NCBI GenBank assembly: GCA_034440135.1
Contig: JAWXBP010000058.1
Location: 1-45,462 of the forward strand
Source: Planctomycetia bacterium
GTDB taxonomy: Bacteria > Planctomycetota > Planctomycetia > Pirellulales > JALHLM01
Reading direction: 5' to 3'
DNA: 45,462 nucleotides
Below the pieces are notes generated by a model, which saw only the letters and a program-made list of their open reading frames with translations, did not search any database and was not told where the DNA came from. This document shows, in pieces, positions 1-45,462 of this stretch (position 1 is the first letter of the stretch; the number at the start of each line of letters is the position of its first letter). The translations under genes and the position numbers were made by a program.

Positions 1-178
1 CCAACTCTTGCCCGGCGATCGCATCGTCCTCAGCGAGGACCCCTGGCGAGCCGCCGACAACTGGATCGACAAAACCATCAACCCGTTCGAACGAGCGCTG
101 GGCTTCGCCCTGCTAGGCTCGCAAACCGTGCAAAACATCAACCGCTTCCCGAAAGGCCTCCGCCAAGGGAGCTTCTAG
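1..178 (+). CDS. C-terminal end of a probable polysaccharide export (Wza/SLBB-type) protein, partial
   Basis: The window opens inside a reading frame (frame starting at base 2) that stops with TAG at 176-178, leaving 58 residues. The visible tail contains LLPGDRIVL near its start, then an Asp/Trp-rich stretch (EDPWRAADNWIDK) and NPFERALGF. An 'xxPGDRIxV' turn followed by a short helix resembles the end of periplasmic polysaccharide biosynthesis/export proteins, which carry SLBB domains and form the periplasmic part of capsule or exopolysaccharide exporters. That assignment rests on pattern memory of planctomycete homologues, not on a visible catalytic motif. The rest of the gene lies upstream of the window. 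Confidence 0.45.
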   Translation, partial: QLLPGDRIVLSEDPWRAADNWIDKTINPFERALGFALLGSQTVQNINRFPKGLRQGSF

Positions 179-257
179 GGTGAGCTAAAGGAAAGCCGTC
201 ACAAGAATCGCCCCAACTCGACCTTCACGACCTGCGTGTCAACCGAAGGACCGCCTC

Positions 258-1292
258 ATGATCTATTCGCTGCGACGTTTCATTTGCTTCCCATCCGCCA
301 GCCTTGCGGCGACGCTGACCTTCAGCAGCCTAGCGACGGTGGCAAGCGCGGGGGAGATTTTTCACGTCATGGAGCATGTCAGCATCCCCCAACAAAATGT
401 TTGCCAGGGAAGCGGCTGCGCCGTGAATACGCAGACTTACGCCTGGCATCAAACGCAATGGCGGCGCTGGCCGGGCACCGTGAAGTTGTTGCCATCGCCG
501 GGGCGCGGTGATCGCGTGGAACCGGTCAGTGCGAAGCCTTCGTTCAACATGCCCACTCCCGTGGCGCGGCCGACACAAACGCCAGCCATGAGCGGGAATG
601 GCGCGAGGACTCCGGTCAGCAGCGGTCCGGGCTCCCGAAATAGTACCTCGGCGCCCACTACGAGCCCCTCGACGACGCGCAGCGTTCCCCGTTCAAACGG
701 CATTCCGATGCCGGACAGCGCGACAGGAGTGCGTGCGCCTGCGGCGGAACCATCCGCACCGCCGATCGATTTGGAGAAACTGTTCCAGGACGAAGACACG
801 CCGCCGACGAACGAAGCCCCCGTGGAAACAGAACCGGGCGATATTCCGCCACCTTTCGATTCCAAGAAATCGGGCGCATCGAAAAAGCGGGATCCGAATC
901 GGACGTTGAGCGCGCTTTCCGCGGGGTTAAAGGCCAAGACAGCGCCGGTCGCTCAAGCCAAGGCGCCGCGAGATCCTTGGCAGGCCGCGCCCGTTCGCAA
1001 TGTGAATGGCGAGAAGACAACGATCGGCGGGCCGGTCCTCAACGAGCCAAACCTGATGCCGGAACCGGCCGACGGACCGGCGCTCCAGGCGACGCCGTCC
1101 AGCGCTGGCGAGGCGTTCGAGGATCGGAGCACGTCGCAACTGACGGCGGACTCCGCCGTCTCGCAAGTTGCGAATTGGACTGAAACCGCGGCGGAACCGG
1201 CCGGGAGTGAAGCGGCCACCGGCGGCAATCCGTTGCGGTCGAGTAGCTCGGGCGCAGGGAGTCGACGGTCGAATCCGCTGCGTCGCAATTAG
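258..1292 (+). CDS. Secreted Pro/Ser-rich protein with planctomycete WHxTQWRRWPG motif
   Basis: A 344-residue protein with a clear signal peptide (basic MIYSLRRF, hydrophobic core, likely cleavage after Ala31 in VASA|GE). Two cysteines (49 and 54) precede the motif YAWHQTQWRRWPG at about residues 61-73. I know this motif from small exported planctomycete proteins of unknown function. The remainder (about 90-344) is low complexity, rich in Pro, Ser, Thr, Ala and Gly, with acidic patches near 170-200, and has no recognisable domain. It probably acts outside the cytoplasm, perhaps as a wall or surface-associated protein. Function unknown. The ATG at 258 is chosen because it gives a complete signal peptide. 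Confidence 0.7.
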   Translation: MIYSLRRFICFPSASLAATLTFSSLATVASAGEIFHVMEHVSIPQQNVCQGSGCAVNTQTYAWHQTQWRRWPGTVKLLPSPGRGDRVEPVSAKPSFNMPTPVARPTQTPAMSGNGARTPVSSGPGSRNSTSAPTTSPSTTRSVPRSNGIPMPDSATGVRAPAAEPSAPPIDLEKLFQDEDTPPTNEAPVETEPGDIPPPFDSKKSGASKKRDPNRTLSALSAGLKAKTAPVAQAKAPRDPWQAAPVRNVNGEKTTIGGPVLNEPNLMPEPADGPALQATPSSAGEAFEDRSTSQLTADSAVSQVANWTETAAEPAGSEAATGGNPLRSSSSGAGSRRSNPLRRN

Positions 1293-1333
1293 GGTTGGAA
1301 TTGGGGCCGGACCACGGAATGGGCAGCCTTCAG

Positions 1334-1362
1334 GGCCATGGCGTCTTCGCGACGCGATGGCC
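1334..1362. other. GC-rich hairpin downstream of the secreted protein
   Basis: A 12-bp stem with one mismatch (1334-1345 against 1351-1362) and a 5-base TTCGC loop lies about 40 bases after the stop at 1292. No T-run follows on either strand, so it is not a textbook intrinsic terminator. It may aid termination or mRNA stability. Confidence 0.35.
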
Positions 1363-1504
1363 TTGTGGCATTTGATGGCTGGGCGATGGTAACGATTGTG
1401 CGGAAGTTCGTTCCGGCAACGTTGGCGTGCAAACGCTCACCACCGGGTTAGAATGAAGCGAGAGCACCTTTCGTCGTTCATTCTCCTCGGCGGGTCGAAC
1501 ACGC

Positions 1505-3691
1505 GTGGCAACTCGGCGTGACTTTCGCAGTCAGCAAACGTCGCCGTCGCGGCGGCGTTTCTGGGCGCGCGCCTGCGGCGTGTTCCTGCTGCTCGCCGGC
1601 TCGATCGGTTGCGTGGCGACCGTGCTGTTCTTGCAGCAACTGAAAACCGCGCGACTGGTCGCCGAAACGAACGAGCGAAACCACGTCGGCCTTCAGGCGG
1701 GCATGATCACGACGGACTTCGCCGCCGTGCTCTCGGATCTGCGGGTGCTGACGGAGACGCTCGCCCTCAAGGACTTTCTGGCCACCGGCGCAAGCGCGGA
1801 CCAGGGCCGATTGGCGGCGGAACTCCAGCGGTTCCTGGAAAGCAAATCCAACTATTCGCAGTTGCGCTTTCTCAATGAACGGGGCAATGAAATCGTCCGC
1901 GTCAGCACTGGCGGCGGACGTACCGCTGTGGTTCCCAAAGCGCTGTGGCGCGCGCAAGCGGGACCGCAGTATATTGAACGCGCCTATGAACTTGCCGCCG
2001 GGCAGACTTTCGTGTCGCCGTTCGATCTTGATTTCGAATTGAGCGTCGAGGGAAAGCCGCAACCGACGATTCGCTTCGCCGCGCCGGTCTTCGATCGCGA
2101 CGGCGACAAACGCGGCATCGTCGTCCTGAACTACGCCGGCGCGGCGTTACTGGATTCGTTGAAACAGGCTTCGCTCAGCTCCGCCGGGCGCACGATGTTG
2201 TTGAACGCCGACGGATACTGGTTGTTCGGCGGCGACGACGCCGACTGGGCTTTCATGTACCCGGATCGCAATCAGGAAAGTTTCGCGCAGAAATATCCGC
2301 AAGCCTGGCCCGTGGTGCTGGGGGGCGACAGGGGGCAAGTCACCACGCGCGAAGGCCTGATTACCTACCGTTCGCTGCAACCGTTTCAGGTCGATGGACT
2401 GACCGTACGATTGCTGGCGCCGCATGACCTACGCACGGTGCCGCTGCGCACCGGGTACGTCTGGAAGGTATTGACTGTCGTCCCGACGAGCGAATTGCCG
2501 GGCGGCACGCAGCAAATGCGGTCGCGTCTGGGGTTACTTTACGCGGGGCTCCTTCCGGTGTTGGCCGGACTATCGTGGATTATCGCCCGTTACCGAGAGG
2601 ACCGTGAACGCGCGATCGATGAGTTGCGCATCAACGAAGAACGCTTCCGCCAACTTGCCGAGAACATTGACGAAGTTTTCTGGATGATCGACCTACCCGA
2701 CGGCAAACTTAGCTACGTGGGCCCGGCATTGGAGCGCATTTGGGGGATTGCGCCACTGGCCCTGACGGAGCAGCGCCGCGAGTGGCCGCCCCAGGTGCAT
2801 CCGGAGGATGCGGCAGCGGTCCGGGCCGCGCTGGACAAGATTCCGGACCGCGGCGGGTTTGAGCTGGAGTATCGCATTGTGCGCGGCGACGGTTCCGTGC
2901 GTTGGATTCGCGATCGCGGCTTTGCCGTCCGCGACGCATCAGGGAAGCCGTATCGCGTGGCCGGACTCGCGGAAGACATCACTGACCAGCGCGATCGGCA
3001 ACAGCGCGAACTGCAGACGCAGCGGCTTGCAGCCATCGGCGAAGCCATGACCGGACTGGCGCATGAGAGCCGCAACGCCCTGCAGCGCAGCCAGGCCGGC
3101 TTGGAAATGCTGGCGAAGCGGGTCAAAGACAAGCCCGACGCGGAGGCCATTCTCGGCGAGATTCAGCAATCGCAACGACATCTCCATCGCCTGTACGAAG
3201 AGGTTCGCGGCTACGCGGTACCCATTCGGCCTGAGCGCGAGCCCTGCGATCTTGGCGAATTAGTGCACGACGTTTGGGAGCAGTTGGCGGTGGCGCGCGT
3301 GGGGCGCGACGATCAACTGCTCGATCGCCGCAACGGCCAATCGCTCGTTTGCAATGTGGATCATTTCTCCATGGGCCAAGTCATCCGCAACATCCTGGAA
3401 AACAGCATTGGCGCGGCCGATCCCGCGGTCGTCACCGTGGCCTACGAGCCGATCGACTCCCACGGCCAGGCCGCCTTGCGATTGCGATTTCACGACAATG
3501 GCCCAGGGCTAGACGCGCAACAATTGGAGCGGATTTTTGAACCGTTCTTCACGACGAAATCACGCGGCACTGGCCTGGGCATGGCGATTTCGAAGCGGAT
3601 CGTCGAGGCCCATGGCGGCACGATCGCCGTCCATAACAGTACCAGCGGCGGCGCCGAAGTGACTTTAACACTGCCTCGAGGGAATGTATGA
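1505..3691 (+). CDS. Membrane sensor histidine kinase (Cache-like sensor, PAS, HisKA, HATPase)
   Basis: A 728-residue protein starting at GTG. Order: cytoplasmic tail, membrane segment near 22-44, extracytoplasmic sensor region about 45-340 with the look of a double Cache domain (LRFLNERGNEIVRV, then a second lobe), second membrane segment near 343-361, PAS/PAC about 375-495 (FRQLAENIDEVFWMIDLPDG to VAGLAEDITDQ), HisKA with phospho-acceptor His520 in LAHESRNAL, and an ATPase domain with the N box (NILENSIGAA), DNGPGL and GTGLGMAISKRIVEAHGG. It should autophosphorylate His520 and pass phosphate to a receiver. The next gene starts inside its stop codon (ATGA), so the downstream ANTAR regulator is the obvious partner. 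The H-box HExRN form resembles NtrB-like kinases. The ligand sensed is unknown. Confidence 0.93.
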   Translation: MATRRDFRSQQTSPSRRRFWARACGVFLLLAGSIGCVATVLFLQQLKTARLVAETNERNHVGLQAGMITTDFAAVLSDLRVLTETLALKDFLATGASADQGRLAAELQRFLESKSNYSQLRFLNERGNEIVRVSTGGGRTAVVPKALWRAQAGPQYIERAYELAAGQTFVSPFDLDFELSVEGKPQPTIRFAAPVFDRDGDKRGIVVLNYAGAALLDSLKQASLSSAGRTMLLNADGYWLFGGDDADWAFMYPDRNQESFAQKYPQAWPVVLGGDRGQVTTREGLITYRSLQPFQVDGLTVRLLAPHDLRTVPLRTGYVWKVLTVVPTSELPGGTQQMRSRLGLLYAGLLPVLAGLSWIIARYREDRERAIDELRINEERFRQLAENIDEVFWMIDLPDGKLSYVGPALERIWGIAPLALTEQRREWPPQVHPEDAAAVRAALDKIPDRGGFELEYRIVRGDGSVRWIRDRGFAVRDASGKPYRVAGLAEDITDQRDRQQRELQTQRLAAIGEAMTGLAHESRNALQRSQAGLEMLAKRVKDKPDAEAILGEIQQSQRHLHRLYEEVRGYAVPIRPEREPCDLGELVHDVWEQLAVARVGRDDQLLDRRNGQSLVCNVDHFSMGQVIRNILENSIGAADPAVVTVAYEPIDSHGQAALRLRFHDNGPGLDAQQLERIFEPFFTTKSRGTGLGMAISKRIVEAHGGTIAVHNSTSGGAEVTLTLPRGNV

Positions 3692-4281
3692 ACTCTGCAT
3701 TGCGGATTGCGGTGGCCGACGACGAGCCGTTCCTGAGGGCCTATTTTCAAGACGTGTTGCCCGACTTGGGACACGAAGTTGTCGGCGCGGCCGCCACGGG
3801 GCGGGAATTGGTGGAACTGTGCCAGCGGACGAATCCCGACCTGGTCATCAGTGACATTCGCATGCCGGATATGGACGGCATAGACGCCGCGGCCGAAATC
3901 TCGCGCGAGCGTCAAACGCCGATCATCCTGGTCTCTGCATTCCATGATCCGGAATACATCGCCCGGGCCGAACAAAGCTACATTCTGGCGTACTTGATCA
4001 AGCCGGTGGAGCGGGCGCATTTGGAGACGGCGATCGCGATCGTGCGGCGACGGTTCGCGGAGTTCGAATCGCTGCGACAGGAGACGAAGGACTTGAAGCA
4101 AGCCCTGGAAGATCGCAAAACGATCGAAAAGGCGAAAGGCGTGCTGATGCGCCGAACTCGGCTCGCGGAACATGACGCGTTTCGGACGATGCAGAAGCTG
4201 TCGCGCGATCAGAATCTAAAGCTGATCGAAGTCGCTCGAAAGATTCTGGAGTCCGAGGGACCGGCGCCACCGCGGCGTTGA
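3688..4281 (+). CDS. Response regulator with ANTAR RNA-binding output domain
   Basis: A 197-residue protein overlapping the kinase gene by 4 bases (ATGA). The receiver domain covers about 1-122: acidic pair Asp11/Asp12, phospho-acceptor Asp56 in VISDIRMPDMDG, Ser83, and Lys105 in the LIKP turn. A short helical linker leads to an ANTAR domain at about 140-192 (DRKTIEKAKGVLM, then AFRTMQKLSRDQN and a third helix). ANTAR proteins such as AmiR, NasR and EutV bind paired stem-loops in nascent mRNA and prevent transcription termination. Phosphorylation by the upstream kinase probably triggers dimerisation and RNA binding (known for EutV/EutW; inferred here). No target RNA was identified with confidence, though a long hairpin follows this gene. 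Confidence 0.93.
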   Translation: MNSALRIAVADDEPFLRAYFQDVLPDLGHEVVGAAATGRELVELCQRTNPDLVISDIRMPDMDGIDAAAEISRERQTPIILVSAFHDPEYIARAEQSYILAYLIKPVERAHLETAIAIVRRRFAEFESLRQETKDLKQALEDRKTIEKAKGVLMRRTRLAEHDAFRTMQKLSRDQNLKLIEVARKILESEGPAPPRR

Positions 4282-4302
4282 GTTCGCGGCCGCCGTCGTG
4301 CT

Positions 4303-4368
4303 AAGCCCAGGGAAGGCCCCCAAAGTCGTTGTTGGTAGCAACGACTATGAGGGCCTTCCCTGGGCTTT
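4303..4368 (+). terminator. Long perfect hairpin with nested second hairpin and T-run after the ANTAR gene
   Basis: The outer stem is 17 perfect base pairs (4303-4319 with 4351-4367) and encloses a second perfect 8-bp stem (4324-4331 with 4339-4346) with loop TTGGTAG. TTTTT follows on the plus strand, so it can act as an intrinsic terminator for the kinase/regulator operon. It lies between convergent genes, but the minus strand has only two T residues after the stem. The nested architecture is longer than an ordinary terminator and could also be a small palindromic element. Confidence 0.75.
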
Positions 4369-4409
4369 TTCGTTATTACACTCTCACTATCGATGACAAT
4401 TTGTCCCAA

Positions 4410-5225
4410 CTAACCGGGGAACAATCGTTCCCGGGCTGCGGCGTCGAGCGCGCCGGCGTATTCGCTGATCTCGAAGACTTCGGCGAATTGGATGCGCTGG
4501 CCGCGCTCCGGGCCGTACTTCGCGACGAGCTCGTGTCGAAAACGGTCGGCCAGCGGTCGGAAGAGGCTGCCGTACCACTCCTTGAGCCAGGCGAGTCGGG
4601 CCGCAGGTTCCGCCGGCATGTTTTCCGCTTCGCAGCGATTGAACGGCAGCCATTCAAACATCTGCGATTCGTGGCAGGCCAGCATCCGCACGATCGTGTC
4701 GACTTCGTTCGTGACGTCGAGCACTACGTCCGGCTGCATCGGACAGGGCTTCGTGAAGCGATCGACCATGTAGGCGACGACCGGATCATGGGCCACGATC
4801 GGCACTTCGGGGACAATGCCGGGCACGGTTACCAGGTACGATGCGTCCTGCACCGCTTGGCCCGCGGCGCGATGGTCGGGGTGGTAGTCGTTCGGACGAT
4901 GCGTCAACACGACGTCGGGGCGAAAGCGTCGGATTTCGGCGATGATCCGCTGGCGCAACTCCAACGTCGGCAGCAGGCCGCCATCGGGATATTCCCAAAC
5001 CTCGTACGTGGCGCCGATCACGGCCCCGGCTGCAGCGGCCTCGGCCTTGCGCCGCGCCGCCAGTCGAGGACCGAATTCGCTCTGATGCCCCATCGCGCCG
5101 TCGGTCATCGACACCATTTTTACTGTGTTCCCGAGCGCCCGATAACGCGTGGCCAGTCCGCCGGCGTGAAAATCGGCGTCGTCGGGATGGGCGCCGAGGA
5201 TAAGAAGTCGCGGTGCGGTAGACAT
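4410..5225 (-). CDS. PIG-L/LmbE family zinc-dependent deacetylase
   Basis: A 271-residue protein (ATG at 5225; an in-frame TTG lies two codons upstream). The N-terminus LLILGAHPDDADFHAGG carries the HPDD zinc motif, and LTHRPNDYHPDHRAAG near residue 110 supplies the third zinc ligand and the family's second conserved block. Members remove N-acetyl groups from GlcNAc-type substrates (LmbE, MshB, BshB, PIG-L). In planctomycetes many paralogues exist and their substrates are not known. A cytoplasmic sugar-derivative deacetylase is the best reading. It stands alone, convergent with the ANTAR operon and divergent from the small gene at 5378. Confidence 0.88.
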   Translation of the reverse strand: MSTAPRLLILGAHPDDADFHAGGLATRYRALGNTVKMVSMTDGAMGHQSEFGPRLAARRKAEAAAAGAVIGATYEVWEYPDGGLLPTLELRQRIIAEIRRFRPDVVLTHRPNDYHPDHRAAGQAVQDASYLVTVPGIVPEVPIVAHDPVVAYMVDRFTKPCPMQPDVVLDVTNEVDTIVRMLACHESQMFEWLPFNRCEAENMPAEPAARLAWLKEWYGSLFRPLADRFRHELVAKYGPERGQRIQFAEVFEISEYAGALDAAARERLFPG

Positions 5226-5377
5226 TTTCAATTCACTACGGTTGACGGGCGGTGACCGTGGCGACTGGCATCGTGTGTACTCGGCCGGTTATCATGCTAC
5301 CACACAGCCGCGACGCCGCCGACTTGGCCGAGCGCTGAGCATTTCTCTACCGCATTCACCCGTGTCTCAATCGTCTC

Positions 5378-5605
5378 ATGGAATTCATCGAGCTTACCGG
5401 CCGGCAACTTTGGAAGGTGATCAGTCACGACGAGGTCGACCCCAATGAACTGCGCGCCGCGGGCGTGACCGACGACAGCGTCGTGCGGATCAATCGCCAG
5501 GGCGATATCGAGCTACGCTTGAAGACCGGCTGGGAAATCATCGGCGGCCTGCTCGGCGACTACGAACACCGCGTGATGCATGAATCGAAGCTGGATTGGG
5601 CTTGA
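5378..5605 (+). CDS. Small conserved protein of unknown function (75 aa)
   Basis: A 75-residue soluble protein with no signal peptide, Cys or membrane segment. It opens MEFIELTGRQLWKVI and contains RINRQGDIELR and WEIIGGLLGDYEHRV. The alternating pattern suggests a small beta-rich fold with one helix. I recall close relatives of this length and opening in other planctomycetes, so I regard it as a real gene, but no function is known to me. It is convergent with the minus-strand gene that ends at 5627, only 21 bases away. Confidence 0.7.
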   Translation: MEFIELTGRQLWKVISHDEVDPNELRAAGVTDDSVVRINRQGDIELRLKTGWEIIGGLLGDYEHRVMHESKLDWA

Positions 5606-5626
5606 AGCCGGATTGCCGCGCGTGCC

Positions 5627-6820
5627 TCACTCGTGCGTCGCGGTGACGGTCAGTGTTTTTTGGTCCAAGTCGACCTGGTACGCCAGCCTGCTGTTCTTGA
5701 AGAGTTCGTCCAGCAACTGCTTGAGCGTGGCTTCTTTGACTTGCAATTCGACGATGTGATCGAGCGTGGTGCCGTTGGCTTGCAGCGAGGCTTCGTCGAG
5801 TTTGAGCTCTAGTTGCAGTTGCTTCGCGAGTTGCGGTAGTACCGCGCTCAGCGGCTTTCCTGACACCGTGAGGGTGTAGACTTGGACGCCTGGCGCCGGC
5901 GCGTTGGGCCGGGGATCCGGCTTGTCAGGCGAGGCGAGCGTCTCGTGTTCTTCGACGGTGCCGCGCACGACGATGCGTTGGCCGCGAACTTCAATCTCCG
6001 CTGCGGGCGTCCGCGCGCGCCAGGCCTCGGCGCGTTGCTGAGCCTTTGCGCCGCCAGCGTAGTCTTTTTCAATCGACACACGTTCCGGAAGCGGTTCCAA
6101 GACGAGTGACTTCCGCTCGGCATCGACGTGGAACGTCAAATCGAACTGCGCCAGAATGATGGTCAACCTCGCTACGAGCGTCAGCGGCGGCAGCTTCGCT
6201 CCGGCCCAGAGGTCGTGCGGAATCAGTTCCAATCCCTCGACTTGCAGGTCAGCCTCTTTGGCGGACGTTTCGATGAGTTCTTTCGGCGTCGCGAAATCGT
6301 CCCAATGATACGCGCCGCGCTCGAGCAATGCTTTCCGCAGTTCTGTTGGCAACCGCTGCGCCTCCTGTGTGCGCAACGCCGCTGTCGTCGCCAATCTTCG
6401 GCAACTCGATTCTGGTCCTAGGTACGCCAGCGGACCAAGAAACGAAACCCCCGCGTCGGCCTGTTTGCCGGCGGATAGCATGATCTCGCGCGCCGGCGCT
6501 TGAGCGGCGGACAACTCTAACTCGCGGCCCGCATCCACGCGGCGATCGATCAGCACAAACAACGATTGCGCATCGGCAAAACGCCGCAGCGCATCGCGCA
6601 ACGCGGCGCCAGACCAAGTGACCGATGCGGGCTGCCGCCAGGCCGCCGCTTCTGCGGCGCGACACGTCGCAGCGCGATTGATCGCCAGCATGAGGATCGC
6701 CGCCAGCAGCGCGCAGGCGACTCGCACCCGTGATAAGCAAAAAAAATGGCGAAATAGGCCAATTGCGCGCTTTGCAATTGGCGCGAATTGCGTGAAATTC
6801 TGATGTCGCATGCGCAGCAT
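5627..6820 (-). CDS. Exported protein with repeated STN/secretin-N-like domains
   Basis: About 397 residues from ATG 6820. A GTG at 6727 would give a more compact signal peptide (VRVACALLAAILML...TCRAAEA). A region before the mature part is hydrophobic and ends in an Ala-rich cleavage zone. The mature part contains several units of the STN/secretin N-domain pattern: 'VTWSGAALRDALRRFADAQ' near the start, a central copy around DLTFHVDAERKSLVLEPL, and a C-terminal copy (LSAVLPQLAKQLQLEL to YQVDLDQKTLTV). Such beta-alpha-beta modules occur in secretins and TonB-linked receptors, but no secretin pore domain follows. It is probably a periplasmic protein of a planctomycete-specific family. The role is unknown and the start is uncertain. 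Confidence 0.65.
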   Translation of the reverse strand: MLRMRHQNFTQFAPIAKRAIGLFRHFFCLSRVRVACALLAAILMLAINRAATCRAAEAAAWRQPASVTWSGAALRDALRRFADAQSLFVLIDRRVDAGRELELSAAQAPAREIMLSAGKQADAGVSFLGPLAYLGPESSCRRLATTAALRTQEAQRLPTELRKALLERGAYHWDDFATPKELIETSAKEADLQVEGLELIPHDLWAGAKLPPLTLVARLTIILAQFDLTFHVDAERKSLVLEPLPERVSIEKDYAGGAKAQQRAEAWRARTPAAEIEVRGQRIVVRGTVEEHETLASPDKPDPRPNAPAPGVQVYTLTVSGKPLSAVLPQLAKQLQLELKLDEASLQANGTTLDHIVELQVKEATLKQLLDELFKNSRLAYQVDLDQKTLTVTATHE

Positions 6821-7120
6821 GAACGGCCGCCGATGCGTTCCCAACCAGGGAACCGTGAAATTCGATTGGCCCGGCGCTTTTTGGTTGGCTGGATGGATGG
6901 TCATGGTTACACTCAGGGCTAAGGCCAGGACGACGCGGCAGGGAAGGAGCGTGTGGGCCGTTCCTTTTCGCTCCAAGTCGGGAGCTCGTTTCGCTCGGTC
7001 AGTCCTGGTCGTCGAAGCGAATGGAAGTTAGCGAGGCGCGGCGATCATTGGGTCGTCGCACCGGGGATGGATCGGCAAGTCGGGCAGTCGCTCAAGTTCT
7101 TTGCACTTCGGAGTCGCACC
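6821..7120. other. Divergent intergenic region, about 300 bases
   Basis: This lies between the starts of the STN-like protein (minus) and the HEAT/TPR protein (plus). It must hold both promoters, but I could not assign -35/-10 boxes with confidence. Part of it may encode an N-terminal extension of the STN-like protein if an upstream ATG at 6904 is used. Confidence 0.4.
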
Positions 7121-7789
7121 ATGAGCAGTCCCTCGATGCGCATCGCGCTGCTGCAGGGCTACTACCAAGCCTACCTGACGAACCCGGATTCCGCCAAGTT
7201 CATCAAGAAGGTTTCGCAGCGCTATACGCTTGGCACGCTGGAGCGACTCAGCGCGCATGGCAGCCCGACCGTGCGGCGCTCGGCCGTCCTGGCGCTCGGT
7301 TTCCTGGCCGACTACGATTCCAACCAGGTGCTCGGCCGCTGCCTGCAAGACAAGGACCGCGCCGTTCGCACGCTGGCCGAAAACGCCATTCGCAACGTCT
7401 GGCGCCGCTCCGGCAGCGACGAGCAACGTGAATTGCTGGAATCGGTCATCCGCCTGAACGCCGCCCAGCGTTTTCACGAAGCCATCGTGCGGGCCACCGA
7501 ACTCATTGAGCAGGCCCCCTGGTTCGCCGAAGCCTGGAACCAACGCGCCGTGGCGTACTTCCAGGGCGGCCGGCACAAGGAATCGATCCGCGACTGCCAT
7601 CAGGCGCTCGAAATCAATCCCTACCACTTCCTCGCCGCCGCCGGCATGGGACAGTGCCATTTGCACCTGAGCAATCATTCCGACGCCTTGGAAAGCTTCA
7701 AGCGCGCTCTGCGCCTCTGCCCCGATCTGGAAGGCGTCCGAGCGAACGTCGTCTATCTTGAGCGTTCGCTGAAGCGCAAGAAGAACTAG
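7121..7789 (+). CDS. HEAT-repeat plus TPR protein
   Basis: 222 residues from ATG 7121. The open frame runs further upstream, but the sequence before this ATG has no conserved look. The N-terminal half has HEAT-like helices (SPTVRRSAVLALGFLADYDS; KDRAVRTLAENAIRNVW), as in PBS-lyase-type HEAT repeats. The C-terminal half has three TPR units (FHEAIVRATELIEQAPWFAEAW; HKESIRDCHQALEINPYHF; HSDALESFKRALRLCPDL). There is no signal peptide, so it is cytoplasmic. Both repeat types mediate protein contacts, so it is probably a scaffold or adaptor. The partner is unknown. Confidence 0.8.
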   Translation: MSSPSMRIALLQGYYQAYLTNPDSAKFIKKVSQRYTLGTLERLSAHGSPTVRRSAVLALGFLADYDSNQVLGRCLQDKDRAVRTLAENAIRNVWRRSGSDEQRELLESVIRLNAAQRFHEAIVRATELIEQAPWFAEAWNQRAVAYFQGGRHKESIRDCHQALEINPYHFLAAAGMGQCHLHLSNHSDALESFKRALRLCPDLEGVRANVVYLERSLKRKKN

Positions 7790-7807
7790 TCGGGATGTGC
7801 CTTCGCG

Positions 7808-8449
7808 TTAGTTGGCGAACAACGCGTTGAGGCAAATCTTCGACCAGGTTTCGAAATGGTCGAGGTTTTCCAGCAGTTCGCTGATGGGGCGGAAGCCGCT
7901 TTCCAGGATGTCGGTTTCACGCGAGGCGACGGCCGGACGTTCCATGTCGTAGATGTGAACGACGCCCAAGTGGACGCGGCCGACTTCGGTTTCGTCGTCG
8001 TTGATCAGACCGACGCAGGTCATCTGGTATGGCGCGGCGATTTCGACCTCTTCGGCCAATTCGCGCGCGAGCCCGGATTGATAGAGGTCGCCACGGTCGG
8101 CCTCCACGCCGTCGAGCGTGGAGATGTGCCCGCCGACGCCGATGCTGCGTTTACTGTGCAGCCGGGCTTCGCCTTGACCGCGACCTCGCGTGTACTGGAA
8201 CAGATGCGGCACGCCGGCGGCGTCGGTGTAACGGAACACGCAGTAGGGGATTAACTGCTTGAACTCAGAATCACGCTCGGCGTCGGCGCGGACCATGAAA
8301 CGCGTGTGCTGGGGGCTGAGCAGTTCGTCCAGGTAACGGTCGACGTCCGGCGAAAAGCCCTGAAAATGCCCGAGCCGATGAAAAACCTCGGTCGGGACGA
8401 CCAGGACTTGTTCAACCAGATGATCCGTGACGGGCGGAACCGTGGCCAT
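7808..8449 (-). CDS. Nudix-like predicted phosphoesterase
   Basis: 213 residues. ATG 8449 is preferred over ATG 8455 because an AGGAGG sequence sits 8 bases before it. The centre carries SIGVGGHIS followed by RELAEEVEI, the latter matching the REuxEExGu half of the Nudix box, while the Gx5E half is interrupted by an insertion (TLDGVEADRGDLYQSG). This matches my recollection of a MutT-related predicted phosphoesterase family (COG4112-like). The N-terminal third (LVVPTEVFHRLGHFQGF) is typical of that family. The substrate is unknown. Cytoplasmic, single gene, convergent with the HEAT/TPR gene. Confidence 0.7.
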   Translation of the reverse strand: MATVPPVTDHLVEQVLVVPTEVFHRLGHFQGFSPDVDRYLDELLSPQHTRFMVRADAERDSEFKQLIPYCVFRYTDAAGVPHLFQYTRGRGQGEARLHSKRSIGVGGHISTLDGVEADRGDLYQSGLARELAEEVEIAAPYQMTCVGLINDDETEVGRVHLGVVHIYDMERPAVASRETDILESGFRPISELLENLDHFETWSKICLNALFAN

Positions 8450-8611
8450 CGACATCGCCTCCTGCGGGTGGACCGAGTTGGCCGGCAGTATAGCCAGCTG
8501 TGCGGCGATGGTCGAGCGTCCCGTAGGTCGAGCACCGCGGACGAAGTCATCATCGCCGCGCCAGTTCTACGTCAGCCCGCATCCTTCACGTCTGCCAGCG
8601 ATGTGCCTGAA

Positions 8612-9439
8612 CTACCGTTTTGCGAGCGAAATGGTCAGCGCTGTGATCCACAGGCCGACCAGTATGGCGCAGGCAACCTTTTCCCATGCTTGCATCAGCA
8701 GCGGCGGGAAATGAGTGCGCGGTTGCTGAGGGTCGAAGCCGCGCGCTTGGACGGCGAAGGCCAGCGCCGAGGCGCGGCGCAGCGTGTTGGCCAGTAGCGG
8801 CTCGAGTAGTCTCAGCTCTTCCAGCAAGCGCATTCTTCGAAACTGAAAACGTCCGGCGCGCCGTAAGCCGGCGCGAAGTTGGTACGCTTGCCGCAGGGCC
8901 GCCCATTCTTCCAGGGCCAGCGGTATCGAACGGAGCGCCGCGGTGCCCATGTAGCTGAGCGGCGAGGGAATTCGCAGCCGCACGAGCGCCGCCATCAAGC
9001 GTTCCGGGCTGGTGGACAAGGCCACGGAGCTGCCGGCTAGCAGATTCGCGACAAACCGGAGCGATTGCCCTGCGCCGTAGCGCGCGCCTTCGGTATAAAA
9101 GTGCAGGCCGGCATAGTGTCTGCCGAGCCATGTAAACGCCGGCACGATGGTGAATAGCGGCGGGCGCGTCGTGTCATAATAGAACAAACCTTGGGACGAA
9201 ACGGTGCTCCAAATCACCAGCAGCGCGATGAACGCATAGGCCGCCGCGGCGCGCCAAGGAAAGCGTATCGCGAACAGGGGACAGGCGGCGACGAAACTCA
9301 GGGCGGCCAGCATCGCGACGGAATCGAACCAGATGCAGCCGATGGAAATCGTCGCGACCCACAGCAATTTCAAGCGCGGGTCGACTTGCACGAGCCAAGG
9401 CCGCGGCTCGACTTGTCGCAAGGCGTGCGACCAATTCAT
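8612..9439 (-). CDS. ecfT: Energy-coupling factor transporter transmembrane protein EcfT
   Basis: 275 residues, starting at ATG 9439 and overlapping the ATPase stop by 4 bases (ATGA). It opens with VDPRLKLLWVATISIGCIW, typical of CbiQ/EcfT proteins, and has about five hydrophobic membrane segments. The coupling-helix region with conserved Arg/Ala/Gly appears at LRAGLRRAGRF and again as AFAVQARGFD, corresponding to the two ATPase-contacting motifs of EcfT. It links the double ATPase to the substrate-binding S component in the inner membrane. It is the last gene of the ECF operon. Confidence 0.92.
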   Translation of the reverse strand: MNWSHALRQVEPRPWLVQVDPRLKLLWVATISIGCIWFDSVAMLAALSFVAACPLFAIRFPWRAAAAYAFIALLVIWSTVSSQGLFYYDTTRPPLFTIVPAFTWLGRHYAGLHFYTEGARYGAGQSLRFVANLLAGSSVALSTSPERLMAALVRLRIPSPLSYMGTAALRSIPLALEEWAALRQAYQLRAGLRRAGRFQFRRMRLLEELRLLEPLLANTLRRASALAFAVQARGFDPQQPRTHFPPLLMQAWEKVACAILVGLWITALTISLAKR

Positions 9440-10911
9440 GACGCGCGCTCCCGCGACGCCATCTCGCGCAAACAGGCCTCGAACGCTTCGATGGCGAACT
9501 TCGGCACATCATCGGCGATGATCCGCCCTCCGTCGAGCACGATCACGCGGTCGGCGAAATGCCTGGCCACCTGGAGGTCGTGCGTACTGAAGATCAACGT
9601 CTGGGGAGGGCCGCCGGCAGCGACGGCGTCTGTCAGCGTGCTCATCAACTGAGCTTCGTGCCGAGGGTCCTGTCCCGTGGTCGGTTCATCGAGCAGTAGC
9701 AGCGGCGCGCGCATGGTAAACGTCGCCGCAACGGCGACGCGGAGGCGCTCGCCTTGGCTCAAAAGCAATGGGGAGCGATCGAGCAATCGCTTCAATTCGA
9801 ATCGCTCCGCCGCATCGCGCACGCGCTCGGCGATTTCGTCGCGCGAGCAGCCGGCGTGTCGCGGCGCAAAGGCCAGTTCCTCGTGAACAGTGCGACAAAA
9901 CAACAACGTGTCCGGATTCTGGCGCACGAGTCCGACGGGCGCCGCACCCAAGAAATGAATGGCTCCGCTTTCCGGTTCATGCAGCCCTGCCAAGATCGCC
10001 AGCAATGTGCTTTTGCCGGAACCATTCGCGCCCAGCAGTGCGATACGCTCGCTGGCCTGTGCTCGGAAGTTCACGTCGCGCAACACGGCTGGACGTCGTC
10101 GATCGAACGTGAAGGTCAAGCGTTCGACTTCGACTAGCGGCGCACCCAGTACCGTATTGAGCGGACCATCTGGGGACTCTGACGACCGCAACCGCTTGAT
10201 CTCCGCGTCCCAAGCGGCGAAATCGCCTCGCGGCAAATTCGCGGCAAGTCGCCCCTCGTCTAGCACGAGCAACTGATCGGCCCGCTCCGTCCAGGCTGCG
10301 GTGCGGTGCTCGGCGACCACGATCGTCGGACCGCCGTCGGGCAAATTGTCGATCGCCGCCAGAAATTGCGCCGCCGCGCCGGGATCGAGTTGGCTCAACG
10401 GTTCATCGAGCAGCAACACTTCCGTGCGCATGGCCAACACTGCCGCCAAGACCAGCCGTTGTCGCTGCCCACCGGAGAGTTGTGCAACCTGGCGGTGGCG
10501 AAGTTCCTGTAGACCGACGAGTCGCAGCGCCTCGTCGATGCGGCGATCGATCTCGCTCGACTCGATCGCCAGGTTTTCCAACCCAAAGGCCACTTCGGAT
10601 TCCACGGTCGTCGTGCAAATCTGTGTATCGGGCGATTGCTGCACGAGCCCTACGAGCGCCGCGCGGCGCGCGGCTGGCAGTCGCCGTGGGTCATGCCCGG
10701 CAATGTTAATCTCACCTTGTCGCCGCGAGTGAACACTGTCCGCCAATAACCCGGCCAGCGCGTGCAATAGGGTCGATTTGCCGGCGCCGCTTGGGCCGAT
10801 CACCAGCGTGACGCTTCCGGCCGGTAGCGAAAACGTAACGTTATTGAGGGCCGGGGCGTCACCCGTCGGAAACGAGCAGCACAGCCCCTGGCAATGGATC
10901 GCCGCGGGCAT
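9436..10911 (-). CDS. Fused double ATP-binding subunit of an ECF transporter (YkoD-like)
   Basis: 491 residues from ATG 10911. The open frame extends upstream, but that part is a shadow of the S-component gene. There are two complete ABC domains. The first has Walker A GPSGAGKST at 39-47, signature LSGGQRQRL and Walker B EVLLLDEPLSQLD. The second has GANGSGKST, a less usual signature LSQGERLRV and PLLLLDEPTTGQD. Separate EcfA1/EcfA2 proteins are more common. A single fused chain of about 490 residues between an S component and EcfT is the YkoEDC layout associated with thiamine-precursor uptake (established for YkoEDC; substrate here inferred). The start overlaps the S-component stop in TGATG. 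Confidence 0.92.
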   Translation of the reverse strand: MPAAIHCQGLCCSFPTGDAPALNNVTFSLPAGSVTLVIGPSGAGKSTLLHALAGLLADSVHSRRQGEINIAGHDPRRLPAARRAALVGLVQQSPDTQICTTTVESEVAFGLENLAIESSEIDRRIDEALRLVGLQELRHRQVAQLSGGQRQRLVLAAVLAMRTEVLLLDEPLSQLDPGAAAQFLAAIDNLPDGGPTIVVAEHRTAAWTERADQLLVLDEGRLAANLPRGDFAAWDAEIKRLRSSESPDGPLNTVLGAPLVEVERLTFTFDRRRPAVLRDVNFRAQASERIALLGANGSGKSTLLAILAGLHEPESGAIHFLGAAPVGLVRQNPDTLLFCRTVHEELAFAPRHAGCSRDEIAERVRDAAERFELKRLLDRSPLLLSQGERLRVAVAATFTMRAPLLLLDEPTTGQDPRHEAQLMSTLTDAVAAGGPPQTLIFSTHDLQVARHFADRVIVLDGGRIIADDVPKFAIEAFEACLREMASRERAS

Positions 10912-11837
10912 CAACAGATCTCCCGCAGCCGCACGCCCCAGCGCGCGCCGACGATCGCGCCCAGTCCTCCGTACAACGCGCCGACGACGAGCGCCACGGC
11001 GGCGATGTAACTGGCCGGGTAGAACAGATCGAACAGCACTTCGTACATGCAATACTGCAGGAACCAGGCGCCGCCGTTGTAGACCGATAGCGCGAGCGCA
11101 CAACGTAACGGCCACGACCAACCGCGCGGCGCGACCGTGGTGATGTCTCCCGACCAGCGCGTCGCGCCGGTCAATAACAGGCAAAGTTCGCCGAGACTCG
11201 CACCAACAATGGCGAACCAGATATCCGTGGGCCCTAACTCGCCGGCGCAGATGCCGTTTAGAATGGCGACCGTGAGGTTCGAAAGGGCCAACGTCCCGGG
11301 GCGCGGGATGATCGCCACCGTGACGGCCTGAATCAACGTCGGGAGGACTTCACCGCCGAATCCGCTCACGAAGACAAAGTATGGCCCGACTAACACGCTA
11401 ATCACGGCGTCGGCGATTCGCGCCGTAAAGGAAATCGCGAAATGCACGCCGCTCAGCAGCGCGATCCGCGTCATGCCGACCACGCCGATGGCGGCCGTCA
11501 AACGCGGGCCGAAGCAAATCGCCGCGATCACGCCGGCAATCGACAGCACCGCCGCGACGCCCATCGCCGCCACGGCGATTGGGGTAGCTGGCTTTTCGAT
11601 TTCGTCCGCGGCGAGTGCCGGCGTGGCGAAACAGAGCATGATCGCGAGCGCGAGACAAATCGACGCTAGCCTGTCGTGCCAGCGAGGGTGAGACGACGTG
11701 GCACGAGAGTTTCCGGCCGTAATGGTAGCCGCTGTCAACTCTCCCTCGCTGGCGCTTCGGGCTAGTGTGAGGATGCTACGGGCTGGCGTCGCGACCTGTA
11801 CGGCGCTCGCGCTGGTCGCCGAAGTGCTGGCAGGCAT
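10911..11837 (-). CDS. ECF transporter S component-like membrane protein
   Basis: 308 residues from ATG 11837. The start is uncertain because the first 75 residues are low complexity and include the translation of a dispersed repeat (ARSASEGEL). A hydrophobic stretch with an Ala-rich end (ICLALAIMLCFATPALAA) follows, then about six membrane segments (AVAAVLSIAGVIAAICFG; FVFVSGFGGEVLPTL; AIVGASLGELCLLLTG; and others). The phrase IIPRPGTLALSNLTVAILNG recalls the conserved RxPG region of YkoE proteins. It probably binds the vitamin or precursor and couples to the fused ATPase and EcfT encoded next. No TPP riboswitch sequence was visible upstream, so the substrate remains open. Confidence 0.65.
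   Translation of the reverse strand: MPASTSATSASAVQVATPARSILTLARSASEGELTAATITAGNSRATSSHPRWHDRLASICLALAIMLCFATPALAADEIEKPATPIAVAAMGVAAVLSIAGVIAAICFGPRLTAAIGVVGMTRIALLSGVHFAISFTARIADAVISVLVGPYFVFVSGFGGEVLPTLIQAVTVAIIPRPGTLALSNLTVAILNGICAGELGPTDIWFAIVGASLGELCLLLTGATRWSGDITTVAPRGWSWPLRCALALSVYNGGAWFLQYCMYEVLFDLFYPASYIAAVALVVGALYGGLGAIVGARWGVRLREIC
11666..11765. repeat. Inverted pair of the planctomycete 'ARSASEGE/NPKRQRG' dispersed repeat
   Basis: Two 27-base units face each other: 11666-11692 and 11739-11765, with 22 of 27 positions matching after reverse complement. They flank about 46 bases and could pair as a hairpin. The core CCTCGCTGGCGCTTCGGG also occurs at 20821-20838. The arrangement resembles bacterial REP/BIME elements. 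It overlaps the 5' part of the S-component frame, which makes that protein's start doubtful. Confidence 0.75.
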
Positions 11838-11994
11838 CTTGCGTCGTATGCTATAAGGGTGCTGGATCAAGCTTGACGCGGCCCGCGCCCACGCGTTGTC
11901 GGGGTCAGCTTACTACTCGGTGAGTGCAGGAACCAGTGGATCGCACCGGCCCCCGACGGGCCGTGCGATGCACGTTGCCTTGAAGGACCGCCCG

Positions 11995-14133
11995 ATGGCT
12001 GCCGCGGCGATGCGCGTCTCGTTTCCGGAACCGGATATCGCGCTGATTACGCTCGATGCTCCGGACAAGAGCGCCAATATTTTTTCCCGCCATGTGCTGG
12101 ACGAGCTCGACAGCCACCTGGCCGGGCTGGAAAAGCGCACCGACCTGGCGGGGTTGATCTTTGTTTCGGCGAAGCCCGGCATCTTCATCGCAGGCGCAGA
12201 CCTGCGGGAATTCGCCGCCGCCAAGGACATCCAGCCTGCCGATACCGTGGCGATGTGCCGTCGCGGGCAGGAGTTGTTCCGGCGGCTCTCCAAAACGCCG
12301 TTTGTGACCGTGGCCGCCATCGACGGCATGTGCGTCGGCGGCGGCGCGGAGTTGGCCGTCTGGTGCGATCGCCGAATTATGTCGGATCGCCCGCAGGCGC
12401 AGCTCGGTTTTCCCGAGGTGAAGATCGGCATTTTCCCCGGCTGGGGCGGCACCGTCCGTACGCCGCGGATTGTCGGGCTGAGCAATGCGATCGAAATGAT
12501 CAGCAGCGGCGAATCGATCGACTCGCGCGCGGCCTATGCGATGGGTCTGGCCACCGACGTCGTGCCCGCCGAGCGATTGCAAGCGGCCGCCGTCGCCCTC
12601 GTTCGCGCGGAAAAAGCCTCCGGCGATTTCCTCCGGGATCGCGAGCGCTGGGCCAAGCCGATCGAGATGAGCGAAACGGAATTGGCGTTCCTCGGCGCGA
12701 CCGCTTCGGCGTACATCCAACAGCAGACGAAGGGGCAATACCCCGCGCCACTGGCGGCACTGGAACTGATGCTCGGCTCGATCGCCGTGGATGAAACCTC
12801 GGCCTGCGTGGCGGAAGCGGAAGGCATGGCGGCGCTGTTCGGTTCGCCGATCAGCCGCGCTTTGATCAACGTCTTTTTCCTGACGGACCGCAACAAGAAA
12901 GACCCCGGCGTCGGCGACGCCTCGATCAAGCCCGCGGCGATCAAATCAGTCGGTGTGATTGGCGCCGGCATCATGGGCGCGGGCATCGCGGCCGCCGGCG
13001 TGAAGCGCAAGCTCGCCACGGTGATTAACGACGCCTCGCCCGAGGCGATGCAACGCGGCGTGCGGAATGTCCTGGAGGAAGTCTCCTTCAACAAACAGAC
13101 GAAAGCCGCCGACGTCCAGCGAGCCTTGGAATTCGCGCCGCTGATCAACCCGGCGGTCGACGACATTGAGTTTTCGACTTGCGACCTGGTGATCGAGGCG
13201 ATCATCGAAAAGCCGGACGCCAAGCAGGCGTTGTTTCGCCGCTTGGAACCGAAGCTCCGCGACGATGCGATTTTGGCCTCCAACACGTCGGCGATTTCGA
13301 TCGGCCGACTGGCCGAAGCGGTGAACAAGCCGGAGCGCTTCGTCGGGATTCACTTCTTCAATCCCGTACGCAAGATGCCGCTTGTCGAGGTGATCCGCGG
13401 GTCGAAGACCAGCGACCAGACCATTGCCACGGCAGTAGGTTACTGCAAATTCATCGGCAAATCGCCAATCGTCGTCAACGACGGTCCCGGCTTCCTGGTG
13501 AATCGCCTGTTGCTGCCGTACATGAACGAGGCGCTGGAATTGTTGCTCGAAGGCGCGCCGATCAAGGACATTGACAAAGCCGCCAAGGCCTTCGGCATGC
13601 CGATCGGGCCCATCGGACTCTACGACGTTGTTGGATTGGACACCGCCTTCCATGCCGGCAACGTGATGCACGAGGCGTTTCCCGATCGCGTGGTCAAGTC
13701 GCCGCTGCTGGAAGCAATGGTCAAAGCCGGCCGACTGGGCGAAAAATCGGGCGTGGGCTTCTCGCTCTACACCGGCAAGAAGGGGAAACCTTCCCCGGAT
13801 CCGGCGCTCGATCAACTGATCGCCCCGCTGATGCGCGAGACCCGTAAAATTCCCGGCAAGGAAATCACCGAGCGACTGTTCCTGCCCATGGTGCTGGAAG
13901 CGACGCGGATTCTCGACGAACAGATTGTTCGCGACCCGCGCGACGTCGATCTCGGCCTGATTTTCGGCATCGGCTTCCCGCCGTTCAAAGGGGGCCTCCT
14001 GTTCTGGGCGGACACGCTCGGCGCCGCCAAAATCCTCGAGCAACTGAAACCGTACCAGCACCTCGGCGAACGCATGAAGCCCACGCCGATGTTGGAACGG
14101 ATGGCGAAAGAAGGAGCGGCGTTTTACGGGTAG
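11995..14133 (+). CDS. fadJ: Bifunctional enoyl-CoA hydratase / 3-hydroxyacyl-CoA dehydrogenase (FadJ/FadB-like)
   Basis: 712 residues from ATG 11995, chosen because AAGGA lies 8 bases upstream and the length fits the family. A TTG (11896) and ATG (11968) are alternatives. N-terminal crotonase domain: oxyanion-hole segments (IFIAGADLREF; DGMCVGGGAELAVWCDRR) and the region with the catalytic Glu (GFPEVKIGIFPGWGGT). Then the NAD-binding domain (VGVIGAGIMGAGIAAAG), the dehydrogenase active-site segment (FVGIHFFNPVRKMPLVEV) with its conserved His, and two C-terminal helical domains. It performs the hydration and oxidation steps of fatty acid beta-oxidation. Thiolase and acyl-CoA ligase genes follow on the same strand, completing most of the cycle. 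The symbol is by family; fadB is equally possible. Confidence 0.93.
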   Translation: MAAAAMRVSFPEPDIALITLDAPDKSANIFSRHVLDELDSHLAGLEKRTDLAGLIFVSAKPGIFIAGADLREFAAAKDIQPADTVAMCRRGQELFRRLSKTPFVTVAAIDGMCVGGGAELAVWCDRRIMSDRPQAQLGFPEVKIGIFPGWGGTVRTPRIVGLSNAIEMISSGESIDSRAAYAMGLATDVVPAERLQAAAVALVRAEKASGDFLRDRERWAKPIEMSETELAFLGATASAYIQQQTKGQYPAPLAALELMLGSIAVDETSACVAEAEGMAALFGSPISRALINVFFLTDRNKKDPGVGDASIKPAAIKSVGVIGAGIMGAGIAAAGVKRKLATVINDASPEAMQRGVRNVLEEVSFNKQTKAADVQRALEFAPLINPAVDDIEFSTCDLVIEAIIEKPDAKQALFRRLEPKLRDDAILASNTSAISIGRLAEAVNKPERFVGIHFFNPVRKMPLVEVIRGSKTSDQTIATAVGYCKFIGKSPIVVNDGPGFLVNRLLLPYMNEALELLLEGAPIKDIDKAAKAFGMPIGPIGLYDVVGLDTAFHAGNVMHEAFPDRVVKSPLLEAMVKAGRLGEKSGVGFSLYTGKKGKPSPDPALDQLIAPLMRETRKIPGKEITERLFLPMVLEATRILDEQIVRDPRDVDLGLIFGIGFPPFKGGLLFWADTLGAAKILEQLKPYQHLGERMKPTPMLERMAKEGAAFYG

Positions 14134-14243
14134 AGTTTGAAGTCTTCAGTGTTCAGTTTCCAGTCGATCGTGCTCTCACGCATAGAATTGTTCCTGAACT
14201 ACTCCACCTACTTCCTCTTCATTGAAAACTTCAAACTAATCCC
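14134..14243. repeat. Spacer holding copies of two dispersed repeat families
   Basis: Directly after the FadJ-like stop lies a copy of the AGTTTGAAGT/TTTCAGTGTTCAG family (14134-14165). An inverted partial copy (GAAAACTTCAAACT, 14224-14237) ends six bases before the thiolase start. Between them, at 14198-14215, is a partial copy of the ACTCCACCTACTTC family found again at 15415-15510. No ribosome-binding site is evident before the thiolase ATG. Confidence 0.75.
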
Positions 14244-15404
14244 ATGAAACATGCCGTCATCGTTGAGTGCGCCCGGACGGCCGTTGGCCGTGCCCACGCT
14301 GAAAAGGGATATTTCCGGGAAGTCCGTTCGGACGACCTCGCCACGGCAGTGGTGAAGGCGGTCGTGGAACGGAGCGGCATCGATCCCGAGGAAGTGGAAG
14401 ACGTCGTCCTCGGCAATACGCAGCAGCAAGGCGAGCAAGGTTTCTGCGTCGCCCGCGCCGTGGGCCTGATGGCCGGCTTGCCGATTCATGCCGGCGGCGC
14501 GACGATCAACCGCCTTTGTGGTTCGAGCCTGCAAGCCTTGAACCAGGCGGCCCACGCCATCGTGGCCGACGCCGAAGACGTGCAAATCGTCGGCGGGCTG
14601 GAGCACATGCACCACATCCCGATGGACAAGGATATCAATCTCAATCCCAAGCTCTTCCAGCGGACGTCGAAGGGCGCGCTGCACATGGGCTACACGGCGG
14701 AGTTCCTCGCGCAGACGCAAGGGATTTCTCGTGAGGAACAAGACGCCTTCGCCTTAAGAAGTCACCTGCGCGCGTCGGCCGCGCACGCCGGCGGCTTGTT
14801 CAAGCCGGAGATCGTGCCGGTCTGGGGGCGTGACGAGAATGGCGATCGCAAGTTGATCACCTTCGATCAATGCGTGCGTCCCGATTGCAGCCTCGCAGGA
14901 CTGGCCGCGCTCCAACCGGCGTTCATGCCGGGCATTGGTACGGTGACCGCGGGCAACAGCTCGCCGCTGAACGATGGCGCTGCGGCGATGTTGATCATGT
15001 CCGACGAACGGGCAAAATCGCTCGGCTTGAAGCCCTTGGTCCGCATTCGCGCCACGGCCGTGGTCGGAGTTGATCCCGCGGTGATGGGCACGGGTCCGGT
15101 TCCAGCCACGCAGAAGGCGCTCAAGCGCGCAGGGCTTAAACTGTCCGACATCGACCTGATTGAAATCAATGAAGCCTTCGCCTCGCAAGCCTTGGCCTGC
15201 GCACGCATGCTGGGCGTCGACGAAAACAAGCTGAACGTCCGCGGCGGGGCGATTGCCATTGGCCACCCGCTGGGGGCCAGCGGCGCGCGAATCGCCACGA
15301 CGTTGATTCACACCATGGTCGACACCGGCGCGACGCTCGGCCTGGCGACGATGTGCATCGGCGTTGGCCAGGGAATCGCCACGGTGTTCGAGCGTGTCGC
15401 GTAA
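14244..15404 (+). CDS. fadA: Acetyl-CoA C-acyltransferase (thiolase, FadA-like)
   Basis: 386 residues, the usual length for a thiolase. Catalytic residues are all visible: nucleophile Cys92 in NRLCGSSLQAL, His341 in AIGHPLGASG, and Cys371 in MCIGVGQG (the family usually has CIGGGQG, so one Gly is Val here). NEAFASQ and the C-terminal GQGIATVFE are also typical. It cleaves 3-ketoacyl-CoA with CoA to release acetyl-CoA, the last step of beta-oxidation. It follows the FadJ-like gene on the same strand after a repeat-filled 110-base spacer, so co-expression is likely but the repeats could affect read-through. Confidence 0.95.
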   Translation: MKHAVIVECARTAVGRAHAEKGYFREVRSDDLATAVVKAVVERSGIDPEEVEDVVLGNTQQQGEQGFCVARAVGLMAGLPIHAGGATINRLCGSSLQALNQAAHAIVADAEDVQIVGGLEHMHHIPMDKDINLNPKLFQRTSKGALHMGYTAEFLAQTQGISREEQDAFALRSHLRASAAHAGGLFKPEIVPVWGRDENGDRKLITFDQCVRPDCSLAGLAALQPAFMPGIGTVTAGNSSPLNDGAAAMLIMSDERAKSLGLKPLVRIRATAVVGVDPAVMGTGPVPATQKALKRAGLKLSDIDLIEINEAFASQALACARMLGVDENKLNVRGGAIAIGHPLGASGARIATTLIHTMVDTGATLGLATMCIGVGQGIATVFERVA

Positions 15405-15414
15405 TCGCCAAGAA

Positions 15415-15510
15415 AGTAGGTGAAGTAGTTAGTAGGTGAAGCAGTGAACCTTCACCGACTCAGCAGCGCACCTACTCCGCCTACTTCACCTACTAACTAC
15501 TCCACCTACT
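15415..15510. repeat. Inverted repeat pair between thiolase and acyl-CoA ligase genes
   Basis: A 30-base unit at 15415-15444, itself containing two direct copies of AGTAGGTGAAG, is matched by an inverted copy at 15481-15510 with 28 of 30 positions agreeing. The 36-base spacer makes a long stem-loop possible. The right arm ends 7 bases before the acyl-CoA ligase ATG, leaving no room for a normal ribosome-binding site outside the repeat. A partial copy occurs at 14198-14215. Confidence 0.85.
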
Positions 15511-15517
15511 CTCTCCG

Positions 15518-17215
15518 ATGTACGACTACTCCACCCGCACCACGCTGCTCGACCTCTACGCCTCGCGGATCGCCGAGTCGGGGCCGCAGCGGGCCTTGTA
15601 TTCCAAGCGCGACGGCGCGTATCAGGCCATCACTTGGGACGAGCTAGCGGCGGACGTGCGGCGCGTCGCGGCTGCGCTCGTGCAGTTGGGCGTGCGGTCG
15701 GGCGATCGGGTGATTCATCTGTCTCGCAATCGCTACGAGTGGATCGTCACGGATCTGGCGATTCAACTTGCTCGCGGCGTACAGGTGCCGGTCCACGCGC
15801 TATTAACCGGAGCGCAGATCGCCTACCAAATCGTGGATAGCGAAGCGGTGCTCGCCATCGTTTCCGGTCCCGATCAGGCGACCAAGCTAGCGCCGGAACA
15901 AGGGCATTTGGGCGATCGCGTTCGCTTCGTCAGTTATGACGCCTGCGAGGAATCGCTCGGCGGGCATCCTATTCCGCGACTCTGGGACCTGGCGGCCGAA
16001 GTCAACGACGCCGAAGCGCGGCGCATCGAGGCCGACGCCGTCGCTAAGACGCGGCCGGAAGATCTCACCACGATTCTCTACACCTCCGGCACCACGGGCG
16101 AGCCGAAGGGCGTAATGCTCAGCCAATGGAACCTGGCGTCGAACGTGCTGTCCACCTTGGCCGCGTTTCCGCCCGTCGAAGGGGATTTGAAACTCAACTG
16201 GCTGCCGCTCAGCCACATTTTCGCGCGGACCTGCGACTTGTATTTCTGGATCGCTGGCGGCACCGAGCTGGCGATCGGCGAGGGACCGGAGCAGGTACTC
16301 GCCAACTGCGCGGAGGTACGCCCCACGGTGCTGACCGCGGTGCCGTACTTCTATGAAAAAGTGATGCGCTACGTTACGGAGGGAGGCCGCGATCCGAGTC
16401 CCGAGGAACTGCGCAAACTCTTCGGCGGGCGGATGCGCTTCTGCTGCTCCGGCGGCGCGGCGTTGCCAGATCATGTCGCGCGGTTCTTCAACGAGCACGG
16501 CATCGAACTGGGACAGGGCTACGGCCTGACCGAATCGTCGCCGGTGATTTCCATCAATGGTCCCGGCAATAACCGGATTGGTACGGCAGGCAAGCCGGCG
16601 CCGGGCGTGGAAGTGGCGATCGCGCCCGACGGCGAGATTATCTGCCGCGGCGATCTGGTCATGCAGGGCTATTGGAAACGCCCCGACGCCACGGCCGAAA
16701 CCATCCGCGACGGCTGGCTCCTGACCGGCGACTTGGGCGAGCTTGACGCCGAAGGGTATCTCAAAATTACCGGACGCAAGAAAGAACTGATCGTCACGGC
16801 CGCCGGCAAGAACATCGCGCCAGTGCTGCTCGAAGCGTTGCTCACGGCCGATCCCTGGATCGCACAAGCAATGGTGATTGGCGACGCGCGCAACTTTCTG
16901 ACCGCGTTGATCGTCCCCAATGTTGAAAACCTGCGCGCCGATCAGGGGGCGTCCTGGCAGTCGTTGGAAACGGCAATGGAAAATCCGGCCATCCTGGAGC
17001 AGTACGAACAGCGCATCCGCCAGCGCTTGGCCGACGTCTCGCGTTATGAACAGGTCTGCAAGTTCCGCCTGGTTCCGCGCCCGTTCTCGATCGATACAGG
17101 CGAGCTCACCCCCACGCTCAAACTCCGCCGCACCAACATCGCGCGGAACTTCGCCGCGGAGATCGAGGGAATGTATGTGAAGCATGATGAAATTCGAAAT
17201 CCGAACGTCGAATGA
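15518..17215 (+). CDS. AMP-dependent long-chain acyl-CoA synthetase (FadD15-like)
   Basis: 565 residues. Adenylate-forming enzyme motifs in order: phosphate-binding loop TTILYTSGTTGEPKGVMLS near residue 186, GYGLTESSPV (A5 motif) near 330, WLLTGDLGELD (A7) near 405, and GRKKELIVTAAGKNIAP (A8) near 420. Its pattern fits the FACL/FadD15 type that activates fatty acids to acyl-CoA with ATP. As the third gene of a same-strand set with hydratase/dehydrogenase and thiolase, it should supply acyl-CoA for beta-oxidation. The acyl-CoA dehydrogenase step is not encoded in the window. Chain-length preference cannot be read from the sequence. Cytoplasmic, possibly membrane-associated. Confidence 0.93.
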   Translation: MYDYSTRTTLLDLYASRIAESGPQRALYSKRDGAYQAITWDELAADVRRVAAALVQLGVRSGDRVIHLSRNRYEWIVTDLAIQLARGVQVPVHALLTGAQIAYQIVDSEAVLAIVSGPDQATKLAPEQGHLGDRVRFVSYDACEESLGGHPIPRLWDLAAEVNDAEARRIEADAVAKTRPEDLTTILYTSGTTGEPKGVMLSQWNLASNVLSTLAAFPPVEGDLKLNWLPLSHIFARTCDLYFWIAGGTELAIGEGPEQVLANCAEVRPTVLTAVPYFYEKVMRYVTEGGRDPSPEELRKLFGGRMRFCCSGGAALPDHVARFFNEHGIELGQGYGLTESSPVISINGPGNNRIGTAGKPAPGVEVAIAPDGEIICRGDLVMQGYWKRPDATAETIRDGWLLTGDLGELDAEGYLKITGRKKELIVTAAGKNIAPVLLEALLTADPWIAQAMVIGDARNFLTALIVPNVENLRADQGASWQSLETAMENPAILEQYEQRIRQRLADVSRYEQVCKFRLVPRPFSIDTGELTPTLKLRRTNIARNFAAEIEGMYVKHDEIRNPNVE

Positions 17216-17272
17216 TACGTTTGAGTTAACTGAACGCTGAACTTGTTCCTTCGGATTTCGTTCGGTCGTACT

Positions 17273-17369
17273 GGAAGTGCTTGCACACCTGGTGGTGGCC
17301 ACGGTCTTCAAAATCGCTGTGCCGTGCGTGAACCGCGCGGCAGGTGGGTTCGATTCCCATGCACTTCCG
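17273..17369 (+). tRNA. selC: Selenocysteine tRNA, anticodon TCA
   Basis: A 97-base cloverleaf with the hallmarks of tRNA-Sec: an 8-bp acceptor stem (GGAAGTGC 17273-17280 with GCACTTCC 17361-17368) and discriminator G at 17369. The anticodon loop is CTTCAAA (17306-17312) with anticodon TCA at 17308-17310. A long variable arm has a 9-bp stem (17320-17328 with 17334-17342), and the T arm reads TGGG-TTCGATT-CCCA. GGAAG at the 5' end and the TTCAAA loop match the Escherichia coli gene. CCA is not encoded. TTTTT follows directly. The tRNA is charged with serine and converted to selenocysteine for insertion at UGA codons. selA/selB/selD are not in the window. Confidence 0.94.
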
Positions 17370-17505
17370 TTTTTGACTTCGCAGCGTTTCGCACGGAATC
17401 GCCTGCATTCGCGCAAGTCTCCTCTTGCCATTCGTTTACATGCGGAGTGTGCGGTTCAACGCGACCTTTCCTGGGCTTGAGGTTGGTCGGTCGAGGGCCG
17501 CGCAA

Positions 17506-17544
17506 GAAAAACGCTGGCGGAGTTTTTTCAACTGCCGCCAGCGT
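17506..17544 (-). terminator. Intrinsic terminator of the dockerin/PEP-CTERM gene
   Basis: A perfect 10-bp stem (17511-17520 with 17535-17544) is extended by a further AGTT/AACT pairing in the loop. Read on the minus strand, the stem is followed by TTTTCTT. It lies 36 bases downstream of the minus-strand stop at 17580 and also separates it from the tRNA-Sec gene. Confidence 0.85.
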
Positions 17545-17579
17545 GGAACGGATAATGGTCGACGGATTGCTGCGTTGCG

Positions 17580-19598
17580 CTACTCTACGCCGCGTTTATT
17601 TTTGCGGCGAGCGAAGAGAAACGTGGCCAGGCCGGAGATCGAGAGCAACGCCCAGGTCGAGGGTTCCGGGACGCTGTTCGCGGCAGGGCCTGCGCCGAAG
17701 TTGTTGCGGACGTTGTTGAGGTCGGTGATGTCGACGTCGTTGTCGCCGTCGGTATCGCCGAGACCAGTGCCGCTGAAGTTGTTGCGGACGTTGTTCAAGT
17801 CCGTGATATCGACATCGCCGTCGCCGTCCGTGTCGCCCGGTTCGCCGCCTGGCGGCGTCTGGCCGAAGTAGTTCTTGCCATCCAGCACGTTGGCGTAATG
17901 CTCGGCGATTTCCGCCGGCGTCAGGCTGCGATTCCAGAAGGCGACTTCGTCGATGACGCCGTTGAACACTTTCGTGCCCGTCGACGACCCGATGAAACCG
18001 GCTGCCTCGCCGCCGGACGTGATGAGGGTGCCAGGCGCGCCGATCACGTACGCCCAACGCTTCACGCCATCGATGTAGATGGCTTTTTCGGAGGTGACGC
18101 TATCGTAGGTGGCGACGGCGTGATGGGCATTGCCGTCCTTGAGGACTACGTCGTTCGGGCCGAGCGGAGTGCCGGGGTCGTCGAGGTAAATGATCCCGGA
18201 ACCGGCGACGCCGCCCTCCAGCGATTCGATGTCGATATTGAGCGGCATATCGAGCTCATCGTACAGATCCCCGATGTTGAGCCCGAGCGAAAGGGCCGGA
18301 CCGACCGGGACCGGCGGGAAGGCCGTCGGCAAGGAATCGTTCTGGAACGAAAAGAGGATGCGGTTAGCGCCATCTTCTTTGCGGAAGATCTCCTCATGGG
18401 TGTCCACGGCATCGGGAGTCCAATTGGTCTGAATGAGGGCTTCAATCGAGACGCCGGTCGAGACCGTGAAGTCCGCATTGCCGCCATTGCCGACGCTGAC
18501 CGTGCTGCCGTTGACGTTATCGAAGAACGCCGCCCCCTTGCCGACGATGCCCGGCACGCGCGTTGCGCCGCCTTGGAAGGAGCCGTCGTTGTCCCCCTGA
18601 CGATCGTACGCAAAGTTCAGCTTGAAACCGGGGACGGGGCCTGGAGCTTCATCGAAATCCCAATGTGAAACCAGGCCTTCCGGCAAGCTGGCGAGATTGC
18701 CCGGGTCTGGGAGATTCGGATCGGGTTCGATTCTCGGTCCTTCGCCGCCGACTTGGAAGTTGTCGCTCCAGGTGCGATTTTGCCCGGCGGCGAGACCAGC
18801 ACCAGCGCCAACGGCGGCGTTGGAGAAGTTCTGATACAGACCACCGGCGAACGTCGTGAGGTCGATGATGCCTTTCGAGCTTTCATCGACGAAGATTTCG
18901 ACCGTCTTACCGATTTGATCGAATTGGACCGCGTAATTGTGCCAACGACCATCATTGGCGAGGCCGGTGTTGAAGGCGGGAATGGAAGCTTGGATCGGCG
19001 TATCCAGCGAGCCGTTGTAGAGGCTGGCGTTGCCGGAGCCGTCGCCGCGGATGAAGATCGACAGGCTGTTGCCTTGGAAGATGCTGCCTGGGGCGGGAGC
19101 GGAGGTGAAATCGATCCGATCTCCCGAGGCGACGAAATCCGCCTGGACGAAATACTTGGTGCGGATGCCGTAGTTGATGCCGAAGTCGACGCCCCCTCCA
19201 GTTTGCGTGAAGCCGGTGTCGCTACCGCCGCCGCTGCTGCCCGGGTAAACGGGCACGCCGTCGACGAGGCCAGGCATGCCGGGACCATCGGCCGCGAAGC
19301 TGAATTCGCCGCGACCGGGGGTGGTGAAGCTTTCGAAATTGGTCGGCGGATTGCCGTAGGTGTTTTCCAGCGGATAGGCGTCGGGCCCCTGAACGGCGGC
19401 CACATAGACGCGGGCGGGGTTGCTGCCACCGTTGTCGAATCCCGTGAAAGTGTCGGAGAAATCGAGCGTGGGAATCAGCGAGGAATTGCCAACCGTGACG
19501 CCACTGCCGCCCGGACCGAAGGAAACGGTGGCTTGGACGGAATTCAGGCCGAACGTCGCGGAAGCGGCGGCGAGAATGTAGACGCGCTTTTTGAACAT
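17580..19598 (-). CDS. Exported LamG-like protein with dockerin repeats and PEP-CTERM anchor
   Basis: 672 residues from ATG 19598, which has GAGAGG upstream and begins a signal peptide (MFKKRVYILAAASATFGLNS, cleavage near VQA). Two concanavalin A/LamG-like regions follow, about 20-240 and 270-560, the latter ending in the typical GVIDEVAFWNRSLTPAEIAEHY. Near 575-625 are two dockerin-type calcium loops, GDTDGDGDVDITDLNNVRN and GDTDGDNDVDITDLNNVRN. The C-terminus is a PEP-CTERM signal: VPEPSTWALL, hydrophobic helix, then Arg/Lys-rich RRKNKR. PEP-CTERM tails are processed by exosortase (established), so the protein is probably displayed on or released from the cell surface. The Asp-rich loops should bind calcium. 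The ligand is unknown. No exosortase is in the window. Confidence 0.9.
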   Translation of the reverse strand: MFKKRVYILAAASATFGLNSVQATVSFGPGGSGVTVGNSSLIPTLDFSDTFTGFDNGGSNPARVYVAAVQGPDAYPLENTYGNPPTNFESFTTPGRGEFSFAADGPGMPGLVDGVPVYPGSSGGGSDTGFTQTGGGVDFGINYGIRTKYFVQADFVASGDRIDFTSAPAPGSIFQGNSLSIFIRGDGSGNASLYNGSLDTPIQASIPAFNTGLANDGRWHNYAVQFDQIGKTVEIFVDESSKGIIDLTTFAGGLYQNFSNAAVGAGAGLAAGQNRTWSDNFQVGGEGPRIEPDPNLPDPGNLASLPEGLVSHWDFDEAPGPVPGFKLNFAYDRQGDNDGSFQGGATRVPGIVGKGAAFFDNVNGSTVSVGNGGNADFTVSTGVSIEALIQTNWTPDAVDTHEEIFRKEDGANRILFSFQNDSLPTAFPPVPVGPALSLGLNIGDLYDELDMPLNIDIESLEGGVAGSGIIYLDDPGTPLGPNDVVLKDGNAHHAVATYDSVTSEKAIYIDGVKRWAYVIGAPGTLITSGGEAAGFIGSSTGTKVFNGVIDEVAFWNRSLTPAEIAEHYANVLDGKNYFGQTPPGGEPGDTDGDGDVDITDLNNVRNNFSGTGLGDTDGDNDVDITDLNNVRNNFGAGPAANSVPEPSTWALLSISGLATFLFARRKNKRGVE

Positions 19599-19839
19599 GG
19601 GTGGGCCTCTCAGCGGAAGTGGGGCGGATAAGTAGGCGTGGGCGACGAAAGCGCCTGCCGAATTGGGCGGGCGATAGATTAACACGATTGAAATGAAAAT
19701 CCCACAAAAAACTTGGGAAAAGTGGGCTTTCGGGCTGGATCGACCAACGAAATCTTTTGTTGGAAATCCGCGAACCGGCGGTTCCAACTTGACGTAGTAG
19801 GTTCGGGTGAGAAGAATTGCGCCGTAAGGTGAATCGCAG

Positions 19840-20280
19840 ATGTTGTATACCGGAACATCCTCGTGGTTGGTGCGGGCGGCTGTTTGGCTGCTGCTGCCGG
19901 GGCTGGCGCTAAGTTCGCCCGCGATGGCGTGCGCCTGTGTCTGCGCGGCCACGGATAGCCCGGCCGGTTGTTGTGCGGCGGACGCGGAGATTGCTGCGGA
20001 GTCTTGCTGTTGCGATCTGCACGGAGCGGACTGCGCTTGCTCGCCCCAGCAGCACCATCAAGGCAGTTCCACCGGCGGCTGCGAATGCACCGTGCAGGTG
20101 GATTCACCGACGGTCCCTGGCGGCCCTGCCGTCCAGGTCGATCCGCCTTTGGCGGCTGGCTGGATGACAGGCTGCGACCACCTGCATCCGGGATTGTCCG
20201 ACGCCAAGTTGCAGACGGCTTGGGCTGCTGATATTCCGATTCGCAACCTCGTGATCGAGTTGAGGGTGCTGCGGATCTAA
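19840..20280 (+). CDS. Exported Cys-rich protein of unknown function
   Basis: 146 residues from ATG 19840, with AAGGTGA suitably placed upstream. The N-terminus is a signal peptide (SSWLVRAAVWLLLPGLALSS, then AMACA). Cysteines cluster between residues 30 and 82 in CACVCAA, GCCAAD, SCCCDLHGADCAC and GGCECTV, with a QQHH pair among them. The last 60 residues hold one further Cys in TGCDHLHPG, with two His nearby. The pattern suggests metal binding or disulfide bonding outside the cytoplasm. No known family is recognised. It sits just upstream of a second Cys-rich peptide gene on the same strand. Confidence 0.6.
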   Translation: MLYTGTSSWLVRAAVWLLLPGLALSSPAMACACVCAATDSPAGCCAADAEIAAESCCCDLHGADCACSPQQHHQGSSTGGCECTVQVDSPTVPGGPAVQVDPPLAAGWMTGCDHLHPGLSDAKLQTAWAADIPIRNLVIELRVLRI

Positions 20281-20475
20281 TGGTCTCCTCGTGCGCCAAG
20301 AACCGCTCTAGCGGGCGGCGTCGCGAGTTCTGTTGAGACCGTTGTTCTCGTTCGTCGGCCGGGCCGGCTTTCTCTGCCCGCTTGGCTGCGCACTATTGGC
20401 ACTCAATCATCACCAGGGCGATCACGCGATGCGGGCCGTTGGCCTGACGCGTGGCGCCTGACAAGGAGCTCGATC

Positions 20476-20673
20476 ATGTTGAAGTTGTTTTCGGTGGCGT
20501 TGGCCTCGTTGGCGTTGAGCGGTTTTGGCGGCGCGCAAGCCGGCGCGAGCAAGACGGCCGGTTGCTGTGACGGCGGTTGCTGCTGCGGCGCGAGCTGCGA
20601 TTGCACCCACTGCGACTGCTGCTCCGGCGGCTGCTCGTGTGACGACTGCGGCTGCGCTTGCTGCGCCAAGTAG
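20476..20673 (+). CDS. Small exported metallothionein-like Cys-rich peptide (65 aa)
   Basis: 65 residues with an AAGGAG sequence about 8 bases before ATG 20476 and a 22-residue signal peptide (MLKLFSVALASLALSGFGGA...). The mature region of about 40 residues contains 16 cysteines in CC, CCC, CxC and CxxC spacing (GCCDGGCCCGASCDC, then HCDCCSGGCSC and CGCACC). This is a denser Cys content than most metallothioneins, but the protein is exported. Thiolate metal binding (Cu, Zn) in the periplasm is a reasonable inference. A strong terminator follows, supporting a real transcription unit. Confidence 0.7.
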   Translation: MLKLFSVALASLALSGFGGAQAGASKTAGCCDGGCCCGASCDCTHCDCCSGGCSCDDCGCACCAK

Positions 20674-20694
20674 TTGTTTGAGGACGTGAATTCA

Positions 20695-20735
20695 GGCCCC
20701 GGCGATCACTTGGTCGCCGGGGCCGTTTGTTTGCG
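20695..20735 (+). terminator. Intrinsic terminator after the Cys-rich peptide gene
   Basis: A perfect 11-bp GC-rich stem (GGCCCCGGCGA 20695-20705 with TCGCCGGGGCC 20714-20724), loop TCACTTGG, then GTTTGTTTG on the plus strand. It begins 21 bases after the stop at 20673. Confidence 0.8.
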
Positions 20736-20814
20736 CGGGGGCGCGCGAGGTTGGTTGGCAAGCGTTAGAATTGCGGCTTAGCTTCAGCGCAATATCTAGG
20801 GGCATGGCTGCGTC

Positions 20815-20849
20815 TTCTCCCCCTCGCTGGCGCTTCGGGTTGGTGTGAG
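20815..20849. repeat. Single copy of the 'ARSASEGE/NPKRQRG' dispersed repeat
   Basis: The core CCTCGCTGGCGCTTCGGG (20822-20839 region) matches the unit at 11743-11760. On the minus strand it would read NPKRQRG. It ends 10 bases before the ATG of the HAD hydrolase, so the upstream GTG at 20845 lies in the repeat and is unlikely to be the true start. Confidence 0.75.
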
Positions 20850-20859
20850 AAAGTTTTGC

Positions 20860-21705
20860 ATGGCTTTGAATTACCGGTTGTTGGCGTTGGATATTGACGG
20901 GACGTTGGTCAACAGCCGGAATGAGCTGACGGAGCGGACGCGCGAGGCGTTGCTCGAAGCGAGCGCGGCAGGGATTCGCATCGTCCTGGCGACGGGGCGG
21001 CGATACAGCAGGGCGTTGCCTTTGGTGGCGCCATTGGGGATCGAAGCCCCAGTCGTGACGGCCAGCGGGGCGCTGATCAAACGGGCCAGCGATCACCAGA
21101 CGTTGTATCGCGCGCGGTTCGACGGCGATTTATTGACGCGGCTGTTAGGGATTGCCGATCGCGCGGGGTATTCGGCGCTCTTGTACGGCGACACGTTCGC
21201 CGATGGCTTCGACTACTACTGCGCGTCGACCGAGGTCGAGCACCCGTTGGCGCGGGATTTCTTTTCGCGCAATGTGAACTGTCATCGGCTCTGGCCGGAG
21301 CTAATGAGCGCCCCGCCGGCGGGCATTTTCGCGGGCTGTTGCATTGGCGCCCGCGACGAGATGCTGGCGCTGCATGAGCGGTTCACGAGCGAGCTGCCGG
21401 GGGAACTCTATACGCACGTGCTGCGCAGCCCGAAGTATCTGGGGTTTATGTGCGAGATTGCCCCGCACGGGGTGACGAAGTGGTCCGGGGTGTTAAAGCT
21501 TGCGGACGAGTGGGGCATTGCCGCAGAGGAGATTTGCGCGGTTGGGGACGACGTCAACGATCTACCGATGATCGAAGGGGCGGGTTTGGGCGTCGCGATG
21601 GGAAACGCATTGCCGGAAGTGCAGGCCGCGGCGGACCGGATCGCCCCGGGGCATGACGAGGACGGGTTGGTGCGGGTGGTGGAATGGGTTTTAGGGGGAG
21701 TTTGA
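20860..21705 (+). CDS. Cof-type HAD-IIB family phosphatase
   Basis: 281 residues from ATG 20860. HAD motif I is LALDIDGTLVNS (nucleophile and acid Asp pair), motif II is LATGRR, Lys of motif III lies near KWSGVLKLADEWGI, and motif IV is VGDDVNDLPMIEGAGLGVAMGNA. The large cap between motifs II and III places it in the Cof/YbiV IIB group, which hydrolyses sugar phosphates, phosphorylated cofactors or nucleotides. The specific substrate is unknown. The TGA stop (21703-21705) lies inside a copy of the AGTTTGAAG repeat family, so the last residues may have been set by repeat insertion. Confidence 0.9.
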   Translation: MALNYRLLALDIDGTLVNSRNELTERTREALLEASAAGIRIVLATGRRYSRALPLVAPLGIEAPVVTASGALIKRASDHQTLYRARFDGDLLTRLLGIADRAGYSALLYGDTFADGFDYYCASTEVEHPLARDFFSRNVNCHRLWPELMSAPPAGIFAGCCIGARDEMLALHERFTSELPGELYTHVLRSPKYLGFMCEIAPHGVTKWSGVLKLADEWGIAAEEICAVGDDVNDLPMIEGAGLGVAMGNALPEVQAAADRIAPGHDEDGLVRVVEWVLGGV

Positions 21706-21730
21706 AGTTTTCAGTGTTCGGTTTTCAGTG
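21699..21730. repeat. Copy of the AGTTTGAAG/TTTTCAGTG repeat family supplying a stop codon
   Basis: This 32-base copy differs by one base from the copy at 28521-28551 over their common length. Its TTTGA contains the TGA stop of the HAD phosphatase gene. No inverted partner is close by. Confidence 0.75.
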
Positions 21731-21838
21731 ATTGCGTGGCCGAATGCTACGGGCGCGAACCTAGGGTGGCGTTTTCTTCACCTTGTCGACGGGGTATTCT
21801 GGAGTAGGTCCAACGTCTCTTGAACTTGTCGTGGTGTT

Positions 21839-23113
21839 ATGAGTTCCGAGCCTGAAAACGAGCGTCCCATCGATCAGACTAAGCCGTTTGCGATCAAAGT
21901 TGCGGACCGGGTCCACCGGTTGCCGCCGTACCTGTTTGCGCGGATCAACGGACTCTTGTACCAGAAGCGGCGTTCGGGAATCGACGTGATCGATTTGGGG
22001 ATGGGAAACCCCTCGGATCCGCCGCAGGAGCTGGTGATCGAGAAGCTGGCCGAAGCGGCCCGCGACCCGGACAACCACGGGTATACGCACGCGACGGGGA
22101 TCCTCAATCTGCGCCGGGAGATCGCCGCCAAGTACTTCAAGAAGTATGGCGCGCGGCTCGATCCGGAGACGGAAACCCTCGTCAGCATGGGCTCAAAGGA
22201 CGCGTTCAGCCATTTAATTTTGGCGCTGATCGGTCCGGGCGATACGGCGATCGTGCCCGCGCCATCGTATCCGGCGCATGTCTATGCGGTGGTGTTGGCC
22301 GGCGGGAACGTGATGCCGCTCGAGATCGCGGATCCAAAGCAGTATCTGGCGAACATCGCCGACGCCTGCGAACACGTGTATCCGAAACCGAAGGTGGTCG
22401 TGGCGAACTTTCCGCACAACCCGTCGGCGGTCACGATCGAGCCGGACTTCTGGCTGGAGTTGGTGAAGCTCTCGCGGCGTTACGGCTTCATGGTGATCAG
22501 CGATTCGGCCTACGCCGATCTCGGCTTCGACGGCTACGTGCCGCCGAGTTTTCTGGCGGCCCCGGGCGCGAAGGACGTCGGCGTCGAGTTGACGACGATG
22601 AGCAAGGGCTACAACATGGCCGGCTGGCGCGTCGGCTTCTGTTGCGGCAACAGCGAGATGATCCGCGCGCTGGCCACGACCAAGGCCTACTACGACTACG
22701 GCATGTTCAAGCCGATCCAGATCGCCGCGATCATGGCGCTGCGACATACCGACGCCGCGGTCGAGGCGCAGGCGAAGATCTATCAAAGCCGCCGCGACGT
22801 ATTGGTGCAGGGCCTACGCCGCCTGGGCTGGGACATCACCGAGCCGCGCGCGGGCATGTTCGTTTGGGCCAAAGTGCCGAAGGTCTACCTGGCCAAGATG
22901 GACACGATGGGGTTCGCGATGAAGTTGCTGGAAGAGGCCAACGTGGCGGTCAGCCCGGGCTCGGGATTCGGCCAGGCGGGGGAAGGATACTTGCGGCTCG
23001 CGATGGTGGAGAACGAGAATCGTTTGCGCCAAGCGGTGCGCCAGATTGGACGATGCCTGGGGCAGGTTTCCGATGCCGAAGCGGATAACGCCCTGGCGGC
23101 GCCTTCGGTGTAG
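21839..23113 (+). CDS. PLP-dependent aminotransferase class I/II (AlaC / LL-diaminopimelate aminotransferase-like)
   Basis: 424 residues. Fold-type I aminotransferase signs: [12 protein letters not shown] near 55, [16 protein letters not shown], the PLP-phosphate segment ([13 protein letters not shown]), [22 protein letters not shown], and the Schiff-base Lys in [15 protein letters not shown] near residue 258. The C-terminal Arg region ([20 protein letters not shown]) binds the substrate carboxylate. The overall pattern matches the AlaC-type glutamate-pyruvate aminotransferases and related enzymes annotated as LL-DAP aminotransferase. It probably makes or degrades alanine with 2-oxoglutarate/glutamate. 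Cytoplasmic, apparently monocistronic. Confidence 0.9.
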
Positions 23114-23132
23114 GCCGCGTCGCGGCGATCTC

Positions 23133-23220
23133 TAGCCCCTAAGGGGCGACCGACAGTAGCCAGGGGTGGCAACCCCTGGAAAACGTTGCCAGAAGAGGTT
23201 TTTAGCCCCATTGGGGCGAC
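23133..23220. repeat. Composite repeat with TAGCCCC...GGGGCGAC units flanking a hairpin
   Basis: Two near-identical 18-base units, TAGCCCCTAAGGGGCGAC (23133-23150) and TAGCCCCATTGGGGCGAC (23203-23220), each palindromic, flank a central hairpin CCAGGGGT-GGCA-ACCCCTGG (23160-23179). This composite is a repeat type I recall from planctomycete genomes. It lies upstream of the VOC protein and accounts for the open frame running past the real ATG. Confidence 0.75.
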
Positions 23221-23287
23221 ACGCGACCAAACGAAGCACGTACCTCGTTGCAGTCGAGGTTCCAGATTCTGTAAAGAGCCCTTGGCG

Positions 23288-23644
23288 ATGAAGCTCAATC
23301 ATCTCAACCTCACGGTCATTGATCCCATCGCGACGCATGATTTCCTGATCAAGTATTTCGGCCTCGCTTCGATGGGAAAGCCGAATGACTCGATTTCGTT
23401 TCTGACTGACGAAAACGGGATGGTGTTGTCGCTCACGAACATGAAGCTCGGCAAGGAAACCGCGGTGAAGTATCCGGTGACCTTTCACATCGGCTTCATC
23501 CAGGAATCAGAAGCGCGCGTCAACGAGATCAACGCCCAACTCAAAGCGGACGGATTCGACGTGCCGCCGCCATCGAAGCAGCATGGGTCGTGGACGTTCT
23601 ACTTTCAAGCGCCGGGCGAGTTCACGATCGAAGTGCTGAGCTAA
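23288..23644 (+). CDS. VOC-superfamily (glyoxalase/bleomycin resistance) protein
   Basis: 118 residues from ATG 23288. Upstream in-frame sequence belongs to a repeat. Two beta-alpha-beta-beta-beta modules are visible: KLNHLNLTVIDPIATHDFLI with metal-ligand candidate His5, a middle strand pair (VTFHIGFI) with another His, and the end FTIEVLS with the conserved Glu. The short single-domain length fits dimeric VOC enzymes such as glyoxalase I-like or fosfomycin-resistance-like proteins. The substrate cannot be told. Cytoplasmic, convergent with the thioredoxin/TPR gene. Confidence 0.82.
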   Translation: MKLNHLNLTVIDPIATHDFLIKYFGLASMGKPNDSISFLTDENGMVLSLTNMKLGKETAVKYPVTFHIGFIQESEARVNEINAQLKADGFDVPPPSKQHGSWTFYFQAPGEFTIEVLS

Positions 23645-23662
23645 CGGCAATCGCCGCGGCCG

Positions 23663-24856
23663 CTATTCGCTCTTGCCGGCGGAGATTCTGCCCGGGGCGA
23701 GCTTGAGTTGGAGCTTGGCTTTTTCGACTTCGGCCTTGAAGGTCTTGTCGTCCGAAGTGGCGATGGCTTCGTCGTAGAGCTTCAGCGCTTCCTCGTTCTT
23801 GCCGGTGAGCGAGAGGACGCGGCCTTTGAAGTAGATCACCTGGGCTTTGAGGAAGTTGTCGTCGCCGGCGAGGGAGATGACTTCGTCGAAGAAGGCGATG
23901 GCTTCGTCGTTCTTGCCGGCCTTGCGGAGCAGGCTCACCTTCACCAGGCCGAGATTCACGCGCTGGGCCGGTTCGAAGCTCTCTTCGGGCAAGAGCTCAT
24001 CGATGAGCGCCAGCATCTCGTCCATGCGGCCCATCGCGCCGTAGATATCGGCGCGGAACAGCTTGGCTTCCAGCGCCCGCTTGGCATCGGGCGTGAACTT
24101 GGCGAGCATTTCGTCCAACAGTTTGATCGCCTGGGGCGCGCTTTGCGGGGAGAACTCCTGCTTCAAGACGAAGAAGGCTTTGTCAAATTTGGCATTGTTC
24201 AGCCATTGCGTGTACTTCTGCTTCAGGCCGGCTTCATTCGCGCCGTCGAGCGTCAGGATTTCTTCGAGTTCGGGCAGATAGAATTTTACCGTCAATTCAT
24301 CGCCGACGGCCGTGAGCGCCGCGTCGAGATGCTTGGCGCGCTCGATGCCCGTTGTCTTGGCCGCGGCGTCGAGCCCGGCATCCCGTTGCTCGCGAATCTT
24401 GCGCAGTCCTTCCAGATGAGCCAGGTATTTGTCCGCGCCCCCCTTCTCATAGCCGGTCACCGCGTAGGGGCGACCCGTGGCGTCGGTGAGATAGATCGAC
24501 GGGAATCCCGTGACTTCGAATTTCTCGCGCCACGTGTTGTTTTGCTTTTGCGTCGCTTCGCTCAGTTGCGAAGTGTCGTTAGGGAAATCCAACTCCACCA
24601 GGACGAAATGCTTCGGCGCCTCCTGTTGGAACGACGTCTGGCTGAAGACTTCGTCCTTGAGCACGATGCAGAATTCACACCAGTCCGAGCCCGTGAAGTC
24701 GATCAGCAAGTCCTTGTTTTCCGACTTCGCCTGTTCCATGGCGGAGGCCATGTTGGCCGTCCAACCTTCGTCCTGCGCGACGGCCCTCGAACAGGCCAGA
24801 ACCGAGGCGACCGTTCCCAACAGCAAGGCCCCGACGAGGCCGCGAAACAACGTCAT
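23663..24856 (-). CDS. Exported thioredoxin-like protein with C-terminal TPR region
   Basis: 397 residues from ATG 24856, with GGAGAG upstream. The signal peptide (LFRGLVGALLLGTVASVL) could be cut after AVA; a Cys at 22 (VLAC) might instead be a weak lipobox. The thioredoxin_7-type domain at about 35-150 has the redox motif WCEFC (Cys60, Cys63), a cis-Pro region TGFPSIYLTDATGR, and KDLLIDFTGSDW before the active site. Residues 170-397 are helical with TPR-like units (ALKLYDEAIATSDD; NDEAIAFFDEVISLAGD). It probably acts as a periplasmic disulfide reductase or isomerase with a protein-binding tail. Partner unknown. Confidence 0.87.
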   Translation of the reverse strand: MTLFRGLVGALLLGTVASVLACSRAVAQDEGWTANMASAMEQAKSENKDLLIDFTGSDWCEFCIVLKDEVFSQTSFQQEAPKHFVLVELDFPNDTSQLSEATQKQNNTWREKFEVTGFPSIYLTDATGRPYAVTGYEKGGADKYLAHLEGLRKIREQRDAGLDAAAKTTGIERAKHLDAALTAVGDELTVKFYLPELEEILTLDGANEAGLKQKYTQWLNNAKFDKAFFVLKQEFSPQSAPQAIKLLDEMLAKFTPDAKRALEAKLFRADIYGAMGRMDEMLALIDELLPEESFEPAQRVNLGLVKVSLLRKAGKNDEAIAFFDEVISLAGDDNFLKAQVIYFKGRVLSLTGKNEEALKLYDEAIATSDDKTFKAEVEKAKLQLKLAPGRISAGKSE

Positions 24857-25144
24857 ATCAGAACTCTCCAAGTGATTTGCGAGCCAAGGCGGGAGCGCCC
24901 TGGCGGTGGGCGGTCCGGTTGTGGGGATTATAGGGGCAAGTTGCGTGCCGTGCACCGGCAACCGTGATGCGCGGCCTGATTGCCCCGACGCCATTTTCGA
25001 TGCCGCCCAGGGGGATTCGGTCACGAGGGCAGGGCTGGGGAGCAAGAAGTTTGCCTCGTTCCTGCTATCGACCTAGGGTTTCGACACCGCGCTCCTGGCC
25101 GTTGACGAAAACGGCGTAACTCCCTGATTTCCAAGCGGATTGCA
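24857..25144. other. Divergent intergenic region
   Basis: 288 bases between the thioredoxin/TPR gene and the His-rich membrane protein. I see no repeat, RNA gene or convincing operator. Both promoters must lie here but could not be located reliably. Confidence 0.35.
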
Positions 25145-26203
25145 ATGTCCACCGTCGCCACGACACGCTCCTGGTCCGCGATCTCCACGCTCAGCCCCGG
25201 CTGGCTGCGGAGTCCGCTGTTTGACGCGAATTTCATCGTGACGGGGGCGGCGGTTGCCGTCCTGACCGGCGTCGTCGGCCTCTGGAACCCGGGGATGTTC
25301 GGTTGGATGCTGATGCTCGACCTGTGGTTGCTAGGCTACCACCACGTCGTCTCGACCTTTACGCGGCTGGCGTTCGACAAAGCAAGTTTTCAACAGCATA
25401 AGTTCCTGGTGCTGCAACTGCCGCTGATCGTCCTGGCGGTGACCTTGGTGGCCGTGGTGACGTGCGGCGAATGGGTGCTGGCCACGACGTATCTGTATTG
25501 GCAATGGTTCCACTACACGCGGCAGAGTTACGGGATCGAGCGAATCTATCGCCGCAAGGCCGACCCCGCGGCGAAGATCGACGATTCGATCGCCAAGTGG
25601 TCGCTGTACTTGCTGCCGCTCTACGGCATTCTGCACCGGTCCGAGCAGGCCGCGCCGAAGTTCCTCGGGATGGACGTTCTGTACCTGCCGATCGGGATGC
25701 CGGTGACGACATTTATCGGCGCGATGGCGATCGGGGCGTTAGTGGCCTGGGTCGTGACGGTGCTGATCGCGCTGTGGCAAGGGCGGTTGGCGCTCGCGCA
25801 TACGGTGTACATGATTTCGCATCACGCAGTGTTCTTGACCGGCTACGTGTTGATCGACGATATCACCACGGGTTGGCTGGTGCTGAACGTCTGGCACAAC
25901 TTGCAGTACATCCTGTTGGTGTGGTGGTTCAACAACAATCGGTTCAAGCAGGGCTATGACCCGGCGTGCCCGTTGCTGTCGACGATCAGCCAGAACGGGA
26001 AGATGATCACGTACTTTGCGGTCTGTTTGGGAATTTCCACGTTGGCCTACGCCGCGCTGAGCACGGTGACGAACCCGATCAGCTCGACCTTGGCGGCGCC
26101 AGTGACGCTGTTCGCGTTCATGGTGATCAATTTTCATCACTACGTGGTGGATGGGATGATTTGGAAATCGCGGAAAAAATCGCCGCAGCCGGCGGTCGGC
26201 TAG
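25145..26203 (+). CDS. Polytopic membrane protein with conserved-looking histidine motifs
   Basis: 352 residues, about eight membrane segments (for example VAVLTGVVGLW, LVLQLPLIVLAVTLVAVV, TFIGAMAIGALVAWVVTVLIAL). His residues cluster at or near membrane boundaries: LGYHHVVSTFTR, WQWFHYTRQSYG, YMISHHAVFL, NVWHNLQYI and NFHHYVVDGMIWK. Repeated His pairs near membrane ends are reminiscent of membrane di-iron enzymes or Brp/Blh-type carotenoid oxygenases, but I do not recognise a defined family. The C-terminal NFHHYxxDxxxWK pattern recurs, as far as I recall, in uncharacterised bacterial membrane proteins. A metal-dependent membrane oxidoreductase is a hypothesis only. Confidence 0.75.
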   Translation: MSTVATTRSWSAISTLSPGWLRSPLFDANFIVTGAAVAVLTGVVGLWNPGMFGWMLMLDLWLLGYHHVVSTFTRLAFDKASFQQHKFLVLQLPLIVLAVTLVAVVTCGEWVLATTYLYWQWFHYTRQSYGIERIYRRKADPAAKIDDSIAKWSLYLLPLYGILHRSEQAAPKFLGMDVLYLPIGMPVTTFIGAMAIGALVAWVVTVLIALWQGRLALAHTVYMISHHAVFLTGYVLIDDITTGWLVLNVWHNLQYILLVWWFNNNRFKQGYDPACPLLSTISQNGKMITYFAVCLGISTLAYAALSTVTNPISSTLAAPVTLFAFMVINFHHYVVDGMIWKSRKKSPQPAVG

Positions 26204-26224
26204 AGCAGGGCGGCTGCAAACTTT

Positions 26225-26245
26225 CACCACGGAGGGCACGGAGGT
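26225..26245. repeat. Short CACGGAGG tandem
   Basis: ACCACGGAGGGCACGGAGG is a two-unit minisatellite of a type common in planctomycete spacers. Similar ACGAAAG units occur at 36318-36341. Confidence 0.5.
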
Positions 26246-26273
26246 GAGAGGAGATAGAGGGGCCAATATCCGT

Positions 26274-26319
26274 GTTGTGGCACGGTCTCTGTTGTGGCAC
26301 GGTCTCCCGACCGTGCCAC
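26274..26319. repeat. GTGGCACGGTC palindromic repeat cluster
   Basis: A 16-base direct repeat (26274-26289 and 26291-26306, one base apart) runs into a perfect 11-bp hairpin GTGGCACGGTC-TCCC-GACCGTGCCAC (26294-26319). A related copy in the opposite sense lies at 28617-28641. An ATG inside the repeat (26294) opens the acyltransferase frame artificially. Confidence 0.8.
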
Positions 26320-26371
26320 GGGCCCGACCGAAGGTCTCCAATTCCAGAGTTTGGCCGACCCATCGTGGCAG

Positions 26372-27607
26372 ATGTCCAATATGTCACGCGTTGCTTCAAC
26401 TTTCTCGTGCCGGCAATACTTCAGCTTCGAAGCTGTCCCTGGGAGCATCGCGGCGCTCGATGGCTTGCGCGGAATCGCGATCTTGCTGGTGTTGTTCCGG
26501 CATGGTGTGCGGCCGTTTTATGATTCGCGCGAGGCGGCGATTGGCGGGTTTGGCTGGGATTTGATGACGCCAATGGTGAATGGCTGGGCGGGCGTCGATC
26601 TCTTTTTTGTGCTGAGCGGGTTTCTGGTCTCGCACCATATCCTGAAACGCTGGAGCGCGGAGTTTCGCTTCGGCGAATTGCGCGACTATCTCGTCAAACG
26701 CATTTTGCGAATCGTGCCCGCGTACTATGCCTGGCTATTCGTCGTGGCGGGCGGTCTGTTGCCATTTTATCGCGTGCCGGCCAGCGTAGTGCGCGAGCAG
26801 CTTTGGGTTCACCTGCTGTTTTTGCAGGACTATGTGCCGAGCCGGATCGTCGTGGCCTTCTGGTCGCTGGGCGTGGAAGAGAAGTTCTATCTTTCGATTC
26901 CGCTGTTGATTGTCCCTGTGGCGAGAATGAAATCGCCGGCGCGGCGGGCGGCGCTGATCGCGCTCATGACGCTGGTTCCGCTGGGGCTGCGGGCGTTGAC
27001 CTACGCGCGGCACGGTGCGTTCGAGGGCTACGAAGATTGCTTCTGGACGATGCGCAGCCCGTTTCACTTGGCGTTGGATTCGCTGCTGGTGGGCTCGCTG
27101 TGCGCATTTCTGGTGCGCGATCGCCAGGCGTTCGGCTGGCTAAATCGTCCGGAGACTCCGCGCCGGTTGTTGCTGGCGGGAACGGCTCTGGTCGCCGCGC
27201 TGATTGGATTCAAGCCGTTGTTGAACGAGATCAACGGGTTCAGCAGCACGCTGTTGTTCAGTCTACTGGCCTGGGGCTTCGGCGCAGTGCTGCTGGGGCT
27301 GGTCTTGGAACCCAAACGCGAGCGGCCGCTGCTCGGATCGCGCGCGATGTTGGTGCTGTCGAAACTCTCGTACAGCCTGTACCTCGTCCACATGTGCTTC
27401 ATCGGCGTCACGCTGTCCGCAGTGCGGACATTACCAGGCTTCGACAACCTACCGCGCGGCCTGCAGTTCCTAATCTATTTCCCGGTGTTCGCGGTGGTCT
27501 CGATGCTGGCAGCCATGGCCCTGCACTTCGCGGTGGAGAAGCCGTTTCTTGTGATCAAAGATTCGTACGGGGCGGCACTTCCAAGGCGAGCAAAAGTCGG
27601 AGTTTGA
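26372..27607 (+). CDS. Acyltransferase 3 family membrane protein
   Basis: 411 residues from ATG 26372 (ATG 26381 also possible; the longer frame begins in a repeat). The N-terminal signature ALDGLRGIAILLVLFRHGV contains the RxxH motif (Arg and catalytic-type His) of the family, and DLFFVLSGFLVSHHIL follows. About ten membrane segments. Members such as OafA, NodX and ExoZ O-acetylate lipopolysaccharide, Nod factor or exopolysaccharide, transferring acyl groups across the inner membrane. The acceptor here is unknown. An envelope polysaccharide is likely. The TGA stop falls at the beginning of an AGTTTGAAG repeat copy. Confidence 0.9.
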   Translation: MSNMSRVASTFSCRQYFSFEAVPGSIAALDGLRGIAILLVLFRHGVRPFYDSREAAIGGFGWDLMTPMVNGWAGVDLFFVLSGFLVSHHILKRWSAEFRFGELRDYLVKRILRIVPAYYAWLFVVAGGLLPFYRVPASVVREQLWVHLLFLQDYVPSRIVVAFWSLGVEEKFYLSIPLLIVPVARMKSPARRAALIALMTLVPLGLRALTYARHGAFEGYEDCFWTMRSPFHLALDSLLVGSLCAFLVRDRQAFGWLNRPETPRRLLLAGTALVAALIGFKPLLNEINGFSSTLLFSLLAWGFGAVLLGLVLEPKRERPLLGSRAMLVLSKLSYSLYLVHMCFIGVTLSAVRTLPGFDNLPRGLQFLIYFPVFAVVSMLAAMALHFAVEKPFLVIKDSYGAALPRRAKVGV

Positions 27608-27690
27608 AGTTTTCAGTTTTCAGTGAGCCTTTGATCGCCCCACTGAACACTGAACACTTCAAACTTCCCGTGAAAACTTCAAACTCACTC
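27601..27690. repeat. Inverted copies of the AGTTTGAAG repeat between convergent genes
   Basis: A forward copy (27601-27626) faces an inverted copy (27641-27665) and a further inverted partial copy (27672-27690). The forward copy supplies the acyltransferase stop and the last inverted copy abuts the stop of the minus-strand hydrolase. The foldback could act as a bidirectional terminator. Confidence 0.8.
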
Positions 27691-28441
27691 ATTCCAACCC
27701 TGCAATGAACTCATCTAGCGCCGCGTAAAACAACTCCTCCGGCAGATCATTATGGTCCCCGCCGGGGATTTCCAGGAAGCGCTTGGGGCTGTTCGCCAGG
27801 GCGTGGAGTTGTTGGCCGAGGTGGCAGGGGACGACCTCGTCGGCGTCGCCGTGGCTTTGCAGGAGCGGACCTCGATAGCGAGCGATTTTGCTCGCCGAGT
27901 CGAGGCGATTGCGCATCAGCCAGCGAACGGGCAGCCAGGGGTAATGCTCAGCGGCAGCGTCGGGGAGCGAAGTAAACGTGCTTTGCAGGACCAAGCCGCG
28001 GGCGCCGTCCTCAGCGGCGAGATCGACCGCGACGCCGCCCCCCATCGAGAATCCCCAGAGGACGATGTCCGGTTCGCGCTGCCCGCTGCGCTCGGCGAGC
28101 CATTTCCGCGCTGCCCGGGCATCGGCGAGGATGCCGGCTTCACTGGGTGAACCGGTGCTCTTGCCATAGCCGCGATAGTCGATGGCGAGCGCCGCCACGC
28201 CGAGGCGCTGTTGCAAAATGCGCAATTCGTCCGCCAACCCGCGGATGTTGCCGCCGTTGCCGTGGAGCAACAAGAGTGTGGCGCGGGGCGAATCGACAGG
28301 CGCGAACCAGCCGTGTAGCGTCACATCGTCGGATGATGGGATTTCCACGTCCTCGTAAACCAAATCGCGGGGCTGCCAGCGCGGATCTGCGGCGGCATAG
28401 GCCGAAGGCCGGAAAACGAGATAGTTTTCGAAACTCCACAT
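27689..28441 (-). CDS. Alpha/beta hydrolase, probably membrane-anchored, start unclear
   Basis: 250 residues from ATG 28441. Motifs: oxyanion segment LLLHGNGGNIRG, nucleophile elbow LWGFSMGGGVA (GxSxG), acid region SHGDADEVVP and catalytic His in PGGDHND. These fit the serine hydrolase family that includes YqkD/BEM46-like proteins. In frame upstream of the ATG the sequence reads LRLSFLAFLAWLGLVTA, a good membrane anchor, but no ATG, GTG or TTG precedes it before a stop inside the adjacent repeat (28547-28549). Either the anchor is lost or translation starts at an unusual codon such as CTG (28490-28492). Substrate unknown. Confidence 0.85.
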   Translation of the reverse strand: MWSFENYLVFRPSAYAAADPRWQPRDLVYEDVEIPSSDDVTLHGWFAPVDSPRATLLLLHGNGGNIRGLADELRILQQRLGVAALAIDYRGYGKSTGSPSEAGILADARAARKWLAERSGQREPDIVLWGFSMGGGVAVDLAAEDGARGLVLQSTFTSLPDAAAEHYPWLPVRWLMRNRLDSASKIARYRGPLLQSHGDADEVVPCHLGQQLHALANSPKRFLEIPGGDHNDLPEELFYAALDEFIAGLE

Positions 28442-28520
28442 CGCGGTGACGAGTCCGAGCCAAGCGAGGAAAGCGAGAAAGGAAAGACGCAGGCTGATTC
28501 GAGATAAGCGGTGGAGCGTG

Positions 28521-28689
28521 AGTTTGAAGTTTTCAGTGTTCAGTTTTCAGTCTCCTGGACGCACGGCTTGGGAGGCAATGGTGGATGCTCTGATGGCTCA
28601 ACTTGTCCTGGAACCAGTGGCACGGTCGGGAGACCGGCCACAACGGCGCTTTTCTCCCACTGAAAACTGAACACTGAAAACTTCAAACT
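28521..28689. repeat. Perfect 31-bp inverted repeat enclosing another repeat copy
   Basis: Arms 28521-28551 and 28659-28689 are exact reverse complements over 31 bases (AGTTTGAAGTTTTCAGTGTT...). The 107-base interior contains a degenerate GTGGCACGGTC hairpin (28617-28641). A further inverted 14-base fragment lies at 28695-28708. No open reading frame of its own. Confidence 0.85.
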
Positions 28690-28713
28690 CCCCCGAAAAC
28701 TTCAAACTGTTAA

Positions 28714-28750
28714 CAAAAAACCCCCACGCCGCTGGTACGACGTGAGGGCC
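28714..28750 (-). terminator. Intrinsic terminator of the DUF1571 gene
   Basis: On the minus strand CCTCACG pairs with CGTGGGG across a short GC-rich loop, followed by TTTTTTG. It lies 33 bases after the stop at 28783. Confidence 0.75.
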
Positions 28751-28782
28751 GATTTGGTTTGCGACAGTGAGCTCCGCTCCGA

Positions 28783-29712
28783 CTAAAAATCGTATTCCGG
28801 GTTCTTCTGATCGAAGTCCAGGTCGGTGAAGTTGTTGTCGAACTTGATGTTGTAGTAGGTGTATTCCTCGAGCAGGACCGGCTCGCCTTCCGGGTCGTTG
28901 GCCTTGGGCCATTCGTAGGCCTCGTAGCGGACCGGGACGTTGAGCTCGTCGTCGACATAAATCCGGGCCAGGTGGAACAGGAAGTTCCGCCGCGCGACCG
29001 GGTGATGCACCTGGATGCAAGTGGCGCTGCGCTCGTTGATCTTGGCTTCGCGGTAAAGCTCGACTTCGCACTCGCCGTATTGCATGTCGTGCTCGCCGAC
29101 TTCAATCAGGCGTTCGACGAGGTGCAGGATGCCGATCTCCGTGATCGGATAGCGGTTGCCGGACATGGCCAGCATGCTATTCGGCTTCAACGAGACCGTG
29201 CCAACAAGGCGCTTCTTGATGCCGGTCGGGTGCGCCAGCAGTTCGCCGTTGTTTTTGTCGCGAACGTAGATGACTTCCTGACCCTTCATCGAATCGGGGC
29301 CTTTGAAGCGCAGGTACACGCTGAACGGCTCGTGGCGGACTTTCATGAAGACATATTGCGCTTCGCCCAATTCGCCGTCGATGCGTTCGCGCTTGACGAA
29401 ATCGCAGGAGTAGTCCTGTTTCGCGCGGACGTCTTCCAGGCCATGCTTCGCCCAGCGGACGGCCGGCAGCAGCGGGTGCTCGCCAGGGGCGGCGTCAGCC
29501 AGGTCCTTGGTGGAAAGCTTGCGCGAGGCCGGCGAGCCGACCGCGGCCACGGCCACGGCCGTATCGGCGGCAGCCTGTTGTTGCGCCACCCGGTAGACCG
29601 GCTCGCGCAGGCCTTCACGGGGCTGTTGAGCAATCGAATGGCCAGCTTGCGCGGCCAGCGCGAGGGCTAAGGCCGTACAGGCCCAGCGGCGAAAGTTCAT
29701 CCGTAAACTCAT
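28783..29712 (-). CDS. Exported DUF1571 protein
   Basis: 309 residues from ATG 29712, selected because GAGGAGGGG precedes it at good distance. Signal peptide: FRRWACTALALALAAQAG, cleavage near SIAQ. The mature part contains the features of DUF1571: YSCDFVKRERIDGEL, VYLRFKGPDSMKGQEVIYV, SMLAMSGNRYPITEIG, IQVHHP, and a late YVDDELNVPVRYEAYEWP. This domain is frequent in planctomycetes. It resembles outer-membrane lipoprotein-sorting (LolA/LolB-like) beta folds, which I give as inference. It is probably periplasmic. Function unproven. Monocistronic, with its own terminator. Confidence 0.85.
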   Translation of the reverse strand: MSLRMNFRRWACTALALALAAQAGHSIAQQPREGLREPVYRVAQQQAAADTAVAVAAVGSPASRKLSTKDLADAAPGEHPLLPAVRWAKHGLEDVRAKQDYSCDFVKRERIDGELGEAQYVFMKVRHEPFSVYLRFKGPDSMKGQEVIYVRDKNNGELLAHPTGIKKRLVGTVSLKPNSMLAMSGNRYPITEIGILHLVERLIEVGEHDMQYGECEVELYREAKINERSATCIQVHHPVARRNFLFHLARIYVDDELNVPVRYEAYEWPKANDPEGEPVLLEEYTYYNIKFDNNFTDLDFDQKNPEYDF

Positions 29713-30123
29713 GGGCACCCCTCCTCTTGGGTGGCGCATTCAGGGCCGTCGTTTGCGAGTGGGCGGCGGGCCGTCGTGCGGTAATTTGTACTGCGAAGCG
29801 TCGTGACTGGGTCGCCAGCCAGCTGGGCGGAATTGTGGGCAAGTCGCCCAACCGGAACACCGCCTGCGGGGAGCGGCGCGCCTGGCCACGAGACTGTGCT
29901 GGTCCGTGTCGATCCTGCTAGCATGGTGGAATTATTACGTCATATCGCCCGGCGTGCGAGACGAAATTCTCTCCCGCGCCGCCTGTAACGGGTGGACCCA
30001 TTGGCGAGAGTTTATGTCGGGCGGGAGCTGGCGCGGTGAGGCAAGTTGCGCTGCGCTTGCGGCGTGAACCGATCGAGGAACGCTGATTGGTGCTGGGTTT
30101 TTCATTTACGTCGTGATCTGTCC
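29713..30123. other. Divergent intergenic region, about 410 bases
   Basis: Between the DUF1571 gene (minus) and the TylF-like methyltransferase (plus). Apart from the DUF1571 ribosome-binding site at 29718-29727, I see no RNA gene, clear promoter or repeat. An in-frame extension of the methyltransferase up to 30046 is possible but looks non-conserved. Confidence 0.4.
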
Positions 30124-30786
30124 ATGATTGAACTGCCTGATTTTGAGCGGGCCTGGGATTTTGAGAATGGCTTCTATTTGACCTCCGATCCGTCGCGGTT
30201 GGGGAAGCTGTTGGCGCACTACGAGCTGTTCCGGCTGGCGATGGCGGCGCCGGGGGCGATTGTCGAGTGCGGGGTGTTCAAAGGGGCGTCATTGGCGCGG
30301 TTCGCCATGTTTCGGCGATTGTTTGACCGCGCGGCGGAGCGGCCGATCGTAGGGTTCGATTCCTTCGGGCCGTTCCCCACGACGGCGCACGAGCCGGATC
30401 AAGCGCTACGCGAGCGGTTTATCTCAGCGGCCGGCGGCGAGAGTATTTCCACGGACCAACTGCGCCAGGTGTTGGCCCGGAAAGGCTGCGGCGAAGATGT
30501 CGAGCTCGTCGCGGGCGACATCACGCGGACCGTGCCGGAGTATCTGGCCAAGTATCCGGAGCTGACGATCTCGCTGCTGAATCTAGATACCGACCTCTAT
30601 GAACCGGCGCAGGTGATTTTGGAGCAGCTTTATCCGCGGATCGCGCCGGGCGGCATCCTCCTGCTCGACGATTACGGCGTATTTCCCGGAGAAACGCGGG
30701 CGGTGGACGAATACTTCGGCGGCCAAGCGGAGATTCGCAGGTTGTCGTTCGGCGCGACGCCGGCTTATGTGGTGAAGGAAGCTTGA
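30124..30786 (+). CDS. TylF/MycF-like class I methyltransferase
   Basis: 220 residues from ATG 30124. The SAM-binding start is AIVECGVFKGASLARFA, followed by IVGFDSFGPFP, DITRTVPEYL, and the late acidic motifs LLNLDTDLYEPAQVIL and LLDDYGVFPGETRAVDEYF. These late Asp residues match the metal- and substrate-binding region of macrocin O-methyltransferase TylF and MycF, which O-methylate sugars. Relatives in bacterial glycan clusters methylate surface sugars. The substrate here is not evident. The acylphosphatase gene follows closely on the same strand. Confidence 0.85.
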   Translation: MIELPDFERAWDFENGFYLTSDPSRLGKLLAHYELFRLAMAAPGAIVECGVFKGASLARFAMFRRLFDRAAERPIVGFDSFGPFPTTAHEPDQALRERFISAAGGESISTDQLRQVLARKGCGEDVELVAGDITRTVPEYLAKYPELTISLLNLDTDLYEPAQVILEQLYPRIAPGGILLLDDYGVFPGETRAVDEYFGGQAEIRRLSFGATPAYVVKEA

Positions 30787-30842
30787 GCGGCTGGCGGGCT
30801 GTTGGGGGCGTGGATATACTCGAAGCTTCCCCAAAATTGGCG

Positions 30843-31130
30843 ATGAGTTTGCGCATGGCCTGCGAGCATTGGGATGTGCGGTTTGTAGGGCATGTGCAGG
30901 GGGTCGGGTTCCGGTACTCGACCGTGGGGATCGCCCGGGGCTTTGAAGTCTCGGGCACGGTGGAAAATCTTCCGGACGGAAGCGTGCGGATGACCGTAGA
31001 AGGACAGGCGGAAGAATTGCGCTCATTTCTGGGCGAGATTCAACGGGCCTTTGACGGGCACATCCGCGAGACGTTGGTGGATCGCCTGCCGGCCAGCGGC
31101 GCATTCACCGGATTCACCATTCGCCATTAG
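30843..31130 (+). CDS. acyP: Acylphosphatase
   Basis: 95 residues from ATG 30843; a TTG at 30783 would add a non-conserved tail. Motif 1 GHVQGVGFRYST provides the phosphate-binding loop with the catalytic Arg, and motif 2 GTVENLPDGSVRM normally contains the catalytic Asn (VEN). Length and motifs are standard for the family, which hydrolyses carboxyl-phosphate bonds such as those of acetyl or 1,3-bisphosphoglycerate. Cytoplasmic. Context with a methyltransferase upstream and an ABC permease downstream gives no extra clue. Confidence 0.93.
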   Translation: MSLRMACEHWDVRFVGHVQGVGFRYSTVGIARGFEVSGTVENLPDGSVRMTVEGQAEELRSFLGEIQRAFDGHIRETLVDRLPASGAFTGFTIRH

Positions 31131-31178
31131 CGCGAGCGGGCTTTTCTGATTCAGGGGCGGCAACGGCGGAGTATCGAC

Positions 31179-32120
31179 GTGGCAAACGGACTGTTGTTGG
31201 CGGACATCACGCCTTGGCTGACGCCTTTGGCAATCGTGGGCGCGACCGCCATCGGGGCGGTGATCGCGCTGTTCGCGCTCTATTTCCTCGTCGTGGCGAT
31301 CTCGCACAAGACCGCGGCCATCGCGCAGGCGGCGAGCAAAGAAGCGCTCGCACAACCGATTTTTTTCGTCGTGGCGATGATCGCCTCGGTAATGTTGCTG
31401 CTGTTCCCCTTCTTGCCTTACAACACGTTCGGCGAGGATATCAAGATCGTCAAGGATTCCGGGTTGACGGTGATTCTGCTGGCCGCGGTGTTCGTGGCGG
31501 TGTGGAACGCCAGCATCTCCGTGGCGGATGAAATTGAAGGTCGCACCGCGCTGACGCTCTTGTCCAAGCCGGTGGGACGCCGGCAGTTCATCATCGGCAA
31601 GTTCTTGGGAATCGTGTTTCCGGTGGCGATGTTGTTCATCCTGCTGGGGACGATCTTCCTGGCCACGATTTCGTACAAGGTGGTCTACGACGCGCGCGAG
31701 ACGTCGCATCCGGTGCCGGAATGGTCGCAGTGCATGGAAGAGGTCGTACACACCTCGCCGGGGCTGATCCTGGGGCTGTTCGAGGCGATCGTATTCACCG
31801 GGATCAGCGTGGCGATCTCCACGCGACTGCCGGTGCTGCCGAACCTGATCATCTGTTTGATGATCTACCTGGTAGGGCACTTAACACCGGTGCTGATGCA
31901 ATCCAGCGCCGTGGGCGAAAATCAGATCGTGCAGTTCATGGGCACGTTCCTGGCGACGATCTTTCCGGTGCTCGACCACTTCAACATCCAGTCGGCAATC
32001 GCCGCCGGAAAACCCGTGCCCTGGCTGTATGTGCTCTGGGCGTTCGGCTATTGCGCCATCTACAGCACAATCGCCGTGCTGGCGGCCCTGATCATGTTCG
32101 AAGACCGCGACCTGGCGTAA
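31179..32120 (+). CDS. ABC-2 type transporter permease
   Basis: 313 residues from GTG 31179, with a GGAG sequence before it. About six to seven membrane segments (LAIVGATAIGAVIALFALYFLVV; IFFVVAMIASVMLLLFPFL; IVFPVAMLFILLGTIFLATI; LYVLWAFGYCAIYSTIAVLAALIMF). The cytoplasmic turn ADEIEGRTALTLLSKPVGRRQFIIGKFLG is the typical coupling region of ABC-2 permeases of the NosY/GldF type. No ATPase gene is adjacent downstream, so its partner is elsewhere. Substrate unknown. Confidence 0.85.
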   Translation: MANGLLLADITPWLTPLAIVGATAIGAVIALFALYFLVVAISHKTAAIAQAASKEALAQPIFFVVAMIASVMLLLFPFLPYNTFGEDIKIVKDSGLTVILLAAVFVAVWNASISVADEIEGRTALTLLSKPVGRRQFIIGKFLGIVFPVAMLFILLGTIFLATISYKVVYDARETSHPVPEWSQCMEEVVHTSPGLILGLFEAIVFTGISVAISTRLPVLPNLIICLMIYLVGHLTPVLMQSSAVGENQIVQFMGTFLATIFPVLDHFNIQSAIAAGKPVPWLYVLWAFGYCAIYSTIAVLAALIMFEDRDLA

Positions 32121-32135
32121 ACTTGCAGGAAATTG

Positions 32136-32322
32136 AACCGCGAAAGGCGCGAAAAAATCGCGAAATAGCAGGGGCTCGTGTCCACGGAAAACACGGAAGC
32201 TCACGGAAAGAAGACGAGGATCGGTGCGGACTAGATCGCGCAATTCTTTTCCGTGTTCTTCCGCGTATTCCGTGGACAAACATTCGCCGACTTTTCGCGA
32301 ACTTTGGCGTCTTTCGCGGTTA
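32136..32322. repeat. Nested inverted repeats between convergent genes
   Basis: Outer arms: AACCGCGAAAGGCGC (32136-32150) pairs with its inverted copy at 32308-32322, 14 of 15 matching. Inner arms: a 34-base segment from about 32179 (TGTCCACGGAAAACACGGAA...) pairs with about 32245-32278 with some mismatches. The units are built from ACGGAA and GCGAAA words. The foldback sits between the permease and the Gfo/Idh gene and may end both transcripts. Confidence 0.7.
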
Positions 32323-32329
32323 ATCCGTT

Positions 32330-33454
32330 TTAGCCGGCGTCGCGGCGTTCGAACTTGACGGTGTCGAGCGACGTTTTGAGCCGCCAGTGCGGGCCTGGTA
32401 ACACAGCTGGCGAGGCGACGGCTGTGGCGCCAACGAGGCCGGCGGGCTGGCCGTCCCAGGCGTGTTCGGCGATTTTGTCGAGGATCCGTTCGGCCACTTC
32501 CACGGCAGCCAATCCGGCAGCGCCAGAGACACTCGGTTCCGCGCCAGTTTGCACGCACCGCACGAACTCCTTGAGCTCGTCTTGCAGCGGATTGCCGGCC
32601 GGGGCCGTATGCGTGGTCCGCGGCAGGTGTTCGGCGAGCAGGCTCTCTTTGGCCGTGCCGATTTGATCCGGCCGCAACGTGGCGAGGTTCAATTCTCGCC
32701 GCAAAATGGCTTCGCTGGGGCGGATGATTTCCGTGATCCGTTGCCCGAGGTCGACGCTGACCTGCGAGCGGCGCGACCAGAATTGGAATGTGCGCGCCGC
32801 GGAATAGCTGGCGCGACAGGCGCTCAACACCGCGACGCAGCCGTTTTCGAAGACGAGCCGAGCGTGCGCGGCGTCTTCCTCGCGGCCGAACAGAGCAATG
32901 CCGAGGGCTTCGACGTGGACCACCCGCGACTTGGTGAGCCAGAGGGCCAGATCGATGTCGTGGATCATCAGATCCAGCACTGCGCCGATATCGGTCGAGC
33001 GGAACGAGTAGCCGCTCGTACGATTGGCGGTGATGAATTTCGGTTCGCCGGCGCGGACGAGGGCGTGTTCCCAGGCGGGATTGAAGCGCTCGACGTGGCC
33101 GACTTGCAGGATCGCGCCGTGACGATCGGCGAGTTCGACAAGCTCGGCGCATTCCGCGGCCGTCGGCGCGAGTGGCTTTTCGACGAGGACGTGAATGCCG
33201 GCGCCCAGCAGCTCGGCGGCGACCGCATGGTGGTAACGCGTGGGCGTGGCAATTACGGCTGCATCAATGCGCCCGATGACGGAACGGAAATCCGCGAATG
33301 GCTCCGCGCCGGTTTCCGCCGCGGCTTGCGTCCGGTTGGCTTCCGAGGGATCGACGACGGCGACCAGCCGCGCGCCGGGCACTCCGGCCAAGAGCTTGGC
33401 GTGAATACGCCCCAAGTGGCCGACGCCAATGACCGCGATACGAACCTCGTTCAC
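32330..33454 (-). CDS. Gfo/Idh/MocA-family NAD(P)-dependent oxidoreductase next to lpxA
   Basis: 374 residues from GTG 33454, whose GTGA overlaps the lpxA stop by 4 bases; the longer frame upstream is the lpxA shadow. Rossmann motif VIGVGHLGRIHAKLL, then VIATPT and the conserved VEKPLAPT, and the C-terminal catalytic region DLMIHDIDLALWL with the Asp/His pair. Such enzymes oxidise sugar hydroxyls. Translational coupling to lpxA suggests a nucleotide-sugar precursor of lipid A. In Acidithiobacillus the Gfo/Idh enzyme GnnA makes UDP-3-keto-GlcNAc, later aminated by GnnB. No GnnB-like aminotransferase is present here, so the GnnA role is a hypothesis. Confidence 0.88.
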   Translation of the reverse strand: MNEVRIAVIGVGHLGRIHAKLLAGVPGARLVAVVDPSEANRTQAAAETGAEPFADFRSVIGRIDAAVIATPTRYHHAVAAELLGAGIHVLVEKPLAPTAAECAELVELADRHGAILQVGHVERFNPAWEHALVRAGEPKFITANRTSGYSFRSTDIGAVLDLMIHDIDLALWLTKSRVVHVEALGIALFGREEDAAHARLVFENGCVAVLSACRASYSAARTFQFWSRRSQVSVDLGQRITEIIRPSEAILRRELNLATLRPDQIGTAKESLLAEHLPRTTHTAPAGNPLQDELKEFVRCVQTGAEPSVSGAAGLAAVEVAERILDKIAEHAWDGQPAGLVGATAVASPAVLPGPHWRLKTSLDTVKFERRDAG

Positions 33455-34257
33455 GCCGCACGCCTCCGTTCGCGAGCCCGGCCGTGTCGGCCTTGCTGCT
33501 GTTGTTCGAGAAAGTTCATGAGTTGTAGGACGGCCGGATGGAGCAAGTGGCCGCCGGTGAGCAGTTCGCGCACATGGTGCAAGCCGACCTTGGCGCGATA
33601 CATCAGGCGATGCGCTTCGGACAACGCGCGAATCGCATCGTCCGAGAATTCGGCGCGCTTCAGCGCGACGACGTTCACACACCGCGGGCGGGCCGGTGCG
33701 CCGTCGACCAACATGTAGGGAGGCACGTCATGCAGGATGCGGCTTTGGCCGCTGACGAAGCTGTACGCACCGATCGTGGCGAAATGATGGACGCCGACGG
33801 CGCCGGAGAGGGTGGCGTAGTCGTGAATGTGGACGTGGCCGCCGAGCATCGCCCCGTTGGCCATCTTAATGTGGCTGCCGAGCTGGCAATCGTGGGCGAT
33901 GTGCGAGCCGGCCATCAGGTAGTTATCGCTGCCGACCCGGGTGACGCCGTCCTCTTTTTCCGTGGCGCGATTGATCGTCACGCCTTCACGGATCATGTTG
34001 CCGTCGCCGATCAACACGCGGGTGTCGGTGCCGCGGTAGGAAATGTCCTGCGGATGGGCGCCGATCACCACGTAGGGGAACAGATGGTTTTCTTCGCCGA
34101 GCGTGACGTCGCCCATCAGAGTGACGCTGTTTTCGAGTCGCGTGCCGCGCCCGATGCGGACCTTGGGTCCGACGACGCAGAAGGGACCGATGTGGACGTC
34201 GTCGGCAATCTCCGCGGCGGGATCAACGACCGCTTGCGGCGAGATGAAGGCAGCCAT
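33451..34257 (-). CDS. lpxA: UDP-N-acetylglucosamine acyltransferase LpxA
   Basis: 268 residues from ATG 34257, chosen over the upstream ATG 34278 because GGAGG lies 8 bases before it. The N-terminal two thirds are left-handed parallel beta-helix hexapeptide repeats (ISPQAVVDPAAEIADDVHIG onward). The catalytic His is His122 in HIAHDC, matching Escherichia coli His125. IGAHPQDISYRG and VPPYMLVDGAPARP are also family-specific. It transfers a 3-hydroxyacyl chain from ACP to UDP-GlcNAc, the first step of lipid A synthesis. Located between lpxC and a translationally coupled Gfo/Idh oxidoreductase. Confidence 0.96.
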   Translation of the reverse strand: MAAFISPQAVVDPAAEIADDVHIGPFCVVGPKVRIGRGTRLENSVTLMGDVTLGEENHLFPYVVIGAHPQDISYRGTDTRVLIGDGNMIREGVTINRATEKEDGVTRVGSDNYLMAGSHIAHDCQLGSHIKMANGAMLGGHVHIHDYATLSGAVGVHHFATIGAYSFVSGQSRILHDVPPYMLVDGAPARPRCVNVVALKRAEFSDDAIRALSEAHRLMYRAKVGLHHVRELLTGGHLLHPAVLQLMNFLEQQQQGRHGRARERRRAA

Positions 34258-34369
34258 GCTCGAGACCTCCGCATCCATGCGAATTTAGCGTTTCGGGCTC
34301 TCATCCTGAGAGCGGTTCTGGCGTTTCGGCTTCTTCGTTGTCTACGTTTTTATGACGTTGTGACTTGGT

Positions 34370-35242
34370 TCAGGCAGTGCGCCGGCGGTGGCCGACGACT
34401 TCTCCTTCTTGGAGGAGGACGCGCAGTAACTCGGCGTTGAGGCGGTGGCCGGTCTTGTGGGCGACAAAGTGGCCGACGAGGTCGTAACCGCCGAGGGCCA
34501 GGTCGCCGATCAGGTCGAGCGCCTTGTGGCGGACGCATTCGTCCGGAAAGCGCAGCTCGTTGTCGATCGGGCCTTCGTCACCGAAGATCAGCAGGTCTTT
34601 GACCGTGGCCTTCGAAGCGAGTCCCTGCGAGCGGAGCCAATCGGCTTCCGATTTCAGTAAGAACGTCCGGCTGCTCGCCAGCTCCTGGCGAAATACGTCG
34701 GGCGTGACATCGAGCGACAGCGTTTGCCGCCCGATGGCGTTGTCCTGGCCGTAGTCGAGGTGGTACTTAAACGAGAGCCCTTGATGCGACGGCGGGCTGG
34801 CTTCGATCCAGGCGTTGTCATCGCCGACGCGCACGACTTCGCGCACGACAAGCTGCGCCTTCGCGGCGGCTTGCTTGGCAATGCCGGCGCCGTCGATGGC
34901 TTCGACATACGCCAGGCTGGAGCCGTCGCAGCCGGGAAGTTCCGGTTGATCGACGCGGATCTCGCAATTGTCGACCCGCAACGCGGCGAGTGCGGCCATG
35001 ACGTGCTCGACCATTTCGACCGTCGCGCCTTGATGCTTCAGCACCGTGCGGCGCGGCGTTTCGATGCGATGGGAAACATGCGCTGGAATGCGCGCAGATT
35101 TCGCCAGGTCGGTGCGAATGAACGTGACGCCGGCGTCGATCGGCGCGGGATGTAATTCCACGCGCACGTCGCGCCCGGACCAATAGCCGGCGCCGGTGAC
35201 GAGCGCAGGGTGCGTCAAGGTTTGTTGGTTGCGCGGAGGCAT
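34370..35242 (-). CDS. lpxC: UDP-3-O-acyl-N-acetylglucosamine deacetylase LpxC
   Basis: 290 residues from ATG 35242; the open frame reaches ATG 35332, but LpxC proteins normally begin close to the RNQQTL segment. Zinc ligands His80 (in EMVEHVMAAL), His239 and Asp243 (HKALDLIGD), and catalytic-type His266 (KTGHRLNA) fall within one residue of Escherichia coli numbering. It deacetylates the LpxA product, the committed step of lipid A biosynthesis. The fabZ gene often fused or adjacent to lpxC is absent; lpxA follows after 112 bases. Presence with lpxA indicates that this organism makes an LPS-type outer membrane. Confidence 0.96.
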   Translation of the reverse strand: MPPRNQQTLTHPALVTGAGYWSGRDVRVELHPAPIDAGVTFIRTDLAKSARIPAHVSHRIETPRRTVLKHQGATVEMVEHVMAALAALRVDNCEIRVDQPELPGCDGSSLAYVEAIDGAGIAKQAAAKAQLVVREVVRVGDDNAWIEASPPSHQGLSFKYHLDYGQDNAIGRQTLSLDVTPDVFRQELASSRTFLLKSEADWLRSQGLASKATVKDLLIFGDEGPIDNELRFPDECVRHKALDLIGDLALGGYDLVGHFVAHKTGHRLNAELLRVLLQEGEVVGHRRRTA

Positions 35243-35470
35243 CAGATGAAAGGCGCTTTTGCCCCGGACAGGTTTTCCCGTCGGAGGCGACCCGTGGCGG
35301 CCCCGGGTGAAGTTCAGATCCTCAAACCGCATGGATGTATTTCAGCAGGAGGTTGGTTTCGAGGCGTTGGAATTGCAATGCCGGCGTTGCGTGCGCCCGA
35401 ATCGCGTCCAGGCCGTGGCGGCGAGCTTGCGCCGCCGCGGCGCTGGGACGCGAAGTGAGCGCGCGACAGG

Positions 35471-36130
35471 TTACTTGGTGCGCGGAGCCGTCGGCCGCGC
35501 TGTCTGCGGACGGACGCCCGGTTGTGTCGCGGCCGGACGCGCGCCGGCTTGCGGCCGGTTGGCTTCCAGCATTTCCTTGATGGGGAAAGTGATGTCGATC
35601 GAACGGTTGTAGTACACGACCGCCTTGTTCAGATCCTGCATCACTTCCTGCGGATTGTTCGCGTCGGGCTGGTCGCCGTTAAAGCGCATGACCAACAGGA
35701 TGCCGTTCCGCTCGCAGTACGATTTGATAGCGTCCTGCACTTCTTGATAGATGTTGTAGTAGATCGCCGCTTCCTGACGGAGGAAGTCCTTGCGTTGCGT
35801 GGCGACTTCCACCTGGATGTCGGCCTGCATCTTCGTGGCCTGTTCTTCGAGCTGATTGCGCTCCGGCGAGCCAAGCGGCAGGCCTTCGACTTGCTGGGCG
35901 ACCTTTTTCAGCTCTTCCTGTTTGCCCTTCAGTTGGGCATCGGCGCCTTCGACCTGGCGCTTGATGTTGGCCGTCATCTCGTTGAACTTCGAGTAGTTCT
36001 TGAAGATGTAGCTCAAGTCGATAATCGCGACGGTCGGACGCGCTGCGGCGGGTTGTTGCGCCTGGGCCGTCAGGGCGGGACTCGCCGCCATGAGCGCCGC
36101 CAAAACGACGGCAGAAACGAGTTGCTTCAC
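35471..36130 (-). CDS. OmpH/Skp-like periplasmic chaperone
   Basis: 219 residues from GTG 36130, with AGGAG 6 bases upstream; the longer open frame is non-conserved. Signal peptide: KQLVSAVVLAALMAASPALTAQ. The mature part begins with a short strand (VAIIDLSYIFKNYSKF), then a long charged coiled coil (about 65-130; KRQVEGADAQLKGKQEELKK) and a return helix and strand (GILLVMRFNGD). This is the Skp/OmpH layout, in which trimeric proteins hold outer-membrane proteins in the periplasm. A Pro/Ala-rich tail (about 185-219) is added. The lpxC gene follows downstream, the usual neighbourhood of skp. Confidence 0.88.
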   Translation of the reverse strand: MKQLVSAVVLAALMAASPALTAQAQQPAAARPTVAIIDLSYIFKNYSKFNEMTANIKRQVEGADAQLKGKQEELKKVAQQVEGLPLGSPERNQLEEQATKMQADIQVEVATQRKDFLRQEAAIYYNIYQEVQDAIKSYCERNGILLVMRFNGDQPDANNPQEVMQDLNKAVVYYNRSIDITFPIKEMLEANRPQAGARPAATQPGVRPQTARPTAPRTK

Positions 36131-36417
36131 GTTCGCACTCCTTGCGGTTTCGGCTGGGTCGTACCTGACCCTGACGACGTCCCGTCCAATGGGACATTTC
36201 GGGGCGATATTCTGCCGAGAATCGGCCGCGGGGTAAAGGCCAGTCCGGAAAAGTGGCAAGTCGAAGCGGCCCGAGGGGATAGAAAACTCAGTCGAACAGG
36301 GGCGGAGGGAAGGGGAACCACGAAAGACACGAAAGGCACGAAAGGGCATTCGATGCCGAGGTTTAATGTGAATTCACGTGCTTGGAAATTGGCGTGAAGG
36401 GACGACTTTCCCCGCGA
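36131..36417. other. Spacer with ACGAAAG short tandem
   Basis: 287 bases between the M50-HlyD gene stop and the OmpH gene start. It contains a short tandem of ACCACGAAAGACACGAAAGG type (36318-36341). The OmpH ribosome-binding site lies at its left end. No other feature recognised. Confidence 0.4.
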
Positions 36418-38553
36418 TTAGACCGCAGCGCGGAGACGGTTGAGGAAGCGCAAGGCGCCCCGGTAGATGCGCATGCCGAGCGCGTCGGTACGGGGCGGAA
36501 ACTTGACCTGCGCCGTCAGGCCGTGGCGGAGGTCGAAATCGGAGGGATCGAGCGCGATCGTCACCACATAGAACGGCTCGACCGCTTCCATGGTTGCGCT
36601 TTGCACGGCGATTTCGCCGCCGCCCAGGTGCGTGAGGGCAACGTCGTCGACGCGGCGATCCCCCGCCGCGGCGACGCGAAGAATACGGCCGTGCAGGGTC
36701 TCGTCGGCGGCGCCTCTTAGAATCGCCTGCACCGGCTGGCCGGCGACGGGCTGTGCGGCGAGGTAACCGTCGGCATTCAGCAAAGCGCGGACAACCCAGG
36801 CGCCGCGGGCGACTTCGGCGATGGGTTCGCCCATGTGGATAAAGCGTCCGGCGTCTTCCAGGCGGGCCACGTTGGTAACTTCGCCGCCCTCGACAGTGCG
36901 GATGACGAGCGCATCCAGTTGGCGCTGCGCTTCGGCGAGCTCGCGTTCCGCCTGTGCGAGACGCGCAGCGGCTTCGGCGGCGGCGGCGTGATCGGTCTGT
37001 AATGCGCCGCGCAATTCGCAGCGAATCCGTTCGACTTCCGCCTGCCGGATGCGCCGCAACGCGGTGAGGTCGGCGTTTTCCAGCACGGCCAACGTACTGC
37101 CCGGTGCGACCTTGTCGCCTTCGTGCACCGAAAGCTCGCGCACAAAGCCATCGGCCTCGGCGTGAAGGACTTGATCGTCCTCGCGCGCGACGATGCCGAC
37201 CGCCTGGCGCGCGAGCGGAATGGGAGTGAGCAGGAACAACGCCGGAGCGACGAAACCCAAGCCGCCGACGACAGCCCACACGCGTTTGCGCTGCGCCGGC
37301 CCGACGGCGGCGTTTTTGAGGAAGTCGCGGATTTGTCGGAAGCTGTCGCGGATCGCCCCCAAGGCGTAGAACATCGCAAAACCAACGCCGGCCACGGGCA
37401 CCGTGAGCGCGAGCATCGTGCAGATGCCCAAGGTGATCAGGACTTTGTAGGCGCTCGAGGCGATGCCGTAGGCGATCAGGCCGTAGCGGACGCCGCGACG
37501 ATGGGGCGACGCGTACGGCGTGCCGAGCGCCCAATGGCGTACTAGTCCGTGGGTTTCCGCCTTCGATTGTTGCGCCAGATTGGGAATCTCGAGCAGGTCG
37601 GTGAGGACGAAGTAACCGTCGAACTTCATCAGCGGGTTGATATTGAAGCCGACGGTCACCACGGTGCTGAGCACCATCGCGTAGTGCGCGGCGGAGTTGA
37701 TGAAGCCGGGTTCTGACGTACACCAGATTACGAGCGCGGCCATCGCCAGGAAGGATTCCACATAGATGCCGGCCAGCGAGACGATGATGCGGTCCAGCCG
37801 GCGCGGAAAGCCCCAAGCGGCCGAGGCGTCGACATAGGCGCAAGGCGTGAGCAGCACGAAGTACGCGCCCATCTCAGGAACTCGGCCGCCGTAATGTTTG
37901 CAGGCGTAGGCGTGCCCGAATTCGTGGGCGACCTTGAGCCCAATGAGCAAGCTCCAAAGCATCGGCAAATTGCCAAGCGCGAGCATCGAGCCCAAGGGAT
38001 TGCAGAAATCGCTCCACCGAAGCCAGAGCACGGTGAAAGAGGCCAGGGAGCCGAGCACCCAGATGATGAAGGCCGTCCGCGTGAACAGCGGGCGAAACCA
38101 GTTGACGGTGCGTTGCAGGAAATCGTCCGGGCGCAACAGCGGCACGCGATAAAACAGATACCGCATCGGCCCGGCCTGGCGTTCCAATTGTTTGCGGCGC
38201 TCGTAGCGGGCGTAGAGCTGCTGTCCGTCGGAAACCGGCAAGCTGAGCAGTCCGCGCTGGTTGAGTCCCACGACGAAGCGGTAAAAACCTTCCTCGTCGT
38301 CTTTCGCCAGGATGTCGCCAGCGACGAGGCGCTCGAAGACGTTGCTGAGCAATCGATCAGCGGTCAATTCGCAGACGATGCGGTAGTCGGTGTCGTTGAG
38401 ATGATGCGTTTGGAACGTGATGGGATCACGGAGCAAGTAGGCCGACTGCCCTCGGAAAACGTGCCGGCTGACTTCGAGTTCCGGGCGGAGCCTGACGCAG
38501 ACTTTTCCCAGACGTTCAGCGAAATTGACGGGAGCCCCCGGCGCTTGGCTCAT
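36418..38553 (-). CDS. M50 (site-2 protease-like) metalloprotease fused to an HlyD-type adaptor domain
   Basis: 711 residues from ATG 38553, overlapping the upstream gene by ATGA (ATG 38565 is an alternative). An N-terminal winged-helix or PqqD-like region (about 45-110), then a multi-spanning protease core: zinc motif HEFGH at 210-214 in KVAHEFGHAYACKHYGG, LLTPCAYVDAS, and the third-ligand motif NPLMKFDGYF with Asp312. Further membrane segments follow to about 450. The C-terminal part is a lipoyl/HlyD-like module (DQVLHAEADGFVRELSVHEGDKV, a coiled-coil of about 60 residues, and a barrel). This matches proteins annotated as putative peptide zinc metalloproteases. It probably works with the GAF-HlyD protein in export or processing of a peptide or protein. 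Substrate unknown. Confidence 0.9.
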   Translation of the reverse strand: MSQAPGAPVNFAERLGKVCVRLRPELEVSRHVFRGQSAYLLRDPITFQTHHLNDTDYRIVCELTADRLLSNVFERLVAGDILAKDDEEGFYRFVVGLNQRGLLSLPVSDGQQLYARYERRKQLERQAGPMRYLFYRVPLLRPDDFLQRTVNWFRPLFTRTAFIIWVLGSLASFTVLWLRWSDFCNPLGSMLALGNLPMLWSLLIGLKVAHEFGHAYACKHYGGRVPEMGAYFVLLTPCAYVDASAAWGFPRRLDRIIVSLAGIYVESFLAMAALVIWCTSEPGFINSAAHYAMVLSTVVTVGFNINPLMKFDGYFVLTDLLEIPNLAQQSKAETHGLVRHWALGTPYASPHRRGVRYGLIAYGIASSAYKVLITLGICTMLALTVPVAGVGFAMFYALGAIRDSFRQIRDFLKNAAVGPAQRKRVWAVVGGLGFVAPALFLLTPIPLARQAVGIVAREDDQVLHAEADGFVRELSVHEGDKVAPGSTLAVLENADLTALRRIRQAEVERIRCELRGALQTDHAAAAEAAARLAQAERELAEAQRQLDALVIRTVEGGEVTNVARLEDAGRFIHMGEPIAEVARGAWVVRALLNADGYLAAQPVAGQPVQAILRGAADETLHGRILRVAAAGDRRVDDVALTHLGGGEIAVQSATMEAVEPFYVVTIALDPSDFDLRHGLTAQVKFPPRTDALGMRIYRGALRFLNRLRAAV

Positions 38554-40424
38554 AGCTTCCACCATTGCAAGCGCACGGTGTCGATGGCGCGGTGCAACAG
38601 CGCCCAATAGACGGGGCGTCGGCCGGTTTCGACGCGCGCCACGCCACTCATGCCGACACGGACCCAATCGGGCGAGGCCTCGATCGAGGCTTCGGCGCGA
38701 AATACGTTGTGGGAATCGACGACTTGCGCGAGCGGCTCAACATTGAGCAACTTGAGTCTGCCTTGCTCGTCGGGTTGCGAGAGCGTCGTAAACACGCCTG
38801 GCTGGCCGGCTTTCAGCAAGACGGCGGCGTGCTCCGGCGCATGCAGTTCGATGGCGCAACGGTCGTTCGCCGCGATCGAATACAGCGGCTCGCCCAGCGG
38901 GACGATCTCGCCGATGCGACGTCGCAGATCGCCTTCGAGGATGATGCCATCGGCGGGGGCGACGATTTTGGCGCGGGCGAGTTGGTAATCGAGCAGCTCC
39001 AACTCCGCGCGGTGCATCTCGGCTTGCGCGCCGGTCATGCCTGCGGCGACGGTGTCTTGTGCTTGCAGCGCGGCGGTGAGTTCCAATTCGGCGGCGCGCA
39101 ACTGCGCGGCCACTTTGTCACGCTTCAACAGGATGTCGCGGGTATCAAACTCGGCGAGCAGTTGTCCAGCCCGGACGCGTTCGCCGGGCAGTGCCGCGGC
39201 GCGCAGCAAGGTTCCCTCGAACGGCGCGGCGATGCGTCGTTCCTCGGCGGCAATGATCTCGCAAGGGACCGTAACGACGTACGTCGTGCTGCCGAACAGC
39301 AACCAGCCGAGCGCCGGCAGCAGCGCCAAATACAGGCACTGTTTGAAGCGCGGCGCCGTGCGAAGCGCCCGCCAGCCTTCGCGAGCGCGATCGGAGACGT
39401 GTCGCGCGATGCCGCGCTCCGCGCGGGCGAGCACGAGCAACACCGGCGCGATCGGCGCGAGCAACCCGGCCCAATCCGTGATCAAGTCGCGCGAGAATTG
39501 TTCTTGGGAATCGGCGCGAAAGCTCACGACGGCGACGACCTGGCCTTCGTGCGTGAGCGGAATCGACGCGACCGTCGCGCCGCCGATGTGCTGGTGCCAT
39601 TGCTTGTGGAGCAGCTGGCCGGTGGGCGTGGCAGTCTCGAACGGCTGCCCCGTGCGCTGCCAGCCGACGGGAACGCCCGCGTCGAGGCATTCCTCCATGG
39701 CCTGTTGCATTTCGCGAACGCCGGGCGATCGCGGCAGCACATCGTCGAGTCCGGAAATGCACTCGATGCGAATGTTCGCGCCGCGGACGAGCCCGAGAGC
39801 GACTTGCTCACAGCCGGTGCGGCTCTTCAAACTGTTGACGACGCCGAACACGAAATGCCGCAGATTGTCGTATGCGGCGGCTTTGGTGAGCGACTGCGAC
39901 GCCCGGGCTTCGTCACCCGAAGCGGCGGCCGCAGGTTTCGTCGGCGCGGGCTGGTAGAGGGATCCCGAGAGAGCCGCGAGCGCTTTGAACTCACCTAGCC
40001 GTGCTTGCATGACCGCTTTGCCGAGATCGGGGACGATCAAGGCAATGGCGCCGTTGGGCTCTTGCTCCAGTAGCGCCAAAGGCACCGCGAGCGCCGCCTG
40101 GCCGCCAATGCCGGCGGCGGAGAGCCGAGCTTTTCCAACGTTGTGATAGCGCGCTTCCAGCAACAGCGCGTCCGCGAGGCGTTTCCACTCGTCGGCTTGT
40201 TGCGGCGCACGCGCGAGTTCATGCCGGCGTGCGCCCGTGGCGGTTTCGAGTTGAGCAAGTGCGTACGCGGCCTCGAAGCGTTCGGCCAGAATGCGCATCA
40301 CTTGGGCGAGGAATTCGTTGGCGTCGCGCGCCGTCGAGGCGGCGTGGCGCAGCGCGGCGCAGACGTCCATCGTGGTGGACGCCGTGGCAGTCGAAGCGGC
40401 GGGAGAAGTCGCAGGGGTGGACAT
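38550..40424 (-). CDS. GAF-domain membrane fusion (HlyD-like) protein
   Basis: 624 residues from ATG 40424. Two GAF-like regions precede the membrane: about 20-160 (FLAQVMRILAERFEAAYALAQLE) and about 195-350 (LRHFVFGVVNSLKS to VAVVSFRADSQEQF). A transmembrane segment (CLYLALLPALGWLLFG) at about 380-395 is followed by an HlyD-type region: CEIIAAEERRIAAPFEGTL and ERVRAGQLLAEFDTRD (lipoyl half-motif), a coiled coil, and DGIILEGDLRRRIGEIV (second half-motif). The usual HlyD N-terminal tail is thus replaced by a cytoplasmic sensor. It overlaps the M50-HlyD gene (ATGA) and lies 28 bases after the PilZ gene. Confidence 0.9.
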   Translation of the reverse strand: MSTPATSPAASTATASTTMDVCAALRHAASTARDANEFLAQVMRILAERFEAAYALAQLETATGARRHELARAPQQADEWKRLADALLLEARYHNVGKARLSAAGIGGQAALAVPLALLEQEPNGAIALIVPDLGKAVMQARLGEFKALAALSGSLYQPAPTKPAAAASGDEARASQSLTKAAAYDNLRHFVFGVVNSLKSRTGCEQVALGLVRGANIRIECISGLDDVLPRSPGVREMQQAMEECLDAGVPVGWQRTGQPFETATPTGQLLHKQWHQHIGGATVASIPLTHEGQVVAVVSFRADSQEQFSRDLITDWAGLLAPIAPVLLVLARAERGIARHVSDRAREGWRALRTAPRFKQCLYLALLPALGWLLFGSTTYVVTVPCEIIAAEERRIAAPFEGTLLRAAALPGERVRAGQLLAEFDTRDILLKRDKVAAQLRAAELELTAALQAQDTVAAGMTGAQAEMHRAELELLDYQLARAKIVAPADGIILEGDLRRRIGEIVPLGEPLYSIAANDRCAIELHAPEHAAVLLKAGQPGVFTTLSQPDEQGRLKLLNVEPLAQVVDSHNVFRAEASIEASPDWVRVGMSGVARVETGRRPVYWALLHRAIDTVRLQWWKL

Positions 40425-40452
40425 CGGATGTCTGAGCGGTGGCTGGCCTGGG

Positions 40453-40875
40453 TTAGGCCTTGAGTTCGACTTCCTCGGCGAGCGCGCCGGCGATCTGCAC
40501 ATCGGCGAAGAAGCGGAAGCCAATTTCGAAGGCCTCTTCGCTGATCATGCGGCAGCGCATGCAACGCGCGAACAGCGAACCGACGTTGAGTCGCTCGGCG
40601 TCGAAGGTCAACCAAAAAACGTCGCCAGGCAGCAGCGGGCGCGGGCCGATCACCATGCAACCGCCGTTGGAGATATCAGCGGTGACGCAATCGAGCGGGT
40701 TCCGGCCGCGTTCGCTCGCATTGCCGGGCTGTACCTTGAGGGGCACGCGGATTTGCAACCGCTCGTGTGCGCGGAGCCGCGTAACATTCTCTTGCGAGCT
40801 TTGCTCCAATTCGGCCAGCGCGCTAATCAGCTCGCTCTGGCCGAACAAATCCCAATCCTGCTCTTTCGCGAACAT
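40453..40875 (-). CDS. PilZ domain protein (predicted c-di-GMP binding)
   Basis: 140 residues from ATG 40875; the longer frame to 40995 lacks a conserved look. The domain covers about 38-135, with RLRAHERLQIRVPLKV (RxxR-like region; one expected Arg is Gln-flanked) and the DxSxxG-type motif DISNGGCMV. LPGDVFWLTFD and EAFEIGFRFF complete the barrel. PilZ proteins sense cyclic di-GMP and control motility, secretion or polysaccharide export. As the first gene of an operon with GAF-HlyD and M50-HlyD proteins, it may gate that export system. Ligand binding should be tested because the first motif is not canonical. Confidence 0.82.
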   Translation of the reverse strand: MFAKEQDWDLFGQSELISALAELEQSSQENVTRLRAHERLQIRVPLKVQPGNASERGRNPLDCVTADISNGGCMVIGPRPLLPGDVFWLTFDAERLNVGSLFARCMRCRMISEEAFEIGFRFFADVQIAGALAEEVELKA

Positions 40876-41223
40876 GTACTGGCCTCGGTCGCGGCGCGGA
40901 ATCCCGGAAAAGGATAGGGCGCAAACGGCTTGCGACAGGCCGTACGGGAGAGGTATTATCCGTGCGAGAGGAGATGAAAGGAGCGATCGGCGCAATCGTT
41001 ACAAGCGGATCGTCGGTGGGCCAGCGCGCCTACGTGAACGCCAAGAAATGAAGCGCGGGTGCCTGGGGCTGGGGCAGCGGATTTGACGTCATTGACCTAT
41101 CCGCTGGGGCATCGTTTCACGCGTCAATACAAAGTGTCGAAGCCCCAGATGCGTGGACGTATAGGGCCGTTTTCCATTGCCCCTGCCCCAGGCGCCCAAC
41201 GCGAATGTGTTAGATCGGCGGCG
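40876..41223. other. Spacer with long imperfect palindromic element
   Basis: 348 bases upstream of the PilZ operon and downstream of the RlmI gene (both minus). The PilZ operon promoter must lie at the left end. The right half (41057-41197) is the inverted repeat listed separately. No gene or RNA seen. Confidence 0.45.
41057..41197. repeat. 141-base element with inverted GGGTGCCTGGGGC ends
   Basis: The ends 41057-41075 and 41179-41197 are inverted copies with 17 of 19 positions matching (GGGTGCCTGGGGCTGGGGC type). The interior holds another facing pair, CTGGGGC (near 41103-41110) and GCCCCAG (near 41141-41148). The size and terminal inverted repeats resemble a miniature palindromic element. 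It sits directly after the RlmI stop region. Confidence 0.7.
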
Positions 41224-42549
41224 TCAACTCACGCGGCAGATGATGCATTTTAGGTATTCGTTTTCGAGGCAATCCGCGCTGACGGGGTGATCCGGAGCAG
41301 CCCCGCGGCGTTCGAGGAATTGCAGACTGCGGCCGGACTTGTGCGCGACGCCGATCAACATGTAGAGAAAATCGTCGGGCGTAACGTGGCCGGAGCAACT
41401 GCACGTGACCAGGATGCCGCCCGGTTCGAGCAATTCCAACGCCTGACGGTTAAGGCGATGGTAGGCGCGCAGCGCTTGCTCCAGCGACTTGCGCCCCCGG
41501 GCGAATTTCGGCGGATCGAGGATGATGCCGGAGAATTTGTCCTTGGCGGCCACCAGCTCGTCGAGCACGGTGAAGGCCTCGCCGACTTGAAAGCGAATTT
41601 GCGTGAGGCCGTTCAGCGCGGCGTTGCTTTCGGCCATGGCCAGGGCTTTGCGGCTGGAATCGACGGCCAGCACGTCCGTCGCGCCACCGAGCTTGGCCGC
41701 GGCGAGACCGAAGCCGCCGGTGTAGCAGAACATATCGAGGACGCGGCGCCCGCGCAGATATTCCGCGGCGACGCGACGATTCTCGCGCTGGTCGAGAAAA
41801 TAGCCGGTCTTCTGGCCGGTGGTCAAATCCACCGTGAACTGCACGCCATATTCGTTGATCAGCACCGGCGCCTCGGGCGCAGCGCCGCGGAGTACGCCGT
41901 CGGCGACTTCGATGCCCTCAGTGCTGGCCAGCGTGGGATCGATGCGCAAGAGAATGCTCACAGGGTGGAGCAATTCTTCCAGCAGACCCGCGATCATCTC
42001 CACGCGCTGCGCGATCGCGAGTGCCGTGACATAGATGACCAAATGTTCGCCGTAACGATCGACGATCAAGCCGCTCAGCTCATCGGCTTCGCTGTAAACG
42101 AGGCGCGCCCCGCCGCGCGGGTCGGCAAGTCCCAGATCTGCGCGGAGACGAATCGCGCGTTCGAGCCGTTGCCGGAAGAATGTCTCGTCGAGCGCTTCGT
42201 CCGCGCGCCAAGAATACAGGCGCACCTGAATTCGACTGCGCCGATTGAACACGCCGCGGGCGATCCATTTGCCTTTGTCGGAGATCAGGTCGACGACGGC
42301 GCCATCGGCCGGGTCCCCTTCGATGCGATGGATCGCGCTATCGAGCACCCAGGGATGCCGGGCGTAGAACGGGTTCGCTTTGCGCGGCTTGAGCAGCACG
42401 CGCGGATACGTGGCGACCTCGGGTTCAGCGGTCGCGGAAGTCGTGGACAAGTTGCGCTCCAAATCGGTCGATGCCGCCGGCCCAAGAATGGCCAGCGTCC
42501 AACCATTGTCACGGGCAGGCCGGGAATTCACTAGGGCCGGCGGCGACAT
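41224..42549 (-). CDS. rlmI: Class I rRNA (cytosine-C5) methyltransferase, RlmI family
   Basis: About 441 residues from ATG 42549. The usual length is near 396, and TTG codons at about residues 30 and 34 may be the true start; longer frames run into a palindromic repeat. The PUA domain begins at YPRVLLKPRKANPFYARHPWV. The central EEHUD-like region contains LIVDRYGEHLVIY. The SAM domain carries LDMFCYTGGFGLAAAKLGG (motif I), AVDSSRKAL, IILDPPKFARG (motif IV) and the catalytic Cys motif LVTCSCSGHV. Escherichia coli RlmI methylates C1962 of 23S rRNA; the same role is inferred here. Confidence 0.9.
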   Translation of the reverse strand: MSPPALVNSRPARDNGWTLAILGPAASTDLERNLSTTSATAEPEVATYPRVLLKPRKANPFYARHPWVLDSAIHRIEGDPADGAVVDLISDKGKWIARGVFNRRSRIQVRLYSWRADEALDETFFRQRLERAIRLRADLGLADPRGGARLVYSEADELSGLIVDRYGEHLVIYVTALAIAQRVEMIAGLLEELLHPVSILLRIDPTLASTEGIEVADGVLRGAAPEAPVLINEYGVQFTVDLTTGQKTGYFLDQRENRRVAAEYLRGRRVLDMFCYTGGFGLAAAKLGGATDVLAVDSSRKALAMAESNAALNGLTQIRFQVGEAFTVLDELVAAKDKFSGIILDPPKFARGRKSLEQALRAYHRLNRQALELLEPGGILVTCSCSGHVTPDDFLYMLIGVAHKSGRSLQFLERRGAAPDHPVSADCLENEYLKCIICRVS

Positions 42550-42569
42550 TTGCCATTTGACCGAATGTG

Positions 42570-42647
42570 GGGTGCCACTGGCGGCTCGTCCGCCAGTGCT
42601 GGAGTGGACGCTTCTAAACACTGGCGGACGAGCCGCCAGTGGCACCC
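42570..42647. repeat. Perfect 29-bp inverted repeat made of nested hairpins
   Basis: Arms 42570-42598 and 42619-42647 are exact reverse complements, separated by 20 bases. Each arm is itself a hairpin: CACTGGCGG-CTCGT-CCGCCAGTG in the left arm (42576-42598). The element can therefore fold as one long stem or as two short ones (cruciform). It lies upstream of the RlmI gene and explains the over-long open frame. This unit is, as I recall, widespread in planctomycete genomes. Confidence 0.88.
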
Positions 42648-42853
42648 GATCCGTCAATCAATCGCATGCTTCAACGCAGGGGCCCGCTGCCGGATGCAGC
42701 GGGAAATAGCCCAGAAAAACATCAACGCCTATTGATGTAAGCCCCGGTGAGGCATCATAATGCGGCTACCGGCCGGTCGCGGGCGCTCCACGCGCCCACG
42801 ACGGCTCCCGCCGAATGTTTCCCGCCACGAGCAACGACGCAGGAAGGACACCT
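42648..42853. other. Divergent spacer with a small hairpin
   Basis: Between the palindrome and the DUF1549/DUF1553 gene. A perfect 8-bp hairpin CCCGCTGC-CGGAT-GCAGCGGG occurs at 42683-42703. The ribosome-binding site AGGAAGGA (42841-42848) precedes the ATG at 42854. No other feature recognised. Confidence 0.5.
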
Positions 42854-45346
42854 ATGCTTCGTCGTCATGCCATCGTCTCGTCGACCTTGACGTTGTTGAT
42901 CGCCGGCTTGTTCGCCGGCATTGCCGCGGCGCAAGATGCCCCCGGCTCGGCCGAATCGACTCCGGTCTGGGATCATCTCGACGTGAGCGCCGGGCTGCCG
43001 GACGGCGAGGTCGCCAAGTTGAAGGGGGCCGACGCGCGGCAGCAGTTGTTGGTGACCGGCGTCGCCCGCGATGGCGCTTTGAGCGATCTGACGCGGCGCG
43101 TGCAGTTTTTCGCGGAGCCGGCGGGCGTGGTTTCGATCGATCCGACAGGATTGGTGACACCGTTGGCGGATGGGGAAGCGATGGTCTTGGCGTCGTTGGA
43201 AGGCGTCGCGGCGGCGAAGCTTTCGGTGTTGGTTGAGGGAATCTCCAACGACTTGCCGATCAACTTTCCGAATCAAATCGTACCGATTTTCACCAAGTTC
43301 GGCTGCAACGGCGGCGGCTGCCACGGCAAGGCCAGCGGGCAGAATGGCTTCAAGCTCTCGTTGCTGGGTTTCGAGCCGACGGAAGACTACGAGCACCTGG
43401 TGAAGGAATCGCGCGGACGCCGCGTGTTTCCGGCCGCACCGGATCGCAGCTTGTTGTTGACGAAACCGATTAACGCCTCGCCGCATGGCGGCGGGCAGCG
43501 GATGCAGGCCGATTCGCACGAGTATCGCCTGATGCGGCGTTGGATTTCGCAAGGCATGCCTTACGGGAAAGACAGCGATCCCAAGGTGACGGCGATTGAA
43601 GTCGTGCCGCCGGCGCGTTCGCTGGGGCGCGACGCCGAACAGCAGTTGATCGTGCTCGCGAAATACTCCGACGGAACGGTCGAGGACGTGACGCGGATGA
43701 CGCAGTTCACGCCGAACGATACAGAGATGTCCGAAGTCACCGTGACGGGCTTGGTAAAGACGCTGAAACTCACCGGCGACGTGGCGGTGATGTGCCGTTA
43801 TCAAGGTCAGGTAACGGTGTTCCGCGCTACGATTCCGCTCGGCGCGCCGGTTGAGACGGTCCCGCCGGTGCGCAATTTTGTCGACGATCTCGTATTCAAC
43901 AAGTTGCATGCGCTCGGCATGCCGCCGTCCACGGTCTGCGACGATGCGACGTTCATCCGTCGCGCAGCGCTCGACATTGCTGGTCGGACGCCGACGCCTG
44001 AGGAGGTGCTGGCCTTTAGCGCGGACACGCGGCCCGACAAACGTGATCGGTTGGTGGACACGTTCTTGGACGATCCCAACTACGCCGATTTCTTCGCCAA
44101 CAAATGGAATTCCATTCTCCGCAACAAGCGCCGCAGCCCCGGTGCCATGCGCGGAAGCTACGCGTTTCACGAATGGATTCGGCAAGCCCTGCTCGACAAC
44201 ATGCCGTACGACGAGTTCGTCCGGTCGATCCTCACGGCGTCGGGCGAGATCGGCACGAATCCGCCGGTGGCATGGTACCGCGAAGTGAAGACCGCCGAGC
44301 AGCAAGTGGAAGACAGCGCACAGTTGTTCCTTGGGCTGCGGATTCAATGCGCAAAGTGCCATCACCATCCGTTCGAGAAATGGAGCCAGCGCGACTACCA
44401 CGGCTTCGCCGCCTTTTTCTCGCGGGTCGGACGCAAAGAGGGCATGACGCCCGACGAACCGACGATTTATCATCGCTACGGCGTGGCCTCGGCCGATCAT
44501 CCGAAGACGGGGGAGAAAATTCCGGCCACGGGATTGGACGTGCCGCCCGAAGCGATTGCGGCCGAGGACGATCCCCGACATTACCTGGTGGACTGGATGT
44601 CGGACCGCGACAATCGCTTCTTCGCACCGGCGCTGGTGAACCGGTATTGGAAGCACTTCTTCAACCGTGGCCTGGTCGACCCCGAAGACGACATGCGAGT
44701 GACGAACCCGGCGTCGAATCCGGAATTGCTCGACGCGCTCGCCAAACATTTCATCGACAGCGGGTTCGACTTGAAAGACCTGGTGCGGACGATTTGCCGC
44801 AGTTCGACGTATCAACTCAGTTCAATTCCGAACGAGTACAACGCCAACGACAAGCAGAACTACTCGCGATACTATCCGCGCAGGCTAGCGGCGGAATCGC
44901 TGCTGGACGCGATCGATCTGGCAACCGGCACGCAAACCAAGTTCGGCGGCCTGCCGCTCGGGACGCAGGCGATTCAACTGCCGGACAGCGGCGCGAACAC
45001 CTATTTCCTCGCAGTGTTCGGCAAGCCGGAAGCAGACACGGCCTGCGAGTGCGAACGTTCGCAAGAAGCCAACCTCGCGCAGAGTCTACACTTACTGAAC
45101 TCCAGTGAAGTGCAAGGCAAACTCTCCGATGCCAACGGCCGCGCGGCCAAACTGGCGGCCGATGCGGCCCGTACGCCGACAGAAAAAGTGCGCGAGCTGT
45201 ACCTGTGGGTCTATTCACGGGAGCCGATCGCCGAGGAGTTGCAAGTGGCGGTGGCGCACCTCGAAAAAACCGAGAACAAGCAACAAGCCTACGAAGACGT
45301 GCTTTGGGCGCTGTTGAACACGAAGGAGTTCTTGTTTAATCACTAA
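42854..45346 (+). CDS. Exported DUF1549/DUF1553 protein with Ig-like (BIG2) domains
   Basis: 830 residues from ATG 42854, chosen for AGGAAGGA upstream and a compact signal peptide (MLRRHAIVSSTLTLLIAGLF, cut near AAAQ); ATG 42815 is an alternative. A BIG2-like domain (about 45-128) has the TRRVQFFAEPAGVVSIDPTG pattern. Next is a Cys motif FGCNGGGCHGKASGQNGF with Cys151, Cys156 and His157 (spacing C-x4-CH, not a standard heme CxxCH), then a second Ig-like domain about 235-330. DUF1549 contains CAKCHHHPFEKW (Cys499, Cys502, His503) and DUF1553 runs to the end (NRYWKHFFNRGLVDPEDDMR; LLNSSEVQGKL). Such proteins are abundant planctomycete periplasmic proteins, often followed by a DUF1501 gene. Function unproven; carbohydrate-related roles have been suggested. 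Confidence 0.9.
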   Translation: MLRRHAIVSSTLTLLIAGLFAGIAAAQDAPGSAESTPVWDHLDVSAGLPDGEVAKLKGADARQQLLVTGVARDGALSDLTRRVQFFAEPAGVVSIDPTGLVTPLADGEAMVLASLEGVAAAKLSVLVEGISNDLPINFPNQIVPIFTKFGCNGGGCHGKASGQNGFKLSLLGFEPTEDYEHLVKESRGRRVFPAAPDRSLLLTKPINASPHGGGQRMQADSHEYRLMRRWISQGMPYGKDSDPKVTAIEVVPPARSLGRDAEQQLIVLAKYSDGTVEDVTRMTQFTPNDTEMSEVTVTGLVKTLKLTGDVAVMCRYQGQVTVFRATIPLGAPVETVPPVRNFVDDLVFNKLHALGMPPSTVCDDATFIRRAALDIAGRTPTPEEVLAFSADTRPDKRDRLVDTFLDDPNYADFFANKWNSILRNKRRSPGAMRGSYAFHEWIRQALLDNMPYDEFVRSILTASGEIGTNPPVAWYREVKTAEQQVEDSAQLFLGLRIQCAKCHHHPFEKWSQRDYHGFAAFFSRVGRKEGMTPDEPTIYHRYGVASADHPKTGEKIPATGLDVPPEAIAAEDDPRHYLVDWMSDRDNRFFAPALVNRYWKHFFNRGLVDPEDDMRVTNPASNPELLDALAKHFIDSGFDLKDLVRTICRSSTYQLSSIPNEYNANDKQNYSRYYPRRLAAESLLDAIDLATGTQTKFGGLPLGTQAIQLPDSGANTYFLAVFGKPEADTACECERSQEANLAQSLHLLNSSEVQGKLSDANGRAAKLAADAARTPTEKVRELYLWVYSREPIAEELQVAVAHLEKTENKQQAYEDVLWALLNTKEFLFNH

Positions 45347-45462
45347 GCGCTCACGCCGCCGCGCGAGGGCAGGGCGAATCAGTTTTTCATGATGCCTAGG
45401 AAGCGTAAGAGTTTTCGGGGTTGGCATGCGAAGCGGCGGAGGTTGGAGGTGATTTGCGGTAG
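45347..45462. other. Downstream flank, no gene assigned
   Basis: 116 bases to the window edge. A short plus-strand frame begins at ATG 45392 with a very basic start (MPRKRKSFRGWHAKRRR) and runs off the window. It lacks a clear ribosome-binding site and I do not call it a gene. Confidence 0.35.

Follow-up and report, generated by a model that had tools for sequence, protein, structure and literature searches.

In the sections devoted to it, the paper of Kamneva, Poudel and Ward (2015; PMC4452313) describes a secretion-like module in which an M50-HlyD protein and a GAF-HlyD protein are encoded with a secondary SecA, HlyD and OEP. These authors proposed that SecA_DEAD is the ATPase and the M50 protein the pore, noted that in some genomes module partners, including the secondary SecA, are encoded away from the locus, and called the broader biological role of the module completely unknown. 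Those sections do not mention a PqqD/RRE domain, and PilZ, LEPR and DUF4347 have zero mentions in the text of the paper. We found no later functional paper on the module in the open-access literature. Two other systems are comparable: type I secretion (HlyB-HlyD-TolC; Lap-type), with its HlyD adaptors, OEP channel and RTX/cadherin giant cargo, and the daptide and YydH-LiaK RiPP proteases, which have a related M50 core and follow a leader-peptide logic.

A PilZ-headed variant of the M50-HlyD/GAF-HlyD module

The window, i.e., the whole stretch of DNA analysed (45,462 nucleotides), is one entire contig of a planctomycete assembly of 7.29 Mb in 534 contigs, and a homology search found a 95%-identical counterpart of the locus in a Pirellulales record. 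As originally predicted, three minus-strand genes are tightly packed, with a 28-base spacer between the PilZ and GAF-HlyD genes and an ATGA overlap (within ...AAGCTATGAGC...) between the GAF-HlyD and M50-HlyD genes. The features of the operon are as follows.

40453..40875 (-), PilZ gene, first of the operon; 140 aa; Pfam PilZ 2.2e-12
40759..40773 (-), RxxxR c-di-GMP motif (R35, R39); both Arg invariant in 9 homologues
40660..40677 (-), DxSxxG c-di-GMP motif (D67, S69, G72); invariant in 9 homologues
38550..40424 (-), GAF-GAF-TM-HlyD adaptor gene; 624 aa; Pfam and NCBIfam; model pLDDT 85.9
39945..40379 (-), GAF domain 1, cytoplasmic; residues about 16-160 (10-167 in the model); NifA 9qq6 profile 2e-7; 4g3k Z 13.6, 136 aligned, 2.8 A
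39414..39917 (-), GAF domain 2, cytoplasmic; residues about 170-337 (170-339 in the model); GAF_2 28.9 bits, over cut-off; 3ci6 Z 14.3, 141 aligned, 3.8 A
39291..39347 (-), membrane helix; residues about 360-378; hydropathy, and model helix 359-377
38613..39290 (-), HlyD/MacA-like periplasmic adaptor domain; HlyD_3 3.6e-14; MacA Z 16.9, 241 aligned, 3.5 A
36418..38553 (-), PqqD/RRE-like - M50 - HlyD gene; 711 aa; model pLDDT 84.2
38260..38529 (-), PqqD/RRE-like N-terminal domain; residues about 9-98; family profile matches PqqD 3g2b at 2e-5 and lasso RRE TfuB1 6jx3 at 1e-4
37912..37926 (-), HEFGH zinc and catalytic motif, residues 210-214; H210, E211 and H214 invariant in 40 homologues
37618..37644 (-), NINPLMKFD motif with presumed third zinc ligand Asp312; N304 and D312 invariant
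36481..37224 (-), C-terminal HlyD/MacA-like adaptor domain; HlyD_3 3.4e-7; MacA Z 16.0, 217 aligned, 4.4 A, over 434-693

We consider it rather likely that the three genes specify the inner-membrane core, with receptor, processing and gating functions, of a type I-like tripartite exporter that lacks an ABC component and has giant surface proteins with an LEPR-XLL leader as its cargo. The M50-HlyD/GAF-HlyD core has been known since 2015; what is new is its links to the LEPR giants and to a leader found in a PilZ-linked subclade, and the invariance of its metalloprotease residues. Unlike the described module, the window locus has no SecA, HlyD or OEP genes of its own, and PilZ belongs to the operon. 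The operon is a variant of that module rather than a typical member, because the secondary SecA lies outside the locus, alone on another contig. The original prediction had the export role right and overlooked the 2015 description with its SecA-like ATPase.

No giant protein or SecA gene is present in the window, and a six-frame motif scan of it found no LEPR-XLL. Downstream of the operon, on the same strand, are OmpH (68 bases on), LpxC, LpxA and a Gfo/Idh gene; this neighbourhood is absent around the modules of relatives and is probably incidental. The operon itself has no ABC or RND gene, as had been stated: the ABC ATPase encoded at 9436-11184 is part of an ECF-type set (8612-11870, minus strand; T component, duplicated ABC ATPase and membrane protein, assigned by eye) that is unlinked to it. 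A small-molecule efflux pump was rejected as an explanation, since no RND or ABC partner recurs. Also on the minus strand, a frame of 790 aa (17580-19952), judged by eye, combines LamG-like and dockerin-like parts with a PEP-CTERM-like tail, another surface-sorting signal.

Recurrence was assessed in an unbiased set of 25 loci retrieved with the M50 protein alone. GAF-HlyD adjoins M50-HlyD in 23 of them, so the pairing is not due to chance; one exception is a truncated 4.5-kb contig and the other has an antisense ORF in place of GAF-HlyD. The system view had been made to depend on such recurrence as a unit, and on this point it stands. A neighbourhood survey for a recurrent substrate or TolC-like gene, also proposed with the prediction, returned candidates for both: a giant protein of one shared cluster in 14 of these loci (clusters were automatic and have a few false members; the giant cluster, for instance, includes a 258-aa HlyD of locus L028) and an OEP protein in 7/25. 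A further HlyD is present in 18/25 loci, and a SecA-like ATPase adjoins M50 in 9/25. In several planctomycetes outside the PilZ-linked subclade, small DUF3467 proteins (PF11950; E-values of 2e-24 and 2e-11 for the two proteins searched) lie in or near the module:

L100:6271-7004, L107:8074-8430, L110:17657-18085, L115:12550-12933 and L116:7122-7511, DUF3467 proteins

The M50-HlyD protein resembles a site-2 protease

For the third protein, Pfam HlyD_3 scores above its cut-off and Peptidase_M50 slightly under it (24.3 versus 27.2 bits). Its fold, like that of GAF-HlyD, was judged on an AlphaFold model compared with solved structures. Residues 191-322 form an RseP-like M50 core (model versus 7w6y: Z 10.8, 130 aligned, 2.9 A), and H210, E211, H214, N304 and D312 do not vary among 40 homologues from Planctomycetota, Pseudomonadota and Thermodesulfobacteriota. 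Judged by sequence and model, the M50 part has the hallmarks of a site-2 protease: HExxH and a distal Asp in membrane helices, within an S2P fold. The predicted polytopic protease with HEFGH, Asp312 and a C-terminal HlyD module is thus borne out by the invariant residues and by the RseP-like and MacA-like folds.

These data bear on the proposal of Kamneva et al. (PMC4452313) that M50-HlyD is an inner-membrane pore, its protease activity being incidental and SecA_DEAD supplying the ATPase. According to hydropathy and the model, the protein crosses the membrane several times, and the locus encodes no other channel, as that proposal would have it. However, a pore alone would give no reason for five residues to stay invariant across three phyla, and the M50 core folds like a site-2 protease; the pore and protease roles are nevertheless compatible. 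We regard the pore with incidental protease as unlikely.

Closer inspection of the N terminus revealed a part of the anatomy that the original prediction had overlooked. The first ~100 residues look like a PqqD/RRE-like, i.e., leader-peptide-binding-like, domain. This assignment comes from sequence profiles, the listed matches of the structure search with the M50 model being taken up by HlyD; Pfam PqqD matches 13 of 33 M50-HlyD homologues (best 1.2e-8), and the window's own protein, taken alone, gives no match. RRE domains of RiPP enzymes bind leader peptides. Such a domain, together with matches to the daptide protease model NF041824 (7e-43) and to YydH/LiaK (2e-7), both under cut-off, could point to a RiPP-like export locus in which M50 would process a small modified peptide, in the manner of daptide and epipeptide loci. 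Yet neither score exceeds half of its family cut-off (147 bits against a curated 300 for NF041824). Moreover, the window protein differs from the daptide protease in its HlyD fusion and its giant-protein linkage, and the recurrent neighbours include no maturation enzyme or ABC exporter; the one that recurs is a giant protein. A RiPP-like peptide-maturation locus is accordingly very improbable. A small RiPP substrate was rejected as first choice, with scores far under the cut-offs and no conserved precursor gene seen. The peptide-export comparison made originally may hold for the mechanism and does not hold for family membership; as to the substrate, the likely cargo is not a peptide but the giant LEPR-XLL proteins that are the recurrent neighbours.

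GAF and PilZ domains as candidate regulators

The GAF-HlyD model comprises two GAF folds, one membrane helix and then an HlyD/MacA-like adaptor. This is the predicted arrangement of two GAF-like regions ahead of the membrane segment, and the Pfam matches (GAF_2 and HlyD_3 above cut-off) and structure matches agree on it. The identity of the first gene as PilZ is likewise secure from its Pfam score and intact c-di-GMP motifs; having both RxxxR and (D/N)xSxxG, its product shows the sequence signature of a c-di-GMP receptor and is a predicted binder. Regulation by c-di-GMP and GAF ligands, as first suggested, is a fair proposal. Genes of c-di-GMP type also recur near modules of other clades: a GGDEF/PAS gene comes after the module in Burkholderiales (L015:10889-12463 and relatives), and an HD-domain response regulator does so in Stieleria-type loci (L018:12341-13519 and relatives).

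Could the operon instead be a c-di-GMP release/retention switch, cutting loose giants that leave by another route, as in Lap systems? The PilZ protein with its intact motifs, the cadherin/RTX giants adjoining the module in relatives, and the GGDEF and HD-domain response-regulator genes near modules of other clades would all suit such a switch. However, a membrane-embedded M50 site and an N-terminal RRE-like domain fit leader recognition rather than the cutting of an exported adhesin, and two HlyD modules imply a conduit. We consider a switch of this kind quite unlikely, and favour an export core that acts on giant proteins.

Giant LEPR-XLL proteins as candidate cargo

The giants that recur next to the module are of DUF4347, cadherin, Big_9 and RTX types. 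An LExR-type motif lies near the N terminus of 23 nearby proteins of >400 aa, and the pattern L-E-x-R-[ILV]-[LVM]-[LF]-[SDTN]-A is found in most giants with a visible N terminus, often behind a basic stretch. All but one of these 23 motif-selected proteins are devoid of a signal-peptide-like helix: near the motif, mean hydropathy over 15 residues never exceeds 2.0. This leader corresponds to a named domain, LEPR-XLL, the N-terminal motif of NCBIfam LEPR-8K (NF012209). We found no exporter or secretion role for LEPR-XLL proteins in the literature searched.

Among 199 Planctomycetota genomes, LEPR-8K occurs in 11, and 10 of these also have M50-HlyD (46 overall); among 200 Burkholderiales genomes it occurs in 26, of which 25 have a full-length M50-HlyD (42 overall), the lone exception being a 23-residue open frame. 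The p-values (1.7e-6 and 1.3e-19, respectively) are too small because the genomes within each table are related, and the two groups are from separate phyla, Burkholderiales being independent of Planctomycetota. Secondary SecA, called by open-frame length and match span, was found in approximately 31 of the same Planctomycetota genomes among the matches listed, 29 of them with M50-HlyD (p=1e-20, subject to the same relatedness). Within Burkholderiales, 19/62 LEPR matches lie <=45 kb from an M50 gene. Nine of ten genomes reached via module loci have LEPR matches. We consider an association of the module with LEPR giants likely. LEPR-XLL open frames in Burkholderiales reach about 14,000 codons (G418:C22, G380:C2 and G511:C1).

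Proposed mechanism

From the domain order, the invariant residues and the linkage to LEPR giants, we propose leader recognition, M50 cleavage and HlyD/OEP transport. The PqqD/RRE-like domain of M50-HlyD would bind the LEPR leader in the cytoplasm, and the site-2-protease-like M50 core would cleave it. The unfolded giant would then pass outward by way of the two HlyD modules, another HlyD and an OEP/TolC-type channel, the last two being products of genes outside the operon, in an export step gated by PilZ through c-di-GMP and by the two GAF domains. The motor in most genomes would be the secondary SecA-like ATPase, in the window's genome the 669-aa protein on contig C72. We infer that the leader is bound and cleaved, that the step is gated and that products of distant genes join the assembly, and these parts differ in strength: the chances of c-di-GMP gating seem evenly balanced, and those of leader cleavage by M50 a little poorer than even. 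The pathway would differ from classical type I secretion in that an ABC exporter is absent from the operon and from the recurrent neighbours, and its proposed cargo proteins have an LEPR leader in common at the N terminus.

More tentatively still, LEPR-XLL may be the leader of a distinct giant-protein secretion route, recognised and removed by an RRE-protease-HlyD receptor, with transport driven by a non-ABC motor such as a SecA paralogue and, in the window's subclade, a PilZ c-di-GMP gate. LEPR-XLL giants are known from several phyla, their longest open frames running to about 14,000 codons, and no cargo has been assigned to the SecA/M50/HlyD module since its description in 2015; joining the two makes both testable through one leader, one candidate receptor domain and one protease residue. 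If true, planctomycete c-di-GMP would be tied to the display of giant surface proteins.

The PilZ-linked subclade and partners in the window's own genome

In a tree, the PilZ-linked M50 proteins, including that of the window, form one monophyletic clade with support 100/100. PilZ homologues lie directly upstream of GAF-HlyD in all subclade loci with enough sequence and in none of the other loci examined; at one subclade locus (L095) a 128-aa ORF in this position is spurious, and the true PilZ was recovered by profile. The giants of the subclade share the leader LExRILLS(A/G)TWVDA(D/E). With a degenerate DNA pattern, LExRILLSATWVD was found in 7/11 subclade genomes versus 0/4 others, and reversed patterns gave 0 matches. 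Secondary SecA is present in 7/10 subclade genomes; the three in which none was found are G300, G349 and G350, one of them assembled in 2 contigs. A SecA-like motor is therefore not obligatory in the subclade.

In the window's own genome, the subclade leader was not found with <=2 mismatches allowed, nor was it in a same-genus genome, both assemblies being fragmented, and NF012209 gives no match at E 0.001. This model misses variants, as contig C404 illustrates: it carries OEP, HlyD and a 1640-aa RTX/cadherin giant with LEPRILRSA, which escaped. The candidate partners of the operon lie on other contigs. The 669-aa SecA-like protein stands alone on contig C72 and is 64% identical to the module-linked SecA of genome G015. 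Since two further M50-HlyD paralogues are encoded in the genome, on C438 and C92, the C72 SecA and the C404 set may serve these instead of the window operon. For the C72 SecA this may be C438, because the G015 gene, its closest homologue, adjoins an M50 of C438 type.

Apart from the secondary SecA, three planctomycetes encode their housekeeping SecA in unusually long open frames (1358-1529 aa; G349:C60, G350:C204 and G551:C84), which agrees with the SecA domain rearrangements described in PMC4452313.
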